Position numbers and translations under genes: made by a program. Below, piece after piece: positions 1-64,000 of a DNA stretch of 64,000 nt; the stretch's first letter is position 1, and each line of letters opens with the position of its first letter. The notes beneath the pieces are model-generated. The model saw only the letters and a program-made list of their open reading frames with translations, was not told the origin of the DNA and did not search any database. Source of the DNA: Halobaculum sp. MBLA0143 (GTDB lineage Archaea > Halobacteriota > Halobacteria > Halobacteriales > Haloferacaceae); NCBI RefSeq assembly GCF_041361465.1, contig NZ_JBGKAC010000001.1:1-64000 (forward strand), read 5' to 3'.

Positions 1-1242
1 ATGGAGATTCGGTTCCTCGGCGGCGCCCGCGAGGTCGGGCGGAGTGCGTTGTTGATCGACGACAGTCTCCTGCTCGACTACGGGTCGACGACGGACACGC
101 CGCCGCGGCTCCCCGTCGGCGGCGCCCGCGGGCTCGACCCGGACGCGGTCGTCGTCTCGCACGGCCACCTCGACCACGTCGGCGCCGTACCGGCATTGTT
201 GACCGGCCGGGACCGGCCGCCGATCCACTGGACGCCGCCGACCCGGGACCTGACGCGACGACTCGCCCGCGACACGCTGAAGCTCCACGGCCAGAGCCCG
301 CAGTGTCCGTTCGACACGGAGGCGGTCAAGCGGCTCGGCGAGGTGTCGGTGACACACGGCTACCGGGAGTCGTTCGAGGCGGCCGGCTACGAGGTGACGC
401 TGTTCGACGCCGGCCACATTCCCGGCTCGGCGCACGTCCTCGTCGACGACGGCGACACCCGACTGCTGTACACCGGCGACTTCCACACGGACGATCAACG
501 GATCGTCGCCGGGACGACCGCCCGCCCGGACGCCGACGTGGTCGTGACGGAGAGCACCTACGCCGGCGTCAGTCACGACCCCCGGGCGTCCGTCGAACGG
601 GCGTTCACCGAGGCGGTGCGCGAGACGCTCCAACGCGGCGGGACGACCGTCGTCCCGGCGTTCGCCATCGGTCGGACACAGGAGATGTTGTTGCTCTGTG
701 CGGACGCCGACCTCCCGTGTTACGTCGACGGCATGGGGACGGAGGTGACGCGCACGTTCCGGCAGTACCCCGACTACGTCCGGGACTCGGACGCGTTGGA
801 CCGGGCGGCCGGCCACGCCCGCGAGGTGACCGGGCGCGACGGCCAGCGTCGCCGGATCGCCGACCAACCGACGACGATCGTCACCACCAGCGGGATGCTG
901 TCTGGTGGCCCGGCGATGACGTACGTCCCGGCGATTCGGGGGACGCCGACGAACTTCGTCGCGCTCACGGGCTACCAGGTGGAGGGTACCCCCGGTCGGC
1001 GGCTGCTGGAGACCGGCAGTGCCGAACTCGACGGCCGACCGATGCGGGTGTCCGCCCGGGTCCGACAGTTCGACTTCTCCGCGCACGCCGACCACGACGG
1101 GCTCCGGTCGTTCCTGGCCGACTACCCCGACAGCGAACTGCTCGTGATCCACGGCGACGACTGCCAGGAGTTCGCGGCGGAACTGCGCGACGACGGCTAC
1201 ACGGCCAGCGCACCGGCGGTCGGCGACACCGTCTCCGTGTAG
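1..1242 (+). CDS. Beta-CASP metallo-beta-lactamase RNase (RNase J/CPSF-like)
   Basis: Predicted zinc-dependent ribonuclease of the beta-CASP family, which trims or cuts RNA in the cytoplasm. The 413-residue protein begins with a metallo-beta-lactamase fold. It has the HxHxDH metal motif at residues 54-59 (HGHLDH), a second histidine region GHIPGSAH, and a TGDFH stretch near residue 160. The middle part GTTVVPAFAIGRTQE and a late SAHAD motif fit the beta-CASP cap and its terminal histidines. The N-terminus starts directly with the first strand of the fold, so the ATG at base 1 is a good start, although upstream sequence is not visible. It has no N-terminal KH domains, so it is closer to the short archaeal forms than to archaeal CPSF1. 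The exact substrate is unknown. Confidence 0.88.
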   Translation: MEIRFLGGAREVGRSALLIDDSLLLDYGSTTDTPPRLPVGGARGLDPDAVVVSHGHLDHVGAVPALLTGRDRPPIHWTPPTRDLTRRLARDTLKLHGQSPQCPFDTEAVKRLGEVSVTHGYRESFEAAGYEVTLFDAGHIPGSAHVLVDDGDTRLLYTGDFHTDDQRIVAGTTARPDADVVVTESTYAGVSHDPRASVERAFTEAVRETLQRGGTTVVPAFAIGRTQEMLLLCADADLPCYVDGMGTEVTRTFRQYPDYVRDSDALDRAAGHAREVTGRDGQRRRIADQPTTIVTTSGMLSGGPAMTYVPAIRGTPTNFVALTGYQVEGTPGRRLLETGSAELDGRPMRVSARVRQFDFSAHADHDGLRSFLADYPDSELLVIHGDDCQEFAAELRDDGYTASAPAVGDTVSV

Positions 1243-1320
1243 CTACGTCGTCAGGGCGGTCACGACGTCGTCGTCACAGTCGTCGAGCCACCTCTTAGAA
1301 CGTCGCTGCCGACTGAACGT

Positions 1321-1410
1321 CTTCAGTCTAGTCGCGTTCAGACTGATCGTGTTCAGACTGAAGACGTTCAGTTTGTTCGCCTCCAGTCGACACGCGATCA
1401 GACTGGTCGC
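1321..1410. repeat. 15-bp tandem repeat between convergent genes
   Basis: Six consecutive 15-bp units fit the consensus GTTCAGACTGRTCGC, with drift between units. The best pair starts at 1336 and 1351 (both begin GTTCAGACTGA); the units at 1321, 1366, 1381 and 1396 are more degenerate. The array fills the gap between the 3' ends of the nuclease gene and the opposing racemase gene. It may affect termination or simply be a slipped-strand repeat. Confidence 0.7.
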
Positions 1411-1427
1411 GTTCCGTCACGGTGTCG

Positions 1428-2156
1428 TCACTCGGGCAACGGTCGCTCCCCGAGACACAGTTCGACGGCGCGCTCGACGTGGTGTGCGGTGGTGTCGAAC
1501 ACCGGGGGCGACACGTCGTCGGGACCGATCAGCATCTCGATCTCCGTACAGCTGAGGACGACGGCCTGGGCTCCCTCCGCCCGGAGGTCGGCGACGACCT
1601 CGCGGTACAGCTCTCGGGAGTCGTCCCGAACCTCGCCGTGGACGAGTTCGTCGAAGATCACGCGGTCGACGGCTGCGCGGTCGTCGGCGCCCGGGACGAC
1701 GGTGTCGAGCCCGTGGTCGGCGAAGCGGTCGCGGTAGAAGTCCGCTTCCATCGTCGTCTCCGTGCCGAGGACGCCGACGGTCTCGACGCCACGCTCCCGG
1801 ATCGCCTCGGCCGTCGGGTCGACGATGTGGACGAACGGGACGGGCGCGGCGGCGACCCGGTCGGCGACCCGGTGCATCGTATTAGTCGCCAGGAACAACG
1901 CGTCCGCGCCGGCGTCGGCGATCGCCGTCGCCCGCTCGGCGAGGTACTCGCCCGCCTCGTCCCAGCGGTCGTCGTCGATCGCCGGGGCGACGGTGCCGAA
2001 GTCGACGCTGTAGACGACGAGCGGCGCGCTCGTGTGGCCGCCGCGTGCCTCGTTCACCCCCGCGACGATCCGTTCGTAGTAGTGGGTCGTCGAGGCGGGG
2101 CTCATGCCGCCGAGCACGCCGATCGTCCGGAGATCGGTCTGTGGGGCGTCGGTCAC
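1428..2156 (-). CDS. Aspartate/glutamate racemase family protein
   Basis: Predicted cofactor-independent amino-acid racemase of 242 residues, normal for the family. It has the N-terminal GVLGGMSPAST motif, which binds the substrate carboxylate. The two catalytic positions are TNTMH (Thr91) and SCTE (Cys203). Aspartate racemases usually have cysteine at both positions; Thr plus Cys is the pattern of E. coli YgeA-type enzymes, which favour one direction of racemisation. The start is the GTG at 2156, directly before the conserved TIGVLGGM region; the open frame continues upstream but is not racemase-like there. It is transcribed toward the nuclease gene, with the 15-bp repeat array between. Substrate preference cannot be read from sequence. 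Confidence 0.87.
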   Translation of the reverse strand: MTDAPQTDLRTIGVLGGMSPASTTHYYERIVAGVNEARGGHTSAPLVVYSVDFGTVAPAIDDDRWDEAGEYLAERATAIADAGADALFLATNTMHRVADRVAAAPVPFVHIVDPTAEAIRERGVETVGVLGTETTMEADFYRDRFADHGLDTVVPGADDRAAVDRVIFDELVHGEVRDDSRELYREVVADLRAEGAQAVVLSCTEIEMLIGPDDVSPPVFDTTAHHVERAVELCLGERPLPE

Positions 2157-2253
2157 GCTCGCCGACTCGGCGCCCGGGCACCTGAGTCTGCCGACGGCGT
2201 CGGGGCGGTTCGCAAGATACAAGACGACGCCCCCGCTTCGTGCGAGTGTAGGC

Positions 2254-2326
2254 AGTCCCGTGGGGTAGTGGCCAATCCTGTTGCCTTCTGGGGGCAACGA
2301 CGAAGGTTCGAATCCTTCCGGGACTA
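2254..2326 (+). tRNA. tRNA-Gln (anticodon CTG)
   Basis: A 73-nt cloverleaf: acceptor stem AGTCCCG/CGGGACT, anticodon stem TTGCC/GGCAA around loop TTCTGGG (anticodon CTG), and T-arm with GGTTCGAATCC. The discriminator base is A at 2326. No intron is seen. It lies between the racemase start and the FtsZ-like gene. Confidence 0.93.
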
Positions 2327-2340
2327 CTCTCGGGGAACTG

Positions 2341-2346
2341 TTATAC
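2341..2346 (+). promoter_or_regulatory. Box A promoter of the FtsZ-like gene
   Basis: TTATAC centred about 27 bases before the ATG at 2371, the spacing expected for a leaderless haloarchaeal transcript. Confidence 0.5.
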
Positions 2347-2370
2347 CGACTCGGAGTGTCGACTCTGGCA

Positions 2371-3519
2371 ATGAGAGTCGGGCTCGTTGGCGTCGGCCGC
2401 GCCGGCGGCGCGGTCGTCGACGCGCTCGCGGCGACGGCCGAGCGGAGTCGCGTCGCGCCGGTCGACGCCGCGGTGGCAATCGACACGGACGAACAACACC
2501 TGGCAGCGCTGTCGGCGGTGCCGGAGGGGAACCGGGCCCTGGTCGGCCAGGTCGAGACGGCCGGTCGCGGGACGAACGGCGACCAGGAACGGGCCGTCGA
2601 GGTCGCCGGCGGTGCGACGGCGGAACTCCGCGCCGCGTTGGACGCGGTTCCGGCGTCGACGGACGCGGTGTTCCTGGTCGTCGGGCTCGCCGGCGGGACC
2701 GGCGGCGGGATCGGTCCGTGTGTCGCGGAACTGCTGTCGGAGACGCTCACACAGCCGTTGTACGGCGTCGGAGTGTTGCCGAGCGACGCCGAAGACGAGG
2801 CGGGTGAACACGCTGCCCGTGCGATGCGGGCGCTCCGGGCGCTGCGTGAGCCGGCGACGGACGTGTTGCTCGCGGATCTCGACCGGTGGCGGCGGACGGA
2901 CGCCGACGTCGAGACGGCGTACGGTCCGGCCGACGGCGACCTCGCGGCCGCGCTGTGGTCGCTCGTCGCGGCCAGCGAGACGAGTGGGTCGGCGCCGACG
3001 CCGGAACGGACGCTGGACGCGAGCGAGGTGGTCAACACCCTCCAGGGTGGTGGAGTGGCGACGCTGGCGCGGGCGGAGAACGATCTCCCGACGGACGAGA
3101 GCGGGGGCGGCGGACTCGTGGACACGGTCAAGAACGTGTTCGGCGACGCCACCCCGGAGGTGGACGACGTGACGGCCGAACGGCTGGTCACGACGACCAC
3201 GCGGGAGGCGCTCCACGCCGAGGCGTTCGTCGACGACGGCGTCGCCGGCGCGGCGCGCGCAGCCGTCGTCGTCGACGCTCCCGCTCACTACATCCTCCGA
3301 GAGGGAATCGAGCGCGCCACCGGGATCGTCGAAGACGAGACCGGCTCCGTCGCCGTCCGGGCCGGCGACCGCCCCCGCCCGAACAGCGACGTGCTCGGCG
3401 TCACCGTCTTACTGTCGGGCGTCACCGGGCTCCCACGACTGGACGAACTCGAAGCCCGCACCCGCGAGTACCTCGACGGCACCCCGGACGACCACGGCTC
3501 TGACCTCTCGGTCGACTGA
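2371..3519 (+). CDS. Atypical FtsZ/tubulin superfamily protein
   Basis: A 382-residue protein with the N-terminal GVGRAGG nucleotide-binding turn (residues 7-13), an AIDTD strand end (36-40) and a tubulin/FtsZ signature loop LAGGTGGGIG (106-115). Family members bind GTP and usually polymerise. The catalytic T7 loop of FtsZ (NxDxxD) is not recognisable; the equivalent region reads DASEVVNTLQGGG. Hydrolysis may therefore be impaired or work differently. It is clearly distinct from the canonical FtsZ1 at 44190 and may belong to the haloarchaeal non-canonical FtsZ or CetZ-like groups. The ATG at 2371 is chosen because a TTATAC box lies 25-30 bases upstream; an open frame upstream runs through the tRNA and is not coding. 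Confidence 0.8.
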   Translation: MRVGLVGVGRAGGAVVDALAATAERSRVAPVDAAVAIDTDEQHLAALSAVPEGNRALVGQVETAGRGTNGDQERAVEVAGGATAELRAALDAVPASTDAVFLVVGLAGGTGGGIGPCVAELLSETLTQPLYGVGVLPSDAEDEAGEHAARAMRALRALREPATDVLLADLDRWRRTDADVETAYGPADGDLAAALWSLVAASETSGSAPTPERTLDASEVVNTLQGGGVATLARAENDLPTDESGGGGLVDTVKNVFGDATPEVDDVTAERLVTTTTREALHAEAFVDDGVAGAARAAVVVDAPAHYILREGIERATGIVEDETGSVAVRAGDRPRPNSDVLGVTVLLSGVTGLPRLDELEARTREYLDGTPDDHGSDLSVD

Positions 3520-3675
3520 TCGATCCGGCGTCACGACCCCGGAGTGAAAGTGGTCGTGTGACACGCGCTCGCGCTCGGCACCACCAGAACCGCAAGACTG
3601 CACCGGGGGACGCACACCGTAGCCGTCGTGTCCAGTGGAAACCCGGGGGTCGCGTGACGGCGTCTCACTCCCGTG

Positions 3676-4248
3676 TCACTTCTCCACGTCGAGCAGGGCG
3701 ACCCGTTCGTGGACCACCGCCGCGAGCGTTCCGTCCGTCGCGGCGAGTTCGCGGTCGGAGACGTCGAAGAACGACCGGAGTCGGTCGCTGTCCGGCGTCA
3801 CCTCGCCGGGGGTGAACGACGACCGCTCGCGGAGTCGACGGACGGCCTCGTGCTCGCGTTCGGCGGTGCCGTCGTCTTCGTCGGCGGTGCCGTCGTCTCG
3901 GTCGGTCGAACCGTCGGCGTCTTCGTCGGTGCCGCGGGCGGCGACGAGGTAGACGACCGGTGTCTCGCCCTCGGAGAGCCCCATCTCCAGCGCGCGGTCG
4001 ATCTGTCGGCGGCCGGCGGCGTACAGCAACACCTCGACCCCACGGTCGCGGGCGACGTTCTCCCCGCGGTCGAACGCGCGGTCCGCGAGCGTCAGTGCGC
4101 GCCGGAGGTGTGTCTCGTCGGCGACGTAGCGGGCGTCGAACCCCTGGACGGTGCAGTCCGTCGTGTCCGCGACCCTGTCGACGGCCGCGAGCGTGTCGTC
4201 CAAATCCTCGATCCGTTCGGTTCCGGTCAGTCGCTCCACGTCGATCAC
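3676..4248 (-). CDS. cgi121: KEOPS complex subunit Cgi121
   Basis: A 190-residue Cgi121/TPRKB-like protein. In KEOPS it binds tRNA and presents it for the t6A modification at position 37. Recognisable parts are [13 protein letters not shown] near the N-terminus, [24 protein letters not shown] in the centre (described, residues about 65-90), and a C-terminal [21 protein letters not shown] region. An acidic low-complexity insertion of about 25 residues ([19 protein letters not shown]) lengthens it relative to typical archaeal homologues. The start GTG overlaps the hel308 stop by four bases (GTGA), indicating translational coupling, an arrangement that places tRNA modification and helicase genes in one operon. 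Confidence 0.88.
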
Positions 4249-6566
4249 CCGAAGTCCCCGAACGTCGCCTGCGATCCGTCCTCGGACGCCTCCGGCTCGT
4301 CGCCGAACACCTCCGTGTCCGGCGCGCCGTCGTCCCCGGCCGTCTCGAACGTCGTCGGCTCCCCGCCGCCCGACTCTTCGGACACACCCTCCATCGACGG
4401 GTCGCGTCGACCGGCGTTCTCCAGGATCGACTCCGCCGTCCGTCGTCTGCCGTCCAGCGCCGCGAGCACGGCGGACTTGTCCGCCTCCCGGAGCTCCGCT
4501 CGGGTCTCCAGGCCCGCCTCGTACAGCTTCCTGGCGCGGACGCGACCGACGCCACGGATCCCAGTCAGCTCCAACAGTTCCTCTCGGACGCCGTCGGCCA
4601 CCCGGCGTTTCGCCTCCCGGACGGACAGCGACACGCCCAGGTCCAACTCCGTCGCCAACTCCTCTGCGGCACCCAGCAGCCACTCTGCGGTGTCCACCTT
4701 CCCGCGGATGTCCCCCGGGCCGACGCCGTACCGCTCCGTGATCCGATCTTCGTCCAGTTCCGACGCCCAGTCTTCCAACAGCTTCGCCGTCTTCAGCGCC
4801 GACAGCCAGTCCTCGAAGGCCACGTCCTCGAACTCCGAGGGTGTCGAGCCCAGTAGCTCCGCCTCTCGCTCGTAGCAGATCTCCGAGAACGTCTCCCGGT
4901 CGCCGGACTTCAGGTACAGTTCGTACATGTCCGGGGTCCGGGAGACGAGGTGGTACAGCCCCAGCGCCGCCGGCTCCTCGTCGTCGTCCAGCCGACGGAG
5001 CCCGTCGATCATCTCCGCGGCCGACATCGGATCGAGGTAGAGCCGCGACACGGTGTGGCCGATCCCGGTCGCGGTCAGGGTGCCGTCGGACTCCTCCAAG
5101 AAGTCGTTGGCGAGGAGGTAGTCCACGACCGTGTCCGTCACCGCGCCGAGTCGGTCGTCGTCGTCCGTCTGGCTGGCGTACAGCGTCCGGTCCAAGAACT
5201 CCACGAGTCCCGCACGAGAGCCGGCGAAGCCGGACGCGACCGTCGACAGGACGTGTGTCCGGAGCGCCGGCTCCGCGGCCAGCTTCGACTCCACCGGCTC
5301 CGGATCCGCCCAGAGGTAGCGCTCGAACAGCTCGTCCATCGTGTCGCGGTCCTTCGCCAGCAGGACGGCCTCGCCGTACGGGTCCAGCCCCGGCCGACCG
5401 GCACGCCCCATCATCTGGTGGACCTCCAGCGTGTCCAACGGCTGCATCCCGCCGAACTCGCCGTCGTAGCGCCGCCAGTCCCGGACGATCACGCGGCGTG
5501 CGGGGGTGTTGACCCCGGCCGCGAGCGTCGGCGTCGCACAGATACACTTGACGAGTCGGTCGCGGAACGCCTCCTCCACGAGCGAGCGGTGGTCGCTCGC
5601 CAACCCGGCGTGGTGGAAGGCAGCGCCGTTCGCAACACAGTCCGCGAGGTCGTCGGAGGTGTCCGTGTCGGACACGTCCCGGATCTCGGCGGCGAGCTCT
5701 CTGAGGTCGTTGCGCTCGCCGGTCGTGAGCCGGCGGGCCGTCACCTCCGACAGCCGGCTCGCGGCCGTCTCCGCGTTTCGCCGGGAGTTGACGAACACCA
5801 GCGAGGATCCGCGATTGTCCGCCTCGTCCGTCTCGTCCAAGGCGTCGCCGACGAGCGCCGCCGTCGGCTTCTCACCGCTCCCGACCGGCACCTCCCGTTG
5901 GTCCCCGTCGGCGAAGTTGACGGCGTTGCCGTAGTGGACGCCCGTCCGGAGGTCGATCGGCCGCCAGTCCGACTCCACGAGCTCGGCGTCCAGCCACTCG
6001 GCCACCTCGCCGGCGTTGCCGACGGTCGCCGACAGCGCCACCACCTGGAGCCCGGGGTTGATCTTCCGGAGCTTCGCCAGCGTCACCTCCAGGGTCGGCC
6101 CCCTGCCGGGGTCGTCCACGAGGTGGACCTCGTCGGAGACGACACACGTCAGGTCGTCCAGCCACGGCGCGCCGTTCCGGATCAGCGAGTCCACCTTCTC
6201 CGAGGTGGCGACGATCACGTCACGCGAGCCCAGCCACTCCTCGTCGGAGTCGAAGTTGCCCGTCGACACCCCGACCTGCACGTCCAGGTCGTTCCAGCGC
6301 TCGAACTCCGCCTTCTTCTCCGCGGCCAGCGCCCGCAGCGGGACGACGTACAGCGCCGTCCCGCCGCGCCGGATCGCCGACAACATGGCGAGTTCGGCGA
6401 TCAGCGTCTTCCCCGAGGCCGTCGGCACCGCGGCGACGACCGACTTCCCGTCTGCCACGCCCGCCTCGACGGCGGCAGCCTGCGGCGGGTAGAACTCCGT
6501 GACCCCCGCCGTCTCCAGCTTCTCGGCTGCCCCCTCCGGGAGCGTCGTTACGTCGGCTGGCTCCAT
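4245..6566 (-). CDS. hel308: ATP-dependent DNA helicase Hel308
   Basis: A 773-residue superfamily 2 helicase of the Hel308/Hjm family, which unwinds lagging strands at stalled replication forks and helps restart or recombination. The Q-motif region FYPPQ is at residues 25-29, Walker A PTASGKT at 48-54, the DEVH box at 145-148, and SAT and QMMGRAGR motifs follow. The C-terminal helix-hairpin-helix region ([19 protein letters not shown]) acts as the ratchet/brake domain. The last 70 residues are acidic and end in ATFGDFG, resembling a PCNA- or RPA-interaction tail. The ATG at 6566 begins the conserved N-terminus. It is the first gene of a pair with cgi121. Confidence 0.96.
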
Positions 6567-6652
6567 CTACGTAGCGTTGGGCGGGTTCGTGGTTCAAATT
6601 GTCGGAGCGGATCGTGCCCTGGCGGGCGTCGTCGAACGGTGTGAAGTGACTT

Positions 6653-6769
6653 ATGTACGGGTGGACACAGCGGGCGAGTGTGAGACTTCTCGTCGACAGG
6701 AACGCGTTCGTTCGGCACGCAGCAGACGAGACGCCGTCCGAACAGGTGCTCGAGTGGAACGACAGATGA
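6653..6769 (+). CDS. Possible 38-residue small protein upstream of ASCH gene
   Basis: Short open frame from ATG 6653 (or GTG 6680) to TGA 6769 that overlaps the next start codon by four bases (ATGA). The sequence from GTG would read VRLLVDRNAFVRHAAD and continue to LEWNDR. A CTTATG element at 6650-6655 sits about 27 bases before the GTG, which would suit a leaderless start there. No family is recognised. Only the promoter spacing and the coupled stop-start support it; it could be chance. Confidence 0.35.
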   Translation: MYGWTQRASVRLLVDRNAFVRHAADETPSEQVLEWNDR

Positions 6770-7233
6770 TCGCTCTCCTCGCAATCGAGCCCGAGTTTGC
6801 AGACCAGATCCTATCGGGCGAGAAGCGGTACGAGTTCAGACGGACCACGTTCGCCGATCACGATACTGTCGACTTCGTCTGTCTGTACGCCTCCAGCCCC
6901 GAGCAGCGAATCGTCGGCGGATTCACGACCGACAGAGCCGTCGAGGAGCGTCCCGGGGAACTGTGGGAACGCTTCGGCGCAGCGTCGGGAATCGCCGACA
7001 GAGCGCGGTTCCTCGACTACTTCGACGGCGCCGACACGGGGTACGCGATGCGCGTGACAGAGAGCTTCGAGTTCCCCGAGCCGATCGACCCGAACAGCCT
7101 GTTCGACGACTTCCACCCGCCGGTCTCGTTCAGGTATCTGGACGCCAACGAGGTGAGGGCGCTCAGTAACGAGATCTCGTCTGCCAGAGGAAACGGCGAG
7201 GAGATTCCGCTCCCCCGGTTCGCAGACGACTGA
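6766..7233 (+). CDS. ASCH/PUA-like domain protein
   Basis: A 155-residue protein beginning MIALLAIEPEFADQILSGEKRYEFRR. This is the typical ASCH/PUA-like opening, in which a strand is followed by a helix carrying a GEKxxEFRR motif that contacts RNA or nucleotides. A later segment with VDFVCLYASSPEQRIVGGF forms the expected beta-barrel strands. Such proteins bind RNA, and a few are nucleases or deaminases; nothing here fixes the role. The start is the first ATG, directly overlapping the stop of a small upstream frame. The gene ends three bases from the opposing amidohydrolase stop. Confidence 0.75.
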   Translation: MIALLAIEPEFADQILSGEKRYEFRRTTFADHDTVDFVCLYASSPEQRIVGGFTTDRAVEERPGELWERFGAASGIADRARFLDYFDGADTGYAMRVTESFEFPEPIDPNSLFDDFHPPVSFRYLDANEVRALSNEISSARGNGEEIPLPRFADD

Positions 7234-7235
7234 CC

Positions 7236-8252
7236 TCACCCGACAACCCGCTTCACGTCCAGCCCACCGGCCCGCCGGACGACCGCCGAGACGGGTGAGT
7301 CCGTGCCGGCGAGGTTGTCGGAGTCGCCGTCCAAGACGAGCAACTGCGCCGGCCGGCCGGACTCGATCACGCCGGCGTCGGAGCCGATCGCGGCCGCGCC
7401 GTTGTGAGTCGCCATCCGCAACACCTCGCGGTCGGTCACGTCGAACCGGCGGGCGGTGTACGCCATCTCGCGGAACATCGACGGGTCGTTCACCATCACG
7501 TTGTCCGTGCCGAGCGCGACGGTCGTCGCGTCGACCAACTCCCGCAGCGACGGGGTGCCGACGCCCAACGCGAGGTTCGCCCGTGGACAGGCGACGATCG
7601 GTACGGACTGCTCGGACACGCGCTGGAGGTGCTCTCGTTCGGCGTGGACCATGTGGACGAGCAGGTCCGGCTCCAGATCCAGGGCGGGGTGGATGTCGGA
7701 GGCGTCCGGCTCGCCGGCGTGGATGGCGAACGGTCGGCCACGCTCCCGGACGGCCGCACGTCGCTCCCGGAAGTCCTCGTCCGTCGCGCCGCTGGCGCCG
7801 AAGCCGTCGGCCACGTCCAGCACCGCGGGGTCGTCACTCCCGAACACGAACGCCGACACTGCCTCCGTCGCGGCGGCCTCGTTCAGGATCTCTGCACCCG
7901 TCCGTCCGAACTCCCGGAAGTCGGCGAACGTCGCCGTCCCGGTCCGAGTCATCTGCCGACAGGTCCGGCGGATCGCCGCGACCTGTTCCTCCCGAGGGGT
8001 GTCGCGGAGCCGGCGGTGTTTCAGGCTGTCCGGGGGGACGACCGCCTCCTCCAACGACAGACCGACGGCGGCGTCTTTCGCCACCGAGTCGCCGACGTGG
8101 GTGTGGGCGTTGACGAACGCCGGCAGTATCAGGTCGGTCGAGTCGGTGGCCGTCTCCTCGACCGCGGTGATCTCTCCGTCCGCGACGACCACCCGTCCCG
8201 CCACCGGCTCGAACGACTCGCCGACGAGAATCGTCCCCTCTAGTGTCTCCAT
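7236..8252 (-). CDS. Amidohydrolase superfamily metal-dependent deaminase/hydrolase
   Basis: A 338-residue amidohydrolase, smaller than most cytosine or adenosine-type deaminases of about 400 residues. Metal ligands are visible as HTH at residues 50-52, the HAGE region in the middle, a later HMVHAERE segment, and GTDN with the catalytic Asp. The N- and C-terminal strands form the usual composite sandwich (EGTILVGESFEPV and GRPAQLLVLDGD). Close haloarchaeal relatives are usually annotated as chlorohydrolase or cytosine-deaminase-like; the substrate is not identifiable. The ATG at 8252 is divergent from the PolD small subunit gene, with about 90 bases between. Confidence 0.8.
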   Translation of the reverse strand: METLEGTILVGESFEPVAGRVVVADGEITAVEETATDSTDLILPAFVNAHTHVGDSVAKDAAVGLSLEEAVVPPDSLKHRRLRDTPREEQVAAIRRTCRQMTRTGTATFADFREFGRTGAEILNEAAATEAVSAFVFGSDDPAVLDVADGFGASGATDEDFRERRAAVRERGRPFAIHAGEPDASDIHPALDLEPDLLVHMVHAEREHLQRVSEQSVPIVACPRANLALGVGTPSLRELVDATTVALGTDNVMVNDPSMFREMAYTARRFDVTDREVLRMATHNGAAAIGSDAGVIESGRPAQLLVLDGDSDNLAGTDSPVSAVVRRAGGLDVKRVVG

Positions 8253-8345
8253 CGGGTCGTGACTCGTCGCCCGGGGCGGTAAGTGGTTTCGTCACCGGAC
8301 GCCGGTGACGGCACGCTTTTGAGCGCGACCGCCCTCGTGACTGGC

Positions 8346-9926
8346 GTGCCACTGGAGACGCCGGTCCGTGTCGCTCGGGAACTGGCGGACCGCGGCTACG
8401 TCGCCGACCGCGGCGCCGTCACGCTGATCGCGGAGGCGGACGACCCCGCCGCGGCGCTGGAGACGGCCGTCGACGCCGCGCCCCCGGACGCCCTGAAGCT
8501 GACCGCCGACCACGTCCAACGAGCCCGCACGGACCAGCCGGCCCCGGATCCCGCCGCAGTCGACGACACACCCGCCGCTCCGACTAGATCCGACAGTGAC
8601 GACCAGACGGACTCGAGTGACGCTCCACCCGAATCGGAGGGCGACTCGGAATCCCCCGACACGGAGTCGTCCGGGACGGGGTTGGAGGCGACGACCGCCG
8701 AGACGGTCGGCGACCGCGATCCGACGCCGCCGACGATCGACAACGACGTGACCGGCGACAGCACCGGCACGGGCGCGTACGAGGAGTTCGTCACGGTGTT
8801 CCGCGACCGCTACGAGCGACTCTCCGGCCAGCTCCGCGGGCGCGTCAACCACCGGCCGGCCGACACTATCGGCGACATGAGCCCCGGCAGCGAGGTGGCG
8901 ATGGTCGGACTCGTCAACGACATCCGGTCGACTGCCTCCGGCCACTGGCTCGTCGAACTGGAAGACACCACCGGAACCTTCCCGGCGCTCGTGATGAAGG
9001 ACCGCGAACTCGCGGACACCGTCGACGAACTCCTGTTGGACGAGTGTGTCGCCGTCGAGGGGTCGCTGTCGGACGACGCCGGCCTGATCTTCGCCGACGA
9101 CATCCACTTCCCGGACGTGCCACGGACACACCGCCCGTCGACGGCCGACCGCGAGGTACAGGCGGCGTTGATCTCCGACGTCCACGTCGGCAGCCAGGAG
9201 TTCGTCGCCGACGCCTGGGAGCGGTTCGCCGACTGGCTCCACAGCCCCGCCGCCGAGAAGGTGGAGTACCTCCTGATCGCCGGCGACATGGTCGAGGGCG
9301 TCGGGGTCTACCCCGGCCAGGACGAGGAACTGGACATCGTCGACATCTACGACCAGTACCGGGAGTTCTCCGAACGGCTGAAGTCCGTCCCCGGCGACAT
9401 CGAGATCGTCATGATCCCGGGCAACCACGACGCCGTCCGGCTGGCGGAGCCACAGCCCGCCTTCGACGAGGAACTACGCGACATCATGTCCGCCCACGAC
9501 GCTCGGATCACCGGCAACCCCTCCACCGTGACGATCGAGGGTGTCTCCGTCCTGATGTACCACGGCGTCTCTCTGGACGAGCTGATCGCCGAACTCCCGG
9601 ACGACGAGGCCAGCTACGACGACCCCCACCACGCGATGTATCAGCTTCTCAAGAAACGCCACGTCGCCCCGCAGTACGGCGGGAAGATGCGATTGGCCCC
9701 GGAGAACCACGACTACCTCGTCATCGACGACGTACCGGACGTGTTCCACACCGGTCACGTCCACAAGGTCGGCTGGGGGAAGTACCACAACGTCCTCTCG
9801 GTCAACACCGGCTGCTGGCAGGCACAGACCGACTTCCAGAAGTCCGTCAACATCGACCCCGACGTGGCTCACGCGCCGATTCTGGATCTCGACACGCTCG
9901 ACATGACCGTCCGGAAGTTCGTGTAA
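8346..9926 (+). CDS. polD1: DNA polymerase D small subunit (DP1), exonuclease
   Basis: The 526-residue small subunit of archaeal replicative polymerase D, which supplies the 3'-5' proofreading exonuclease and joins the DP2 catalytic subunit. An N-terminal helical region (1-60) and a long acidic Ser/Asp-rich linker (about 80-150) are followed by an OB-fold. The calcineurin-like phosphoesterase domain then shows DVHVGS, GDMVEG, GNHDAVR, MYHG and GHVHKVGW metal motifs. The GTG at 8346 is selected because conserved PLETPVRVARELADRGY follows and a box A-like GCTTTTG lies about 30 bases upstream; an in-frame GTG at 8283 would precede that box. Confidence 0.95.
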   Translation: MPLETPVRVARELADRGYVADRGAVTLIAEADDPAAALETAVDAAPPDALKLTADHVQRARTDQPAPDPAAVDDTPAAPTRSDSDDQTDSSDAPPESEGDSESPDTESSGTGLEATTAETVGDRDPTPPTIDNDVTGDSTGTGAYEEFVTVFRDRYERLSGQLRGRVNHRPADTIGDMSPGSEVAMVGLVNDIRSTASGHWLVELEDTTGTFPALVMKDRELADTVDELLLDECVAVEGSLSDDAGLIFADDIHFPDVPRTHRPSTADREVQAALISDVHVGSQEFVADAWERFADWLHSPAAEKVEYLLIAGDMVEGVGVYPGQDEELDIVDIYDQYREFSERLKSVPGDIEIVMIPGNHDAVRLAEPQPAFDEELRDIMSAHDARITGNPSTVTIEGVSVLMYHGVSLDELIAELPDDEASYDDPHHAMYQLLKKRHVAPQYGGKMRLAPENHDYLVIDDVPDVFHTGHVHKVGWGKYHNVLSVNTGCWQAQTDFQKSVNIDPDVAHAPILDLDTLDMTVRKFV

Positions 9927-9942
9927 ACGGGCGCTCGGCGAT

Positions 9943-10365
9943 TCACTCCTCTTCGTCGTCGCGGGCGTACCGCAGCGCCCACACCACGAGCGCGGCCTGC
10001 AACGGGAGCCGCCCCCACAGCGCCGCGTCCGACGGCTCTCCCACTGTGCCGGGGAGACCCAGATCCGGATCGCCGGCCGCCATGTAGACGTTGGCCGGGA
10101 ACACTGCCGCCAGCAGGAGCGCGAGCCCGACCGCCGAGGCGCGTCTGGTCCGTGGGTGGAGCACGCCCAATCCGACCGCGACCTCTGCGGCCCCCGAGAC
10201 GTACACCAGCGCCCGCGGCCGCGGCAGCCACGGCGGGACGATCCGCTCGAACGGCTCCGGGGCCAGGAAGTGCGCGACGCCGGCGACGAGGTAGAGGCTC
10301 GCCATCGCAACGAGCGACAACCGGTCGACGGTGTCGAGCTCGTCTGTGTCGAGTGGGAGTTGCAT
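9943..10365 (-). CDS. DoxX-like membrane protein
   Basis: A 140-residue protein with about four hydrophobic segments. It contains VAGVAHFLAPEPFERIVPPWLP and a GAAEVAVGLGVLHPRTR segment, characteristic of DoxX/MauE-type small membrane proteins. Family members are linked to redox or terminal-oxidase functions, but many are uncharacterised. The start ATG at 10365 has a CTTTAG box about 27 bases upstream on its strand. It is convergent with the PolD small subunit gene. Confidence 0.75.
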   Translation of the reverse strand: MQLPLDTDELDTVDRLSLVAMASLYLVAGVAHFLAPEPFERIVPPWLPRPRALVYVSGAAEVAVGLGVLHPRTRRASAVGLALLLAAVFPANVYMAAGDPDLGLPGTVGEPSDAALWGRLPLQAALVVWALRYARDDEEE

Positions 10366-10440
10366 CCGTGTGCGAGTCGCAAGCCAATCTAAAGAGTATG
10401 CCTAACTCTACCGAGACTTGGCTTGGAGGAGGTAGCCAAA

Positions 10441-10716
10441 TTATGAAGAGTTCACTTCGTATATGTCGGCATCTACCTCCTCAAACGCATCGTCGATCAT
10501 AGGCTCAGTCGGTCCGTGTCCGATGACAGTACCCGTGTTATATATCACTAGAGTAATGTCCTCGTCGTACTTCCAGACTACCCCACCGAAGTCGTCTGGA
10601 CTGTACACTTCTTGAAACTCTGAATTCACGACGTTGACGTTGACATCGTAGTCAATCTGATACACCTGCTGTATGTTGACGACATCTCCTCCGTCGGCGT
10701 TCTCATCTTCAGACAT
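10441..10716 (-). CDS. Single TBP-like half-domain protein
   Basis: A 91-residue acidic protein of lower GC than its neighbours. From residue 12 it can be laid over one repeat of archaeal TATA-binding protein: VNIQQV matches the first strand, YSPDDFGGVVW (39-49) matches YxPEQFPGLVY, and ITLVIYNTGTVIGHG (54-68) matches the AALIFRSGKIVCTG strands, with a final helix of about 12 residues. Ordinary TBP has two such repeats (about 185 residues); only one is present, so a DNA-binding saddle would need a dimer. DNA-contacting residues are not well conserved. The homology call is by eye and is an inference. The ATG at 10716 is preferred over an upstream TTG because the upstream part is hydrophobic and unlike TBP. 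Confidence 0.55.
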   Translation of the reverse strand: MSEDENADGGDVVNIQQVYQIDYDVNVNVVNSEFQEVYSPDDFGGVVWKYDEDITLVIYNTGTVIGHGPTEPMIDDAFEEVDADIYEVNSS

Positions 10717-11089
10717 CAGTGTATCTGTTCTCGCTTGAACTACAAATATCACTAGCACTATGTAGTTGATCTACTGACACGAAAGCACGGCTTCGCTCAC
10801 GCGCCTTGATACAACGGCACCCGCTCCAAGCCTGACAGGTCACATCAGAGAGTGGAAACTTGGCGATACAGTCAACCGATGTTAAATTGAGGGATGATAT
10901 ACCGTCTCCCCGATTCGAATTTTACCACTCTGCTCCCCGGTCCGCGGTTACACCGCGAACCCAGCGAAGGCGAAGCCCTCGCTCCGTTCGCAACCGAGAC
11001 CTCCCTGCGGTCAGCCTCACGTCGCTCCCGATTCAAATCGGCTCGGCGTCTCCTCCGAAACTGCTCGCTGCGCTCGCGGTCTCGGAGTA
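10717..11089. other. Intergenic accessory region with tRNA-like fragments
   Basis: No convincing gene is seen. The left part (to about 10900) is AT-richer than average. The right part contains two short sequences resembling the 3' end of the neighbouring tRNA-Phe and GC-rich words such as CTCCGTTCGCAACCGAGA, also seen near other tRNA genes here. Confidence 0.5.
10901..10921 (-). repeat. Degenerate copy of tRNA-Phe 3' end (possible att remnant)
   Basis: On the minus strand the segment reads TTCGAATCGGGGAGACGGTA, against TTCAAATCGGGGAGGCGGCA at the end of the tRNA-Phe gene. The match covers the T-arm and acceptor strand, the usual crossover site of tRNA-targeting integrases. A second, shorter match lies at 11024-11043. 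Confidence 0.5.
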
Positions 11090-11163
11090 TGCCGCCTCCC
11101 CGATTTGAACGGGGGACAGCTCGATCTTCAGTCGAGTGCTCTCCCAGTCTGAGCTAAGGCGGC
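11090..11163 (-). tRNA. tRNA-Phe (anticodon GAA)
   Basis: A 74-nt tRNA on the minus strand: acceptor GCCGCCT/AGGCGGC with discriminator A, D-arm with AGCTCAGACTGGGAGAGC, anticodon stem CTCGA/TCGAG around CTGAAGA (anticodon GAA), and T-arm CCCCCGTTCAAATCGGGGA-like. No intron is seen. Confidence 0.94.
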
Positions 11164-11219
11164 GCACCTGAGAGATGGCCACCTCACCTAAAGAGGGTTA
11201 CGAAACCGACCGCCGTCCC

Positions 11220-11918
11220 TCACTCCAACACCTTCCGGCGCTCCTCCGTCCGCACTGTCTCGCCACCGCCCGTCACCACCGTGACGATCGTCACCCACCC
11301 GCCGGCGTTCTGCACCGCGACCGCCTCCGAGGCGGACAGCTCCACCTCCGTGTTCGTGACGACACTCTCGCCCGGCTGAAGCGTCCCGAGATCCCGCGTC
11401 TCCTGGAACACCTGTGCGCCGCTCGCGGTCGTGTTGCCGGCGTACAGCCGCGTCTCCGCCGTCGTCGCCGCCGCCGCCGACTGCCGGTTCTCCACCGTCG
11501 CCGTCACCGTCCGGCACGTCAGCCCACACTCGGTCACCTCGTCGATCCGGAAGGTGAACGCCGGCTGGGTCGCAGTCCCGGTCGTCGTCCGCGTCGTTGC
11601 TCCGGTCGCGGTCTCGCTCGCGGTCGCGGTCCGCGTCGACTCGTCGTCGGGCGTGTCACTGCTCGCAGCCGCCGTGGGCGTCGGTGTCGCGGTCCGCGTC
11701 GACCGTGCCGTCGGTGTCGCCTCGGTGGCCGTCTCCGTCGTGCCGACGAGCGACTCCCCCGCTCGTGGACCGTCGGCGACCCCGGCGAGCTCGTCGTCAC
11801 CGACCGCGTCGTCGATAGTCTCGATCGGCTGTACGTCCGCGATCACGACCCCCGCGCCCAGAATCGCGCCGATCAGAATCCCGAGCGACACGGCGACTGC
11901 GTACTCTCGCGGACTCAC
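11220..11918 (-). CDS. Membrane-anchored CARDB-like surface protein
   Basis: A 232-residue protein with one N-terminal membrane segment (about residues 7-27, AVAVSLGILIGAILGAGVV). A Thr/Ala-rich linker (about 55-115), probably glycosylated and stretched, follows. The C-terminal beta-rich domain contains TECGLTCRTVTATVENRQ, a possible disulfide pair, and FQETRDLGTLQPGESV typical of CARDB/Ig-like folds that mediate adhesion or protein contacts outside the cell. No enzyme motif is visible. The C-terminus is charged (EERRKVLE). The gene lies next to tRNA-Phe. Confidence 0.7.
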   Translation of the reverse strand: MSPREYAVAVSLGILIGAILGAGVVIADVQPIETIDDAVGDDELAGVADGPRAGESLVGTTETATEATPTARSTRTATPTPTAAASSDTPDDESTRTATASETATGATTRTTTGTATQPAFTFRIDEVTECGLTCRTVTATVENRQSAAAATTAETRLYAGNTTASGAQVFQETRDLGTLQPGESVVTNTEVELSASEAVAVQNAGGWVTIVTVVTGGGETVRTEERRKVLE

Positions 11919-12019
11919 ACCTCTTCGCCTCCGTCTATCCCCCGTCCCATGCGTCCCTCTTCACCACACCTCGGTATAGATCTGGTGGAGAAACCGACCG
12001 CAAGCGTCGGCTCGTCCGT

Positions 12020-13009
12020 TCAGTCGGTGGTCACGTCGGCCGCCGACGGCACGACCGTCACCCGATCTGCCGGCGTCCCGCCGTCCGCGACGGCCCCGAC
12101 CGCGTCCGCCACCGTCTCGACCAGATCCGTCTGCGCCTCCGCCGAGTACCACCCCGCGTGCGGCGTGACGAGCACGTCGTCGCGGCCGACCAGCGGAGAG
12201 TCCACCGGCGGCTCCGTCGGGAGCACGTCCAACCCCGCGGCCGTCACTGGACCGTCCGCCAGCGCCGCCGCCAGCGCGTCGCTGTCGACCACCGGCCCGC
12301 GACCGACGTTGACGACGACCGCGTCCTCTGGCAGTCGAGCGAGCGCCGCCTCGTCGACGAGTCCGCGAGTCTCCGGCGTCAACGGCGCGAAGACGACGAG
12401 TAGATCCGCCGACCGGGTCAGCGTCTCGAACCCGACCGTCTCGGCGCCGTGCGCCGCCGCCGTCTCCCGGTCGACGTACGGGTCGTACGCCAGAGTCTCG
12501 CCGACGAGCCCCTCCGCCATCGTCGCCGCCTCGCGAGCGATGGCACCGAAGCCGACACACCCCAGCGTCGTCTCGCTCAGTCGCCGTGGCGCCGCCGGTT
12601 CGGCCCAGTCCCAGTCACCGTCACGCGTCTGCCGGTCGTACGCTCCCAGCCGCCGGGTGCACGCGACCGCCAGCGAGACGGCGTGACTCGCCACCTCCTC
12701 GGTACAGTAGTCGGGCGCGTTCGTCACGAGCGTCCCCGTCTCCCGGGCCGTCTCCAGGTCGACGTTGTCGTAGCCGACTCCACCCCGCGCGACCAGCTCC
12801 AGCCCAGTCTCCAGCACCTCTGCCGTCACCGGAGTCAACCCTCCGGCGACGAGCGCGTCTGCCTCCACCTCCCGCAGCCGGGCCGCCAGTCGACCTACCT
12901 CCTCGATCGGTTCTCTCGTGACCTCTAGAGGGGTGTCCGTCGCCGCCTCCAGCGCCGACTCTACCCCACTCAACATCCCCATGTCGTCACTGACGAACAC
13001 TCGGTACAC
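12020..13009 (-). CDS. D-2-hydroxyacid dehydrogenase (NAD-dependent)
   Basis: A 329-residue member of the D-isomer 2-hydroxyacid dehydrogenase family, related to CtBP-like and phosphoglycerate dehydrogenases without an ACT domain. The Rossmann motif is LGCVGFGAIAREAA. The catalytic set is NVGRGPVV (Arg), LDVLPTEPP (Glu) and TPHAGWYS (His). The substrate is not determined. The GTG at 13009 begins the first strand (YRVFVSDD); another GTG two codons upstream (13015) is equally possible. The long open frame upstream crosses tRNA-Val and is not coding. Confidence 0.88.
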   Translation of the reverse strand: MYRVFVSDDMGMLSGVESALEAATDTPLEVTREPIEEVGRLAARLREVEADALVAGGLTPVTAEVLETGLELVARGGVGYDNVDLETARETGTLVTNAPDYCTEEVASHAVSLAVACTRRLGAYDRQTRDGDWDWAEPAAPRRLSETTLGCVGFGAIAREAATMAEGLVGETLAYDPYVDRETAAAHGAETVGFETLTRSADLLVVFAPLTPETRGLVDEAALARLPEDAVVVNVGRGPVVDSDALAAALADGPVTAAGLDVLPTEPPVDSPLVGRDDVLVTPHAGWYSAEAQTDLVETVADAVGAVADGGTPADRVTVVPSAADVTTD

Positions 13010-13069
13010 GGACACGAGTAAGCGTTGGAACAACCTACTGGTTGTGGTGGTTCCCGGCGCGTGAGAGGG

Positions 13070-13192
13070 CTGTCGTTCGCTCCCCGTTCGAACGAGGGAG
13101 CGAATCGACCGAGTTCGAGTAGGGAACGGAGTGACCGTAGTTCGAACCCTTCGACGCCAGTCACTGCTGGCTCGCTGCGCTCGCCAGCAGGA
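13070..13192. repeat. tRNA-adjacent imperfect repeat block
   Basis: Contains inverted words around CGCTCCCCGTTCGAACGAGGGAGCG and the 19-mer GGAGTGACCGTAGTTCGAA. The latter is found again at about 42250-42268 beside tRNA-Met. TTCGAA words mimic the T-loop of tRNA. The block separates the dehydrogenase from tRNA-Val. Confidence 0.6.
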
Positions 13193-13193
13193 C

Positions 13194-13266
13194 TGGGCTC
13201 GGGCGGGTTCGAACCGCCGGCCTCTTCCTTGTAAGGGAAGCGTCATGACCACTAGACCACGAGCCC
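13194..13266 (-). tRNA. tRNA-Val (anticodon TAC)
   Basis: A 73-nt tRNA on the minus strand: acceptor GGGCTCG/CGAGCCC, D-arm GTGGTCTAGTGGTCATGAC, anticodon stem CTTCC/GGAAG around CTTACAA (anticodon TAC), T-arm with GGTTCGAACCC, and discriminator A. Confidence 0.94.
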
Positions 13267-13341
13267 GTACCCGAAGAACCGACACCGCGACTCAAAAACG
13301 CACGGATTCTGGGCGACACGCTTTCCACCCGCCGTCTCCGA

Positions 13342-13851
13342 GTGTCCGCCGTGCCACCCAGCCGATCCGTGACCGTCGTCGCGCTCGCGCTCGTGTTGGC
13401 GCTCGTCGGCGGCGGCCTGCTGGCAGTCGACGCCGGCGTGTTCACCCCCAGCTCGTACGACGACGCGACCGTCACCGTCACCGACGAGGACGGCAGCCGC
13501 CTGGCGACCGTCGACGTGCGCGTCGCCGACACGTTCCAGAAGCGTTACACCGGACTCTCCGACACCGCCTCGCTGGCCGACGGCGAGGGGATGCTGTTCG
13601 TCCACGACCGCCCCGGCACTCACGCCTACGTCATGCGCGACATGGCGTTCCCGTTAGACATCCTGTTCGTCGACGAGAACGGCACCGTCACGACCGTCCA
13701 CCACGCCGAACTCCCGTCGTCGGACACTGCCGACAGTGACCTGCGGCGCTACCGCGGCTACGGCGTCTACGTCTTGGAGGTTCCGCACGGCTACACGAAC
13801 CGCACCGGAATCGACGCCGGCGACACCGTCACCGTCGACGGGCTCGACTGA
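13342..13851 (+). CDS. DUF192 family secreted/membrane-anchored protein
   Basis: A 169-residue protein with an N-terminal membrane segment (VTVVALALVLALVGGGLLAV, about 9-29) and a DUF192 domain. It shows VRVADTFQKRYTGLSDTASLADGEGMLF, the conserved MRDMAFPLDILFVDENGTV and a final VLEVPHGYTNRTGIDAGDTV. The domain is a small extracellular beta-fold of unknown function, widespread in bacteria and archaea. The start is GTG 13342; GTG 13351 is an alternative. It ends one base before the opposing DUF2237 gene. Confidence 0.85.
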   Translation: MSAVPPSRSVTVVALALVLALVGGGLLAVDAGVFTPSSYDDATVTVTDEDGSRLATVDVRVADTFQKRYTGLSDTASLADGEGMLFVHDRPGTHAYVMRDMAFPLDILFVDENGTVTTVHHAELPSSDTADSDLRRYRGYGVYVLEVPHGYTNRTGIDAGDTVTVDGLD

Positions 13852-14304
13852 CTACGCCGTGTCGGCGTCGCCGCTGTTGCCGTCCTCGCCGTCGTCCCCG
13901 TCGACACGCTCCCCGCCCTCGTAGGCGTACGCGTCCAGCGTCTCGCGGTCGATCTCGTCCAACACGTCCTCGTTCGTCGCCGCCAACACCACCGGCGGCG
14001 CCACGCCGGCCTCGCGAGCCTCGACCCACCGCGGCACGCAGAGACACCACCGGTCCCCGTCGGACAGTCCGGGAAAGTCCAGGTGCTCGCGGGGCGTGAT
14101 CAGGTCGTTCCCGCGCCGCTGGGAGAACTCCAGGAACTCCTCGGTGACGACGGCACACACCTCGTGCCGCCCGGGGTCGCGTTCGAGCGCTCGACAGTGC
14201 CCGTCGCGCAGAGCACCCGTCGCGGGGTCGGTACAGCAGGGCTCCAGCGGCTCGCCGAACACGTTGCGGTCGGCGGGGGCCGCGTCGTCGGTGTCGGTCG
14301 ACAC
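13852..14304 (-). CDS. DUF2237 family protein
   Basis: A 150-residue protein with the whole DUF2237 pattern: NVFGEPLEPCCTDPATGALRDG, an HEVCAVVTEEFLEFSQRRGNDLITP stretch, then FPGLSDGDRWCLCVPRW and a PPVVLAATNEDVLD tail. Conserved cysteines (CC, C, WCLC) suggest metal or redox involvement, but the function is unknown. The last 25 residues are an acidic haloarchaeal extension. It is convergent with the DUF192 gene. Confidence 0.87.
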   Translation of the reverse strand: MSTDTDDAAPADRNVFGEPLEPCCTDPATGALRDGHCRALERDPGRHEVCAVVTEEFLEFSQRRGNDLITPREHLDFPGLSDGDRWCLCVPRWVEAREAGVAPPVVLAATNEDVLDEIDRETLDAYAYEGGERVDGDDGEDGNSGDADTA

Positions 14305-14438
14305 GGCCGCCGTTGTGGCTCCGTGTGTAAGTCCGTGTCGCGGCGCCGTCGTCGCTCTGTCAACTCCCGCCCCTGCTGGCCGCTCACCCTCCGGGCACTG
14401 GAGGAATCCTTTTGCCCGATGCGGAGGTAGTCTCGGGC

Positions 14439-15734
14439 ATGGACGTCGACAGTCACGCCGAGGAACTCGCCTCCGACCTCGGTGTGGACAAACAGGAGGT
14501 CCGTGACGATCTGGAGAATCTACTGGAGTACAGCGTCCCGATCGACGAGGCGAAACAGTCCGTCCGGCGGAAACACGGCGACGGCGGTGGCGGCGACGCC
14601 AGCCCCTCGGCCGTCGACGTGAGCGAGGTGACGACGGACGCGGGCAACGTCACCGTCACCGGGCGTGTCCTGACGGTCGGCACCCGGACGATCCGCTACC
14701 AAGGTGAAGAGTCCACCATCCGCGAAGGGCAGATCGCCGACGACACCGGGCGGATCAGCTACACCGCCTGGCAGAACTTCGGCTTCGACCCCGGCGACAC
14801 CGTCACCGTCGGCAACGCTGGGGTCCGCGAGTGGGAGGGTGAGCCGGAACTCAACCTCGGCGAGTCCACGACGGTCGCCCTGGAGTCCGAGCCGATGGAG
14901 GTGCCGTACCCCGTCGGCGGCGACCGGGATCTGATCGAGCTGGAGCCGGGCGACCGCGGCCGTGTCGTCGAGGCGGAGGTGCTCGAACTAGAGGAACGCA
15001 CCATCGACGGCCGCGACGGCGAGACGGAGATCCTCTCGGGGGTCCTCGCGGACGACACCGCCCGGCTCCCGTTCACCGACTGGAAGCCCCGTCCGGAGGT
15101 GGCCGAGGGGGCCGAGATCCGGCTGGAGGACGTGTACGTCCGGGAGTTCCGTGGCGTCCCCTCTGTCAACCTCACGGAGTTCACGACGGTCGCGCCCGCG
15201 TCCGTCTCCGTCTCCGACGACGCCCCGCGCGTGTCGGTCCGAGAGGCGGTCGACACCGGCGGAATGTACGACGTCGAGGTCGTCGGCAACGTTCTGGAAG
15301 TCCGCGACGGGTCGGGGCTGATCCAACGCTGCCCGGAGTGTGGCCGACTCGTCCAGAACGACCAGTGTCGTAGCCACGGCCAGGTGGATCCGGAAGACGA
15401 CCTCCGCGTGAAGGCCATCGTCGACGACGGGACGGACACGGTGACGGCCATCCTCGGGACGGACCTGACGAAGGAGGTGTACGGCGGCACACTCGACGAC
15501 GCGCTGTCGGCCGCCAGGGACGCGATGAACCGCGAGGTCGTCGCCGACGACATCGCCCGGAAGCTGGAGGGGCGACGGTTCCGCGTCCGCGGCCACCTCT
15601 CCGTCGACGACTACGGCGCGAACTTGGACGCCAGCGAGTTCACCGAGGCGGACGACGACCCGGCGGACCGTGCCCGGTCGTTGCTCGCGGCCGTCGGCGA
15701 CGACGTCGCGGCCGACGGGGGTGACCGCCGGTGA
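14439..15734 (+). CDS. rpa1: Replication protein A (RPA), zinc-finger type
   Basis: A 431-residue single-stranded DNA-binding protein. It has an N-terminal helical part (1-55), then three OB-folds: TGRVLTVGTRTIRYQG, a second around RGRVVEAEVLELEERT, and a third around MYDVEVVGNVLEVRDGSG. A zinc finger with C298, C301, C310 and H313 (CPECGRLVQNDQC) lies inside the last OB-fold, as in RPA70 C-terminal domains. It protects ssDNA in replication and repair. The ATG at 14439 follows a CCTTTTGC box about 27 bases upstream. It starts an operon: rpap1 overlaps its stop by four bases, then rpe. This order matches the Haloferax rpa1-rpap1-rpe locus. Confidence 0.94.
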   Translation: MDVDSHAEELASDLGVDKQEVRDDLENLLEYSVPIDEAKQSVRRKHGDGGGGDASPSAVDVSEVTTDAGNVTVTGRVLTVGTRTIRYQGEESTIREGQIADDTGRISYTAWQNFGFDPGDTVTVGNAGVREWEGEPELNLGESTTVALESEPMEVPYPVGGDRDLIELEPGDRGRVVEAEVLELEERTIDGRDGETEILSGVLADDTARLPFTDWKPRPEVAEGAEIRLEDVYVREFRGVPSVNLTEFTTVAPASVSVSDDAPRVSVREAVDTGGMYDVEVVGNVLEVRDGSGLIQRCPECGRLVQNDQCRSHGQVDPEDDLRVKAIVDDGTDTVTAILGTDLTKEVYGGTLDDALSAARDAMNREVVADDIARKLEGRRFRVRGHLSVDDYGANLDASEFTEADDDPADRARSLLAAVGDDVAADGGDRR

Positions 15735-17533
15735 GCGCCGACGACGACGGCGGCGACGGCGGACCGGGGGAACGCGAGGTCGCCTACCGTCTGTTCGCGG
15801 CGGAGTTCGAGGACGCCAGCCTGGAGTACTCCGAGAGCGACGAGGACCGCGCACCCAACTACGTGGTGACGCCCACCGGCGCCCGTGTGAACCGGTTGTT
15901 CGTCGCCGGCGTCCTCACCGAGGTGGAGACGGTCAACGAGAACACCCTCCGTGGTCGTGTCGTCGACCCGACCGGAGCGTTCGTCACCTACGCCGGTCAG
16001 TACCAGCCCGACGAGGTGGCGTTCTTGGACCGGGCGAGTCCGCCGGCGTTCGTCTCTCTCACGGGGAAGGCCCGGACGTTCCAGCCGGACGACAGCGACG
16101 TGGTGTACACCTCCGTCCGACCGGAGCGACTGAGCGAGGTGACGGCCGACACCCGCGACGACTGGGCCGTGGACGCCGCGGAGGCGACGCTCCGACGCGT
16201 CGCCGTCGTCGCCGCCGCTCTGGAGATGGACGAGCGGGGTGACGCGCTCCACGACCGGCTGGTCGCGGCCGGCGTCGACGACAGCCTCGCCACGGGCGTC
16301 CCGTTGGCGTTGGACCACTACGGCACCACGGAGACGTACCTGGAGGGGCTCCGTGCCGTCGCCCGCGAGGCGCTGGCGGTCGTCGCGGACGAACGCCAGG
16401 AGGTGTCGGCGACGACACCCGCTCCGGACGCCGACGACGGAGCGACCCTCGGCCCGCTCCCGGACGAGTTCGGTCTCGGAGACACGGTGACCTCGCTGTC
16501 GACGCCCGAGACGGACGCCGTGACCGAGCCGGGAGACGACGTAGACACGGCGACGGACACGGCGGACGCGACTGAGACGACCGAGGCGACCGACGCGACT
16601 GAGACGACTGAGACGACCGACGCGACTGAAGCGACCGAGGTGACGGACGCGACCGAAGCTACCCCGACGGCAGAGACGACGAACCGGACGGAGACGGCTA
16701 CCGAGTCGTCGTCGGGCGGGACCTCCGACGAACCGGCGACGAGCACGGACGACACGGCCGTCACCGACACTGGTGGATCGACGACGACGGAGCTGGGCGA
16801 CGAGTCGAGTGGGTTCGACGACACCGACGAGCCGACGGCGGAGTCGGACGACGGTCTCGGCAGCCCGACGGAGACGGACGACGAGTTGGGCGGGTTCGAC
16901 GACAGCGGTAGCCCGACGGAGACGGACGACGAGTTGGGCGGGTTCGACGACAGCGGCAGCCCGACGGAGACGGACGACGAGTTGGGCGGGTTCGACGACA
17001 GCGGTGAATCGGAGGCGACAGATCCGGAGGACTTCGACGAGGACGACTTAGACGACGCCCTGACCGACGAGGAACGCGAGGAGGTGCTGTCGGAACACGA
17101 CGTCGGGTTCTCCTCGGGGACGGAGGTGCCGGACCCGGAGGAGTCGGACCTGGACGCGCCGGACCCGGAGGAGATCACCCCGACGGACTCCGCCGACGCA
17201 GACGCCGCGACCGACGACACGGCGTCGACCGACGGCGACGTGGAAGCGTCGACGCCGTCGTCGAGCGCACCGACGGGCGAGTCCGGCCAGCCGGCGTCGG
17301 AGCCGTCTGCGTCGTCGGAGTCGTCGGGCGACCCGGCCGACGTGGACTTAGAGTCGACCGTCGTCGAGATCATGGACGAACTGGACGGCGGTGGCGGCGC
17401 GGACAGAGAGGAGGTGATGGCCGTCGCGGTCGACCGTCACGGAGTCACTCCCGACGCCGCGGAGGAGGCGATCCAAGAGGCACTGATGAGCGGCCAGTGC
17501 TACGAGGCCGGCGACGGGCTCAAGTCGATCTGA
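15731..17533 (+). CDS. rpap1: RPA-associated protein Rpap1
   Basis: A 600-residue protein translated from GTG overlapping the rpa1 stop (GTGA). Residues 1-130 form an OB-fold region: VAYRLFAAEFEDASLEY, then ARVNRLFVAGVLTEVETV and GRVVDPTGAFVTYAG. This partner family works with haloarchaeal RPA, and known rpap mutants in Haloferax are sensitive to DNA damage. A very long Asp/Glu/Thr-rich linker (about 230-535) contains three exact 16-residue repeats. The C-terminal 60 residues (STVVEIMDELDGGGG and on) look like a winged-helix domain. Typical haloarchaeal homologues have a similar layout but variable linkers. Confidence 0.92.
   Translation: MSADDDGGDGGPGEREVAYRLFAAEFEDASLEYSESDEDRAPNYVVTPTGARVNRLFVAGVLTEVETVNENTLRGRVVDPTGAFVTYAGQYQPDEVAFLDRASPPAFVSLTGKARTFQPDDSDVVYTSVRPERLSEVTADTRDDWAVDAAEATLRRVAVVAAALEMDERGDALHDRLVAAGVDDSLATGVPLALDHYGTTETYLEGLRAVAREALAVVADERQEVSATTPAPDADDGATLGPLPDEFGLGDTVTSLSTPETDAVTEPGDDVDTATDTADATETTEATDATETTETTDATEATEVTDATEATPTAETTNRTETATESSSGGTSDEPATSTDDTAVTDTGGSTTTELGDESSGFDDTDEPTAESDDGLGSPTETDDELGGFDDSGSPTETDDELGGFDDSGSPTETDDELGGFDDSGESEATDPEDFDEDDLDDALTDEEREEVLSEHDVGFSSGTEVPDPEESDLDAPDPEEITPTDSADADAATDDTASTDGDVEASTPSSSAPTGESGQPASEPSASSESSGDPADVDLESTVVEIMDELDGGGGADREEVMAVAVDRHGVTPDAAEEAIQEALMSGQCYEAGDGLKSI
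16862..17005 (+). repeat. 48-bp tandem repeat x3 inside rpap1 linker
   Basis: Three near-identical 48-bp units starting at 16862, 16910 and 16958 encode SPTETDDELGGFDDSG each. They extend the acidic linker without shifting the frame and differ only at a synonymous base. Recent slippage or recombination is the likely cause. Confidence 0.9.
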
Positions 17534-18300
17534 TGGCCCGCCGTGGGACACGCGACGCGCCGCTCGTCGAGCCCGTTCCGGACGCGCCGGCGGCGACGGC
17601 GCGACTCGGCACGGAACGGGCACTCGTCGTCGCCGACTACCACGCCGGTATCGAGGTCGGCCTCCGCTACGAGCGCGGGGTGGAGCTGGACAGCGCCGCG
17701 CCGCGCCGGCGCGACCGCCTGATCGAACTCGTCTCCCGGACGGACGCCGACCGGGTCGTCGTGGTGGGCGACCTCGGACACCAGGTGTCCGGGGCGGGCG
17801 ACACGGAACGCGAGGAGGTGACGGCGTTGTTGGACGCGCTCTCGGTGCCGGTGACGCTCGTCGTGGGGAACCACGACCCCGGGCTGGCGGACGCCGTCGA
17901 CGACCTCCAGACCGAGCCGGCCGGAGGGGTCCGGTTCGGTCCTGTCGGGTTCGTCCACGGCCACACCTGGCCGGATCCGGACGTGCTCGCGGCCGACGTG
18001 GTCTGTGTCGGCCACGAACACCCGGCGGTGAAGCTCGCCGACGAGGTGGGCCGTGCCCGGGCAGAACGGGCGTGGCTCCGCGGCCCGCTCGTCCGCGAGC
18101 CGTTCGCGGACGCGGGCGTCGACGACGACTGGAACGCGCCGGAACTGGTCGTCGTGCCTGCGTTCAACGACCGGTCCAGCGGGACGTGGGTGAACGTGGA
18201 CGGGCAGGGGTTCCTCGCGCCGTTCCTCCCCGAGGCGCTGCCGTCGGCACAGGCGTACCTCACCGACGGGACGCGGCTGGGCGACTACCCGTCCGTGTAG
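17533..18300 (+). CDS. rpe: Calcineurin-like phosphoesterase, RPA-operon partner Rpe
   Basis: A 255-residue metallophosphoesterase with VVADYHAGIEVGL (Asp-His), VVGDLGHQ (GD), VVGNHDPGL (GNHD) and late VHGHTWPD and GHEHPAV metal motifs. The order suits the YkuE/MJ0936-like branch associated with ligases and helicases (often called Lhr-associated exonuclease or Rpe). The ATG overlaps the rpap1 stop by one base (TGATG). Operon placement implies a role in RPA-linked DNA repair; the enzyme activity is an inference from motifs. Confidence 0.92.
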   Translation: MARRGTRDAPLVEPVPDAPAATARLGTERALVVADYHAGIEVGLRYERGVELDSAAPRRRDRLIELVSRTDADRVVVVGDLGHQVSGAGDTEREEVTALLDALSVPVTLVVGNHDPGLADAVDDLQTEPAGGVRFGPVGFVHGHTWPDPDVLAADVVCVGHEHPAVKLADEVGRARAERAWLRGPLVREPFADAGVDDDWNAPELVVVPAFNDRSSGTWVNVDGQGFLAPFLPEALPSAQAYLTDGTRLGDYPSV

Positions 18301-18356
18301 CCGCCGTGTCGTGTGGAGGTGTGTCACCTCTTTTCACCCGAACGACCACCGAAGTC

Positions 18357-18364
18357 TTTATATA
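18357..18364 (+). promoter_or_regulatory. Strong TATA box (TTTATATA) with long leader
   Basis: TTTATATA is one of the best box A matches in the window. Transcription would start near 18388, leaving a leader of about 128 nt before the coiled-coil gene, unusual for a group with mostly leaderless mRNAs. Confidence 0.65.
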
Positions 18365-18515
18365 CGATACCGCAGTAGGTAGGAGTACCAGAGCGCCTTC
18401 GGGCGTGGTGTACCGTGCGCGGAACGAAACAGCGTTCTCGACCCAGTACGACCGGACGCGACTCTTCCGTAGCAACTGCCACGCCCGGAGCGGTGATGGT
18501 GTCGAGGTACTAACT

Positions 18516-19439
18516 ATGGCAACGGAATCGGAAGTACTCGAGAGTCACGATCTCGACCCGATGGACGAATCGCGGAACGTACAGCTCGAAGACGACAAGC
18601 TGGAGAACGGCTCCAAGGGCGAACTCATCAAGCTCGCCGGTCAGCTTCGAGATCGACGAAACGAACTCAACCAGATGGCCTCCGAGCGCGCCTCCACACG
18701 CGACGACCTGAACGCCGAGACACGCGAGAAGGTCGACGAGGCGCAGGAGCACCGAGAGCAGCGCGACGAGCTCAACGAGCAGGTGCAGGAGCACAAGGAG
18801 AACCGCAACGAGCTCAACGCCGAGGCCAACGAGCTGTTCGACCAGGTCGAGGACATGAAACAGGACCTCGAACTGGACGACGGCAAGTCGATCGAGGAGC
18901 TGGAAGAGGAGATCGAGGAGCTGGAGTTCAAACAACAGACGGAGGTACTCGACGCCGAAGACGAGCGCGAACTGATCGAGAAGATCGAGAACAAGCGCGA
19001 ACAGCTCCAGGAACGCGAGGAGAAGGTGGAGCAGAGCGACGAGCTGGAGGACCTGATCGAGGAGGCAGAGGAGGTCCGCAGCGAGGCGTCCCAGCACCAC
19101 CAGAAGGTGACGGAGCTGGCCGACGAGGCCCAGGAGCACCACAACGAGATGATCGAGGCCTACCGCGAGGCGGACGAGATCCGCGACGAGGCCGACATCG
19201 TCCACGAGAAGTTCGTGGAGGCCCAGGAGGCCGCCGACCAGCACCACGAGGACTTCGTCCGCGTCCAGAAGCGCCTGCGCGAACTGGACAAGAAGGAGGA
19301 AGAAGAGAAGAAGGAGGAACGCGAGAAGAAGGCCGAAGAGGAGCGCGAGGAGGCCGAGGAGATCTACCAGAAGTTCAAGGACGGCGAGACCCTCGACACC
19401 GAGGACCTGATGAAGCTCCAGAAGACGGGGCTGCTGTAG
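18516..19439 (+). CDS. Long coiled-coil protein (haloarchaeal conserved)
   Basis: A 307-residue protein that is almost entirely predicted coiled coil (residues about 35-290), rich in Glu, Gln, Arg and Lys with heptads such as ELIKLAGQLRDRRNELNQMA. It matches a conserved archaeal coiled-coil family sometimes mislabelled as phosphoserine phosphatase. No enzymatic motif is present; a cytoplasmic scaffolding role is plausible but unproven. The ATG at 18516 is chosen because the conserved family N-terminus begins there; the frame stays open upstream into the rpe gene. A strong TATA box lies about 155 bases upstream. Confidence 0.82.
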   Translation: MATESEVLESHDLDPMDESRNVQLEDDKLENGSKGELIKLAGQLRDRRNELNQMASERASTRDDLNAETREKVDEAQEHREQRDELNEQVQEHKENRNELNAEANELFDQVEDMKQDLELDDGKSIEELEEEIEELEFKQQTEVLDAEDERELIEKIENKREQLQEREEKVEQSDELEDLIEEAEEVRSEASQHHQKVTELADEAQEHHNEMIEAYREADEIRDEADIVHEKFVEAQEAADQHHEDFVRVQKRLRELDKKEEEEKKEEREKKAEEEREEAEEIYQKFKDGETLDTEDLMKLQKTGLL

Positions 19440-19577
19440 TCGCCGCCACCTCCCCGGCGTGACGCCGGGACTTCTCTCGTGAGACGGTCGCGGAGTGGCG
19501 ACACTGGCGCCAGGTCGACAGTGAGACGACGCAGACGGGGACAGTACTGATCACCGTCGGCTGTCAACACTGTCAAC

Positions 19578-19848
19578 GTGTCACAACAGATCCGTCTCGA
19601 AGAGGAACAACAGCAGTTAGAGGCTATCCTCAACTCGTACCCACTGGTCGAGATGACACCGACCATCGCGCGGCGTGGGTCGGATACTCGGGGAGCGGAT
19701 GGCGGAGACACCGCCCGGAGACGGTCCTGGCATCGGTAAAGGGGACGCAGCAATCGCAGCGACCGCGCTGGAGCGTGACGAGCCCGTTCTCACCGCAGAC
19801 GAACAGTTCGAGGCGGTTCCAGGTCTCGTCGTCGAGACGTATCGGTAA
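19578..19848 (+). pseudogene. Truncated, frameshifted VapC (PIN-domain) toxin
   Basis: Reading from GTG 19578 gives QQIRLEEEQQQLEAILNSYPLVEMTP, similar to the middle of VapC PIN domains, then an early stop. Shifting frame near 19720 yields PGDGPGIGKGDAAIAATALE and on to DEPVLTADEQFEAVPGLVVETYR, the standard PIN C-terminus with its conserved GDAxIAATA motif, ending at TAA 19846-19848. The N-terminal DTSxLI segment is missing. So this is a remnant of a toxin gene with at least one frameshift and a 5' deletion. No antitoxin gene remains next to it. Confidence 0.75.
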
Positions 19849-19870
19849 GAGGAAGACGCGACTCCCGCCG

Positions 19871-21217
19871 TCAGGCCAGCGACTCGCCGTCGAACGCGCC
19901 GCCCTCGTAGTCGACCTCCATCAGGTCGAGAATCGTCGGCGCGATGTCGTACAGGTCCGTCCCCTCGGGCACGGACACGTCCGGGTCGTCGACGAGCAGC
20001 GTCGCGTTCTCGAAGCTGTGCATCCCGTTGCGGGGGCCGTGGTAGAACACCCCGTCGTCGTGGGGCTTGAACTTCGCCTTCAGGTCGAACCCCTCGTTGG
20101 GGATGACGACCAGGTCCGGGGCGATGTCGTCGTGGGCGCCGTCGAACACGTCGTCGCCGACGACGACGCGCTTGGCCACCGGCTCACCGTCGGGACCGGT
20201 CATCGACTCTAGGTCGGACTTCAGTTCCGCCCGGGTGGCCTCGAACTCCGACTCCGGAACGGACCCGCGGGGCTCGCGGCCCTCCAAGTTGACGTAGAAT
20301 CGACCGGGGATCAGCGAGTATGCCCGGCTGTCGTCGGCGATGTCCGCCAGTTCCTCGTGGTCGTCCTCGAAGGAGAGCCACCCTTCGTTCGCCAGCCACC
20401 GGTTGCAGTCCACCTCGTACTCCTCGGTCATGAAGCCGTGGTCGGAGGCGACGACGAGCGTCACGTCCTCGGGCAGGGCGTCTCGGATCTGGCCGAGGTA
20501 GTCGTCCACCTTCCGGTAGAACTCCAGGAACTCCTCGGCGTTCTCGCCGTCTTCGGCGTAGTCTTCGAACAGGAAGTGGTTGACCCGGTCGGTGGTCATG
20601 AACACGCCGAAGAAGAGGTCCCAGTCGTCTTCTGCGATGTAGTTCTCGAACGCGTCGAACCGCCGGTCGAGCGTCTCGTGGGCGTTCTCCATGAACTCCG
20701 ACTTGTCGTCCTGGTGACCGAGCTTGGCGTTGGCGTCGATTCGGTAGCCCATCCCGTCGAGGTAGTTGGCGAGCTCGTCCGGGTACGCCGCCTTCTCGAT
20801 GGACGGGGAGAGGAAGCCGGAGACCATCCGTTGGACGTTGCGCTGTGGGGGGAACGTGACGGGAACGTTGAACACGGTGGCGTCACGGCCGTCCTCGGCG
20901 ACCCGGTCCCACAGCCGGGTGGCCTGCACGTCGCGCCCCATCGGGACGTACGTGTCGTACGAGCCGGTCTCGCGGTCCTGGAAGCCGTAGACGCCGGTCT
21001 CGCCGGGGTTGACGCCCGTCGTGAGTGCCGGCCAGCAGGCCGACGACTCCGGCGGGACGATGCTGTCGATGGCGCCGCCGTCGCCGTTCTCGACGATCTC
21101 CGTGACGTTCGGGAACTCCTCGGGGTTGTCTGCGAGCAGACTGAACGGAACGCCGTCGATACCGACGAAAGCGACGCGCGGGTCGTCGTCGCCTCTGATC
21201 CGGTCGAACAGACCCAT
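19871..21217 (-). CDS. Alkaline phosphatase superfamily phosphodiesterase
   Basis: A 448-residue type I phosphodiesterase/nucleotide pyrophosphatase-like enzyme. Metal motifs appear in order: VAFVGIDGVPF (Asp), SSACWPALTTGVNPGETG (nucleophile Thr/Ser region), MTTDRVNHFLFED, ASDHGFMTEEYEVD and HSFENATLLV. It probably hydrolyses phosphodiester or phosphomonoester bonds in the cytoplasm; there is no signal peptide. Similar haloarchaeal proteins often occur near surface-polysaccharide genes, though not here. The ATG at 21217 follows a GCTTTAG box about 27 bases upstream, indicating a leaderless mRNA. Confidence 0.85.
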   Translation of the reverse strand: MGLFDRIRGDDDPRVAFVGIDGVPFSLLADNPEEFPNVTEIVENGDGGAIDSIVPPESSACWPALTTGVNPGETGVYGFQDRETGSYDTYVPMGRDVQATRLWDRVAEDGRDATVFNVPVTFPPQRNVQRMVSGFLSPSIEKAAYPDELANYLDGMGYRIDANAKLGHQDDKSEFMENAHETLDRRFDAFENYIAEDDWDLFFGVFMTTDRVNHFLFEDYAEDGENAEEFLEFYRKVDDYLGQIRDALPEDVTLVVASDHGFMTEEYEVDCNRWLANEGWLSFEDDHEELADIADDSRAYSLIPGRFYVNLEGREPRGSVPESEFEATRAELKSDLESMTGPDGEPVAKRVVVGDDVFDGAHDDIAPDLVVIPNEGFDLKAKFKPHDDGVFYHGPRNGMHSFENATLLVDDPDVSVPEGTDLYDIAPTILDLMEVDYEGGAFDGESLA

Positions 21218-21505
21218 ACACCCCCTTCTCCCGGTCGGACTAAAGCCCTTTACAACTGTCTCCACTCGCCTCTACGTCTCACGTCCGCGAGCGACGGCTC
21301 CGTCCGACGTGTGACCGGACCCACAGATTCGGCGGTGGTGGGGCGGCGGCGGTGCGGTGGCAGTGCGGTTCGGCACTAGCACACTGAACTGCGGACCGAG
21401 GGCCGGCGGCCCGAACGGAGCGGCCGCTCCGATCGAGCTCTCTTCGTTGGCTGGGGGCGCACAGTCCGCTCGGCCGAGGAGTGAGAACGGTCGTAGCGTC
21501 GGTCC

Positions 21506-23464
21506 CTAGTCGTCGTCGCCGGCCTCCGCACTCGTCCGGGAGGCGCGTTTGCTCGCGCGTTCGACGAACTCCTCGGGCAGTTCGTCGATCTCTCCGGCCT
21601 GGACGCCCCAGAGGTGAGCGTACAGGCCGTCGTGTGTCAACAGTTCGTCGTGGGTGCCCCGCTCGACGATCTTCCCGTCCTCCAAGACGACGATCTGGTC
21701 GGCGTCCTTGATCGTGGACAGCCGGTGGGCGATGGCGAACGTCGTGCGGTCGGCGGTGAGCTCGTCCAGCGAGCGCTGGATCAGCATCTCCGTCTCCGTG
21801 TCCACGTCGGAGGTGGCCTCGTCTAAGACGAGGATCTCAGGGTCCTTCAGGACGGCCCGAGCGATGGAGAGGCGTTGCCGTTGGCCGCCGGACAGCTTCA
21901 CGCCGCGTTCACCGATCTCCGTGTCGTACCCGTCCGGAAGGTTGGTGATGAAGTCGTGTGCCTCGGCGGCCTTCGCGGCCTCGACCACGTCCTCGTGGTC
22001 GGCGTCGAAGGTGCCGTACTCGATGTTCTCCTCGACGGTGCCGTAGAACATGAAGCTCTCCTGGGAGACGTACCCCAGCGACTGACGGAGACTCGGGATC
22101 GTCACGTTCCGGAGGTCCTCACCGTCGATCCGGATCCCTCCCTCGTCGACGTCGTACATCCGGAGCAACAGCTTGAGCACGGTCGACTTCCCGGCGCCGG
22201 TGGGACCGACGAGCGCGACCGTCTCGCCGCCGTCGACGTCGAAGCTCACGTCCTCGACGATCACCTCCTCGTCGTCGTAGCCGAACGTCACGTCGTCGTA
22301 CTCGATCCGGCCGTCAGTCACCGACAGCGGCTGGGCGTCCGGGTCCTCGACGATCCGGGAGGGCTCGTCCATGAGGCCGAAGATCCGCGCCGACGACGCC
22401 CGAGCGCGCTGGTACATGTTGATGATCTGGCCGAACTGCGCCATCGGCCAGATGAACCGTTGGGTGAACAGGATGAACGTCGTGAACTCGCCGACACGCA
22501 GCGACCCGGTGAAGGGGCCGGGGGCGCCCTGGAACACCCAGAAGCCGCCGACGCCGAAGGTGGCGACGAAGCCGACGCCTGCGATGACTCGGAGGGCGGG
22601 GAAGAACTTGATCCGCGTCGAGATGGCGTCCCAGTTGGCGTCGAAGTACTCCATCGACACGTCGTCCACGCGGTCGGACTCGAACCGCTCCGTGTTGGAG
22701 GTCTTGATGACCTGGACGCCGCCGAGGTTGTTCTCCAACCGGGAGTTGAGCTGGCCGACCGACGACCGCACGTCGGCGTACTTCGGTTGGATCGTCGAGA
22801 TGAACTTCCAGGTGAACAGGGCGATGACCGGCACCGGCAACAACGCGACCAAGGCGAGCTGTGCGTTCAGCGAGAACATGATCGCCGCGATGGCGATCAC
22901 CATCACCGACAGCCGGAAGAAGGCGTTCATCCCGTCGTTGAGGAACCGCTCCAAGCGGTTCACGTCGTTCGACAGGATCGACATCATCTCGCCGGTCTGT
23001 TTGTCGGCGAAGAAGTCCATGTTCAGCCGCTGCATCTTGTCGTAGGTGTCCGTCCGGATGGAGTGTTGGATGTTCTGCGCGAAGGAGTTCCACCCCCAGT
23101 TGCGCGACCAGTGGAACCCGGCGCCACCGAAGAAGCCGACGCCGATCAGGCCGATGGACAGCCAGAACTGTCCGGCTCTGGCCTCGGGTATCACGCTCGT
23201 CAGCGCCGCCTCCGGCAGGAACCACAGCAGCTCGCCGACCGCCTGGGCGTAGCTCACTTCCTCTACGATCACTGCGTCGATGGCGATTCCGAGGATCAAC
23301 GGCGGGAGGAGGTCCAGGATCCGGGCGATCACGCTCGCGGCGAGCCCGACCAGGAACTGTGGCGTGTTCTCGGTGCCGTACTCCGTGAACAACCGCCACA
23401 TAGGGTTGTCCGTCTTCTCGCGGACGTCCTCGAACGGATCGTCCTCTTCTGCGGGGTGACTCAT
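21506..23464 (-). CDS. ABC exporter, fused permease and ATPase
   Basis: A 652-residue half-transporter of the multidrug/lipid type. The N-terminal six-helix domain spans about residues 30-345 (for example FLVGLAASVIARILDLLPPL). The nucleotide-binding domain has Walker A VGPTGAGKST, a Q-loop in LGYVSQESFMFYG, signature VKLSGGQRQRLS, Walker B ILVLDEATSDVD and switch IAHRLSTI. It works as a homodimer or with a partner not encoded here. Substrate is unknown. The start is ATG 23464 (MSHPAEEDDPFED); the longer open frame is less likely. Confidence 0.93.
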   Translation of the reverse strand: MSHPAEEDDPFEDVREKTDNPMWRLFTEYGTENTPQFLVGLAASVIARILDLLPPLILGIAIDAVIVEEVSYAQAVGELLWFLPEAALTSVIPEARAGQFWLSIGLIGVGFFGGAGFHWSRNWGWNSFAQNIQHSIRTDTYDKMQRLNMDFFADKQTGEMMSILSNDVNRLERFLNDGMNAFFRLSVMVIAIAAIMFSLNAQLALVALLPVPVIALFTWKFISTIQPKYADVRSSVGQLNSRLENNLGGVQVIKTSNTERFESDRVDDVSMEYFDANWDAISTRIKFFPALRVIAGVGFVATFGVGGFWVFQGAPGPFTGSLRVGEFTTFILFTQRFIWPMAQFGQIINMYQRARASSARIFGLMDEPSRIVEDPDAQPLSVTDGRIEYDDVTFGYDDEEVIVEDVSFDVDGGETVALVGPTGAGKSTVLKLLLRMYDVDEGGIRIDGEDLRNVTIPSLRQSLGYVSQESFMFYGTVEENIEYGTFDADHEDVVEAAKAAEAHDFITNLPDGYDTEIGERGVKLSGGQRQRLSIARAVLKDPEILVLDEATSDVDTETEMLIQRSLDELTADRTTFAIAHRLSTIKDADQIVVLEDGKIVERGTHDELLTHDGLYAHLWGVQAGEIDELPEEFVERASKRASRTSAEAGDDD

Positions 23465-23564
23465 TCGGGTGTGGGCAAGACGTGTTCCACCGTCTAAACG
23501 GTTCGCTTCGTCTCGAAATAGGCGGGTTCTCGGGGATACCACCGGCCGAGTGGCGTGCGCGCGA

Positions 23565-24506
23565 TCACGTCACCTCGTTGCGGAGCGGCTCGCCACGGGC
23601 GAGTCGGTCGACGTTGTCGGCCAGAATCTCTGCCGTCCGCTCGTAGTAGTCGGGTGTGTGACCGGCGTTGTGTGGAGTGATTCGCACGTCGTCGAACGAC
23701 CACAACGGGTGGTCCGGCGGCAACGGCTCCGGCTCCGTCACGTCGAGGAACGCGCCGTCGATCCGCCCCCGTCGGACGGCACGGACGAGCGCGTCCGTGT
23801 CGACGACGGCGCCGCGTGCGACGTTGACGAGACTCGCGTGCGGCGGGAGCGTCTGGAACGCGTCCCCGTCGATCAGTTCCTCCGTCTCGTCCGTGAGCGG
23901 GCAGGCCAACACGAGGTGGTCGGCGCCCGCGAGCGCCTCGTGGATCTCGTCGAAGCCGTAGACGGCCTCGACCGGCCCACCCTTCGAGGGGGTGTGGCGA
24001 ACCCCGACCCGTTCGACGCCGAACGGCGCGAGTCGTTCGGCGACGGCCGTTCCGATAGCACCGAGGCCGACGACACAGACCGTGCTGTCGTGGAGCTCGC
24101 GGCAGGAGTAGCTGACCCACTCCCGACGGTCCTGTTGGCGTGTGGCTCGCCGGAAGTCACGCGCCAGCGACACGAGCGCACCGACGACGTACTCCGAGAC
24201 GTTCGGGGCGTGGACGCCGCTGGCGTTCGTCACCGCGACGCCGGCCTCCCGGAACGGGTCCAGGTCCAGGTGGCTCGTCCCGGCGTACACACACGCGAGC
24301 AGTTCCAGGTCCGTCGCCGACTCCAGGTGAGCCGCCGTCCGGCGGCCGGGTCCGCTCACGACCTCGGCGCGGGCCAGCGCCGTCGCCTCCGCGGCCGGCG
24401 TGTCCGCGAGTGTCACCTCGTGGTCCGGCAGTCGGCGACGCAGCGCGTCGGCGTACTCGCTCGCGGGAATCCCGTGGATCGACTGGCGCGTGACGACGAT
24501 CTCCAT
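23565..24506 (-). CDS. D-2-hydroxyacid dehydrogenase (second paralogue)
   Basis: A 313-residue NAD(P)-dependent dehydrogenase of the GhrA/GhrB-like group. The catalytic and cofactor motifs are VVGLGAIGTAVAERL (Rossmann glycines), NVARGAVVDTDAL (Arg), LDVTEPEPLPPDHPLW (Glu) and ITPHNAGHTPDYY (His). It is only distantly similar to the dehydrogenase at 12020. It may reduce glyoxylate or hydroxypyruvate, but the substrate is unproved. The start at ATG 24506 precedes the first strand (EIVVTRQ). Confidence 0.88.
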   Translation of the reverse strand: MEIVVTRQSIHGIPASEYADALRRRLPDHEVTLADTPAAEATALARAEVVSGPGRRTAAHLESATDLELLACVYAGTSHLDLDPFREAGVAVTNASGVHAPNVSEYVVGALVSLARDFRRATRQQDRREWVSYSCRELHDSTVCVVGLGAIGTAVAERLAPFGVERVGVRHTPSKGGPVEAVYGFDEIHEALAGADHLVLACPLTDETEELIDGDAFQTLPPHASLVNVARGAVVDTDALVRAVRRGRIDGAFLDVTEPEPLPPDHPLWSFDDVRITPHNAGHTPDYYERTAEILADNVDRLARGEPLRNEVT

Positions 24507-24628
24507 GCGCCCGGCTTCGGCAGGGGGTCACTCGAAGCTGCCGCCCTCGGTCCGCGTTGCCGCTCCGCACACCGGCACCTTCGGCCGGCTCCGCCCGGCT
24601 TTACCGCGTCCCGCCGCTACCGACGGCA

Positions 24629-25918
24629 GTGAGTCGAGACCGGTTCGTCGTCGCCGTCGCCGCCGCCAGTCGCTTCGCCGCCGGGATTCTGATGGGCACC
24701 GGGCTCGCGTTCTACGTCGGGGAGGCTGGTGGCTCCGCGTCGCTCGTCGGGGCGGTGACGACGGCGTACTTCCTCGGGATGATGCTGCTGTCCCCGTTCT
24801 GGGGCGCCGTCGCGGACGTGACCGGTCGACGCCGGGCGGTGCTCGTCGTCACCGGACTCGCAGCTACTCTCGCCGTGTTGCCGCTCCTGATCGTCCCCGG
24901 CGTCGAGACGACAGTGAGCGTCGGCCCGGTGACGATCCCCGGGGTGTACCTCCCGATCGGCGTCAGAGGGGTGTACGCCCTCTTCGCCGTCGGCTTCTCC
25001 CCGGTGATGCTGACAGTCGCCAGCGCTCGCGGCGGCGACGAGGGGCGCGGCCGGGCGCTGGGTTTCTTCAACTCTGCGCGCGCGGCCGGCTTCACCGGCG
25101 GGCAGTTGGCGGTCGGGTTCCTGTTGGGCGTGTTGGCGCCCGACGGGCTGTACGTCGTGATCGCGGCCGCGTCGCTCCTGTCGACGGTCGCCGTCGTGTT
25201 CGTCACGGACCCGACGCCGACGCCGGAGACGGCGCCGACTGCGGGCGAGGTGGCCGCGGAGGTGCGGCGACGGCTGTTGCCGGCGGCGGCAGACCGACGA
25301 CACTTCTCTCGTAACGGGCTCGGGTGGCTGTACGTGGCGCTGGCGCTGCGGAACACGACGGTGATCGGCGTGATGGGGCTGATGCCGGTGTACCTCCCCG
25401 GCCGGCTCGGGCTGACGGAGTTCCAGATGGGGGCGTTGCTGGCGCTCAACCCGGCCGGCCAGGCGGCGTTCATGCTGTTGTTCGGCCGGCTCTCCGACCG
25501 GGTGGGCCGCAAGCCGTTGGTCGTGGGCGGGATGGCCGGCTCCGGGCTGTTCGCGTTGCTGGCGGCCGCAGCGGCGCTCGTCCCCGGCACGACCGCGCGC
25601 TTGCTCGTCGCCGGGCTCGCGTTCGTCGTGATCGCGGCCGCCTTCTCCGCGATGACGACCGGCGCGCTCGCGTTCATCGGCGACGTGGCACCCGACGACC
25701 GGGAGTCGGAGCTGATGGGACTGCGGTCGACCGCCAAGGGTGTCGGCGGCGTCGTCGGCCCGTTGTTGCTGGGCGGGCTGGCGACGCTCGCCAGCTACGA
25801 GGCCGCGTTCGCCCTCGGCAGTGGGTTGGCGTTGGTCGCGGCCGGACTCGCGTACGTCGCCCTGACGGAGAGCCGGCCGGCGGGCGCCCGGTCGCCGACG
25901 GTCGTCGTCGACGACTGA
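24629..25918 (+). CDS. MFS transporter
   Basis: A 429-residue major facilitator with about twelve membrane helices. The A-like motif GAVADVTGRRRAV lies between helices 2 and 3, and its second-half counterpart GRLSDRVGRKPLVVGG lies after helix 8, both typical of drug/H+ antiporters. Substrate is unknown. The GTG at 24629 is preferred because a GGCTTTAC box lies about 27 bases upstream and the hydrophobic first helix starts soon after (RFVVAVAAASRFAAG). It is divergent from the dehydrogenase and followed by the COG3199 gene. Confidence 0.9.
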   Translation: MSRDRFVVAVAAASRFAAGILMGTGLAFYVGEAGGSASLVGAVTTAYFLGMMLLSPFWGAVADVTGRRRAVLVVTGLAATLAVLPLLIVPGVETTVSVGPVTIPGVYLPIGVRGVYALFAVGFSPVMLTVASARGGDEGRGRALGFFNSARAAGFTGGQLAVGFLLGVLAPDGLYVVIAAASLLSTVAVVFVTDPTPTPETAPTAGEVAAEVRRRLLPAAADRRHFSRNGLGWLYVALALRNTTVIGVMGLMPVYLPGRLGLTEFQMGALLALNPAGQAAFMLLFGRLSDRVGRKPLVVGGMAGSGLFALLAAAAALVPGTTARLLVAGLAFVVIAAAFSAMTTGALAFIGDVAPDDRESELMGLRSTAKGVGGVVGPLLLGGLATLASYEAAFALGSGLALVAAGLAYVALTESRPAGARSPTVVVDD

Positions 25919-25967
25919 CCGGTCCGTCGCGGTCGGCTTTTCGGTGCCCGGCACGAACGGACGTGTG

Positions 25968-27047
25968 ATGCGTCTGGGCTTCCTCACGAACCCCATCGCC
26001 GGGATGGGTGGTCGGGTCGGACTGAAGGGGACGGACGGCAAACTCGCGGCGGCCCGCGAGCGGGGAGCACAGCCGCGGGCCCCCGACCGAGCCCGCCGGG
26101 CGCTGACGGCGCTGGCGGACGCAGACGCGGATCCCGACCTCCTCGTCTGGGGCGGTCCGATGGGTGGTGACGCCGCGCGGGCCGTCGGCTTCGACCCGAG
26201 AGTCCTCGGTGAGCCCGAAGCGGACGATCTCGGCGACACCACGGCCGAGGACACCCGTCGGGCCGCCCGGGCGTTCCACGACGCGGGCGTCGACCTGGTC
26301 CTGTTCGTCGGCGGCGACGGCACCGCCGCCGACGTTGCGGAGACGCTGTCGGGCACGGAGACGCCGATGCTGGGCGTGCCGGCCGGGGTGAAGGTGTACT
26401 CGTCGGTGTTCGCCGTCTCCCCGGAGGACGCCGCCGCGGTGGTGACGAGCTTCGACCGGACGGAGCGGCGCGAGGTGACGGACATCGACGAGGACAGCTA
26501 CCGCGAGGGGGAGGTCCAGCCGGAGCTTCGCGCCGTCGCGTTCGTCCCCGTCACCGACCGACTCCAGTCGTCGAAACAGACGGGCGGCGGCACGGTAGAG
26601 TCACTGGCCGCCGGCGTAGCCGACGAGGCGCGCGCTCACCCGGAGCGGACGTACGTCCTCGGGCCCGGGTCGACGCTGGCGGCGGTGAAGACGGAACTCG
26701 GCTTCGACGGCTCCCCCATCGGGGTCGACGTCTGGCGGGACGGCGAACTGCTGGCCCGCGACGCCGACGAGGCGACGCTGCTGGAGCTGTTGGACCCGGA
26801 CGGCGACAACGAGATCGTCGTCACCCCGATCGGCGGCCAGGGGTTCGTGTTCGGCCGCGGCAACCCACAGCTGTCGCCGGCGGTGATCCGACGGTGCTCC
26901 GTGTCCGTCGTCGCCTCCCGCGACAAGCTGGATGACCTCCACGTCCTCCGGGCGGACACGGACGACCCGGCGCTAGACGAGGAGCTGGCCGGCTGGCTGA
27001 AGGTCCGAGTCGGCCGCTTCGAGACCCGGATGACGAAGATCGTCTGA
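25968..27047 (+). CDS. ATP-NAD kinase-like protein (COG3199 / AcoX type)
   Basis: A 359-residue protein with the diacylglycerol-kinase/NAD-kinase type motif VLFVGGDGTAADVAE (GGDG at 115-118). An N-terminal LGFLTNPIAGMGGRVGLKGTDG segment and GVPAGVKVYSSVFAVSP further match COG3199, sometimes annotated as acetoin catabolism protein X. A phosphotransfer role is likely but the substrate is uncertain. The ATG at 25968 follows a GCTTTTCGG box. Its C-terminus GWLKVRVGRFETRM reappears as a stray fragment at 28351-28402, downstream of phoU, pointing to an old duplication. Confidence 0.85.
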   Translation: MRLGFLTNPIAGMGGRVGLKGTDGKLAAARERGAQPRAPDRARRALTALADADADPDLLVWGGPMGGDAARAVGFDPRVLGEPEADDLGDTTAEDTRRAARAFHDAGVDLVLFVGGDGTAADVAETLSGTETPMLGVPAGVKVYSSVFAVSPEDAAAVVTSFDRTERREVTDIDEDSYREGEVQPELRAVAFVPVTDRLQSSKQTGGGTVESLAAGVADEARAHPERTYVLGPGSTLAAVKTELGFDGSPIGVDVWRDGELLARDADEATLLELLDPDGDNEIVVTPIGGQGFVFGRGNPQLSPAVIRRCSVSVVASRDKLDDLHVLRADTDDPALDEELAGWLKVRVGRFETRMTKIV

Positions 27048-27170
27048 CTGCTTGTACCTCTGTGAAACTAATACCACCCGACCGTATCGCGCGCATCTAA
27101 CCTATAACGTCTTGGAACTGTATAATCATGCGGAGCCAAGTTTAAGGACGGTGCCGGCATCCAGACAGCC

Positions 27171-28226
27171 ATGGAGACGAGGAAAGTCCAACGGCTGGGC
27201 CCGTCGACGCTGGCGATGACGCTCCCGGCCGAGTGGACTCACGAACACGACGTGGAGAAGGGGCAGGAAGTCTCGCTGCGGATGGGCGGCAAGGGGACGC
27301 TCACGGTGTTGCCGGAGTCGGCCACGACCGAGGACACGGAGGCGACGCTGTGGGCGGACAACCTGGACGCCGACGCGCTGGAGCGGGCAGTGTTGGCCCA
27401 GTACGTCCTCGGGCGGCGCGTCATCAACGTCGAGACGGACGACGGCCCGCTGAGCTCGGAACACATCAACGCCGTCTACCGAGCGGAAGGCCAGCTGATG
27501 GGGCTGGGTGTGATCGAGGAGACGCCGGAGAGCATCGCCATCCGGTGTTCCGTCGACCCGGAGGACTTCACCCTGGACAACCTCCTCCGCCGGCTGGAGT
27601 CCACCGGCTCCACGATGCGGGGTGAGGCCGCGAAGGCGCTGGCCCACGGCAACCACGACCTCGCACAGCGGGCGCTCAACCGGGAACGACAGGCGAACAA
27701 GATCTTCGTCCTCCTCCTCCGGCTGATCTTCACCGCGTTCCAGAACCCGAACCTCGCGCGGGCCGTCGGGCTCCAGTCCGGCTTCCCGTTGATCGGCTAC
27801 CGCTCCGTCGCCAAGAACCTGGAGCTGATCGCGGACAACGCCGAGGACATCGCCGAGACCGTGCTGGAGGCAGAGGGTGAACACCTCGGTGTCGACTCCG
27901 CCATCGTCCGGCGCATCCGGGAGTTCACCGACCAGGTGGACGAACTCACCGCGCTGGCGGTCGACGCCGTCGTCCAACGCGACTACGCTTGCACGATCGA
28001 GGTGCGTGAACGGTTCGCCGAGCTGAAAGACCGCGAGGCGGACATCCTCTCGGATCTCCCGGAGATGGACAACGAGTCGTTGCTCCGGATCCGGGAGCTG
28101 CTCGTCAGTCTCCAGGAGACCGCCCAGTACGCCATGCGGATCGGCGAGGTGGCCGCCAACCTCGCGCTCAACCAGGACAACGAGTACGTCACCATCTCGT
28201 CGGGCGACGACGAGACCGGGCTGTAA
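27171..28226 (+). CDS. PhoU-family regulator with AbrB-type N-terminus
   Basis: A 351-residue protein. Residues 1-50 (METRKVQRLGPSTLAMTLPAEW) are a SpoVT/AbrB swapped-hairpin DNA-binding domain; the rest forms two PhoU three-helix repeats (for example EGEHLGVDSAIVRRIREF and VRERFAELKDREADIL). Archaeal proteins of this layout regulate phosphate uptake, probably by DNA binding together with sensing the Pst transporter. No pst genes are in the window. The ATG at 27171 has AGTTTAAG about 27 bases upstream. A copy of its 3' part survives at 30005-30110. Confidence 0.88.
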   Translation: METRKVQRLGPSTLAMTLPAEWTHEHDVEKGQEVSLRMGGKGTLTVLPESATTEDTEATLWADNLDADALERAVLAQYVLGRRVINVETDDGPLSSEHINAVYRAEGQLMGLGVIEETPESIAIRCSVDPEDFTLDNLLRRLESTGSTMRGEAAKALAHGNHDLAQRALNRERQANKIFVLLLRLIFTAFQNPNLARAVGLQSGFPLIGYRSVAKNLELIADNAEDIAETVLEAEGEHLGVDSAIVRRIREFTDQVDELTALAVDAVVQRDYACTIEVRERFAELKDREADILSDLPEMDNESLLRIRELLVSLQETAQYAMRIGEVAANLALNQDNEYVTISSGDDETGL

Positions 28227-28350
28227 CGGCTCGTCACCCGTCTTTCGACGGCTAGTGGACTTGGCGAGCTGGTGTAAGGATAAAAAAGAAGGTGCTTTGT
28301 GAGTTGTTTGCCAACCGGAGGACGAGACCCCGAGACGGTAGCAACGAGAA

Positions 28351-28402
28351 GTTGCGCGGATGGATCAAGACGCGGGTTGGTCGCTTTGAGACGCGGATAC
28401 TC
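28351..28402 (+). pseudogene. Fragment of a COG3199 gene 3' end
   Basis: Translates to LRGWIKTRVGRFETRIL, nearly the same as the C-terminus of the intact COG3199 protein ending at 27047 (LAGWLKVRVGRFETRM). Nothing else of that gene is found here, so this is a leftover of a duplicated copy. Confidence 0.65.
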
Positions 28403-28426
28403 GACCGTCTACTGCGAGAACACCGG

Positions 28427-28822
28427 TCATGTGGGGAGAAAAGAACCGAACCTGAGTCTATGCTCAATGCTGCCAGCGGCGAGTGCGACGGCGAGGTACA
28501 CCGGTGACGTGAGCACCACGAACACGACATCGGGTGCGTCTCCCTGCGGCGTCAACACTGTCCAAAACAGGATGGCAACCGCCACGACGATCACCGGAGC
28601 GACAAGCCGGTATCCGACAAACAACGCGGCTGGAAGACCCGTGACGAGGAGCGATCCGACGACCACAGTCCCGAGAAACAACACGAACACAGACGGCGAT
28701 CGTAAGACCGAGAACGGGTCCTCGTAACTAGCCAACACTACAAGCAACATCGGCAGCCCGGCGAGTACGCCGACAACCAGTAGCGTCTGTCCGTTCATAT
28801 CGGGTAGTCGATTATCACTCAT
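28427..28822 (-). CDS. Small integral membrane protein, unknown
   Basis: A 131-residue protein with about four hydrophobic segments (LLVVGVLAGLPMLLVVLA, VFVLFLGTVVVGSLLVTGL, LVAPVIVVAVAILFWTVL, VFVVLTSPVYLAVALAAG). It has no recognised domain. GC content and codon use are lower than the flanking core genes, suggesting acquired DNA. It lies in the segment between the COG3199 and PhoU gene fragments. Confidence 0.6.
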   Translation of the reverse strand: MSDNRLPDMNGQTLLVVGVLAGLPMLLVVLASYEDPFSVLRSPSVFVLFLGTVVVGSLLVTGLPAALFVGYRLVAPVIVVAVAILFWTVLTPQGDAPDVVFVVLTSPVYLAVALAAGSIEHRLRFGSFLPT

Positions 28823-28891
28823 CTTCGTTTCACCCCGTCGAGTGCTCTTTTTATGATTAGAACTTTTGATAGAAATAAGAACGAAGTAGTG

Positions 28892-29914
28892 TCAGTTGTC
28901 GAAGAATGCCCACGTACCGCTGTGGGAGGGGTAGTCGTTGGTAGTGTTTCCGACGTACGGCTTGTCGGTGTGGTGTCCGTGTCCGTCCTCCCAGAAGTTG
29001 GTCACTGCACCCCTCGCCTGGTCGATTTTCCAGTTGGTGGCCGCGTCGGGGTTGATGATCGGAATTTCTGGAGCCTTTCCGTGGTAACAGGGGTCCCGAT
29101 GAGCCTGTCCAACTGCTTTGACTCCAGATGCCGGAACGTCGTACAGTCTGATGTGATACTGCTTCGTCTGCAGTGGACACAGATCCGGTATTATCTTCAT
29201 TACGTGCTTGTCTGTACTTCGTGTGCCTCCGTCAGGAAGATTCACATGGAGATTTATCTGTGGGAAGGGGCTCGTACCGTTGAGCCACACTGGACCGTTC
29301 TGTCCGGTCTCCATCTTCCCTTGGATCTTCTTCGAGTCTCTCGACTCCCACGCAACGTTCAGAGGTGACGTGCGGTCCTGTTTACTCCCGCCGGCAGCGT
29401 CCGACTCGGATTCGTAGCTGTACAACGGAACCTCGTTACTGAGGGCCGGAACGTCCTGCGTCTTCGCTTCCTGCGCCCAGACCTGTTTTTCCGCTTGTCG
29501 TTGTTCGGACTGGGTCCCGATCACTCGTTGAGCCCGCTTACGGTACCGAGACCGTTCACCGCTTCGAACTGCGTCCGGAACAAGTCTCTCGGAGACAGTG
29601 AGCGAATCGTAATTGAATCTCCTGTCGCCGTACCGCTCAAACAGGTCGTCGCTCTCGAACGTCCGGTCGATGACGTACTGATCCTCCGAACCCCCTCGTT
29701 CGTCGGCTGAGACCGTCTTCTTGGAGTACTCTATTACGAGAACCCCGTCTGCGAAAACGGGTAGTCCGCGGTCGTTCCCTGCTGTTCCAGCACCAACAGG
29801 TGGGTCGCCGTCACTCTGCTGTGCACTGCTAATTCCGGCTGCGCCGACGACGGCGGCGCTAACCGCTGCCGACTTCAGAACCTCTCTCCTTCCTGGGGTC
29901 TTCTCATTTCCCAT
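28892..29914 (-). CDS. Tat-exported protein of unknown function
   Basis: A 340-residue protein with a clear twin-arginine signal (GRREVLKSAAVSAAVVGAAG, residues 8-27) and an SSAQQ cleavage region. The mature part is rich in Asn, Tyr, Gln and Ser, with several histidines and two cysteines (DLCPL and DPCYHG) that may bond outside the cell. C-terminal text such as THNFWEDGHGHHTDKP-like His-rich residues (approximately 305-320) could bind metal. No known family is recognised. Its base composition is AT-richer than core genes. It lies head-to-tail with the small membrane protein gene, and both sit in the rearranged segment. Confidence 0.65.
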   Translation of the reverse strand: MGNEKTPGRREVLKSAAVSAAVVGAAGISSAQQSDGDPPVGAGTAGNDRGLPVFADGVLVIEYSKKTVSADERGGSEDQYVIDRTFESDDLFERYGDRRFNYDSLTVSERLVPDAVRSGERSRYRKRAQRVIGTQSEQRQAEKQVWAQEAKTQDVPALSNEVPLYSYESESDAAGGSKQDRTSPLNVAWESRDSKKIQGKMETGQNGPVWLNGTSPFPQINLHVNLPDGGTRSTDKHVMKIIPDLCPLQTKQYHIRLYDVPASGVKAVGQAHRDPCYHGKAPEIPIINPDAATNWKIDQARGAVTNFWEDGHGHHTDKPYVGNTTNDYPSHSGTWAFFDN

Positions 29915-30004
29915 CCCGTCTCTACAGAGCGCATAACTTATAAAAACCGGTAACGATTATCTGCTGCTGAAATCATCTAGTGGTATTGGGGCTGCATTAT
30001 CAGG

Positions 30005-30110
30005 GTGCGCGAACGGTTCGCGGAGCTGAAGGACCGCGAGGCGGAGATCCTCGCCGACCTCCCGGAGACGGACAGCGAGTCGTTGCTCCGGATTCGGGAA
30101 CTGCTCGTCA
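30005..30110 (+). pseudogene. PhoU gene fragment
   Basis: About 106 bases closely match the 3' part of the intact phoU gene (28002-28107). They encode VRERFAELKDREAEIL, then PETDSESLLRIRELLV. The similarity stops exactly eight bases before the 3' end of the GT39 gene on the other strand. A short frame continues to 30196 with unrelated residues. Confidence 0.8.
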
Positions 30111-30117
30111 CCGACCG

Positions 30118-32265
30118 TCAGGCCGCGACGCTCTCGTTGCCGGCCGCCAGCCGCGCGTCGATTCGGACGCCCGGCTCCGTCGCCCGCGGGACGTAGCCCG
30201 CCTCCTCCCCACACTCCGTCGGTCGTGTACACGCCGACAGCGCCGGCGTCACCGCCCGCACCCGGTCGTCGGCGACGGCGACCGGGAGCCGGAGTCGGTA
30301 GCTGACCCCGGAGCCGGTGCCGTAGTCTACGAAGACGGTGAGCGTCACCGTCTCGCGGCCGTCGACGGCGACGACGCCCTCGCCGACACGCTCTACCGGA
30401 CCGGCGAGGCCGACGGTCGCGTCGTCGCCTTCGCCGTCGGCGGTCACGGTCACGGTGAGGTTCAGTGCCCCGTCGGCGGGCGTCGCCGCGTAGTACGCCT
30501 GGCCGTCGGCACCCGCGAGCCGGACGGAGACGGACGACGGCGCCCGTGGGACGCCCAGTTCGGCGGTCAGGTTCACCCGTTCGCCGGTCCGTTCGTGGAC
30601 ACGCTGGAGCCGCGCCGCGACCCGGTCGCCGATCTGTGGCTCCCACGCCCCGCGGGAGACGTAGCGGTACAGCGTCCGGCCCGGGAACGCGTCCGCGACC
30701 GCGAACGGCTCGTCGTCCAACGCGTACAGTGTCGGCGCGTCGAACCCGGGATCGTTGCGTAGCGGCTGGTACGGGTGCGCGAGCCAGTCGCCGAACGGCC
30801 GCGGGACGAGGACGACCGCGTCCGCAGGCGTCGTCAGCGCCGGGCGGCCGACGCGGTCGAACGGCGCGACGCCGTCCGTGTTCGCCGTCTCGACACCGGT
30901 GGCCCAGTCGCCGACGGCGTCACCGTCGCCGGCGTCCGTGAACGGCACGTACGCCGACCGGTACGTCTGGGTCGCGTCGGCGTTCCGGGCGACCGGCGGC
31001 GCGGCCGCGGCGGCGCCGGCGACGACGACCGCGACGGCCAACAGCCCCGCGACCGCCTGCCGTCCCCGAGGGCCGGCGTCGGCGACGGCGGCCGCCCGGT
31101 TCCGCAGTCCGACGAGCCCGACGGCCGCGAACACGGCCGTCGGGACGATCAGGTCGTAGTGGTAGTACGGCCCCAGCGACGCGATCAGCCCGTCGGCCGG
31201 CAAGGCGAGGTCACCCAGGAGGTTGAGGTTGCCCCAGAAGGCGACGTTCGCGGCGACGACACTCGGGACGGTGGCGGCCAACAGCCGTCTGTGGGTGCCG
31301 ACGCGGTCGCGGTCCCCTCGGAGCTGCCAGAGCCCGGCGACGGCCGCGAGCGTGCCGACGGCGCCCGCCGGCACCCACCGGGTGAACAACCGCCACACAA
31401 CCTCCGCGTTCGCCCGGAGGGCCAACGCCGGCGTGTACGTCCGGTCGTACCCCAGGATCTCGCGGTGGCCGAAGCCGATCCCGTCTGCGGGCGCGAACGC
31501 CTGGTACGGGAACACGAGCGGCGACCCCGTCGCGGCGGCGTTGTAGCCGAGCGCGGCCGCGACGCCGAGGAGTCCGCCGACGGCCGTCAGCGTCTGTCTC
31601 CCGACGGTCGGACGGTGGAGTGGGGCGCCGTCGGCCCGCGCCCGGAGACTCCAGACGGCGTGGACGACGAACGGCGCGGCGAACGCCACCGCGGTGTACG
31701 GCCGCGAGAAGAACGCGACGCCGACGGCGACGCCGGCGACTGCCGCCAGCCGCGGGCTCCGGTCCCGGTCCGCCCGGACGTAGGCGTACGCGAACAGGAG
31801 GTTCCAGACGGTCGTCGGCGCGTACGGCAGGAACACCCCGGAGTGGAGGAGGAACAACGGGGACGCGAACAGGAGGAGCGCGGCGACGACGCCCCGCCGG
31901 CGGTCGAACAACGTCGCCGCCAGCGCGTACGTCCCGACCGCGACGGCGACCGTGACGCCGACCAGCCCCAGTCGTGGGGAGCCGGCGAGCCAGCCGAGCG
32001 CGAACGTCGCCGCCGGCACTGGCGCGTACTTCGGGTAGAGGAGTCCGTCCGGACGTTCGACGAAGAACCACGGTCGGAACAGGTCCGGGAGCGGGGGGTC
32101 GAGGAACAACTGCCCTTCCAACAGCATCGCGGCTTGGGCGAGGTACACCCCTTCGTCGTGGTTGACGGAGTGGAACGGGAACAGCCAGACGCCGACGGCA
32201 GTCGCGGTGACGCCGGCGGCGACGGCGACGCCCCCGGCGAACAGCCACCCACGACGCCGGTCCAT
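30118..32265 (-). CDS. GT39/ArnT-type membrane glycosyltransferase
   Basis: A 715-residue polytopic protein. The first luminal loop has NHDEGVYLAQAAMLLEGQLF (HDE at 36-38), the catalytic Asp-Glu of the GT-C fold shared by protein-mannosyltransferases and ArnT. About eleven to twelve hydrophobic helices follow to residue 460, then a C-terminal extracellular domain of beta character. Such enzymes move a sugar from a polyprenyl-phosphate carrier to a surface acceptor. The ATG overlaps the stop of the iron-transporter ATPase gene by four bases (ATGA), so the two are translationally coupled. An 8-base gap at its 3' end separates it from a PhoU fragment. Donor and acceptor are unknown. Confidence 0.82.
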   Translation of the reverse strand: MDRRRGWLFAGGVAVAAGVTATAVGVWLFPFHSVNHDEGVYLAQAAMLLEGQLFLDPPLPDLFRPWFFVERPDGLLYPKYAPVPAATFALGWLAGSPRLGLVGVTVAVAVGTYALAATLFDRRRGVVAALLLFASPLFLLHSGVFLPYAPTTVWNLLFAYAYVRADRDRSPRLAAVAGVAVGVAFFSRPYTAVAFAAPFVVHAVWSLRARADGAPLHRPTVGRQTLTAVGGLLGVAAALGYNAAATGSPLVFPYQAFAPADGIGFGHREILGYDRTYTPALALRANAEVVWRLFTRWVPAGAVGTLAAVAGLWQLRGDRDRVGTHRRLLAATVPSVVAANVAFWGNLNLLGDLALPADGLIASLGPYYHYDLIVPTAVFAAVGLVGLRNRAAAVADAGPRGRQAVAGLLAVAVVVAGAAAAAPPVARNADATQTYRSAYVPFTDAGDGDAVGDWATGVETANTDGVAPFDRVGRPALTTPADAVVLVPRPFGDWLAHPYQPLRNDPGFDAPTLYALDDEPFAVADAFPGRTLYRYVSRGAWEPQIGDRVAARLQRVHERTGERVNLTAELGVPRAPSSVSVRLAGADGQAYYAATPADGALNLTVTVTADGEGDDATVGLAGPVERVGEGVVAVDGRETVTLTVFVDYGTGSGVSYRLRLPVAVADDRVRAVTPALSACTRPTECGEEAGYVPRATEPGVRIDARLAAGNESVAA

Positions 32266-33449
32266 CAGTCCGCGGGGTACCACGCCAGCGTGTGGTCGGC
32301 GACCAGATCCACCCGGACGCGCCGGTCGAGACCGAACTCGCTGGCGTGGTTGTGTTCACACCGGACCAGGTCGCCGCTGTCCAGTTCCACGTCGTAGACG
32401 AACGACGGACCGGTGTACTCCCGACCGACGACCGTCCCGTCGCCGCCGTTCGACTCCTCGACCGGACTCGCCCGGAGGTCGTCCGGCCGGACCAGCACGT
32501 CGACCTCCGCGCCGTCGTAGTCGTCCGTGAGCCCCTGGAGCATGTCCGCGCGGAACGTCCCGAGGCCGGTCGCCACGCGTCCCTCGGAGAAGGTGCCGGT
32601 GAGGAAGCTGGCCTGGCCGATGAACTCCGCGACGAACCGGGACTCCGGGTGCTCGAACACCGTCTCCGGCCGGCCCACCTGTTCGATCTGGCCGCCGTCG
32701 ACGACCGCGACCCGGTCGGAGATCGACAACGCCTCCTCCTGATCGTGGGTGACGGAGACGGCCGTCACGCCCGCCGACTTCAGGATGCGTCGGACCTCCT
32801 CGCGCATCCGGGTGCGGAGCCGCACGTCCAGGTTGGAGAACGGCTCGTCCAGGAGGAGCACGTCCGGCTCGGGTGCCAGCGACCGTGCCAACGCCACCCG
32901 TTGGCGCTGGCCGCCCGAGAGATCGGTCGGGCTCCGGTCGCCGTACTCCTCCAGCCCGACGAGCTCCAGCAGCTCCTCCACTCGTCGCTCGCGGTCCTCG
33001 GCCGGCCAGTCGTCGATCCCGAACGCGACGTTCTCGGCGACGGTGAGGTGGGGGAACAACGCGAACTCCTGGAACACCATCCCGACGTCGCGTTCCTCCG
33101 GCGGGACCGGCTCGCCGGCGCCGGCGACGGTCTCGCCTGCCACCTGGACGGTGCCGTCCGTCGGCACGTCCAGCCCGGCGATCAGCCGCAGCGTCGTCGT
33201 CTTCCCGCAGCCGGAGGGACCGAGCAGCGTGAGCAGCTCCCCCTCCCGGACGACCAAGTCCACGCCGTCGACGGCGGTCTCGGGGCCGTACTCCTGACGG
33301 ACACCCGACAGCTCCAACACCGGCTCCGCGTCGGCGTACGCCGACACTGCCGTTCCCTCCCGGTGGTCGTGGCCGTCGTACCGGAGGCCGAGGGTGTCGT
33401 CGTCGGTCGTCTCGTCGCGTCCGTCGTCCGTTGGGTCGATCGTGGTCAT
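32265..33449 (-). CDS. Iron(III)-type ABC transporter ATPase
   Basis: A 394-residue ATPase of the FbpC/PotA type that powers uptake through the adjacent permease. Walker A is LLGPSGCGKTT (76-86), the Q-loop is GMVFQEFALFPHLTV, signature is LSGGQRQRVALAR, Walker B is VLLLDEPFSNLD, and VTHDQEEALS is the switch histidine. A C-terminal OB-like regulatory region follows (TGTFSEGRVATGLG onward). The first 40 residues are an acidic tail without homology; the start at ATG 33449 lies 23 bases after the permease stop. Iron specificity is inferred from its neighbours and the upstream operators. Confidence 0.93.
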   Translation of the reverse strand: MTTIDPTDDGRDETTDDDTLGLRYDGHDHREGTAVSAYADAEPVLELSGVRQEYGPETAVDGVDLVVREGELLTLLGPSGCGKTTTLRLIAGLDVPTDGTVQVAGETVAGAGEPVPPEERDVGMVFQEFALFPHLTVAENVAFGIDDWPAEDRERRVEELLELVGLEEYGDRSPTDLSGGQRQRVALARSLAPEPDVLLLDEPFSNLDVRLRTRMREEVRRILKSAGVTAVSVTHDQEEALSISDRVAVVDGGQIEQVGRPETVFEHPESRFVAEFIGQASFLTGTFSEGRVATGLGTFRADMLQGLTDDYDGAEVDVLVRPDDLRASPVEESNGGDGTVVGREYTGPSFVYDVELDSGDLVRCEHNHASEFGLDRRVRVDLVADHTLAWYPAD

Positions 33450-33472
33450 GGTCTGGTCTGATCTGGTCGGTG

Positions 33473-35113
33473 TCACAGGTCCGTGTCTTCGCCGCGGAGG
33501 ATCACGAGCATCGAGACGCTGGAGATCACCACCAACACGAGCGCGGGCAGAGCGGCCTGGCCGTAGTAGCCGGCCTCCTGGACGCGCCAGATGTAGGTGA
33601 CGAGGGTGTTGAACCCGGCGGGTTGGAGGATCAGCGTCGCCGGCAGCTCCTTCATCGTCGTGAGGAACACGAGCGCGGCGCCGGCGACGAGCCCGGGGGC
33701 GATCAACGGCAGCGTCACCCGCCGGAACGCCCGCCGTGGCGACTCGCCGAGCGTCCGGGCGGCGCCGACGAGCGCCCGGTCGACCCCCAGGACGGACGAC
33801 CGTGTCGCCCCGATGGCCTGCGGGAGGAACCGGACGACGTACGCGAAGATCAACAACGGCAGCGTCTGGTACAGCCCGGGAACGTACCGGGTGCCGAAGA
33901 AGACGAGCGCCAGCCCGAGCACGACCCCCGGCATCGCGTAGCCGACGTACGTCGGTCGCTCGATCAGCGACCCCAGCCAGGAGCTCGTCCGGCCGGAGTA
34001 GTACGCCACCGGCACCGCAGCCAGGGTCGTGACGACGGCCGCGGCGGCGGCGACGACGGCGGAGTTGAGCCCGAACTGCCACTCGAACCCGAGCCCACCG
34101 GCGGCGTACCCCGGGCCCGAACGGACGAGCCACAGCCCGAGGATGCCGACCGGCAGCCCCAGCGTGACGATCACGACGGCCGCGAGCAACAGCGTCGCCG
34201 GAATCGCCCAGTAGCCGAGTTCGACGACGGTGTCCGTCGAGCTGCTCGCTCCGTAGCCGTCCGCCTCCCCCGGCCCGACTCGAGACTCCAACGCCAGGAT
34301 CACGGCCGTCACGCCGAGCAGCTGCAGCGACAGGAGCGTCGCGTTGCTCCGGGCGAACGTGTTCAGCTCCACGAAGATCGTCCGGGTGAACGTGTCGAAG
34401 TGCATGATCGCGGGCGTCCCGAAGTCCGAGAGGGTGTACAACGCGACGAGGAGCGCCCCGGCGGTGACCCCGGGCGCGATCTGCGGGAGCACGACACGCT
34501 CGAACGCCGCCCAGTACCCCGTGTCGAGGGTGCGGGCAGCCTCCAACTGCGTGGTGTCGAACGACAGCAGCGACGCCCGGGTCGTCAGGAACACGTACGG
34601 GTAGACGAACGACGTGAGCACGAGCGCGGCACCGCCGAAGCCGTACACCGTCGGCACGCTCACCCCCAGCGGGGCGAGCACGCCCGAGAGCACGCCCCGC
34701 GGGCCGAACGCCGACACGAACGCGAACGCGCCGACGTAGCTGGGGACGACGAGCGGCAGAGCGACCGCGACGGTCCAGAACCGCCGGAACGGGAGGTCCG
34801 TCTGGACGGTCAACACTGCGAGCGGCACGCCCAACGCCACGCTCGCACCCGTGACGACGGCCACCAGCGCGACACTGTTCGTCAGGACGGTGAACGTGTT
34901 GCCGGCGGTGACCAGCGAGACGGCCTCTGCGAGCCCCACCTCGGCGGCGCGCAAGAAGAGCCAGACGACCGGCGACAACACGGCGGCAGAGACGGCGGCG
35001 GCCAACAGGCCGACGGCGACCGACGGCTCACCCTCCTCCCCCTCGCGGAGGAGACTGCGGAGCCGAGCGAGTCTGCCGGGGCCCGACGCGGGCTCGCCGC
35101 CGTCGCCTGCCAT
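33473..35113 (-). CDS. Iron(III)-type ABC transporter permease (fused two-domain)
   Basis: A 546-residue permease with about twelve membrane helices and two binding-protein-dependent transport domains, each with an EAA-like loop (for example EAARTLDTGYWAAFERVVLP and GAARTLGESPRRAFRRVTLP). This is the FbpB/SfuB layout of iron(III) and thiamine-type importers. Its ATG overlaps the stop of the binding-protein gene (ATGA). The N-terminal 25 residues are hydrophilic. It forms the channel through which the binding protein passes its ligand. Confidence 0.93.
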   Translation of the reverse strand: MAGDGGEPASGPGRLARLRSLLREGEEGEPSVAVGLLAAAVSAAVLSPVVWLFLRAAEVGLAEAVSLVTAGNTFTVLTNSVALVAVVTGASVALGVPLAVLTVQTDLPFRRFWTVAVALPLVVPSYVGAFAFVSAFGPRGVLSGVLAPLGVSVPTVYGFGGAALVLTSFVYPYVFLTTRASLLSFDTTQLEAARTLDTGYWAAFERVVLPQIAPGVTAGALLVALYTLSDFGTPAIMHFDTFTRTIFVELNTFARSNATLLSLQLLGVTAVILALESRVGPGEADGYGASSSTDTVVELGYWAIPATLLLAAVVIVTLGLPVGILGLWLVRSGPGYAAGGLGFEWQFGLNSAVVAAAAAVVTTLAAVPVAYYSGRTSSWLGSLIERPTYVGYAMPGVVLGLALVFFGTRYVPGLYQTLPLLIFAYVVRFLPQAIGATRSSVLGVDRALVGAARTLGESPRRAFRRVTLPLIAPGLVAGAALVFLTTMKELPATLILQPAGFNTLVTYIWRVQEAGYYGQAALPALVLVVISSVSMLVILRGEDTDL

Positions 35114-36252
35114 CAGAGCACACCCACGTCGCGCATCAGTTCCAGGGTCGGTTCGAGGTCCGACAGCCGCGAGAGGTTCAGCGACGGCGGGTCCAGCTCC
35201 CCGATCCCCGGCAGTCCGCCGACCGGCGGCACACCCTCCACGGTGGGGTAGCCGAACGTTCGGGTGGCGAAGAACTCCTGTGCCTCCGCCGACAGGAGGT
35301 GTCGGACGAACGTCTCCGCCAGCTCCGTCTGGTCACTCGGCTCCAGCAGTGCCGCGCCGGCGACGTTGATCAGCGCGCCGGCGCCACCGCGGGTGAAGGC
35401 GAGATCCAACGGTGCGTCCGGACGGGCGTCCCGCACCCGCAGCGCGTAGTAGTGGTTGGCGAAGCCGGCCGCGATCTCGCCGTCCGCGACGGCGTTTGAG
35501 GTGAGGAACTCGTCCGGGTACTCCGTGGCGGTCGACTGCATCTGGCCGAGCCACTCTCGGGTGGCCGAGTCACCCTCCAACAGCCGCATCGCGGTGACGA
35601 ACGCCTGGAAGGCGCCGTACGTCGGCGCCCAGCCGAACCCGCTCGCGACCGCCGGCGAGTCGGGGAAGTCCATCACGGAGTCGGGAATCTCGTCGGCCGA
35701 CACCTGGTCGGTGTTGTACGGCACCGCCCGGGCGCGACCGGCCGTCCCGACCCACTGGTTGTCCGGGCGGAACTCCGAGGGCACGTCCGCGACGGCCTCG
35801 CTCGACAGCGCCGTCGTCAGCCCCTCGTCGGCGACGACGGACAGCGAGCCGGCGTCCACCGACCAGAACACGTCCGCCGGGGTGTTCTCCTGCTCGGTGA
35901 GCAGCTTGTTCGCCTGTTCGGCGGTGCCGCCGGCACTGGGGACGGCGGTGAAGTCGTCGTAGATCCGCTCGAACAGCTCCATCAGGCTGCGGTAGAGCCC
36001 ACCTTCACCCCCGCCGAGGTAGACGGTCAGCTCCCCGGACAGGTCCGGGAGATCGGCGATCCGCGGGGCGTCGATCTCCGGGCGCGACCGGACGAGCCGA
36101 CCGGAGCCACGGAAGTCGGAGAAGGCGACCTGCCCGCTCGCCCCGCTCTCCTGCGTCCCGAGTCCAGCACAGCCCGCCAGTCCGACTGTCGCGGCGCTGC
36201 CGGCCGCAGCGAGGAACCGCCGGCGGCTCCGCGACGTCTCGTCTCGGTTCAC
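35113..36252 (-). CDS. Iron(III)-type ABC transporter binding lipoprotein (Tat)
   Basis: A 379-residue solute-binding lipoprotein. The N-terminus has a twin-arginine motif RSRRRFLAAAGS and a lipobox GLAGCAGL, so it is exported folded and lipid-anchored at the cell surface. The mature domain matches FbpA-like class II proteins: GELTVYLGGGEGGLYRSLMELFE, then TDVFWSVDAGSL-like text and PYNTDQVSADEIPDS. The GTG at 36252 is chosen because box A TTAAATC lies about 27 bases upstream and the signal peptide follows at once. The open frame runs 66 codons further upstream with a His/Asp-rich sequence that would bury the signal peptide. Confidence 0.88.
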   Translation of the reverse strand: MNRDETSRSRRRFLAAAGSAATVGLAGCAGLGTQESGASGQVAFSDFRGSGRLVRSRPEIDAPRIADLPDLSGELTVYLGGGEGGLYRSLMELFERIYDDFTAVPSAGGTAEQANKLLTEQENTPADVFWSVDAGSLSVVADEGLTTALSSEAVADVPSEFRPDNQWVGTAGRARAVPYNTDQVSADEIPDSVMDFPDSPAVASGFGWAPTYGAFQAFVTAMRLLEGDSATREWLGQMQSTATEYPDEFLTSNAVADGEIAAGFANHYYALRVRDARPDAPLDLAFTRGGAGALINVAGAALLEPSDQTELAETFVRHLLSAEAQEFFATRTFGYPTVEGVPPVGGLPGIGELDPPSLNLSRLSDLEPTLELMRDVGVL

Positions 36253-36452
36253 ACCCGATTTAGGCGAACCTAAGAGATTTAACCCCTGTGGTCTCGTCTG
36301 ATCTCCGTCCGTCGTCTCGCCGTCTGTGTCGCGTGTCTCCTCGGCCGTGTCGTCGTGTGCGTCGTGTGTGTCGTGCATATTAGGTGTCTCCTCGGTGGTC
36401 TCGTCGTGCGCGCCGTCTACGGTCCCGTCCGTCGTGTGGTCGTGTGCCACGG
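36253..36452 (-). promoter_or_regulatory. Promoter region of iron importer with open His/Asp-rich frame
   Basis: The 200 bases between the RGP-family stop and the binding-protein start hold box A and an iron-type operator. In the same frame as the lipoprotein they encode an uninterrupted acidic stretch containing AHDHTTDG, MHDTHDAHDD and DTDGETTDGD. No promoter for this frame is recognised separately. Confidence 0.5.
36260..36273. promoter_or_regulatory. DtxR/SirR-like iron operator at importer promoter
   Basis: Palindrome TTAGGCGAACCTAA lies just downstream of box A TTAAATC (36276-36282) on the minus strand and overlaps the expected transcription start. TTAGG-n4-CCTAA is the core of DtxR-family metal-regulator sites. 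A bound regulator would block transcription of the binding-protein gene under iron sufficiency. Confidence 0.75.
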
Positions 36453-37691
36453 TCAGTCGTCGGTCGCGGCGGCCGTCGCGTCGCGCGCGGTCACGGGTCG
36501 GCCGTCCGCCCCGTCCAACGCGGCCAGACAGTCCAGCCAGTCACGGAGGTACTCCCCGCAGTAGTTGAGGAACTCCCCGTTCTCCCAGTCGTCGAAGGAG
36601 CCGTCCGCCAGCGCGTCGGCGACGGCGCCGGCGACGGCGCGGTACGCCGCCGTCGTGTCCGTGGGGATCGTCTCCGGCTCGGCGTCGTCGATCACCTCCC
36701 AGACGTGTTCGTTCAGCTCCAGCCCCGGCACCTCGTTCGTGAGGTCGCCGAACGTCGACCGGGGGGCCTTGTCGTGGCGGCACAACGGGTCGCCGTTGTA
36801 GATCCGGCGGTCGAGCAGGTCCGCGGCCCGCTTGAGCAGGAGCCCCGACCAGATGTCGTCGAACCGCCCCACGTCCCAGGGGTTGTCGTCCATCGGGAAC
36901 TGGTAGAACGCGGGGACGATCTCCCGGCGGAAGGCGAGGTTCATCGAACAGACGGTGAGGTAGTTCCCCCGGGCCGCCAGGAAGTCCTCGCCGTAGTCGT
37001 CGGCGGTCGTCCTGGTCTCGGCCTGGCCCTGGAGGTCACCGTCCATCAGGATGCGGACGGCGTCCAGGTCCGGGACGTTCGTCCACAGCCCCTGTGAGGC
37101 GACGACGGAGCCTCGCTCCACGTCGACAGTCGTCTCCGTGCGTTCCTCGTCCATCGCGCTGTACGGGTACCCGCGGGGGTACAGGCCGTGGTCGTCGACC
37201 TCCTGACCGAGGACGTTCACCCACTGCTCGTCGGAGGCGTACGCCGGCAGCTCCCCGCCAGCGGCGAGATTCCGGGCGTGGGTGCCGAAGAAGTCCGTCT
37301 CCTCGTGGGGCCGAGTGTCGTCGTCGAGGAACACCCCGAACTCGTACCCCTCCGCCCAGAGGTACAGGAGTCCGAAGGAGGTCTGTGCGTGGCTCGCGGC
37401 CGGCACGAGGTGGTCGTACGCCCCCAGGCCGCGGTCCGCGAACCACGCCTCGCGGGCCTCGCCGTCGAACACCCGGCCGGACACGCCCAACTCTGCCAGC
37501 ATCTCCCGCATCGCCGCCGTGTCACAGAAGTCCTCCGTCACGAGGACGAAGTGGAGACGGTCGGTGTCGAAGTCGTGCTCCCGCGCGTTGGCCACGTACT
37601 CCCGAACACACTCCCACTCGCGGATCGTCGGCACGATCACGCAGTACTCGGCGTCCGGGTCGGTCGGTCTGGTCTCCGTCCGCTGACTCAT
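36453..37691 (-). CDS. Reversibly glycosylated polypeptide (RGP) family protein
   Basis: A 412-residue cytoplasmic protein of the RGP/UDP-arabinopyranose-mutase family, otherwise best known from plants. Features are an N-terminal CVIVPTIREWECVREY strand, FGVFLDDDTRPHEETDFF with the DxD nucleotide-sugar motif (Asp123-125), SVVASQGLWTNVPDLDA, FRREIVPAFYQFPMDDNPWDVGRFDDIWSGLLLKR, and SPRSTFGDL-like text later. Family enzymes interconvert sugar-nucleotide ring forms or glycosylate themselves; the archaeal role is unknown. The ATG at 37691 (GTG at 37694 is also possible) lies 14 bases after an iron-type palindrome that overlaps its box A. Three bases separate its stop from the frame leading into the iron importer. 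Confidence 0.85.
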   Translation of the reverse strand: MSQRTETRPTDPDAEYCVIVPTIREWECVREYVANAREHDFDTDRLHFVLVTEDFCDTAAMREMLAELGVSGRVFDGEAREAWFADRGLGAYDHLVPAASHAQTSFGLLYLWAEGYEFGVFLDDDTRPHEETDFFGTHARNLAAGGELPAYASDEQWVNVLGQEVDDHGLYPRGYPYSAMDEERTETTVDVERGSVVASQGLWTNVPDLDAVRILMDGDLQGQAETRTTADDYGEDFLAARGNYLTVCSMNLAFRREIVPAFYQFPMDDNPWDVGRFDDIWSGLLLKRAADLLDRRIYNGDPLCRHDKAPRSTFGDLTNEVPGLELNEHVWEVIDDAEPETIPTDTTAAYRAVAGAVADALADGSFDDWENGEFLNYCGEYLRDWLDCLAALDGADGRPVTARDATAAATDD

Positions 37692-37704
37692 CACCTCTCC
37701 GTTG

Positions 37705-37720
37705 TTTAGGTAGACCTAAA
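37705..37720. promoter_or_regulatory. DtxR/SirR-like iron operator 1 upstream of RGP gene
   Basis: Perfect 16-bp palindrome TTTAGGTAGACCTAAA that includes the probable box A (CTTTAGG on the minus strand) about 27 bases before the start codon. Its position suits direct occlusion of TBP. Confidence 0.75.
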
Positions 37721-37733
37721 GCCACTTTCGATA

Positions 37734-37747
37734 TTAGGCGAGCCTAA
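37734..37747. promoter_or_regulatory. DtxR/SirR-like iron operator 2 upstream of RGP gene
   Basis: Palindrome TTAGGCGAGCCTAA, centred 28 bp from the centre of operator 1. It matches the importer operator at 36260 in all but one base. The two sites together would bind two regulator dimers. Confidence 0.75.
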
Positions 37748-37849
37748 GACGCCGCACCGGGAGGGCGGAAGGGGTAGTGGGCGCGGGAACGGCCGCGTGT
37801 GCGGACAGTCGACCGTCACCGTCCCGCGCTCGCGGCTCTCACGACAGGG

Positions 37850-37876
37850 TGTTACAGCCTGTTACACTCCGTAACG
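37850..37876. promoter_or_regulatory. Three TGTTACA-type words at 10-bp spacing
   Basis: TGTTACA at 37850, TGTTACA at 37860 and the inverted form CGTAACG at 37870 start exactly 10 bp apart, so the words face the same side of the helix. They lie 31-57 bases before the GTG of the next gene and could bind an activator or repressor. Confidence 0.5.
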
Positions 37877-37906
37877 CACAAGTGGGCGGCGGCCGTCGTC
37901 GTCGGT

Positions 37907-38206
37907 GTGTCCGAGACAGTTCGCGTACGTGACGAGGACTACGAGGCGTTGGCGGCCGCACAGGACGTGTTGGGGCTGCCGTTCCCGGAGGTGGTCCACC
38001 TCGCGCTCAACACGACCCTCCTGGACGGGAGCCCGGCCCAGAACGCCCGGCGGGCGATCCAGAACTACTACACGTTCGTCCTCCGGGAGTACGACGACCC
38101 GTTCGAGGTGCCCGTCGACGAACTCGGCTTCGACAGCGCCGACCAGGCGAAGACGGCGACCACCATCGGCGCGGAGAAGCGTGCGAACTGGGCCGACGAG
38201 CAGTAG
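37907..38206 (+). CDS. Small conserved haloarchaeal protein
   Basis: A 99-residue protein beginning SETVRVRDEDYEALAAAQDVLGLPFPEVVHLALNTTLL (described; residues 2-40), which resembles a ribbon-helix-helix-like start with RVRD strand and following helices. The remainder holds ARRAIQNYYTFVLREYDDPFEVP and an acidic end. It may be a small DNA-binding or antitoxin-like protein, but no firm family is recognised. GTG 37907 is chosen because the upstream part of the frame has no haloarchaeal protein character. It ends directly against the opposing methyltransferase stop. Confidence 0.6.
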   Translation: MSETVRVRDEDYEALAAAQDVLGLPFPEVVHLALNTTLLDGSPAQNARRAIQNYYTFVLREYDDPFEVPVDELGFDSADQAKTATTIGAEKRANWADEQ

Positions 38207-38863
38207 CTACCACTCCGACTCCGGCCGGACGGTGCCGGCAGTGAGTCGGTAGAAGCCGAGCGCCCCGCGGTCGGCGACGGTCGCGGTCGACAGCCGGCGG
38301 AGTTGGCCGTGGGCGGCCCGGACGCGCCGCTCCAGCCGCTCGACCGCCGGCTCGTCGCTCCGGGCACCCGGCGGCGACCCCAGCCGCACGGCCAGCCGGA
38401 AGAGGGGGTTCAGCGGCGCGGCGACGCGCGCCGGGCTCCGTTCTAGGTTCAGCAACGCGAGCCGACCGCCAGGGCCGACGAGTCGCGCCCACGCCCGGAC
38501 GGCTCCGGCGGGGTCGGCCAACATTCCGACGAGGAACGTCGCACACGCGGCGTCGGCGCGACAGACCGGCGGCCGGGTCGCGTCCCCGCGGAGGAACGCC
38601 GTCCGCGGGCCGGCGGCACGGTCGCGGGCGATCCGCAGGACACCGGACGCGTAGTCCACCCCGAGGTACGTCCCCTCGGGGCCGACCTGCTCGCGGACGG
38701 CGTCGTGGTTGCCGCCGGTGCCGCAGCCGAAGTCGACGACCGTGTCCCCCGGCGCCGGCGCGAGTGCTCGAGCGACCCGCCGTCGGACGCGGCTGACGCC
38801 CGGGAGACGGGCGACTCGGTCGTACAGTCGGGCGAAGGCGGTGTAGAACTGCTGCCCGTTCAC
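38207..38863 (-). CDS. SAM-dependent methyltransferase (class I)
   Basis: A 218-residue protein with motif I VVDFGCGTGGNHDAV (about residues 42-56), then GVDYASGVLRIARDR (motif II acidic residue) and FLRGDATRPPVCRADAACATFLVGML. This resembles UbiE/MenG-type small-molecule methyltransferases. The substrate is not identifiable. Its ATG overlaps the stop of the HTH-ThiN regulator gene by four bases, so it is probably co-translated with it and dCTP deaminase. Confidence 0.85.
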   Translation of the reverse strand: MNGQQFYTAFARLYDRVARLPGVSRVRRRVARALAPAPGDTVVDFGCGTGGNHDAVREQVGPEGTYLGVDYASGVLRIARDRAAGPRTAFLRGDATRPPVCRADAACATFLVGMLADPAGAVRAWARLVGPGGRLALLNLERSPARVAAPLNPLFRLAVRLGSPPGARSDEPAVERLERRVRAAHGQLRRLSTATVADRGALGFYRLTAGTVRPESEW

Positions 38864-39762
38864 AGCGTCTCGCGGGCGGTCTCGACGACCGAGGGGGCGT
38901 CCGGCCCGAGCACGTACACGATTGGCTCGATCCCGTAGCCGCCGGCCTGGTAGACGACGACCGTCTCGGCCGTCGGCTCGTGGTCGTCCAGCGCCTCCCG
39001 GACCGCGTCGGGGCCGCCCTCGGCCGCGAACTCGACGGTCGGGTGGCCGGCCGCCGCCAACCGCTCTACCGTCTCTTCGGTGTACGCGACGTCGACCGCG
39101 GCGTCGACGCTCACTCCGGCCTCCCGGGCCGTGAGCAGGATGCCGGCGACGTGTTCGCTCACGCCGAACTCCGGGTCCGCCGGCACCGCCGCCCGCCCCT
39201 TCACGTCGAAGATCCGCCCGGGCACCGCGGCCACCTCCTCGACGCTGTCGGCGTCCGGCAGCGCCTCCACGAGGTTCGACCCGACGTTCGGGACGAGCGT
39301 GGCGAACCCGGAGGTGTTCTGGACGAGCCGGAGCCCGCGCCGGACGGATCCGAGCGTCCGTTCGCGGGCCCGCGCCTCGCTGTCCGGGTCGTGGACGGTG
39401 AAGTCGTACTCCGTGTCGGCCAACTCCGGCATCGCCGTCTCGTGGAGCTCCGCGAGCAGATCACCCGCCTCCAGCTCCCGGATCAACACCTCCAGTTCGA
39501 TCAGGGCGGCGACGCGACTCGTGTCGCCGGCCGCGAGCCCCCCGGCCACCTCCGCGACCGTCTCTCGAACCCGCTCGTCGGTGACGATCTCCTCGGTCCG
39601 GCTCACGTCGCCGTGGGCGTACTTCGACACCGCAGACTGACTGATCCCCAGCGCCTCTGCCACCTCCCGCTGTGTGAACCCGCGGTCCCGCAGCTCCTCG
39701 GCCAACATCGACCGCACGGTGGGGAGGAACTGCTCGACTGCCACCTCCTCGATGAACTTCAC
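38860..39762 (-). CDS. HTH-ThiN domain transcriptional regulator (ThiR-like)
   Basis: A 300-residue fusion. An N-terminal Cro/CI-type helix-turn-helix ([22 protein letters not shown], roughly residues 30-51) is followed by a ThiN domain (about 125-300) with [26 protein letters not shown] and [21 protein letters not shown]. ThiN is a thiamine-phosphate synthase fold; in archaeal HTH fusions it serves as a sensor for thiamine phosphate and represses thiamine genes. That role is taken from the family, and no thiamine genes are adjacent. Start and stop overlap neighbours by four bases on both sides. Confidence 0.85.
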
Positions 39763-40352
39763 GACTCCTCACCTCCGGCGAACTCCGGGTCGTCGCCGAT
39801 CAGCGACGCCTGCGGCCCCTCCTGGCCCTGGTACTTCGACTCGCGGTCCTCGCCGTACGGCCGCTCGGCCGGGCTCGTCAGCCGTGTGAACGTGAGCTGC
39901 GAGATCCGCATCCCCGGTGTGAGCGCCACCGGCGCGTTGCCCAGGTTCGACAGCTCCAGCGTGATCTGGCCCTCGTAGCCGGGGTCCGCCAGTCCGGCCG
40001 TGGCGTGGACGACGATCGCCAGCCGGCCCAGCGACGACCGGCCCTCGACGTGTGCGACCAGATCCGGCGGAATCTCGACGCGCTCGCGGGTCGTCCCGAG
40101 GACGAAGTCCCCGGGGTGGAGGACGAACTCGTCGCCCTCGGGGACGTGTGACTCTCTGACGTACTCGTCGACCTCACCCGCCTCGTCCGGGTGGATACAC
40201 GGAATGTTGGTGCGGCGAAACTCCAGGAACTCCGAGCCGAGCCGGAGGTCGACACTGGCGGGCTGGACCTGGGTGTCGATATCCGCCAACGGCTCGATCA
40301 CGAGGTCACCCTCGCCGAGCCGTGCGAGGATGTCGGCGTCCGAGAGGATCAT
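39759..40352 (-). CDS. dcd: dCTP deaminase
   Basis: A 197-residue trimeric enzyme that converts dCTP to dUTP (some archaeal forms go on to dUMP). Landmarks are MILSDADI at the start, [12 protein letters not shown], the active-site region [37 protein letters not shown] with the catalytic Glu, and GMRISQLTF near the end. The length is normal. It is the first gene of a tightly overlapping set with the ThiN regulator and methyltransferase, and lies close to the divergent-facing cca gene end. Confidence 0.95.
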
Positions 40353-40391
40353 CGTTCGAGGGGAGTCGGCGTAGGAACCTAAGTCGCCCGG

Positions 40392-41789
40392 TCACACCCG
40401 CGGTCGGAAGTGTCGCGCCAGCGCCTCGTCGAACCTCTCGGCCAGAGCCGCCACGTCGTCGCCCGCGACCACGCTGTAGCCGTCCGCGAGCGCGGTCTCG
40501 ACCTGTGTGCCCAGCGCCACCTCCTCGAACCCCGTCTCGCGGAGGAACCGGACGGCGTCGTGGTACTCGCGGTCACGCTCCACGACGTAGCGGTCGCCGT
40601 CGAGAAACGGGCCGTAGGCGTCGCCGTCGGCGTACTTCTCGTAGAAGCCGGCCGCGTGGGCGCCGACGTGGACCGGCGGGCCCTCGTGGCGCTCGACGGC
40701 CGGAATCTCCGTGTCTGCCAGCTCGAACAACAACACCGCCCCTCGCCGCCCGTCACTGTCCGCGTGGTCGGCCGCGAACGTGCTCGTTCGGACGGCGTCG
40801 AACCCGCGGCCGTCGAGTTCTCGTTCGACCCCGTTCAGCGACCGGCGGAGCTGGGGGTACAGCTGGTCGTCGACGACGTTCGGGGCGTCGAAGACGACGG
40901 CCACGGGGGCGGTCTCGCGCTGGCGGAGGTGGTCGCGAACGGTCGCGGGGGTCACCGACGGCGTCGGGCGCGGGCGGAACCGGTCGGGGTCGGGGTCCGC
41001 CAGGAGCCGACGGGCGTGGTGTTGGAGCCGGGCGACGTTCTCGGCGGCACAGACGGCCGCGACGTTGCGCTCGGGATCCGTCGGGTCGATCACGACGAGC
41101 GGGTCGTCGAACGTCTCCTGTCCGTGGTCCTCGGGGTCGAACCGGACCGGCGGCGTCCAGTCGGTGGCCGCTCGCAGCAACGGCACGACGCCGTCGTGTT
41201 CGGCCACCAACAGCTCCGCGAGGTAGCCGGAGAACCCACGGGTCCGGAGGTCGCTGCCGTAGGCACCGACGGCGGTGAGGAACCGCTTGAACACACGCAC
41301 GTCGGCCGCGAGGTCGTCGTCGAGTCGGGCTTCGAGGTAGGCGGTGTGGAACGGTGTGCGGTCGACGGCGGTCCGGGCGGCCGTCGCGTTCGGCACGTCG
41401 AAACACGGGACCAAGTCCACGTCGAAGCCGTCGTGCTCGCCGCGGACGTACGGGTGTTCGGCGAACTCCTCGACGCCCTCGGGAAGCACCGTGTGGCCGA
41501 CCCGGAGACCGAACTGCTCCAGCTCGTCGCGGTCGAGCGCGGTCGGGAACCGGACGAACAGGTCCACGTCGCGGTCGCCCGGGAGCCAGGTCCCGCGGGC
41601 GGTCGAGCCCACTTGGAGCACCGACGCCTCGTCTGCCGGCGCCGGGAGGTCGGCGACGGCTGCCGTCGCCCGTTCGCGCAGGTCGGCGACGACACGGCGC
41701 ATCCGCTCGCGCTCGTCGGTCTCGGGGGTGGTCGCCTCGCGGGCCGCCGCGAGCGCCGTCGAGAGGTCGTCGCCGTCCGACTCGGTCAT
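40392..41789 (-). CDS. cca: CCA-adding enzyme (archaeal class I)
   Basis: A 465-residue tRNA nucleotidyltransferase that builds or repairs the 3' CCA end. The nucleotidyltransferase motif is VLQVGSTARGTWLPGDRDVDLFV, with GS at 61-62 and catalytic Asp at 74 and 76; a third Asp lies in DGFDVDLVPCFDV. The later DLRTRGFSGYLAELL is the class I signature helix. The start is ATG 41789 rather than the upstream 41816. tRNA-Asn and tRNA-Met follow in the opposite direction; neither encodes CCA in DNA, consistent with the need for this enzyme. Confidence 0.95.
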   Translation of the reverse strand: MTESDGDDLSTALAAAREATTPETDERERMRRVVADLRERATAAVADLPAPADEASVLQVGSTARGTWLPGDRDVDLFVRFPTALDRDELEQFGLRVGHTVLPEGVEEFAEHPYVRGEHDGFDVDLVPCFDVPNATAARTAVDRTPFHTAYLEARLDDDLAADVRVFKRFLTAVGAYGSDLRTRGFSGYLAELLVAEHDGVVPLLRAATDWTPPVRFDPEDHGQETFDDPLVVIDPTDPERNVAAVCAAENVARLQHHARRLLADPDPDRFRPRPTPSVTPATVRDHLRQRETAPVAVVFDAPNVVDDQLYPQLRRSLNGVERELDGRGFDAVRTSTFAADHADSDGRRGAVLLFELADTEIPAVERHEGPPVHVGAHAAGFYEKYADGDAYGPFLDGDRYVVERDREYHDAVRFLRETGFEEVALGTQVETALADGYSVVAGDDVAALAERFDEALARHFRPRV

Positions 41790-41906
41790 ACCGATCCGTT
41801 CTCGCGGCGGTGTCACGACCCTTTCGGTCGCCGACCGTCGGTCGACGCGGGCGGCGACGAAACGAAACGCACTTCAGGCGAACCACAGTACGTGGGACTG
41901 TCGCGT

Positions 41907-41979
41907 GCCGAAGTAGCTCAGCTGGTAGAGCGCCTCGCTGTTAACGAGGTGGTCCCAGGTTCGAGTCCTGGCTTCGGCG
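41907..41979 (+). tRNA. tRNA-Asn (anticodon GTT)
   Basis: A 73-nt tRNA: acceptor GCCGAAG/CTTCGGC, D-arm TAGCTCAGCTGGTAGAGC, anticodon stem CCTCG/CGAGG around CTGTTAA (anticodon GTT), T-arm with GGTTCGAGTCC, and discriminator G at 41979. Confidence 0.94.
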
Positions 41980-42035
41980 TCGCTTCGTCGTAACACGGTA
42001 CGTTGAATAGTCTCGACTGTGTTCTCGGCGGACGA

Positions 42036-42138
42036 GGGCCCTTAGCTTAGTCTGGTATAGCACCCGGCTCATATCACTCGCCGGTCTCGGTGGGTGTGGG
42101 ACACCGGGCGGTCGCTGGTTCGAATCCGGCAGGGCCCA
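42036..42138 (+). tRNA. Elongator tRNA-Met (CAT) with 29-nt intron
   Basis: Exons form a 74-nt elongator tRNA-Met: acceptor GGGCCCT/AGGGCCC, anticodon stem CCCGG/CCGGG, loop CTCATAA after splicing, and discriminator A. The intron is 42074-42102, between positions 37 and 38. The unspliced RNA makes a perfect bulge-helix-bulge: 3-nt bulges TAT and ACA flank the 4-bp helix CTCA/TGGG, with an inner CACTC/GGGTG stem. The archaeal splicing endonuclease would cut within both bulges. Confidence 0.92.
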
Positions 42139-42207
42139 GTTCTCCCCCACGGCCGCGAGCGAGGGAGCGGAGCGACCGAGCGAGCGACAGGGGGGAGAAC
42201 TGGGCCC
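42132..42207. repeat. 17-bp perfect inverted repeat at tRNA-Met 3' end
   Basis: GGGCCCAGTTCTCCCCC at 42132-42148 is exactly inverted at 42191-42207, with a 42-bp spacer rich in GAGCGA words. The left arm includes the last bases of the tRNA, so transcript read-through could form a hairpin that competes with the acceptor stem or terminates transcription. Confidence 0.85.
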
Positions 42208-42375
42208 GACTCCGGATTCGACCGAGGGAACGGAGCGAACGCAGTGAGCGGAGTGACCGTAGTTCGAATCCGGCAGGGCCTCGAAAGAGTTCTCGATAAG
42301 AAGAAGACAGCAAGAGAGCGGAGCGACCGAGCGAGCGACGGGGGAGAGAACTGGGTCCGACTCCGGATTCGAACA
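42165..42375. repeat. Direct repeats with copies of tRNA-Met 3' end
   Basis: A unit of about 58 bp beginning GAGCGGAGCGACCGAGCGAG and running to ACTCCGGATTCGA occurs at 42165-42222 and 42316-42375. Between them, 42262-42279 reads GTTCGAATCCGGCAGGGC, a copy of the tRNA-Met T-arm and acceptor strand at 42118-42135. Inverted partial copies are in each unit. This arrangement suggests repeated use or decay of an integration site. Confidence 0.75.
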
Positions 42376-42534
42376 CGGTCGCTCACTCCGTTCGCTCCCT
42401 GCTCGAATCGCGCCTGACGGCGAGATTCGAGCGAGGAAACGACCGACACGAGCGACGTGACGAACAGCGCCGCCGGCACTCCCGGCGAGTCCCGGAGCCA
42501 CAAGAGGTACACCACACCCGCGAGGAGGCTCACT

Positions 42535-42993
42535 GTGGACAGACGGCGACTCTGTGCCGCACTCGCCGGCTCACTCACGCCGATCGCGGGGTGTCTCGAC
42601 GGCAGCCAGAGTGACGGCTCGCTCGACGACGACTCGGGACGGACCGACACGGCCACCGCAGCCGACGGGCAGCCACGGACGCCCACCGGGACGGAGACGA
42701 TCCCGCCGTACGACAGGTCACTACACGACCTCCGCGTCGAGAACGGGCGCGAAGAGTCCGTGACGGTACGGGTGGTGATCCGACGCCGCGACACCGACGA
42801 CGAACGGACACTGCGTCTACAGCTCGACCCGGGCGACAGTCGGACCTACGAGGAACTCGACGTGCTCTCCGAGCCGGTCGAGGTGCAGGTGACCGTCGGC
42901 GACGAGACGGCGGCGTACACGCCACAGTCGGACGGTACCGTCGTCGTCACCGTTACCCCGGACGGAATCGAGTTCGAGGAGGTCGTCACCTGA
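42535..42993 (+). CDS. Small Tat-type lipoprotein, unknown
   Basis: A 152-residue protein with signal DRRRLCAALAGSLTPIAGCLD: the arginines and the lipobox IAGC place it as a lipid-anchored surface protein. After a Ser/Asp/Thr linker, the folded part (VENGREESVTVRVVIRRRD, then LQLDPGDSRTYEELDVL) resembles haloarchaeal Ig-like domains. Function is unknown. GTG 42535 is chosen so the signal peptide is N-terminal. Upstream lies the tRNA-Met repeat cluster. Confidence 0.65.
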   Translation: MDRRRLCAALAGSLTPIAGCLDGSQSDGSLDDDSGRTDTATAADGQPRTPTGTETIPPYDRSLHDLRVENGREESVTVRVVIRRRDTDDERTLRLQLDPGDSRTYEELDVLSEPVEVQVTVGDETAAYTPQSDGTVVVTVTPDGIEFEEVVT

Positions 42994-43060
42994 CCGCACG
43001 AGGCGACACGTTCGAGCGCGTTCCGCAAGTTTGTTACAGTTCCGTGGCACCGTTTCGGCA

Positions 43061-43258
43061 GTGTCGACGACGAACCCGAAGCTGTTCTACTATCTCCGTG
43101 CGCTCACGACAGCAGTCCTCTCGACCACGTTTGGGGCCGTGGTGTCGCCGCTCGTGAACGAAGGGGGCCTCGGGTTCACCGCACTGATCCTCTCACTCGT
43201 CTTCGCCACGTACTCCTGTCACTGTCTGCTCGCCGCCGGTCGCCGGGACGCCGAGTGA
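43061..43258 (+). CDS. Small two-helix membrane protein
   Basis: A 65-residue protein with a helix around LTTAVLSTTFGAVVSPLV and another around FTALILSLVFATYSCHCLLA. It has no known domain; a CHC pair could bind metal or form a disulfide. GTG 43061 precedes the first hydrophobic segment. Weakly supported apart from composition and clean spacing to the signal peptidase gene. Confidence 0.5.
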   Translation: MSTTNPKLFYYLRALTTAVLSTTFGAVVSPLVNEGGLGFTALILSLVFATYSCHCLLAAGRRDAE

Positions 43259-43312
43259 ACGACCCTCCACCGAACCGACAGTTTCGAGACCCGAGCGGTC
43301 TACCAACGGGCG

Positions 43313-44131
43313 ATGGGCTCACCCGAGGGGCTGGCGCGTACGCTGCTGTGGGACGCCGTCCGCGTGGTCGCGGCCGTCGCCGTGTTCGCGGCCGCGCTGT
43401 CGCTCGCGACCGGCGTCTGGCCGCCGTTGGTCGCCGTCGAGAGCGGGAGCATGGAGCCGGCGCTGTCCGCCGGAGACCTGGTCATCGTGACGGAGCCGGG
43501 ACGGTTCGCGGCGGCCGCGGCGACGGCAGACGGCGTCGTCACCGCCCGCCAGGGGCGCGACCGGGGCCACCGGTCGTTCGGCGCGCCGGGCTCCGTCGTC
43601 GTCTACAGCCCGCCCGGTCGGACGGGACCGCCGGTGGTCCACCGCGTGCAGTTCAGGGTGGCAGCGGGCGAGAACTGGTACGACCGCGCGGACCCGTCGG
43701 CGGTGACGGCCGAGGACTGTGCGGAACTGCGACACTGCCCGGCGCCACACGACGGGTTCGTGACGAAGGGAGACGACAACCGCCGGTACGACCAGGCGAC
43801 GGGGCTGGCGCCCCCGGTCCGGGCGTCGTGGCTCCGCGGGGTCGCCCGAGGGAGCGTGCCGTACCTGGGCTGTCTCCGGCTGGCGCTCGCGGGCGACAGC
43901 TGTCTCCGACCGGAACGACCGGCACACCAGACGAGCAGCCGAGCGACCGTCCCCTCCCCCCGCGCGGGCGTCGGCTCCGTGGACGGCGCCGTGCCCGGCG
44001 GCCCGAACACGCGGGCGACCCAGAGGCACGCACTCTCCGCCACCGTCGGCGACGGACCGAGGCGGAACGCGGCTCGCGGCGCGTGTGCGCTCGTGACGGG
44101 AGCCGCCGATTTCCGGCCCGCAGGCGTCTGA
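43313..44131 (+). CDS. Type I signal peptidase (S26, archaeal Ser-His type)
   Basis: A 272-residue membrane-bound peptidase that cuts signal peptides of exported proteins. An N-terminal helix (VRVVAAVAVFAAALSLATGV) is followed by VESGSMEPAL with catalytic Ser46 and VVHRVQF with catalytic His110; KGDDNRRYDQ provides the final conserved aspartates. Ser-His catalysis is as in Sec11 rather than bacterial Ser-Lys. The last 70 residues are basic and low in acidic residues, which is unlike halophilic proteins, and could result from a frameshift after CLRLALAGDSC. Confidence 0.88.
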   Translation: MGSPEGLARTLLWDAVRVVAAVAVFAAALSLATGVWPPLVAVESGSMEPALSAGDLVIVTEPGRFAAAAATADGVVTARQGRDRGHRSFGAPGSVVVYSPPGRTGPPVVHRVQFRVAAGENWYDRADPSAVTAEDCAELRHCPAPHDGFVTKGDDNRRYDQATGLAPPVRASWLRGVARGSVPYLGCLRLALAGDSCLRPERPAHQTSSRATVPSPRAGVGSVDGAVPGGPNTRATQRHALSATVGDGPRRNAARGACALVTGAADFRPAGV

Positions 44132-44189
44132 CACGAGTCTGACGAGAGGGGAAAGGTAATTAGTCTCCGTAGATAACGGGAGCCTATAA

Positions 44190-45332
44190 ATGGACTCGAT
44201 CGTGGAGGACGCAATCGACGAAGCCGAAGGTGACGCTCCGACGGACGGCCAGGACGGCCCCGTCGACGACGCTGGTGGGGGCCAGCCGACGGGGGAGATG
44301 ACGGACGACGAGCTCCAGGACGTGCTCCAGGAGCTCCAGACGAACATCACGGTCGTCGGCTGCGGCGGCGCGGGCGGCAACACGGTCGACCGGATGGCCG
44401 AAGAGGGGATCCACGGCGCCAACCTCGTCGCCGCCAACACGGACGTGCAACACCTCGTCAACATCGAGGCGGACACGAAGATCCTGATGGGCAAAGAGAA
44501 GACACAGGGACGCGGCGCCGGCTCGCTCCCGCAGGTGGGCGAGGAGGCCGCCATCGAGTCCCAAGAAGAGATCCACAACTCGATCAGCGGGTCGGACATG
44601 GTGTTCGTCACCGCCGGACTGGGCGGCGGCACCGGGACCGGCTCCGCGCCCGTCGTGGCGAAGGCCGCCCGCGAGATCGGCGCGCTCACCATCGCCATCG
44701 TCACCACGCCGTTCACCGCAGAGGGTGAGGTCCGCCGGACCAACGCCGAGGCCGGCCTCGAACGCCTCCGTGACGTGGCCGACACCGTCATCGTCGTCCC
44801 GAACGACCGGCTGCTCGACGCGGTCGGCAAACTCCCCGTCCGCCAGGCGTTCAAGGTGTCCGACGAGGTGCTCATGCGCTCCGTCAAAGGGATCACGGAG
44901 CTCATCACCAAGCCCGGGCTCGTCAACCTGGACTTCGCGGACGTGCGGACCGTGATGGAGAAGGGCGGCGTCGCCATGATCGGACTCGGCGAAGCCGAGA
45001 ACGACGCCAAAGCCAGCGAGTCCGTCCAGTCTGCGCTCCGGTCGCCGTTGCTCGACGTCGACATCTCCGGCGCCAACTCCGCGCTGGTCAACGTCACCGG
45101 CGGCTCCGACATGTCCATCGAAGAGGCCGAGGGCGTGGTCGAGGAGATCTACGATCGGATCGACCCGGACGCCCGCATCATCTGGGGGACCTCCATCGAC
45201 GAGGAACTGGAGGGCCAGATGCGGACCATGATCGTCGTCACCGGCGTCGAGTCGCCGCAGATCTACGGTCGTAACGAGACGACACAGGAAGAGGCCCGCG
45301 AGCGCGTCCGCGACATCGACTACGTCGAGTGA
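44190..45332 (+). CDS. ftsZ1: Cell division GTPase FtsZ1
   Basis: The 380-residue canonical FtsZ that assembles the division ring. An acidic N-terminal extension (1-45) precedes [15 protein letters not shown]. The tubulin signature [12 protein letters not shown], the base-binding TPFTAEG and the T7 synergy loop [11 protein letters not shown] are all intact, so GTP hydrolysis is expected. A short acidic C-terminal tail lacks the bacterial ZipA/FtsA peptide. ATG 44190 is supported by an AATTAG element about 27 bases upstream. In contrast with the atypical family member at 2371, this one has full catalytic loops. Confidence 0.97.
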
Positions 45333-45413
45333 CCTCCCTCGAGAAGTAACACGCGTTCGCTCTACGGCCCGAGTCCACCTTCCGCACGCCGTCAGACCTC
45401 CGACGAGCCCCGG

Positions 45414-45770
45414 CTACACCGGCGGCTCGCCGCTCCAGCCCGCGTACTCCAACAGCTCTCCCGTCCGGTCTGCGTCCGCCAGGAACACCTCCGTCCGGCC
45501 GGGCACCTCGAACTTCATGTCCTCGGGCACGGACTCCGTCGGCACCGTGAGCGTCCCCGAAGGGAGGTCTTCGTCCCCGATCACGGGGAAGTGTCGCGTT
45601 CCCAGCTTCATCACGAGCGGCGTGTCGAGCCGTGTGAGTCCCGACTCGTCGCCGAACAACTGCTCGTTCACCCGCTCGTGGTCGGCCCGCTTGATCGCGG
45701 CCCGATCCGTCTCTCTGGGCTGGACGTACAGTTCGCCCAGATAGTACCCGGCCGAGAACTGTTCGAACAT
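45414..45770 (-). CDS. DUF5802-like haloarchaeal protein
   Basis: A 118-residue protein starting MFEQFSAGYYLGELYVQP, with HERVNEQLFGDESGLTRLDTPLVMKLGTRHFPV in the centre. It resembles a haloarchaea-specific family (DUF5802) of unknown function. There are no membrane segments or enzyme motifs. Start ATG 45770 is preferred to the upstream 45815 because the family begins with MFE. A strong ATATAAAATTT element lies about 55 bases upstream. Confidence 0.75.
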   Translation of the reverse strand: MFEQFSAGYYLGELYVQPRETDRAAIKRADHERVNEQLFGDESGLTRLDTPLVMKLGTRHFPVIGDEDLPSGTLTVPTESVPEDMKFEVPGRTEVFLADADRTGELLEYAGWSGEPPV

Positions 45771-45877
45771 CGTTCCACCACACCGCAGCCGGTGTGTGGT
45801 GTTAAGCCTTACCACGAAATTTTATATCGAACCGCTCTCGTCTCCCCCCGGTTCTCACGCCGCGAGAACTGGACGGC

Positions 45878-46192
45878 TCACTCCAGCAGCGACTCCGTCT
45901 CGCCGACGACCTGCACCATGCTGTCCGTGTCGGCGAACGCCGCCGCGTCCGCCTCCATCGCCGCCGCCGCCTCCGTGTCCATCGCCTCGCTCATCGCCTC
46001 CCCGTCCGGGAACCGCAGCCGTGCGATCCCGTCGTACGGCGACCGCTCCGGGTCGGACGGGAACGTCACCTCGTAGCCGACCAGATTCGGTAGCTCGCGG
46101 ACCAACGGGACGTGTTCTGCGTGGTAGTAGTCGCGCAGTTCCTCCGTCGTGAGGTCGTCGCGCTTCTGGAAGGCGACCGTGAGTTCGTGCAC
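45878..46192 (-). CDS. EthD-domain protein (dimeric alpha-beta barrel)
   Basis: A 104-residue protein with the EthD pattern: HELTVAFQKRDDLTTEELRDYYHAEHVPLV, then LPNLVGYEVTFPSDPE and YDGIARLRFPDGEAMSEAM. Such small dimers act in ether or polyketide chemistry or have unknown roles in archaea. The start GTG 46192 has AAATTATTTAC about 27 bases upstream; the open frame beyond it is AT-rich and not conserved. Confidence 0.82.
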   Translation of the reverse strand: MHELTVAFQKRDDLTTEELRDYYHAEHVPLVRELPNLVGYEVTFPSDPERSPYDGIARLRFPDGEAMSEAMDTEAAAAMEADAAAFADTDSMVQVVGETESLLE

Positions 46193-46364
46193 TCTCTGTA
46201 CTTTTCTCTCTCTGTAAATAATTTCTCTGGGTTGTGTCCCTGACCCTCCGGCACATTTATAAGAATTTGCAATAAGTTGAACTTGTGAACCACCGAGATT
46301 TGTCTTGCCGTGAGAGGTGGCCCCCAACTGGTATAGCCTACTCCTCTTTCCCGCCCCGCTTTAT

Positions 46365-47600
46365 ATGACGAGCAGTGAGTCCCACCCGAGCGAGGAGAAC
46401 AGCGAGATATTCAACTATGTTAAGCAAGTCGCTACCAGTCGTATCGACCAATTCGGACCTTGGCCGGCCAATCTGTTCAAACTGGAACTTGAGCAGTACG
46501 GCGTCTACCAGAACTTCTCCGGCCGAATACTGATACAGTTGCAAAACCAGGAGAAGATAGAGAAAGACACGTTCGGTAATCGTCCTTACATGATGTTTCC
46601 GAACGGTAGTACGGAGCCCCGACAAACTGTGCGCAGGCACACGGAAACATTCTACTCGTTTATTCACGAATCTGCCCCATTTGCCGAACTCTGTGTCTAC
46701 GCGGCCCTTTGTGATCGGTTTGACACTCTCGGCCGGTCCTCCGACTTTGAGATCTTCCCTAAAGGAGAGTACCCATTCAAGATATCGCATTACAACGAAG
46801 TTGACGCAGTAATCTCCATCCCTCACGAGTACTTCCCGATCGAAGTGTACAATGGAACCAATCTCGTGGATGGGGGTCTGAGTAAGAAAAAGTCACAGAT
46901 TAGGAAGAACTCTACCGAAGAACCTTCAGATGTTAACCCCGTTCTCGTCTCCCGGCTAGCTGCTTCGGATTTCCGAAATTTTACTAGACGACAAAACGGA
47001 GTTGTCGCCGATACTGGATTAATTCTTGGTTGTGAAGAGAACCACCCGAACCTGCAGACCTCAATAGAATTTCTACATCTCAACCCACTCGTGGAGCTCA
47101 TCCCGCCAGTCGAAACTGACGACGGTGACGAGCTGACTGGCCCAGTGTACGATCAACTCGTCACAGACGATCCGACGAAGATTCACTGGCGAAATATGAC
47201 TTCCGCTGGGGCTTCGCTCCCAGACCAGTTCTGTGATATCATCGCTGGCATGTTCAATCTCGTCTACGTCAACTCATTTTATCGCCGTGCCGACACACCG
47301 ACGCGGCGAGAGGCTGCGCTCGTCCTCCAAAATCTAATCCACCCCATGATGCGGCAAGGCGGCGGGTTCGACACTGACGAACTGATCGAAATAGGGTGGG
47401 AGAGGCTCCAAGACAACTATCGACAGATCGAGAAAGCCACCCAGCGTGAGTCGGAAATCCGCTCCACGACCAGGTCCTACATCGAAGACCTCCGTACCTC
47501 CGGGATTATCCTACGCAGATCGGGCGGCCTGTACGCCCGCTCGTGTACACACCCACACGCCTCGCTTCAGTTCCCAGATGGATTCAAACGCGAATTGTAA
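46365..47600 (+). CDS. AT-rich orphan protein, possible degenerate nuclease
   Basis: A 411-residue protein whose gene is far richer in A/T than its neighbours. No family is recognised with certainty. Residues 143-163 (YNEVDAVISIPHEYFPIEVYN) resemble the strand-turn-strand core of PD-(D/E)XK nucleases (Asp147, Glu160), but the following Lys is replaced by Tyr; several lysines follow (KKKSQIRK). C-terminal residues are mostly helical with ARSCTHPHASL near the end. No signal peptide or membrane helix is seen. ATG 46365 follows a TTTATAT element immediately, so another start slightly downstream is possible. Confidence 0.6.
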   Translation: MTSSESHPSEENSEIFNYVKQVATSRIDQFGPWPANLFKLELEQYGVYQNFSGRILIQLQNQEKIEKDTFGNRPYMMFPNGSTEPRQTVRRHTETFYSFIHESAPFAELCVYAALCDRFDTLGRSSDFEIFPKGEYPFKISHYNEVDAVISIPHEYFPIEVYNGTNLVDGGLSKKKSQIRKNSTEEPSDVNPVLVSRLAASDFRNFTRRQNGVVADTGLILGCEENHPNLQTSIEFLHLNPLVELIPPVETDDGDELTGPVYDQLVTDDPTKIHWRNMTSAGASLPDQFCDIIAGMFNLVYVNSFYRRADTPTRREAALVLQNLIHPMMRQGGGFDTDELIEIGWERLQDNYRQIEKATQRESEIRSTTRSYIEDLRTSGIILRRSGGLYARSCTHPHASLQFPDGFKREL

Positions 47601-47684
47601 AGACGCACCATTCCAGCCGATTACCCTACTCAGAGGTTACGATCGTTCCGACAGTCTCACTTCACTCCCACCCCACCCACTCTC

Positions 47685-48491
47685 GTGACTCAGTTCCACC
47701 GCTTCGGCCTCGGCACGTACGAACTCGACGGACAGCAGTGTGTCGACAGCGTGGCGACCGCACTCGACGCGGGCTACCGCCACGTCGACACCGCCCAGGG
47801 GTACGACAACGAACGCCAGGTCGCGGCCGGGATCGACCAGTCGGGCGTCGACCGCAAGGACGTGTTCCTCGCCACGAAGCTGTCGACGGACAACCTCTCT
47901 CACGACGACGCCGTCGAGACGGCCCGGGCGTCGGCCGACCGACTCGGCGTCGACACGATCGACCTGTTGTACGTCCACTGGCCCATCGACAGCTACGACC
48001 CGGCCGACACCTGTCGCGCCTTGGACGATCTCCGGGCCGAGGGAACGATCCGAGGTGTCGGGCTGTCGAACTTCCGGCCGGACCAACTCGACGAGGCGCG
48101 CGAGCGGTTGGACGCGCCGATCTTCGCCCACCAGGTCGAGTGCCACCCGTTGTTCCCGCAGCCGGAACTGCGCGAGTACGCCCGCGAGGACGACCACTGG
48201 CTCGTCGCCTACTCCCCCATCGCCCGCAACCGCGTCGCCGACGTGCCCGCCGTCCAGGCGGTCGCCGACGACCACGACGCGACCCCGGCGCAGGTCGCGC
48301 TGGCGTGGCTGCTGTCGAAAGACTCCGTCGCCCCTATCCCGAAGGCGACGAGCGAGACGCACATCCGCGAGAACCTGGCGGCACGAGACCTGACGCTGTC
48401 GCCGTCGGCACTGGCCCGGCTCGACGACCTCGACCGCCGGGAGCGACTCGTCGACTTCGAGCGTGCCCCCTGGAACGCGGCCGACGACTGA
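47685..48491 (+). CDS. Aldo/keto reductase
   Basis: A 268-residue NADPH-dependent oxidoreductase with the catalytic tetrad Asp35, Tyr40 (HVDTAQGYDNE), Lys65 (ATKLS) and His98 (YVHWP). The NADPH-binding end IPKATSETHIRENL is complete. Short length fits the AKR5/2,5-diketogluconate reductase-like group. The substrate is unknown. Start is GTG 47685, directly before TQFHRFGLGTYEL. It lies just after the AT-rich orphan gene. Confidence 0.92.
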   Translation: MTQFHRFGLGTYELDGQQCVDSVATALDAGYRHVDTAQGYDNERQVAAGIDQSGVDRKDVFLATKLSTDNLSHDDAVETARASADRLGVDTIDLLYVHWPIDSYDPADTCRALDDLRAEGTIRGVGLSNFRPDQLDEARERLDAPIFAHQVECHPLFPQPELREYAREDDHWLVAYSPIARNRVADVPAVQAVADDHDATPAQVALAWLLSKDSVAPIPKATSETHIRENLAARDLTLSPSALARLDDLDRRERLVDFERAPWNAADD

Positions 48492-48573
48492 GCCGACCCC
48501 TCCGACGCCGTCTGCGGGGACTCACCCGGGGACCTTCGTCAGCCTTTTGCGTGCCGGAACCCGATCCGGGTTT

Positions 48574-49464
48574 ATGAGCGCGGACGAGGACAAGTACCCC
48601 GGTGACTCGGGTCGTCGCCGGTTCGTCAAGGGTGTCGTCGGCGGTGCGACGCTAGCCGGCGTCGGAGCGACCGGCTCTGCCGCGATCAACAGCGTCACCT
48701 CGTCGACCGGCGCCGGCGGTGGCCCGACAGAGTCGATGGTGATCGAGAACACGGACGGTCCGGCACCCCGTGGGATGCCACAGGTCCCCATCGAGATCGA
48801 CGGCGACGAACTGAAAGGGGTCTGGCCCGAGGTGAAGGAGAAGACCCAGGGTGGTGTCACCTACGAGGTGGCCGAGACGGACATCGGCGGGATGTCCTAC
48901 TCCTCGGAGTGGTTCCACTTCTGTGGCATGGAGACGTACGAGGCGATTCGCCCGAGCCACGAGCCGGCCGAAGGAAACTACTTCGTCACCGGTTCGAACC
49001 CCACCTACGAGTGGCAGTCGGAGTTCGGCGAGACGGACCGCCTCACCGTCGACATGTTCTCCGACTACGAGGAGTGGGGCAACGGAATCGGCGTCTCCGG
49101 GCTCGGTAAGCCCGCCAGCGCCAACTGGCGCTCGATGGAGACGGAGAAGAGCCTGGTCGTCAACGTCATCCGCTCGCCGGTGATCGAACAGCTCGTCGAG
49201 AACGGCGAAGCGCAGGGCGCCGACGGCCAGACGTACTCGGTCGACGACAGCACACAGTCGTGGCTGCAAGCCACCGCCCCGAAGGGGTTCGTCGCCTGGC
49301 TCAACAAGTGTACCCACTTCTGTTGTGTGCCGAAGTACAAGGGCCTGGGCGGCTCCGCGAAGTTCGACGCCGCAGACGAGGTGTACTGTCCGTGTCACCA
49401 GTCCGTCTACGAGCCGTTCAGCATCGTCCCGACGTTGTTCACCGCCCGACCACGTCCGAAGTAG
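48574..49464 (+). CDS. Rieske iron-sulfur protein (Tat-exported)
   Basis: A 296-residue protein with a twin-arginine helix (GRRRFVKGVVGGATLAG, 13-29) that anchors it outside the membrane. The Rieske cluster is formed by C246-T-H248 and C272-P-C-H275, with C251 and C274 able to make the supporting disulfide; the sequence reads CTHFCC and CPCHQS. The region between is longer than in mitochondrial proteins but usual for haloarchaea. It would carry electrons in a cytochrome bc-type complex; no cytochrome b gene lies next to it. ATG 48574 has a CCTTTTGC box about 27 bases upstream. Confidence 0.93.
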   Translation: MSADEDKYPGDSGRRRFVKGVVGGATLAGVGATGSAAINSVTSSTGAGGGPTESMVIENTDGPAPRGMPQVPIEIDGDELKGVWPEVKEKTQGGVTYEVAETDIGGMSYSSEWFHFCGMETYEAIRPSHEPAEGNYFVTGSNPTYEWQSEFGETDRLTVDMFSDYEEWGNGIGVSGLGKPASANWRSMETEKSLVVNVIRSPVIEQLVENGEAQGADGQTYSVDDSTQSWLQATAPKGFVAWLNKCTHFCCVPKYKGLGGSAKFDAADEVYCPCHQSVYEPFSIVPTLFTARPRPK

Positions 49465-49471
49465 CCGATCA

Positions 49472-49656
49472 CGCCGCAGTCGGCACCGTCCACTTATCAC
49501 CGCCGGAGTCGGCACCGTCCACTTATCACCGCCGCAGTCGGCACCGTCCACTTATCACCGCCGGAGTCGGCACCGTCCACTTATCACCGCCGCAGTCGGC
49601 ACCGTCCACTTATCACCGCCGCAGTCGGCACCGTCCACTTATCACCGCCGCAGTCG
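49472..49656 (+). repeat. 29-bp tandem repeat x6, each unit with a TATA-like box
   Basis: Six exact-length 29-bp units start at 49472, 49501, 49530, 49559, 49588 and 49617, then 11 bases of a seventh. Each has AGTCGGCACCGTCCACTTAT followed by CACCGCC. Only one base differs (C or G at the sixth base, pattern C-G-C-G-C-C). The last CTTATC lies 26 bases before the GTG of the next gene, where a box A is expected, so the array multiplies a promoter element. Confidence 0.95.
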
Positions 49657-49667
49657 ACGTTCTGAGC

Positions 49668-50000
49668 GTGACCGACGACAGCGACGACACCACCGAGACG
49701 GACGACACGGCGTTCCACCGCGAGCTCGCGGCCGCCAGTGACCTCCTGGACAGTGACGGCGTCTCTGCGTTCCACGTCGGCGTCGTCCACGACGACCGCG
49801 TCGACACCGCCTTCGCGCAACACCCTGCCGGCGACCGCGACGAGGAGCTCCAAGCGCTGACGCTCCTGGCGACCCACCTCCGCTTGGTCGCACAGGAGGC
49901 GAACGCCGACTACGACGTCGTCGCCGCCAACGCCGCACAGATCGCCGGCCAGATCGAGGAGAATCGTCCACTCTCCCCGCCCGACGACGACTCGGAGTGA
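49668..50000 (+). CDS. Conserved small haloarchaeal protein downstream of repeat array
   Basis: A 110-residue acidic protein: TDDSDDTTETDDTAFHREL opening, then VSAFHVGVVHDDRVDTAFAQ and LLATHLRLVAQEANADYDVVAANAAQIAGQI. It resembles an uncharacterised haloarchaeal family with no known function. Soluble and probably cytoplasmic. GTG 49668 matches the box A in the last repeat unit. Its expression may depend on how many repeats are present. Confidence 0.7.
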   Translation: MTDDSDDTTETDDTAFHRELAAASDLLDSDGVSAFHVGVVHDDRVDTAFAQHPAGDRDEELQALTLLATHLRLVAQEANADYDVVAANAAQIAGQIEENRPLSPPDDDSE

Positions 50001-50033
50001 GCACTCTGCTTCTCGGAAGCGACAGCTACCCGA

Positions 50034-50321
50034 GTGGACTCGTGTACCACGACCGATACTCACCGGAGGGACGACGAACCCCCGGACGAGGTCGACCGAC
50101 CGGTCCGGCGGTGGCTCGCCACCAGACACGTCGACGTGGTCGACGCCGCGGCGGTCGGGCGCCACCTCGCCGACGCCGCCGCCAACACCGTGTTTCGGGA
50201 CACCGTCTACCGGCACGCGGGCGACGACGAGCCGGCCACGGCCGCCCGACGGTGTCGGCGGGGACAGCCGGGGATACGGGCGACTGACGGCGCCTACCTT
50301 TTTTTGCTCGCGGCCGTCTAG
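50034..50321 (+). CDS. Possible 95-residue protein, fragment related to next gene
   Basis: Frame from GTG 50034 encodes VDVVDAAAVGRHLADAAANTVFRDTVY, which resembles GDDVDAAAVRRYLAESLAHNEF in the C-terminal part of the next protein. The rest is low in similarity and more basic (ARRCRRGQPGIR). It may be a shortened paralogue or decayed copy. The final codons overlap the box A of the next gene, weakening the case for a full-length product. Confidence 0.4.
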   Translation: MDSCTTTDTHRRDDEPPDEVDRPVRRWLATRHVDVVDAAAVGRHLADAAANTVFRDTVYRHAGDDEPATAARRCRRGQPGIRATDGAYLFLLAAV

Positions 50322-50329
50322 CGTGACCC

Positions 50330-51568
50330 ATGAGTAGAGACCCCGCGGACGGTCCGGTGTTGGACCCCGACGAGTTCGACATCTCGGAGAACGAGCGGGT
50401 CGCAGAGATCGGAGACGACCGGTACGTCGTCTCCGCGTCCGGCGATCCACCCGACGCCGGCGACCACGATCGCGGGGGTCCAGACGAGCAACGACCGGCA
50501 CGCGAGGAGGACCGACGCGAGTCGGAGTCGCCGGCGCGTCGGGACGAACGGGTCCGCAGCCCGGACACGGACGGCGGGACCGCGGCGCGCGACCCGGCGC
50601 CGCGGCAGGGGAGTCGACAACAACGAGGCGGCGAGGACCGCCGCGAGCCGGAGCCGACCCGTGGGACGACTCCCGGCGGCGACGGTGGCACCCCGCGCGG
50701 TCGGCAGGGCGGTGACGCGGGCGCCGGCCGCCGCGGCGGCGGCGGTCAGCCACAGGGAGGCGGTCAGCCACAGGGAGGCGGTCAGCCACAGGGAGGCGGT
50801 CAACCCCAGAGTGGTGGTCAGCCACAGGGAGGTGGTCAGCCACAGGGAGGTGGTCAACCCCAGGGAGGTGGTCAACCACAGGGAGGTGGCCAGCCACAGG
50901 GAGGTGGCCAGCCACAGGGAGGTGGCCAGCCACAGGGTGGCGGTCGATCGCAGACCAACAGCCAACTCCAGGGCGGCGGCACCGCGGGCGGACGGTCGCG
51001 GGGAGGCGGCCAGCCCCAGAGTGCCGGCAGACCGCAGGGCGACAGTCGCACACGGAACGACGGGCGTGCGGCCGACGCCGGCGGACGGCCCCAGAGCGGC
51101 GACGGGTTCCAGTCGGACGACGGGGGTGGTCGGGGCGGCAGCCGCGACCCGCCGTCGCGGGAACGCACCGGGAGCAGCGACGACGTGGTCCGGGGTGCCC
51201 CGGGCGGCGACGACGTGGACGCCGCGGCCGTCCGACGGTACCTCGCGGAGTCGCTGGCCCACAACGAGTTCGACTACGGCTTCGACGCGACGCTGTCCGT
51301 CGACGGGGAGCCAACCCGCCACCGGATGGTCTCGGACGACCTCCCGACGACGTTCGAGACGCTCGTCACCTGGTTCGCCGACGCGACCGGCGGCGACACT
51401 CCGCCGGAGCGAGTGCTGGGACTCCTCCTGACGAAGTCGGACGTGGCGGTGGAGCTCCCGCCGGACCTGATCCGGAAGGCGGCCGTCGACAACGACCTGT
51501 CGGCCGACGACACCATCGGCGACCTCCTGCGGGCGGCCAAGGAGGACGGCTCCATCACGATGGAGTGA
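50330..51568 (+). CDS. Gly-Gln-Pro-repeat haloarchaeal protein (DUF7500-like), beside cheY
   Basis: A 412-residue protein. The N-terminus VLDPDEFDISENERVAEIGDDRYVVS is a short motif typical of a haloarchaeal family found near cheY. The middle (about 50-290) is Arg/Asp/Gly-rich and has twelve GGQPQ-type units (50736-50942). The C-terminal 110 residues (DDVDAAAVRRYLAESLAHNEFDYGF to TIGDLLRAAKEDGSI) are folded, probably helical. A structural link to chemotaxis or archaella is possible but unproven. A CCTTTTTTT box lies about 27 bases before ATG 50330. Confidence 0.75.
   Translation: MSRDPADGPVLDPDEFDISENERVAEIGDDRYVVSASGDPPDAGDHDRGGPDEQRPAREEDRRESESPARRDERVRSPDTDGGTAARDPAPRQGSRQQRGGEDRREPEPTRGTTPGGDGGTPRGRQGGDAGAGRRGGGGQPQGGGQPQGGGQPQGGGQPQSGGQPQGGGQPQGGGQPQGGGQPQGGGQPQGGGQPQGGGQPQGGGRSQTNSQLQGGGTAGGRSRGGGQPQSAGRPQGDSRTRNDGRAADAGGRPQSGDGFQSDDGGGRGGSRDPPSRERTGSSDDVVRGAPGGDDVDAAAVRRYLAESLAHNEFDYGFDATLSVDGEPTRHRMVSDDLPTTFETLVTWFADATGGDTPPERVLGLLLTKSDVAVELPPDLIRKAAVDNDLSADDTIGDLLRAAKEDGSITME
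50736..50942 (+). repeat. 18-bp repeats encoding GGGQPQ
   Basis: About eleven 18-bp units such as GGTGGTCAGCCACAGGGA encode GGGQPQ hexapeptides; one unit has SGGQPQ and the last GGGRSQ. In-frame repeats vary only at third bases, a sign of repeated slippage under protein-level tolerance. Confidence 0.9.
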
Positions 51569-51645
51569 ACCGCCACCCGCAGAGAATTCTCACTGCTGAT
51601 ACAGCAGGGGGAGTGTTTTTACGTGTCCGGAAAGTTCCATCCCGC

Positions 51646-52008
51646 ATGGCGACTCGGGTACTCATTGCCGACGACTCGGAGTTCATGCGGAACCTGTTGC
51701 GTGAGATCCTCGAAGAGGAGTTCGAAATCGTCGGCGAGGCCGAGAACGGGGTCGAGGCGGTGGACATGTACCGCGACGACGACCCGGACATCGTGATGAT
51801 GGACATCGTGATGCCGATCAGGAACGGAATCGAGGCGACCGAGGAGATCATGGAGGAGAACCCGGACGCCACGGTCATCATGTGCACCTCCGTCGGCCAG
51901 GAGGAGAAGATGAAGGAGGCGATCAAGGCCGGCGCGGAGGGGTACATCACGAAGCCGTTCCAGAAGCCGAACGTGCTCGAGGCGATCAACGACGCGGTGC
52001 CCGCGTAG
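51646..52008 (+). CDS. cheY: Chemotaxis response regulator CheY
   Basis: A 120-residue single receiver domain. Acidic pocket residues Asp9 and Asp10 (IADD), phospho-acceptor Asp53 (MMDIVMP), Ser82 in CTSVG, and Lys103 in ITKPF are all present. It passes signals from CheA to the archaellum via CheF-type adaptors. ATG 51646 has a GTTTTTACG box about 27 bases upstream. It starts a cheY-cheC-cheD run in which intergenic gaps are only 4-6 bases. Confidence 0.96.
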   Translation: MATRVLIADDSEFMRNLLREILEEEFEIVGEAENGVEAVDMYRDDDPDIVMMDIVMPIRNGIEATEEIMEENPDATVIMCTSVGQEEKMKEAIKAGAEGYITKPFQKPNVLEAINDAVPA

Positions 52009-52012
52009 CCGG

Positions 52013-53215
52013 ATGTACGTCGACATCCAGTCTCTAGAGACGTTCAGCCGGCTCGCCAGCCGAGGGGCGAGCACTGCCGCCGACTCGTTGGGACAGCTCA
52101 CCGGGACGAACGTCTACGTCAACGTGACGGACGTGACGCTGATGGCCGCCGGCGACCTCCGAGACACGTTCGCCGGCCGGGAGTTCGTCGGTGTCACGGT
52201 CGGCCTGGAGGGGGGAATCGCCGGCCAAACCGTGATGGCGTTCGAGACGGACGCCGCCGAGGTGTTGTTGGAGAAGCTGATGCCCGGCGACGGCTCGGTC
52301 GACGACGAGGCGTTCGCCCGCAGCGGCGTCCAGGAGGCCGGCAACATCATGACCAGCGGCTTCATCGACGGCTGGGCCGACCACCTCGGCGTCGGAATCG
52401 ACATGACGCCGCCGGAGTACGTCCGAGCCAGCGGGACGGACATCCTCCCGGACGGCGCCTTCGAGGACGACCGCTCCGGCGTGTTCATGTTCGAGTCGCG
52501 GATCAGATCGTTGGACGACGAACTGGAGTTCACGATCTACATGCTGCCGGAGTACTCCGGCTTCACCGACATGCTCCGCCGCACCGGCGGCGGTTCCAGC
52601 CCCGCCATCCCCGTCGACAAACTACCCGAGTTCAACCAGATGACGAAACAGGGCGCCACGAGCGCCGCCGACAACATCACGATGATGACCGGGACGGAGA
52701 CGGACGTGGAGGTGTCGCGGCTCCGTTTCGTCCCGATCCAAGACGTCCCCTCGGAGGTGGGCGACACGACCGTCGCCGGCACCATCTTCGAGCTCCACGG
52801 CCAGCCCAGCGGCTACCTCGCCATCCTGTTCGACGAGTCGTCCGCCGAAGAGGTAGCCCAGGGGATGATCCCGACGGAGACGGAGCCCGGAATCGGCGAG
52901 ATGGAGCGTGGCGCGCTCCGCGAGCTAGGCAACATCATGACCAGCGGCTTCATCGACGGCTGGGCGAACGTCCTCGGGACGAGCATCGAGCACACCCCGC
53001 CACAGTTCATCCACGACATGGGCTCTGCGGTGATGGACCCCCTCGTCTCTCGACTGGGCCGGACACAGGAACACGCCTTCATCATCGACTCCACCGTCCG
53101 GACTCCCGACGGCGACGTGCGGTGTGACATCTACGCGCTGCCGGACCAACACGAACTGGCGGAGGCGCTGGACCAGATCGACGACAGCGCCTCCGCCGGC
53201 GTCGGTGGACCCTGA
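52013..53215 (+). CDS. cheC: CheC, two-domain CheY-P phosphatase-like protein
   Basis: A 400-residue tandem of two CheC domains. The first has the full phosphatase signature Ser104-x3-Glu108-x2-Asn111 (SGVQEAGNIMTSGFIDGW). The second has Glu304 and Asn307 (ALRELGNIMTSGFIDGW), but Gly300 replaces the usual Ser/Asp. Hence one clear active centre and one probably weaker. CheC removes phosphate from CheY and binds CheD. It starts five bases after cheY and is followed by cheD after six bases. Confidence 0.94.
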   Translation: MYVDIQSLETFSRLASRGASTAADSLGQLTGTNVYVNVTDVTLMAAGDLRDTFAGREFVGVTVGLEGGIAGQTVMAFETDAAEVLLEKLMPGDGSVDDEAFARSGVQEAGNIMTSGFIDGWADHLGVGIDMTPPEYVRASGTDILPDGAFEDDRSGVFMFESRIRSLDDELEFTIYMLPEYSGFTDMLRRTGGGSSPAIPVDKLPEFNQMTKQGATSAADNITMMTGTETDVEVSRLRFVPIQDVPSEVGDTTVAGTIFELHGQPSGYLAILFDESSAEEVAQGMIPTETEPGIGEMERGALRELGNIMTSGFIDGWANVLGTSIEHTPPQFIHDMGSAVMDPLVSRLGRTQEHAFIIDSTVRTPDGDVRCDIYALPDQHELAEALDQIDDSASAGVGGP

Positions 53216-53221
53216 GGTCGC

Positions 53222-53761
53222 ATGGACTCGTCAGACTCCGGACTCGGCGGTCGCTCGGAGACGAGTGTCGACCGTTCCGCGTCCGGAGACAAGGAACGTG
53301 TCAAGGTGGGTGTCTCCGACGCCGAGGTGACGACCGACGACGTGAAGCTGGTCACGAGCGGCCTCGGCTCCTGTCTGGGCGTCGCGCTGTACGATCCGAC
53401 GAGCGGGGTCGGTGGCCTCCTCCACGCGATGCTGCCGGAGTCGGCCGACCACCCCGGCCCGCCGGAGAAGTTCGTCGTCGACGGGATCGACCAGATGCTG
53501 GAGGAGTTGGACCGCGCGGGCGCCTCCCGGCGGTCGGTCCAGGCGAAGCTCGCGGGCGCGAGTTCGATGCTCGACCTGGAGACGGAGAGCGCATCCGTCG
53601 GCGAGCAGAACGTCGACGCCGCCCGACGCGCGCTGGACGCTCGGAACGTCTCTGTCGAGGGGAGTGACACCGGCGGCAGCAACGGCCGGTCGCTCCGATT
53701 CGAGCCGGCCAACGGGCGGCTCGTCGTCTCCAGCGCCGACGGCGACCGCCGCGTCCTCTGA
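53222..53761 (+). CDS. cheD: Chemoreceptor glutamine deamidase CheD
   Basis: A 179-residue CheD. Catalytic Cys51 is in TSGLGSCLGVALYDP and His68 in LLHAMLPES, both diagnostic. It deamidates glutamines in chemoreceptors and interacts with CheC, whose gene is immediately upstream. The N-terminal 25 residues are a non-conserved acidic tail. The C-terminal third contains RRALDARNVSVEGSDTGGSNGRSLRF, the usual strand-Gly-Arg pattern. Confidence 0.95.
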   Translation: MDSSDSGLGGRSETSVDRSASGDKERVKVGVSDAEVTTDDVKLVTSGLGSCLGVALYDPTSGVGGLLHAMLPESADHPGPPEKFVVDGIDQMLEELDRAGASRRSVQAKLAGASSMLDLETESASVGEQNVDAARRALDARNVSVEGSDTGGSNGRSLRFEPANGRLVVSSADGDRRVL

Positions 53762-53806
53762 GACGCGTCGAAACACTGACACCCCTGTGGCCTCACCCGT
53801 CGTCTC

Positions 53807-54964
53807 GTGTCTCGCCGCCGCCAGTTCCTCGCCGCGACGACTGCCGCGACGCTGTCCCTGTCGAGCGCCGGCTGTCTCGGCTGGTCTAGTTCGACCGCCG
53901 ACGACACTCCCCGAACCTGGCCGCAGTTCGGCCGTGGAGCGCCACACGCCGCCGTCGCCCCGACCCACCAGATGCCACAGACACTCGAGGACCGGACGAC
54001 ACACCCACTCGACGGCGATCTCGCAACCTCGCCGGTCGTCGGCCGCGACGCCGGGTTCGCGGCCGACAACCGGGGGCTGTTCGTTCGCCCGTTCGACGAC
54101 CGGTCGCCCGGCCACCTCACGTTGCCGGGGGAGACGGCCAGGGTGCCGGCCGTCGACACGGACGGGCGTGTCGTCACGACCCGGTCGGGGTCCTCGGGAC
54201 CGGTCGTCGTCGCCGTCTACCCGAGCGGTCGAGAGGTGGCCTGGAGCCGAGCGCTCGACGGCCAGGTCGTGACTGCGCCGGCGGTCGCCGACGGTGTCGT
54301 CTACGTCGGGACGGACGCGGGCGCAGTCGCGCTGTCGGCCGACGACGGAGAGCGACGCTGGCGAGTCGACGCCGGCGTGACGCGCCCGGACTGGAACCGA
54401 CTGGCGACGGCGAACCTCGCGCCCGCCGTGGGCGACGAGACGGTCGTGTTCCCGACCGGCGACGGACTGTGTGGCGTCGCCCGTCGTGGACGAGTCCGTT
54501 GGCGTGTGGACGGCGAACGGATCGTCTCGTCGCCGGCGATCCGTGGCGACACCGTGTACGCCGCGGACCTGGGCACCGGCCTCCGGGCGTTCGGGCTCTC
54601 GGCGGGTCGAGAGCGCTGGCGCCACGCCGACCCGGGGACGTGGGCGACCCCGGCCCTCGGCGAACGGTACGTGTTCGCCGGCACCGCGGGCGGGTTGGCC
54701 GTCCTCCACCGCCGGGACGGCAGCCTCGAACGGCTCGTCGACTACAACTTCGGGCTGATCCCGGCCGCGGTCGCGCGGGTCGGAGACACGATCGTCACCT
54801 CGACCCGCAACACGGGGCTGGTGGTCGTCCTCGACTCCACCAAGCGAGCGGCACCGTTGTTCTCTCGCGGCGAGGGCGGGTTCGGCGCCCCCGCGGTCGC
54901 CGGCGGCCGGTGTCTGTTCACGGAGTTCCGCGAGGACAGCTTCCGGCTGGTCGTCGTGGAGTGA
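53807..54964 (+). CDS. PQQ-like beta-propeller lipoprotein (Tat)
   Basis: A 385-residue lipoprotein. The signal SRRRQFLAATTAATLSLSSAG ends at lipobox SAGC. The mature chain begins TWPQFGRGAPHA, a frequent propeller start, and has repeated blades such as GVVYVGTDAGAVALSADDGERRW and ALGERYVFAGTAGGLAVLHRRDG. PQQ-like propellers often assemble outer proteins or bind quinone-type cofactors; no catalytic residues are evident. Start is GTG 53807. It follows cheD but need not share its role. Confidence 0.87.
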   Translation: MSRRRQFLAATTAATLSLSSAGCLGWSSSTADDTPRTWPQFGRGAPHAAVAPTHQMPQTLEDRTTHPLDGDLATSPVVGRDAGFAADNRGLFVRPFDDRSPGHLTLPGETARVPAVDTDGRVVTTRSGSSGPVVVAVYPSGREVAWSRALDGQVVTAPAVADGVVYVGTDAGAVALSADDGERRWRVDAGVTRPDWNRLATANLAPAVGDETVVFPTGDGLCGVARRGRVRWRVDGERIVSSPAIRGDTVYAADLGTGLRAFGLSAGRERWRHADPGTWATPALGERYVFAGTAGGLAVLHRRDGSLERLVDYNFGLIPAAVARVGDTIVTSTRNTGLVVVLDSTKRAAPLFSRGEGGFGAPAVAGGRCLFTEFREDSFRLVVVE

Positions 54965-55005
54965 GACCGCCCAAGCCTCTTGCCGCCGCGGGCCGACGAC
55001 CGGCC

Positions 55006-55737
55006 GTGAGTGACACCGTCCTGCTGGCCGGCGTCGGCGAACGGCTCGGTACCGGCCTGGCCCGCGCGTTCACCGGCACCGGACAGCCCGACCGGACGAC
55101 CGACGACCGCTCGCTGCCGGGGCCCGACGCCCGCGTCGCGTTGTTGGCCCGTTCGCCGTCCACGGTGGAGTCGCTGGCCGAGGAGATCGAGGCGGACGGC
55201 GGGACGGCGACGGTCGTCACCGCCGACCTCACGGACCGAACGGCGGTCGCCGACGCCGTCGACGCCGTCCGCGACCGACTCGGCCCGGTGGACGTGGCAG
55301 TCCACAACGCGAACGCGACCGGCGGGGAGCTCGACGACGAGTCGTCGTTCGTCCAGCCGATCCGGACCCGAATCGAGGGGGGTGGCAACCTCGCGGCGAC
55401 ACTGCTGCCGGCGATGCGAGAACGCGGCGCGGGGACGCTCCTGTTCGCGGGGACGACACACGCCCACGACGGCAGCGAGCGACTCCCCGGGTGGGGGGCG
55501 GCCGCGTTCGGCACCCGCGGGCTCGCCCGGTCGCTGGCCCGACGCGCCGGCCCGGACGGCGTCCACGTCTGTTACGTCGCCGTCGGCGGGACGATCCCGC
55601 CGGCCGACGCCCGAGTCGGGTCGGCGACGGCGATGGACCCACACGAGGTCGGCGCGGCGTTCCGCCGACTCGCCGCCCAGCCGCCGACCGCGTGGTCACA
55701 CGAGGTGGACCTCCGGCCGGACGGCGCCCCGCCGTAG
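55006..55737 (+). CDS. Short-chain dehydrogenase-like protein, catalytic motif absent
   Basis: A 243-residue Rossmann protein with LLAGVGERLGTGLARAFTGTG as an altered TGxxxGxG motif, ADLTDRTAVADAV, and DVAVHNANATGG in place of NNAG. The usual Tyr-x3-Lys active site is missing: the matching region reads GWGAAAFGTRGLARSLA. Hence it may bind NAD(P) without normal SDR chemistry. It resembles haloarchaeal SDRs of unknown role. GTG 55006 starts directly before the first strand. Confidence 0.75.
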   Translation: MSDTVLLAGVGERLGTGLARAFTGTGQPDRTTDDRSLPGPDARVALLARSPSTVESLAEEIEADGGTATVVTADLTDRTAVADAVDAVRDRLGPVDVAVHNANATGGELDDESSFVQPIRTRIEGGGNLAATLLPAMRERGAGTLLFAGTTHAHDGSERLPGWGAAAFGTRGLARSLARRAGPDGVHVCYVAVGGTIPPADARVGSATAMDPHEVGAAFRRLAAQPPTAWSHEVDLRPDGAPP

Positions 55738-55807
55738 CCCCGCGTCGGTCTCGCCGAGGGCGCCGTCGTCGGGCAAGGACTTTGCCGCTGGCGCTCCCAC
55801 AGTCGGT

Positions 55808-56050
55808 ATGCGCCTCGAGTTCGACCGGGACACCTGCGTCGGGATGTACCAGTGTGTCGCGGAGTGGGACGCCTTCGAGGAGAACCGCGACGACGGGAAG
55901 GCCGACCTCCCGGACGCAGAGGAGATCGACGAGGAGCTGTTCTCGCTGACGGTGCCCGAGGGAGCGGAGCTGGACGCCAAGTTCGCCGCCCGGGCGTGTC
56001 CCGTCGACGCGATCGCCGTCTACGACGACGACGGCGAACAGATCGTCTGA
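55808..56050 (+). CDS. Single-cluster ferredoxin
   Basis: An 80-residue acidic ferredoxin beginning MRLEFDRDTCVGMYQCVAEW. Cysteines at positions 10 and 16 (C-x5-C) and in AARACPVDAI give three ligands, suggesting a [3Fe-4S] cluster of the type used by some P450s, rather than the plant-like 2Fe-2S form of haloarchaea. Electron partner is unknown. ATG 55808; stop is 11 bases from the opposing bop gene end. Confidence 0.85.
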   Translation: MRLEFDRDTCVGMYQCVAEWDAFEENRDDGKADLPDAEEIDEELFSLTVPEGAELDAKFAARACPVDAIAVYDDDGEQIV

Positions 56051-56061
56051 ACGCGAGGCGG

Positions 56062-56808
56062 TCAGTCGTCGGCCGGCGCCGCCGAGCCGGCGGCGTCCGA
56101 CGCCCACACCTCCCGGCTCCGCAGGAGGAGCGCACCGAAGCCCACCTTCGCGGCCACGTCCAAGACGGCGAACAACGCCGTCTCCACGCCGAGTCCGAAC
56201 AGTTCGACCCCCCCTTCCGTCCCGAGAATCCAGATCACGGGGTACAACAGCCACAGTCCGATGACGAGGTTGCGCAGCCGGCCGAACAACGACGCCCGAT
56301 CGGCCGACAGCCGGCTGGCCTGTTCCGACAGCGTCTCGAACAGGAGGTACAACAACACGAGCAACGCCCCGGTCGAGATCGCCCACCAGACGACACGGAT
56401 CGTCTGGCCCTCGCGGGCGAGGGCGCCGGCGACGCCCGTCCCGATCATGAACACGTCCAGCCCGACCAGCGTGTAGATCGTGTTCCGGTCGGCCTCCGCC
56501 AACAGACACAGGTCCAACAGGAGCAACGGCGTCGTGAACAGCCAGTCGGCGTACCGCGCCCAGTAGATCACCGTCTCACCCATCCCCGGGCCGGCGTCGA
56601 AGCTGACGACCCCGAAGCCGGTGGCCATCGAGAAGTACGACACGGCCGCGATCGCCGGCACGAAGATCGTGATGACGTAGTACTCCTGGGTCTCGGGATC
56701 CCTGACCGACCACCCGTCCCACAGGAACTTCAGCGCAGCCAACCCCATCGCCACGCTCCCGATCCACAGGCTCAACGACTGGAGCGACCCCGGTTCCGGT
56801 ACGACCAT
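56062..56808 (-). CDS. bop: Bacteriorhodopsin, light-driven proton pump
   Basis: A 248-residue seven-helix retinal protein. Key pump residues, with BR numbering in brackets, are Arg85 [82], Asp88 [85], Thr92 [89], Asp99 [96], Asp118 [115], Glu198 [194], Glu209 [204], Asp217 [212] and Lys221 [216], the retinal Schiff base. Helix C reads ARYADWLFTTPLLLLDL, the DTD pattern of H+ pumps; Leu at the BR-93 position predicts green absorption. The short N-terminus from ATG 56808 lacks a long cleavable leader. No blh/brp or crt genes are nearby. Confidence 0.97.
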   Translation of the reverse strand: MVVPEPGSLQSLSLWIGSVAMGLAALKFLWDGWSVRDPETQEYYVITIFVPAIAAVSYFSMATGFGVVSFDAGPGMGETVIYWARYADWLFTTPLLLLDLCLLAEADRNTIYTLVGLDVFMIGTGVAGALAREGQTIRVVWWAISTGALLVLLYLLFETLSEQASRLSADRASLFGRLRNLVIGLWLLYPVIWILGTEGGVELFGLGVETALFAVLDVAAKVGFGALLLRSREVWASDAAGSAAPADD

Positions 56809-56924
56809 ACCTCGTCGTAACAACCTCTCCGACTTGATTCCTCCGTAGTTCGTCGAACCGCGACAGCGTCACGAGTCCGACGGCGTCGGGGTTCGGACGC
56901 CGTCGCGGCCTGGAGTGGGCCGCG

Positions 56925-57308
56925 TCAGAAGGGAGCCTGCGGCCCTTCGTCGTCCTCGCCGTCGTCGCCGCCGTCGCCCGGGAAGGAGGGCGACATCCCG
57001 TCGCCGGAAGAGCCCGTGCCGCCGAGGTCGCCGTCCGCGCCGCCGCCCATCCCCGTGTCGGCGTGCACTTCGGTGATCTCCGTGATCTCCTTGGTCATTC
57101 GGGACTTGATCGCCTGGATCGTCATCGGCGAGATGCCACAGCCGGAGCAGGCGCCGCCCAACTGGATGTGGACCTCACCGCTCTCGCGGTCGAGCTGTTG
57201 GATCGCCGCGCTTCCGCCGTGCATCTGGATCTGCGGGAAGTTCCGCCGCAGGAAGTTCGTGATCCGCTCGCGGAGGTCGTTGTCGCCCCCCTCGGAATCC
57301 ACGCTCAT
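56925..57308 (-). CDS. NifU C-terminal domain protein (Nfu type)
   Basis: A 127-residue iron-sulfur carrier. The conserved part (about 11-80) has INFLRRNFPQIQMHGGSAAIQ-like opening (ITNFLRRNFPQIQMHGG) and GACSGCGISPMTIQ with Cys54 and Cys57, which hold a [4Fe-4S] cluster between two subunits for delivery to target proteins. The Gly/Asp-rich last 45 residues are a halophile extension. It shares no operon with the bop gene; a gap of about 115 bases separates them. Confidence 0.93.
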   Translation of the reverse strand: MSVDSEGGDNDLRERITNFLRRNFPQIQMHGGSAAIQQLDRESGEVHIQLGGACSGCGISPMTIQAIKSRMTKEITEITEVHADTGMGGGADGDLGGTGSSGDGMSPSFPGDGGDDGEDDEGPQAPF

Positions 57309-57422
57309 ACCTCCCGCTTGACCAGCGAGGCCTATAGCGCTTGCGACCGGTCGCCACCCTCACGCCGCCGGTGGGCCAGCGACTCCGTCGCGCTTATCGA
57401 CGCCAGGCCTCTCACTCCGGGT

Positions 57423-58157
57423 GTGCAGCCCGACCTCTCCGACCGAACTGCGCTCGTCACCGGCAGTGCGACCGGCATCGGCCGCGGGTTCCTGTTGTCG
57501 TGTGCCCGCGCCGGTGCCGACGTAGCCGTCCACTACAACACGAGCGAGGCCGAGGCGGAGGCGACCGCCGCCGAGGCCCGCGACCTGGGCGTCGACGCGA
57601 CGACCGTCCAGGGGGACGTGACCGACGCCGACGACGTCGACCGCCTGTTTGACGCCGTCGAGACCGACCTGGGAGCCGTCGACGTGCTCGTCAACAACGT
57701 CGGCTCGTTCGCACCGGACCACTGGGCGGAGCTGTCCGTCGAGACCTGGCGCGAGGTGCTGGAGACGAACGTCACCGCGACGTACCTCTGTTGTCGTCGT
57801 GCCGTGCCGGCGATGCGGGAGACCGGGTGGGGGCGCGTCGTCAACGTCGGCTACGCCGGCAGCGAGAAGGCGCTGGTCAACCCCAAGAACGCGCCGTACT
57901 TCATCGCCAAGACCGGCGTGCTGATGTTCACCCGGATGCTCGCCGCCGACACGACCGAAGACGGGATCACGGTCAACGCCGTCTCGCCGTACGTCGTCGA
58001 GACCTCCGACGCCTTCCCCGAGGACGCGCCGCGTGGCCGTTGGGCGACCGTGTCGGACCTGGTCGCGGTGCTGGAGTTCTTCCTGTCCGACGCCGCGAGC
58101 TACGTCTCCGGCGAGAACGTGGAGGTCGACGGCGGCTACCTCCCCGAGAAGGTGTGA
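57423..58157 (+). CDS. SDR family oxidoreductase (FabG-like)
   Basis: A 244-residue enzyme with ALVTGSATGIGRGF, the NNVG motif in DVLVNNVGSF, and active-site Tyr-x3-Lys in YFIAKTGVLM. The C-terminal VSGENVEVDGGYLPEK is the family end signature. It likely reduces a carbonyl with NADPH; the substrate is not known. GTG 57423 has GCTTATCG about 27 bases upstream. It is complete, unlike the SDR-like protein at 55006. Confidence 0.92.
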   Translation: MQPDLSDRTALVTGSATGIGRGFLLSCARAGADVAVHYNTSEAEAEATAAEARDLGVDATTVQGDVTDADDVDRLFDAVETDLGAVDVLVNNVGSFAPDHWAELSVETWREVLETNVTATYLCCRRAVPAMRETGWGRVVNVGYAGSEKALVNPKNAPYFIAKTGVLMFTRMLAADTTEDGITVNAVSPYVVETSDAFPEDAPRGRWATVSDLVAVLEFFLSDAASYVSGENVEVDGGYLPEKV

Positions 58158-58168
58158 GCTGTACCCGA

Positions 58169-58699
58169 CTACCGGACGAGCAGCTCCTCGCCCTTCTCGA
58201 CGACGATCCGGCACGGCGGCGACATCTTGTTGTACGCGCGGCGGAACGCCTCCTTCACCTCGTCGGCCTGGTCCACGTCACAGTAGGCGGTGAAGATGGT
58301 GGCGTTCTTGTCGACACGGGCCGCGGTGCCGACCGGCTTCCCGAACGCCTGCCGCATCCCGTCGGAGACACGGTCGGCGCCGGCACCGGTCGCCTGCTTG
58401 TTCTCCCGCAGCACCTGGTGGGGGAACTTCCGGAGCATCATCTTGTAGTTGCCCTCACCCAGCTCCTTGATCAGGTGGCGGTTGGCCGACAGCCGCGCGG
58501 ACTCCAGCGAGTCGTGGCGGATCTGGAGCTCCTCTTCCACCTCCAGAGAGATGTGGACCGGGTAGTCGTCCGGGTCCGACTGGAGGTCGCCCATGTTGTG
58601 CTGTGCGATCTTCGAGCCGGGGATGCCCGTAATGTACTCCCGTCGTGTGTACGCGGGCTTGCTGATCTCCCGGTACATGGAGGCCGGCTTGTCCGACAT
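58169..58699 (-). CDS. rpl10e: 50S ribosomal protein L10e (uL16)
   Basis: A 176-residue protein: [28 protein letters not shown] at the start, AQHNMGD, then the tRNA-near loop [30 protein letters not shown] and [27 protein letters not shown]. It lies near the peptidyl-transferase centre and is typical of archaea and eukaryotes. The start is ATG 58699; a GCTTTATC box lies about 35 bases upstream. Confidence 0.97.
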
Positions 58700-58760
58700 A
58701 GTTGCTATCGCAAGGGACGCCGGTTCCGCCGATAAAGCCTTCGAACGCTGCCTGCCGGTA

Positions 58761-59555
58761 TCACTCCGAGCGACGCTCGTCCGCTCCGTCGTCGCCGTCA
58801 CCCCCCGCGTCTCGGGTCCCTCCCCCCGGGGGGTCGACGGCGACGTGTTCGAACCCCGCCCGGGCCAACAGCTCCGCCGCGCGGTCCGTCACGGACGGGG
58901 CGACGAGCACCCCTCGGACGGTCGGTTCGTCCGTCGCGGACGCCGCCAGTTCTCGCTCGACGGCGACCACGTACCGCCGGAGCTGCCCGACTGCGTCCGG
59001 CCCGACCCGGCGGCGCTTCAGCTCGACGACGGTCGGCCGGCCGTCCCCGTCGTGACCGAACACGTCGACGGCGCCGGCGTCCGTCTCACGCTCCGTCGCG
59101 GCGACGGTGAACCCGGGCGCGACCAGCGACGGCTCCGCCAACACTCGCTCCCGGAGGTCCGCCTCCGTCCCGTCGACCGCGACTGACCGCCGCCCGCTCA
59201 CTGGGTACGCGACGAGGTGGTCCACCGTCGAGAACCACACGTCCAGCCGTTCGTCGGGACTGTCGCGTTCCGTCCGCACGCGGAGCCGCCCGTCGCGGAC
59301 GGCGGCGCGGTGACGCGACCCCGGCGGCTGCCAGTTCACCGGCTCGTGGCCCTCGTCCGTGTGGACCAGGGCGGTGCCGTCCGGCTTCACCACGAGCAGC
59401 CGTCGGCCCTCACCCAGTGACGACGACGCCCGGCCGTCGTACTCGACGGTGCAGGCGCCGTAGACGGTGACGAGCGCCCCGCGGTCGAACGCGGCCTCCA
59501 ACTCCCACAGCGCCGCCCGGTGGGAGGGGTCGTGGACGACGGTCGGGTCCGTCAC
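58761..59555 (-). CDS. nucS: Endonuclease NucS (RecB-like)
   Basis: A 264-residue NucS/EndoMS nuclease. The N-terminal part (1-110) dimerises and binds DNA, and the C-terminal RecB-like domain shows [23 protein letters not shown] with catalytic Asp and Glu-x-Lys, then [14 protein letters not shown]. It cuts mismatched or branched DNA and replaces MutSL-type repair in many archaea. The GTG start overlaps the glmM stop by four bases. The C-terminal 20 residues are Gly/Asp-rich; a typical PCNA-binding peptide is not obvious. Confidence 0.94.
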
Positions 59556-60919
59556 GCCGACGCCCGCGCCTCCCGGAGCCGGTCGGCCGCCGTCGCCGCC
59601 AGCGTCCCCGCCCGGTCGCGGTCGTCGGACTCGGCGTACACCCGCAGCTTCGGCTCCGTTCCGGACTCCCGCACCAACACCCAGGCGTCGCCGTAGTCCA
59701 GCCGGTAGCCGTCCGTCGTCTGTGGCTCGGCGTCTGCCGCCTCGGCGAACGTCTCGGCGGCCGAGAGCATCGCCGTCCGCTCGTCTTCCCCGTCGTACGA
59801 CAGACTGTCTCGAACGGTGTGGTAGTCGGTGTACGGCCGGATCACCTCGCTGACCGGCTCCTCGCGCTCGGCCAACAGCTCCAGGAACTTCGCGCCGACG
59901 AACGGTCCGTCCCGCGAGAGCCGGTAGCCCGGGAAGAACACGCCGCCGTTGCCCTCCCCCGCCACCGGAACAGACCGGTCGGCGTCCCACAGCTCCCTGA
60001 TCCGCGTGACGATGTTCGTCGCGCCGATGGGTGTCAGCTCCAGGTCGGCACCGACCCGATCACACACGTCGACGAGCCGCTGTGAGACGTTGACCGCGGA
60101 CACCGCGGTGTCGCCCGAGGACAACGCCCGCTCGGCCAGCGCCGCCAGCGAGGCGTCCCCGGAGACGACCGTCCCCGTCTCGTCGACGAACACCGCACGG
60201 TCGCCGTCGCCGTCGTGTGCGACCCCGACGTCCGCGTCGCCCGCCTGGACCAGCCGGCCGAGGTCGGTGAGAGTCTCCGGCGTCGGCTCCGACGGCCGCC
60301 CGGGGAAGTGTCCGTCCGGCTGGGCGTTCACCGTCACCACGTCACAACCCAGTCGCCGGAAGAAGGCGGGGGCGGCGTCGGCAGCGGCGCCGTGGCCAGG
60401 GTCGACGGCGACGGTGAGGTCCGCGGCCGCGATCGCCTCGCGGTCGACCGCCGTCAGCATCTCGTCCACGTACGGTTCGACGACCGCCGCCTGAGTCCGG
60501 TTGCCCACGTCGTCCCAGGCCGTCGCCGCGAACGACTCCGACAGCAACGCCTCCTCCACCCGTTCCAGTTCCCCGACCGGGAGCCCGCTGCCCTCCGGCC
60601 CGATCAGTTTGACGCCGTTGTACTCCGGCGGGTTGTGCGAGGCCGTGATCTGGATGCCCGGCACGGACGCCTCGCCGCAGTGACGCACTGTCGCGGGCGT
60701 CGGCGCGACGCCGAGCCGGACCACGTCCGTCCCGGTCGCCGCGACGCCGGCGGCGGCCGCGTCGGCGAACATCCCGCCGGTCGTCCGGGTGTCCCGTGCG
60801 AGCGCGACCCGGTCGGCGCCCCAGACGGTCGCCGCCGCGCGGGCGACCCGGAGGACGAACTCCGGCTCGAACGCCGCGCCGACCTCGCCGCGAGTGCCGC
60901 TGGACCCGAATATCTGCAT
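59552..60919 (-). CDS. glmM: Phosphoglucosamine/phosphomannomutase
   Basis: A 455-residue alpha-D-phosphohexomutase. Catalytic Ser94 is in ITASHNPPEYNG, Mg2+ ligands Asp236, 238 and 240 are in AHDGDGDRAVF, sugar-binding GEGNGGVFF and phosphate-binding RESGTEPKLRVY are intact. It probably makes glucosamine-1-phosphate for UDP-GlcNAc, though PMM activity cannot be excluded. ATG 60919 has CACTATG about 27 bases upstream. It is the first gene of a pair with nucS. Confidence 0.92.
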   Translation of the reverse strand: MQIFGSSGTRGEVGAAFEPEFVLRVARAAATVWGADRVALARDTRTTGGMFADAAAAGVAATGTDVVRLGVAPTPATVRHCGEASVPGIQITASHNPPEYNGVKLIGPEGSGLPVGELERVEEALLSESFAATAWDDVGNRTQAAVVEPYVDEMLTAVDREAIAAADLTVAVDPGHGAAADAAPAFFRRLGCDVVTVNAQPDGHFPGRPSEPTPETLTDLGRLVQAGDADVGVAHDGDGDRAVFVDETGTVVSGDASLAALAERALSSGDTAVSAVNVSQRLVDVCDRVGADLELTPIGATNIVTRIRELWDADRSVPVAGEGNGGVFFPGYRLSRDGPFVGAKFLELLAEREEPVSEVIRPYTDYHTVRDSLSYDGEDERTAMLSAAETFAEAADAEPQTTDGYRLDYGDAWVLVRESGTEPKLRVYAESDDRDRAGTLAATAADRLREARASA

Positions 60920-61339
60920 TCGCTCGTCTCTGGTCGGGGCGACGACATAGTGGTTCCGAACCGCTACCGGAACGGGACGGAACGAAACGGGACCCCGAGA
61001 GACCGGGGCGGTGAGAGTGGGAGCGGGAGAGTCCCCGGCTGCGACACGCCGGATGGGCAACGGGCCGCCGACGCGTCGCCCCGCGGTCCCGGACAGCTGG
61101 CGGGGTCACCCCCGCGACCCGCGACCCGACGACGTCGACCGAGTGGTCGTGCAGTCACGCTGGGGGCCGTGACCGCGGGGTCGGCTGCTGGGGACAGCCG
61201 ACGAGAGCCGTCTGGATCGCGGCGTATACACTGCGAGAGTGAGTACGTATCAAACGTTCGGTCGTGTTTTCAGAGTCGATAGCCCCGTCTCAGCCGCCAC
61301 GACGCCGCGCACAGCGGAGCGAGACGGAACCCCACTCTC
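60920..61339. other. Intergenic region, no gene seen
   Basis: Apart from the glmM promoter at its left end, the stretch is very GC-rich and shows no convincing coding frame or RNA gene. Small inverted words such as CCCCGAGAGACCGGGG near 60991 could form a hairpin. Confidence 0.5.
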
Positions 61340-62005
61340 TCAGGGGTGGGTCGCCGACTCCACGCCGGCCTCACACAGTCCGACGAAGTTCTCCAGAATC
61401 CGGAGTCCAGTGTCCCCGCTCTTCTCCGGGTGGAACTGGGTTCCGAACACGTTGCCGGCCTCGTTGGCGACGACCGCGGCGAACGTCTCCCCGTCGTAGG
61501 TGGTCTCGGCGACGGTCGCGTCCGCCGACTCCGGCACCGCGTAGTAGGAGTGGACGAAGTAGGCGTACTCCCCGCCGACACCGTCGACCAGCGGGTGGTC
61601 GCGCGTCACCGACAGGTCGTTCCACCCCATCTGTGGCACCGGCTCCGCCTCGGTGAACCGGACGTTCCGGCCGGGGATCAGGTCCAACCCGTCGGCGTCA
61701 CCCTCGCCGGCCCGCTCGGCCTCCTCGCTGCTGGACAACAGCATCTGCATCCCCAGACAGATCCCCAGCAACGGGCCGCCGTCGGCGGCGTACTCCGTCA
61801 GCGCCTCGCGGTACGGCGCCGCGTTCTCCATCCCCTCCCGGAACGCGCCCACGCCCGGCAACACCACGCCGTCGGCGTCGTGGATCGCGGACGGCTCCGT
61901 CGACACTGTCACCGACGCGCCGGCCCGTTCCAGCCCACGGGTGACGCTCCGGAGGTTGCCCAGCCCGTAGTCCACGACGACGACCGCGGGGTCGTTCTCG
62001 CTCAT
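61340..62005 (-). CDS. hisH: Imidazole glycerol phosphate synthase subunit HisH
   Basis: A 221-residue class I glutaminase that supplies ammonia to HisF in histidine synthesis. It has DYGLGNLRSV, the LPGVGAF turn, nucleophile Cys83 in LGICLGMQ, and the His-Glu pair in GTQFHPEKSG. HisF is not in the window. It starts 61 bases from the end of the hisE gene; these two histidine genes are near each other but not overlapping. Confidence 0.96.
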   Translation of the reverse strand: MSENDPAVVVVDYGLGNLRSVTRGLERAGASVTVSTEPSAIHDADGVVLPGVGAFREGMENAAPYREALTEYAADGGPLLGICLGMQMLLSSSEEAERAGEGDADGLDLIPGRNVRFTEAEPVPQMGWNDLSVTRDHPLVDGVGGEYAYFVHSYYAVPESADATVAETTYDGETFAAVVANEAGNVFGTQFHPEKSGDTGLRILENFVGLCEAGVESATHP

Positions 62006-62066
62006 CGAGCGACGGTTGTGCCCCCGGCCTCAAGTAGCCGCCGGACGCCGGCTGGACGACGACGCT

Positions 62067-62402
62067 TCAGAAACGGTTCCGGAGCTCCGCCCGCAGATCC
62101 GACAGCTCCTGGCCCTCCATCGCCAGCAACACCAACAGGTGGTAGACCAGATCGGCACTCTCGTGGCGCAGTTCCGCCTCGTCACCGTTCTTCGCGGCCA
62201 AGACGAGCTCCGTCGTCTCCTCGCCCAGCTTCTCCAACACGGCGTCTTCCCCCTTCTCGTGGGTGAACAGGGAGGCCGTGTAGGAGTCTTCGGGCAGTGT
62301 CTCGCGTCGATCCTCGATGGTGGCGAACAGCTCCGCGAGGGTCTCGTCCGTGGTCGGCTCCCCGTCGGTGGTCGTCCCGCTGCCCGCCGCCTCGTCCGTC
62401 AC
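62067..62402 (-). CDS. hisE: Phosphoribosyl-ATP pyrophosphatase HisE
   Basis: A 111-residue MazG-like enzyme for the second step of histidine synthesis. The helical core is TLAELFATIEDRRETLPEDSYTASLF, then KLGEETTELVLAAKNGD with Glu metal ligands, and HESADLVYHLLVLLAMEG. GTG 62402 overlaps the pdxT stop by four bases. It has a short Thr/Gly-rich N-terminus. Confidence 0.95.
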   Translation of the reverse strand: MTDEAAGSGTTTDGEPTTDETLAELFATIEDRRETLPEDSYTASLFTHEKGEDAVLEKLGEETTELVLAAKNGDEAELRHESADLVYHLLVLLAMEGQELSDLRAELRNRF

Positions 62403-63028
62403 GCCGCCACCTCGTCGTCCGACCCGTCTGCGTCGTCCGTCCCGTCTGCCCCGTCGGGGAAGAACGCTAGGTCGTGGACGCGGTGGTCGCCCGTCAGCTC
62501 CGGGTGGAACGCGGTGGCGACGACCGGGCCCTGTCGGACGGCCACGGGGTCGCCGTCCCACCGAGCCACCACCTCGACGTCGTCGCCGACCTCGTCGACG
62601 ACGGGTGCGCGGATGAACACCGCCGGGAACGGCTCGTCGAGCCCGTCGACGTCGAGGGGTGCCTCGAACGAGTCCGCCTGGCGACCGAAGGCGTTGCGGT
62701 CGACCGTCACGTCCAACACGTCCAGCGTGTCCACGCGCTCGTCGTTCGCGTCCGTCGACGCGACGATCAGTCCCGCACACGTCGCCAGGATAGGCTTGTC
62801 GGCGGCGACGTGATCGACGATCTCTCGGTCGATTCCCTCGTCGCCGACGAGTCGAGAGATGGTCGTCGACTCCCCGCCGGGGACGAGCAACACGTCACAC
62901 TCGGGGACGACACCGGACTCTCGGATCTCGACGACCTCGGCGTCGAGCCCGTGTGCGGCGGCCGCAGAACGGATCGCCGCCGCGTGCTCCGACACGTCGC
63001 CCTGGACCGCGATGACGCCAGCCTTCAT
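62399..63028 (-). CDS. pdxT: Pyridoxal phosphate synthase glutaminase PdxT
   Basis: A 209-residue glutaminase that feeds ammonia to PdxS in vitamin B6 synthesis. Motifs: GVIAVQGDVSEH, LVPGGESTTI, nucleophile Cys84 in ILATCAGLIV, and VVATAFHPELTGDHRVH with catalytic His and Glu. pdxS is elsewhere. It is translationally coupled to hisE, another amidotransferase-linked pathway gene. Confidence 0.96.
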   Translation of the reverse strand: MKAGVIAVQGDVSEHAAAIRSAAAAHGLDAEVVEIRESGVVPECDVLLVPGGESTTISRLVGDEGIDREIVDHVAADKPILATCAGLIVASTDANDERVDTLDVLDVTVDRNAFGRQADSFEAPLDVDGLDEPFPAVFIRAPVVDEVGDDVEVVARWDGDPVAVRQGPVVATAFHPELTGDHRVHDLAFFPDGADGTDDADGSDDEVAA

Positions 63029-63077
63029 ACCGTCGGCTGGGTGGCGTACGGGCGAAAACCTTCCGTTCGACCCGGGT

Positions 63078-63239
63078 TCACACCGCGAACTGTGCGATCA
63101 ACACGAGAACACCGAACGTGACACCGATCGCAACGACCGTCTTCGGGTCGAGTCTGATGGCGTTGCGGTCCTCGGCGTCGAAGTACCGAACGAGCCCGGC
63201 AGACGACATCAGTCCACCGCTGTTCTGGCCACTGCTCAT
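63078..63239 (-). CDS. Preprotein translocase Sec61 beta subunit
   Basis: A 53-residue tail-anchored protein: [31 protein letters not shown], then a single membrane helix [19 protein letters not shown] at the C-terminus. This is the archaeal Sec61-beta/SecG pattern; it stabilises the SecYE channel. ATG 63239 is chosen over the upstream 63269 because MSSGQNSGG is the family start. Confidence 0.95.
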
Positions 63240-63334
63240 ACCCGACAACACTCGGGGGGTGTACCTCAAGCTTTCGGAGTCGCTACACGACGTGAGAAAG
63301 CCTTATCGGCGACGGGTGCCACCTCGCTGGTGCA

Positions 63335-63601
63335 ATGACGGTTCGACTCCTCGACTTCTACGCCGACTGGTGTGGCCCCTGTAAGAACCAGGATCCGATC
63401 CTGGAGGAGCTGTCGGGCGACTACCCGGACGTGGACTTCGAGAAGGTGGACGTAGAGGCGGACCAGGAGACGGCAAACGAGTACTCCGTCCGCTCGCTGC
63501 CGACACTGGTCGTGGAGAACGACGACGGTGTCGTCCAACGGTTCGTCGGCGTCACCCAGCGCGACGACCTGGAGGAAGCGCTGGGCGACGCGGGCGCGTA
63601 G
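63335..63601 (+). CDS. Thioredoxin
   Basis: An 88-residue thioredoxin with the active site WCGPC (Cys13 and Cys16) and the cis-proline in SLPTLVVEN. It is shorter than classical thioredoxins by about 15 residues, as in several archaea. It reduces cytoplasmic disulfides. ATG 63335 has GCCTTATCG about 27 bases upstream. Confidence 0.94.
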   Translation: MTVRLLDFYADWCGPCKNQDPILEELSGDYPDVDFEKVDVEADQETANEYSVRSLPTLVVENDDGVVQRFVGVTQRDDLEEALGDAGA

Positions 63602-63659
63602 CCACAGTCGTCGCCCCGTTCTCGCAAGCGTTAACAGCCGGTAGCTCACTTCTTCCCGT

Positions 63660-63809
63660 ATGGCAAAGTTCGAGGCCGCAGAAGAACGGACGCTAGACCG
63701 GATGATCTGTATGCGGTGTAACGCCCGGAACTCCCCGCGGGCCACCCGCTGCCGGAAGTGTGGCTACGACAACCTCCGCCCGAAGGCGAAGGAGACCCGA
63801 GCGGCGTAG
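63660..63809 (+). CDS. rpl40e: 50S ribosomal protein L40e
   Basis: A 49-residue ribosomal protein: [20 protein letters not shown] and then [20 protein letters not shown]. Four cysteines (CMRC and CRKC) form its zinc ribbon. The small, basic C-terminus is standard for the family. The start ATG is at 63660. Confidence 0.95.
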
Positions 63810-63858
63810 TCCCGCACTCCTCTCCGGCCAATCGACCCCGTGTCCAGCCACGCGGCCG

Positions 63859-64000
63859 TCACTCGTCGGGGTACTTCGGTTCGCGCCGTTCTGCCCGACG
63901 CAGGGCTCGTTCGACGACGTCGCGGAGGCTGTCGTCCGACTCCTCGGCGTCGAACACGCTCCCGTGACCGGCGCACAGCCGGGTCGCGGACGCGGGCAGT
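63859..64000 (-). CDS. Metallo-beta-lactamase-like protein, C-terminal part only
   Basis: Open on the minus strand to the window edge; about 47 codons are visible, ending at the TGA at 63859-63861. The sequence LPASATRLCAGHGSVFDAEES, with a GHG turn, matches the C-terminal end of metallo-beta-lactamase-fold hydrolases. The remainder lies outside the window. Confidence 0.55.
   Translation of the reverse strand, partial: LPASATRLCAGHGSVFDAEESDDSLRDVVERALRRAERREPKYPDE

Follow-up and report, generated by a model that had tools for sequence, protein, structure and literature searches.

A 29-bp minisatellite enclosing the probable core promoter of a small conserved gene in Halobaculum sp. MBLA0143

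The stretch of DNA analysed here (the window) comprises the first 64,000 nucleotides of contig NZ_JBGKAC010000001.1 of Halobaculum sp. MBLA0143, the genome of which totals 3.58 Mb in two contigs. Within it, a gene for a Rieske-type iron-sulfur protein is followed in the same orientation by a small gene with a GTG start codon, and nearly all of the 203 bp between the stop codon of the former and the start codon of the latter is occupied by a tandem array with a period of 29 bp (Table 1). The initial annotation described the downstream gene as small and conserved, which holds: it is present in 108 of 170 family genomes, and among the 90 loci compared all but one (89) have the Rieske-type gene as its immediate upstream neighbour, similarly oriented. 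Searches of Pfam and NCBIfam gave no family for the small gene. The fold predicted by AlphaFold, a model of moderate quality (pLDDT 73, pTM 0.43), runs from one helix through a beta hairpin to two further helices, and assignment of a function from weak matches was rejected, the PDB sequence match reaching only E = 0.04 and the best Foldseek match E = 0.19. Two genes further downstream, a DUF7500 protein contains a coding repeat of 18 bp × 11 (GGQPQG; window 50744-50945).

Table 1. Features of the Rieske-type gene to small gene interval (window coordinates)
Feature	Position	Strand	Basis or remark
Rieske-type iron-sulfur protein gene, TAT-like N-terminus	48577..49464	+	TIGR01416 (E=4.9e-7, under the family's curated cut-off); CTHFC...CPCH ligands
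Incomplete, degenerate first copy (ATCAC-GCCGCAGT; lacks one base and the box)	49468..49480	+	TRF boundary, sequence
Six full 29-bp units, CGGCACCGTCCACTTATCACCGCCG(C/G)AGT	49481..49654	+	variable site reads G,C,G,C,C,C
Additional copies of box A (five), with CTTATC at 49493, 49522, 49551, 49580 and 49609	49493..49614	+	
Presumed native box A, CTTATC	49638..49643	+	genome AT peak, family box position, L033 alignment
Start-proximal promoter part CGACGTTCTGAGC, unrepeated except for its first two bases	49655..49667	+	conserved with L033
Small conserved gene, 110 aa, GTG start	49668..50000	+	no Pfam/NCBIfam family

The array was called by TRF at 49468-49656 with a period of 29, 6.6 copies, a 96% match and a score of 357, and thus consists of tandem head-to-tail units longer than 10 bp with high identity, as is characteristic of a minisatellite. 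Its start, placed at 49472 in the initial annotation, lies slightly upstream of that position, 3 nt past the Rieske-type stop codon (TAG, 49462-49464). The six units that had been proposed, each carrying CTTATC, are all present: the motif recurs at intervals of exactly 29 from 49493 to 49638, and its TTAT begins 29, 58, 87, 116, 145 and 174 nt 5' of the GTG. The six full units are identical save for one C/G site, at which the partial leading copy carries C. The array is noncoding, as its period is not a multiple of three, it is flanked by the stop codon of one gene and the start codon of the next, and the unit contains neither a start nor a stop codon; a coding repeat was rejected on the period and the missing start codons, though the plus strand is open in all three frames. 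A genome-wide repeat family was likewise rejected, since no further copy of the unit with up to three mismatches occurs elsewhere in the genome, and a CRISPR-like array was rejected because the sequence has no spacers. An Rfam search of the array gave no match, and an RNA structure or leader element was rejected, the plus strand being less structured than its shuffles (z = +1.97) and the minus strand average (z = 0.16). A device acting through the leader is disfavoured by this scarcity of structure and by the lack of start and stop codons in the unit.

According to a dRNA-Seq study, promoters of Haloferax volcanii carry a TTWT box, a BRE of the form CGAAA and a WW at -10, and 72% of protein-coding transcripts are leaderless (PMC4983044). 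GUG-started leaderless genes in Hfx. volcanii are on average weakly expressed. In the present genome, the regions upstream of 207 called genes with noncoding upstream DNA show a peak of AT content at -29 to -25 and an A-richer stretch at -35 to -33; the scoring matrix was built from the genome's genes with the small gene left out. Counted from the GTG, the final CTTATC runs from -30 to -25, with 24 nt intervening, so that its TTAT spans -29 to -26, within the roughly 25-30 nt expected of a TTWT box before a leaderless start and within a few bases of the 26 that had been reported. It scores 3.9, the 44th percentile of genes, a value reached by 0.7% of background positions. CGTCC stands where the CGAAA of a BRE is expected; the boxes of the congeners also lack an A-rich BRE, a usual rather than an absolute feature of the haloarchaeal core promoter. 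The T-runs of the three congeners score 5.6-6.7 on the same genome-derived matrix. The description of the box as an exact box A thus stands as regards its position and is overstated as regards its quality; CTTATC appears to be a plausible but moderate box A, with a TTWT match and no BRE. The minus strand of every unit (window 49480-49655) scores 7.3-8.2, higher than the plus strand, so the direction of the promoter cannot be read from the motif alone. This difference would suit a scheme in which the array acts on the other strand, with promoter-like minus-strand boxes (TGATAAG) from which antisense transcription would run into the Rieske-type gene. TATA-like boxes are, however, near-symmetric, the minus-strand match is likewise without a BRE and no coding-like minus-strand gene follows, and we consider such a scheme highly improbable.

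Comparison with the same spacer in relatives is decisive for the identity of the box. The congeners also use a GTG start codon, preceded at the matching distance by a single T-rich box, in spacers of 126 bp (G001/L033), 55 bp (G002/L005) and 69 bp (G003/L034); removal of five units from the array spacer would leave 58 bp, which is similar. When the 45 bp directly preceding the GTG are aligned to those of L033, the score is 35, which 0.05% of 2000 shuffles reach, and CTTATC falls under GTTTTTC. Alignments to the remaining two congeners are weaker, with scores reached by 2.4% and 6% of shuffles. Most of the 89 family loci hold one T-rich box (CTTTTC, TTTTT) roughly 29 to 31 nt ahead of the start codon, which is probably miscalled in a few of them. 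The same array was found at none of these 89 loci, and a 35-bp pattern spanning the array junction is absent from all 196 relatives searched, which rules out an inherited or conserved array. The spacer after the Rieske-type gene in L088 contains a tandem repeat of 25 bp × 2.8 that does not include box A. Because the box position matches both the genome AT peak and the box before the conserved GTG of the congeners, the units can be taken as copies of a core promoter, as had been proposed; because the relatives hold a single box and no array, the amplification can be assigned to this lineage. As judged from these alignments and positions, the array is an amplification, in a single lineage, of the small gene's own putative core promoter from about -42 to -14, with the start-proximal part left unrepeated. 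At one further locus among the 89, from a different genus (L109, G158), a 23-bp segment of the orthologous promoter, box included (CGCTTTC/CGCTTTTC), is present in two tandem copies. This duplication is independent of the 29-bp array, and tandem boxes at this promoter may for that reason be no pure accident.

The frequency of such arrays was surveyed in 40 stretches of 20 kb each, which make up 800 kb or 22% of the genome and together with the window amount to 864 kb, and in 400 kb of the congener G002, counting arrays with a TRF score of at least 100 and at least 2.5 copies outside called genes. Nineteen other noncoding arrays were found in the host and 23 in G002, although some of the 19 with a period divisible by three may be coding (missed genes); the array of the window is not counted among the 19 because the gene caller extended the frame of the small gene through it. 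For a 189-bp array placed at random in noncoding DNA, about 5% of placements would enclose a box A. In a sample of some 20 arrays, about one promoter-sited array is thus expected by chance. One of the 19 also has a 29-bp period (29 bp × 7.8; L144:13687-13912; G000:C1, about 1043687-1043912); its units are copies of the final part of the gene before it, with the stop codon, and the next gene is 65 bp away. In G002, an array of 97 bp × 3.5 (L173:10123-10459; G002:C1, about 2360123-2360459) has a unit that resembles a tRNA 3' half (GGTTCGAATCCGGCAGGGCCCA); the tRNA finder called no gene there.

We regard the array as likely to be a young, mostly neutral minisatellite that arose by tandem duplication of a 29-bp core promoter segment and is confined to this lineage. 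The order of bases at the variable site (G,C,G,C,C,C) partly bears out the proposal of C/G alternation and of expansion by two-unit blocks: the alternation is there, and a single mutation with a later duplication of a two-unit (58-bp) block would account for the order, a reasonable but not a unique reading. Haloarchaea are polyploid, with many chromosome copies, and two mutations, or gene conversion between chromosome copies, fit the pattern as well; a single variable site does not discriminate between these routes. The near-perfect identity of the units would equally come from active turnover or selection, which counts against neutrality. Under the neutral explanation, we infer that the copy closest to the gene still serves as its promoter and gives a leaderless transcript beginning with GTG, that the five upstream copies are weak TATA-like boxes giving at most a few minor transcripts with leaders stepped by 29 nt, and that the array is mainly a near-neutral by-product of a genome prone to minisatellite formation. 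Such leaders would be harmless and probably translatable, since they contain no start codon and little structure.

The geometry of the array bears on what the extra boxes could do. With the same box-to-start distance in every unit, the start predicted for each extra box would coincide with the first T of the box that follows. On a promoter, an archaeal initiation complex (the TBP/TFB/RNA polymerase footprint) spans more than 29 bp. Since the period equals the box-to-start distance and the complex exceeds it, adjacent units would not be occupied together, and being mutually exclusive they could not give an output that simply adds up. This clash, the single box in nearly all relatives and the abundance of minisatellites leave without positive support the two functions proposed in the initial annotation, a copy-number dial and a reservoir of TBP sites; TBP bound in such a reservoir would moreover compete with the native promoter. 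The clash and the single box in relatives, together with the moderate quality of the box with no BRE, weigh against recruitment of TBP and TFB by the extra boxes, with added transcripts or a raised local concentration of factors, and slippage as a reversible dial of expression. In its favour, all six boxes match TTWT and are identical in the same local context, the promoter of L109 shows a parallel box duplication, and promoter repeats alter expression in bacteria and yeast (PMC3899988). Two start sites occur in 139 genes (7.5%) of Haloferax volcanii (PMC4983044), and most leadered haloarchaeal transcripts are without a Shine-Dalgarno motif (PMC3986360), so that longer leaders could be translated. 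On balance we think recruitment unlikely. If tandem complete archaeal core promoters did form a copy-number-dependent dial, the first archaeal regulatory promoter VNTR, a stepped, non-linear response would be expected, because each unit's start sits on the next unit's box and the units compete; with the copy number read from one genome of the species, we find this very unlikely. The unit might instead be the binding site of a regulator or nucleoid protein, a tandem operator in which the box A match is secondary, as tandem repeats can serve as regulator sites (nadA/IHF, reviewed in PMC3899988). But 29 bp is a non-integer number of helical turns, and a unit unique in the genome and absent from relatives would leave the regulator with one target; we give this possibility scarcely any credence.

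We therefore return to the neutral minisatellite, for which any effect of the array on expression is expected to be small at most. The amplified promoter is probably a recent accident of mild effect at most, given that copied stretches are common in the host genome. Should the extra boxes be inert, the locus would show from a natural case that transcription in archaea tolerates amplified TATA boxes immediately 5' of a promoter; should they be active, it would, within the literature searched, be the first clear example in archaea of a promoter minisatellite able to tune expression. The array allows a clean test, set up by nature, of the effect of extra start signals on gene activity, and is a ready test bed, in which identical core promoters with constant spacing can be directly compared in numbers from one to six.

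A literature search, with most subscription journals outside it and hence weak as evidence, found no archaeal promoter VNTR or regulatory promoter minisatellite. Among known systems, the tandem repeats of yeast promoters (Vinces et al., reviewed in PMC3899988) share with the array repeat number as a possible tuning variable; they belong to eukaryotic promoters and their effect was demonstrated experimentally, whereas the present array is known from its sequence. The phase-variable repeats of bacteria (nadA TAAA, porA poly-G and hifA/hifB TA; PMC3899988) likewise lie in or next to a promoter. Their units are short and act by changing spacing or regulator sites, and both length variation and expression switching have been demonstrated for them, whereas here whole core promoters are repeated, in an array known from one genome. 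Genes of Haloferax volcanii with two start sites resemble the locus in having more than one promoter per gene, with a TTWT box A and mostly leaderless transcripts; the start sites number two, rarely three, and the accessible part of the study does not describe an identical tandem core promoter array (PMC4983044). The array also resembles the noncoding minisatellites, or VNTRs, of prokaryotes, which are likewise near-identical head-to-tail units longer than 10 bp at one locus and restricted to a lineage (PMC6749651). A survey of prokaryotic satellites found that the short repeats of Halobacteria mostly have lengths divisible by three and are coding (PMC6749651), whereas the array described here has a period of 29, is noncoding and, unlike those minisatellites, encloses a core promoter.
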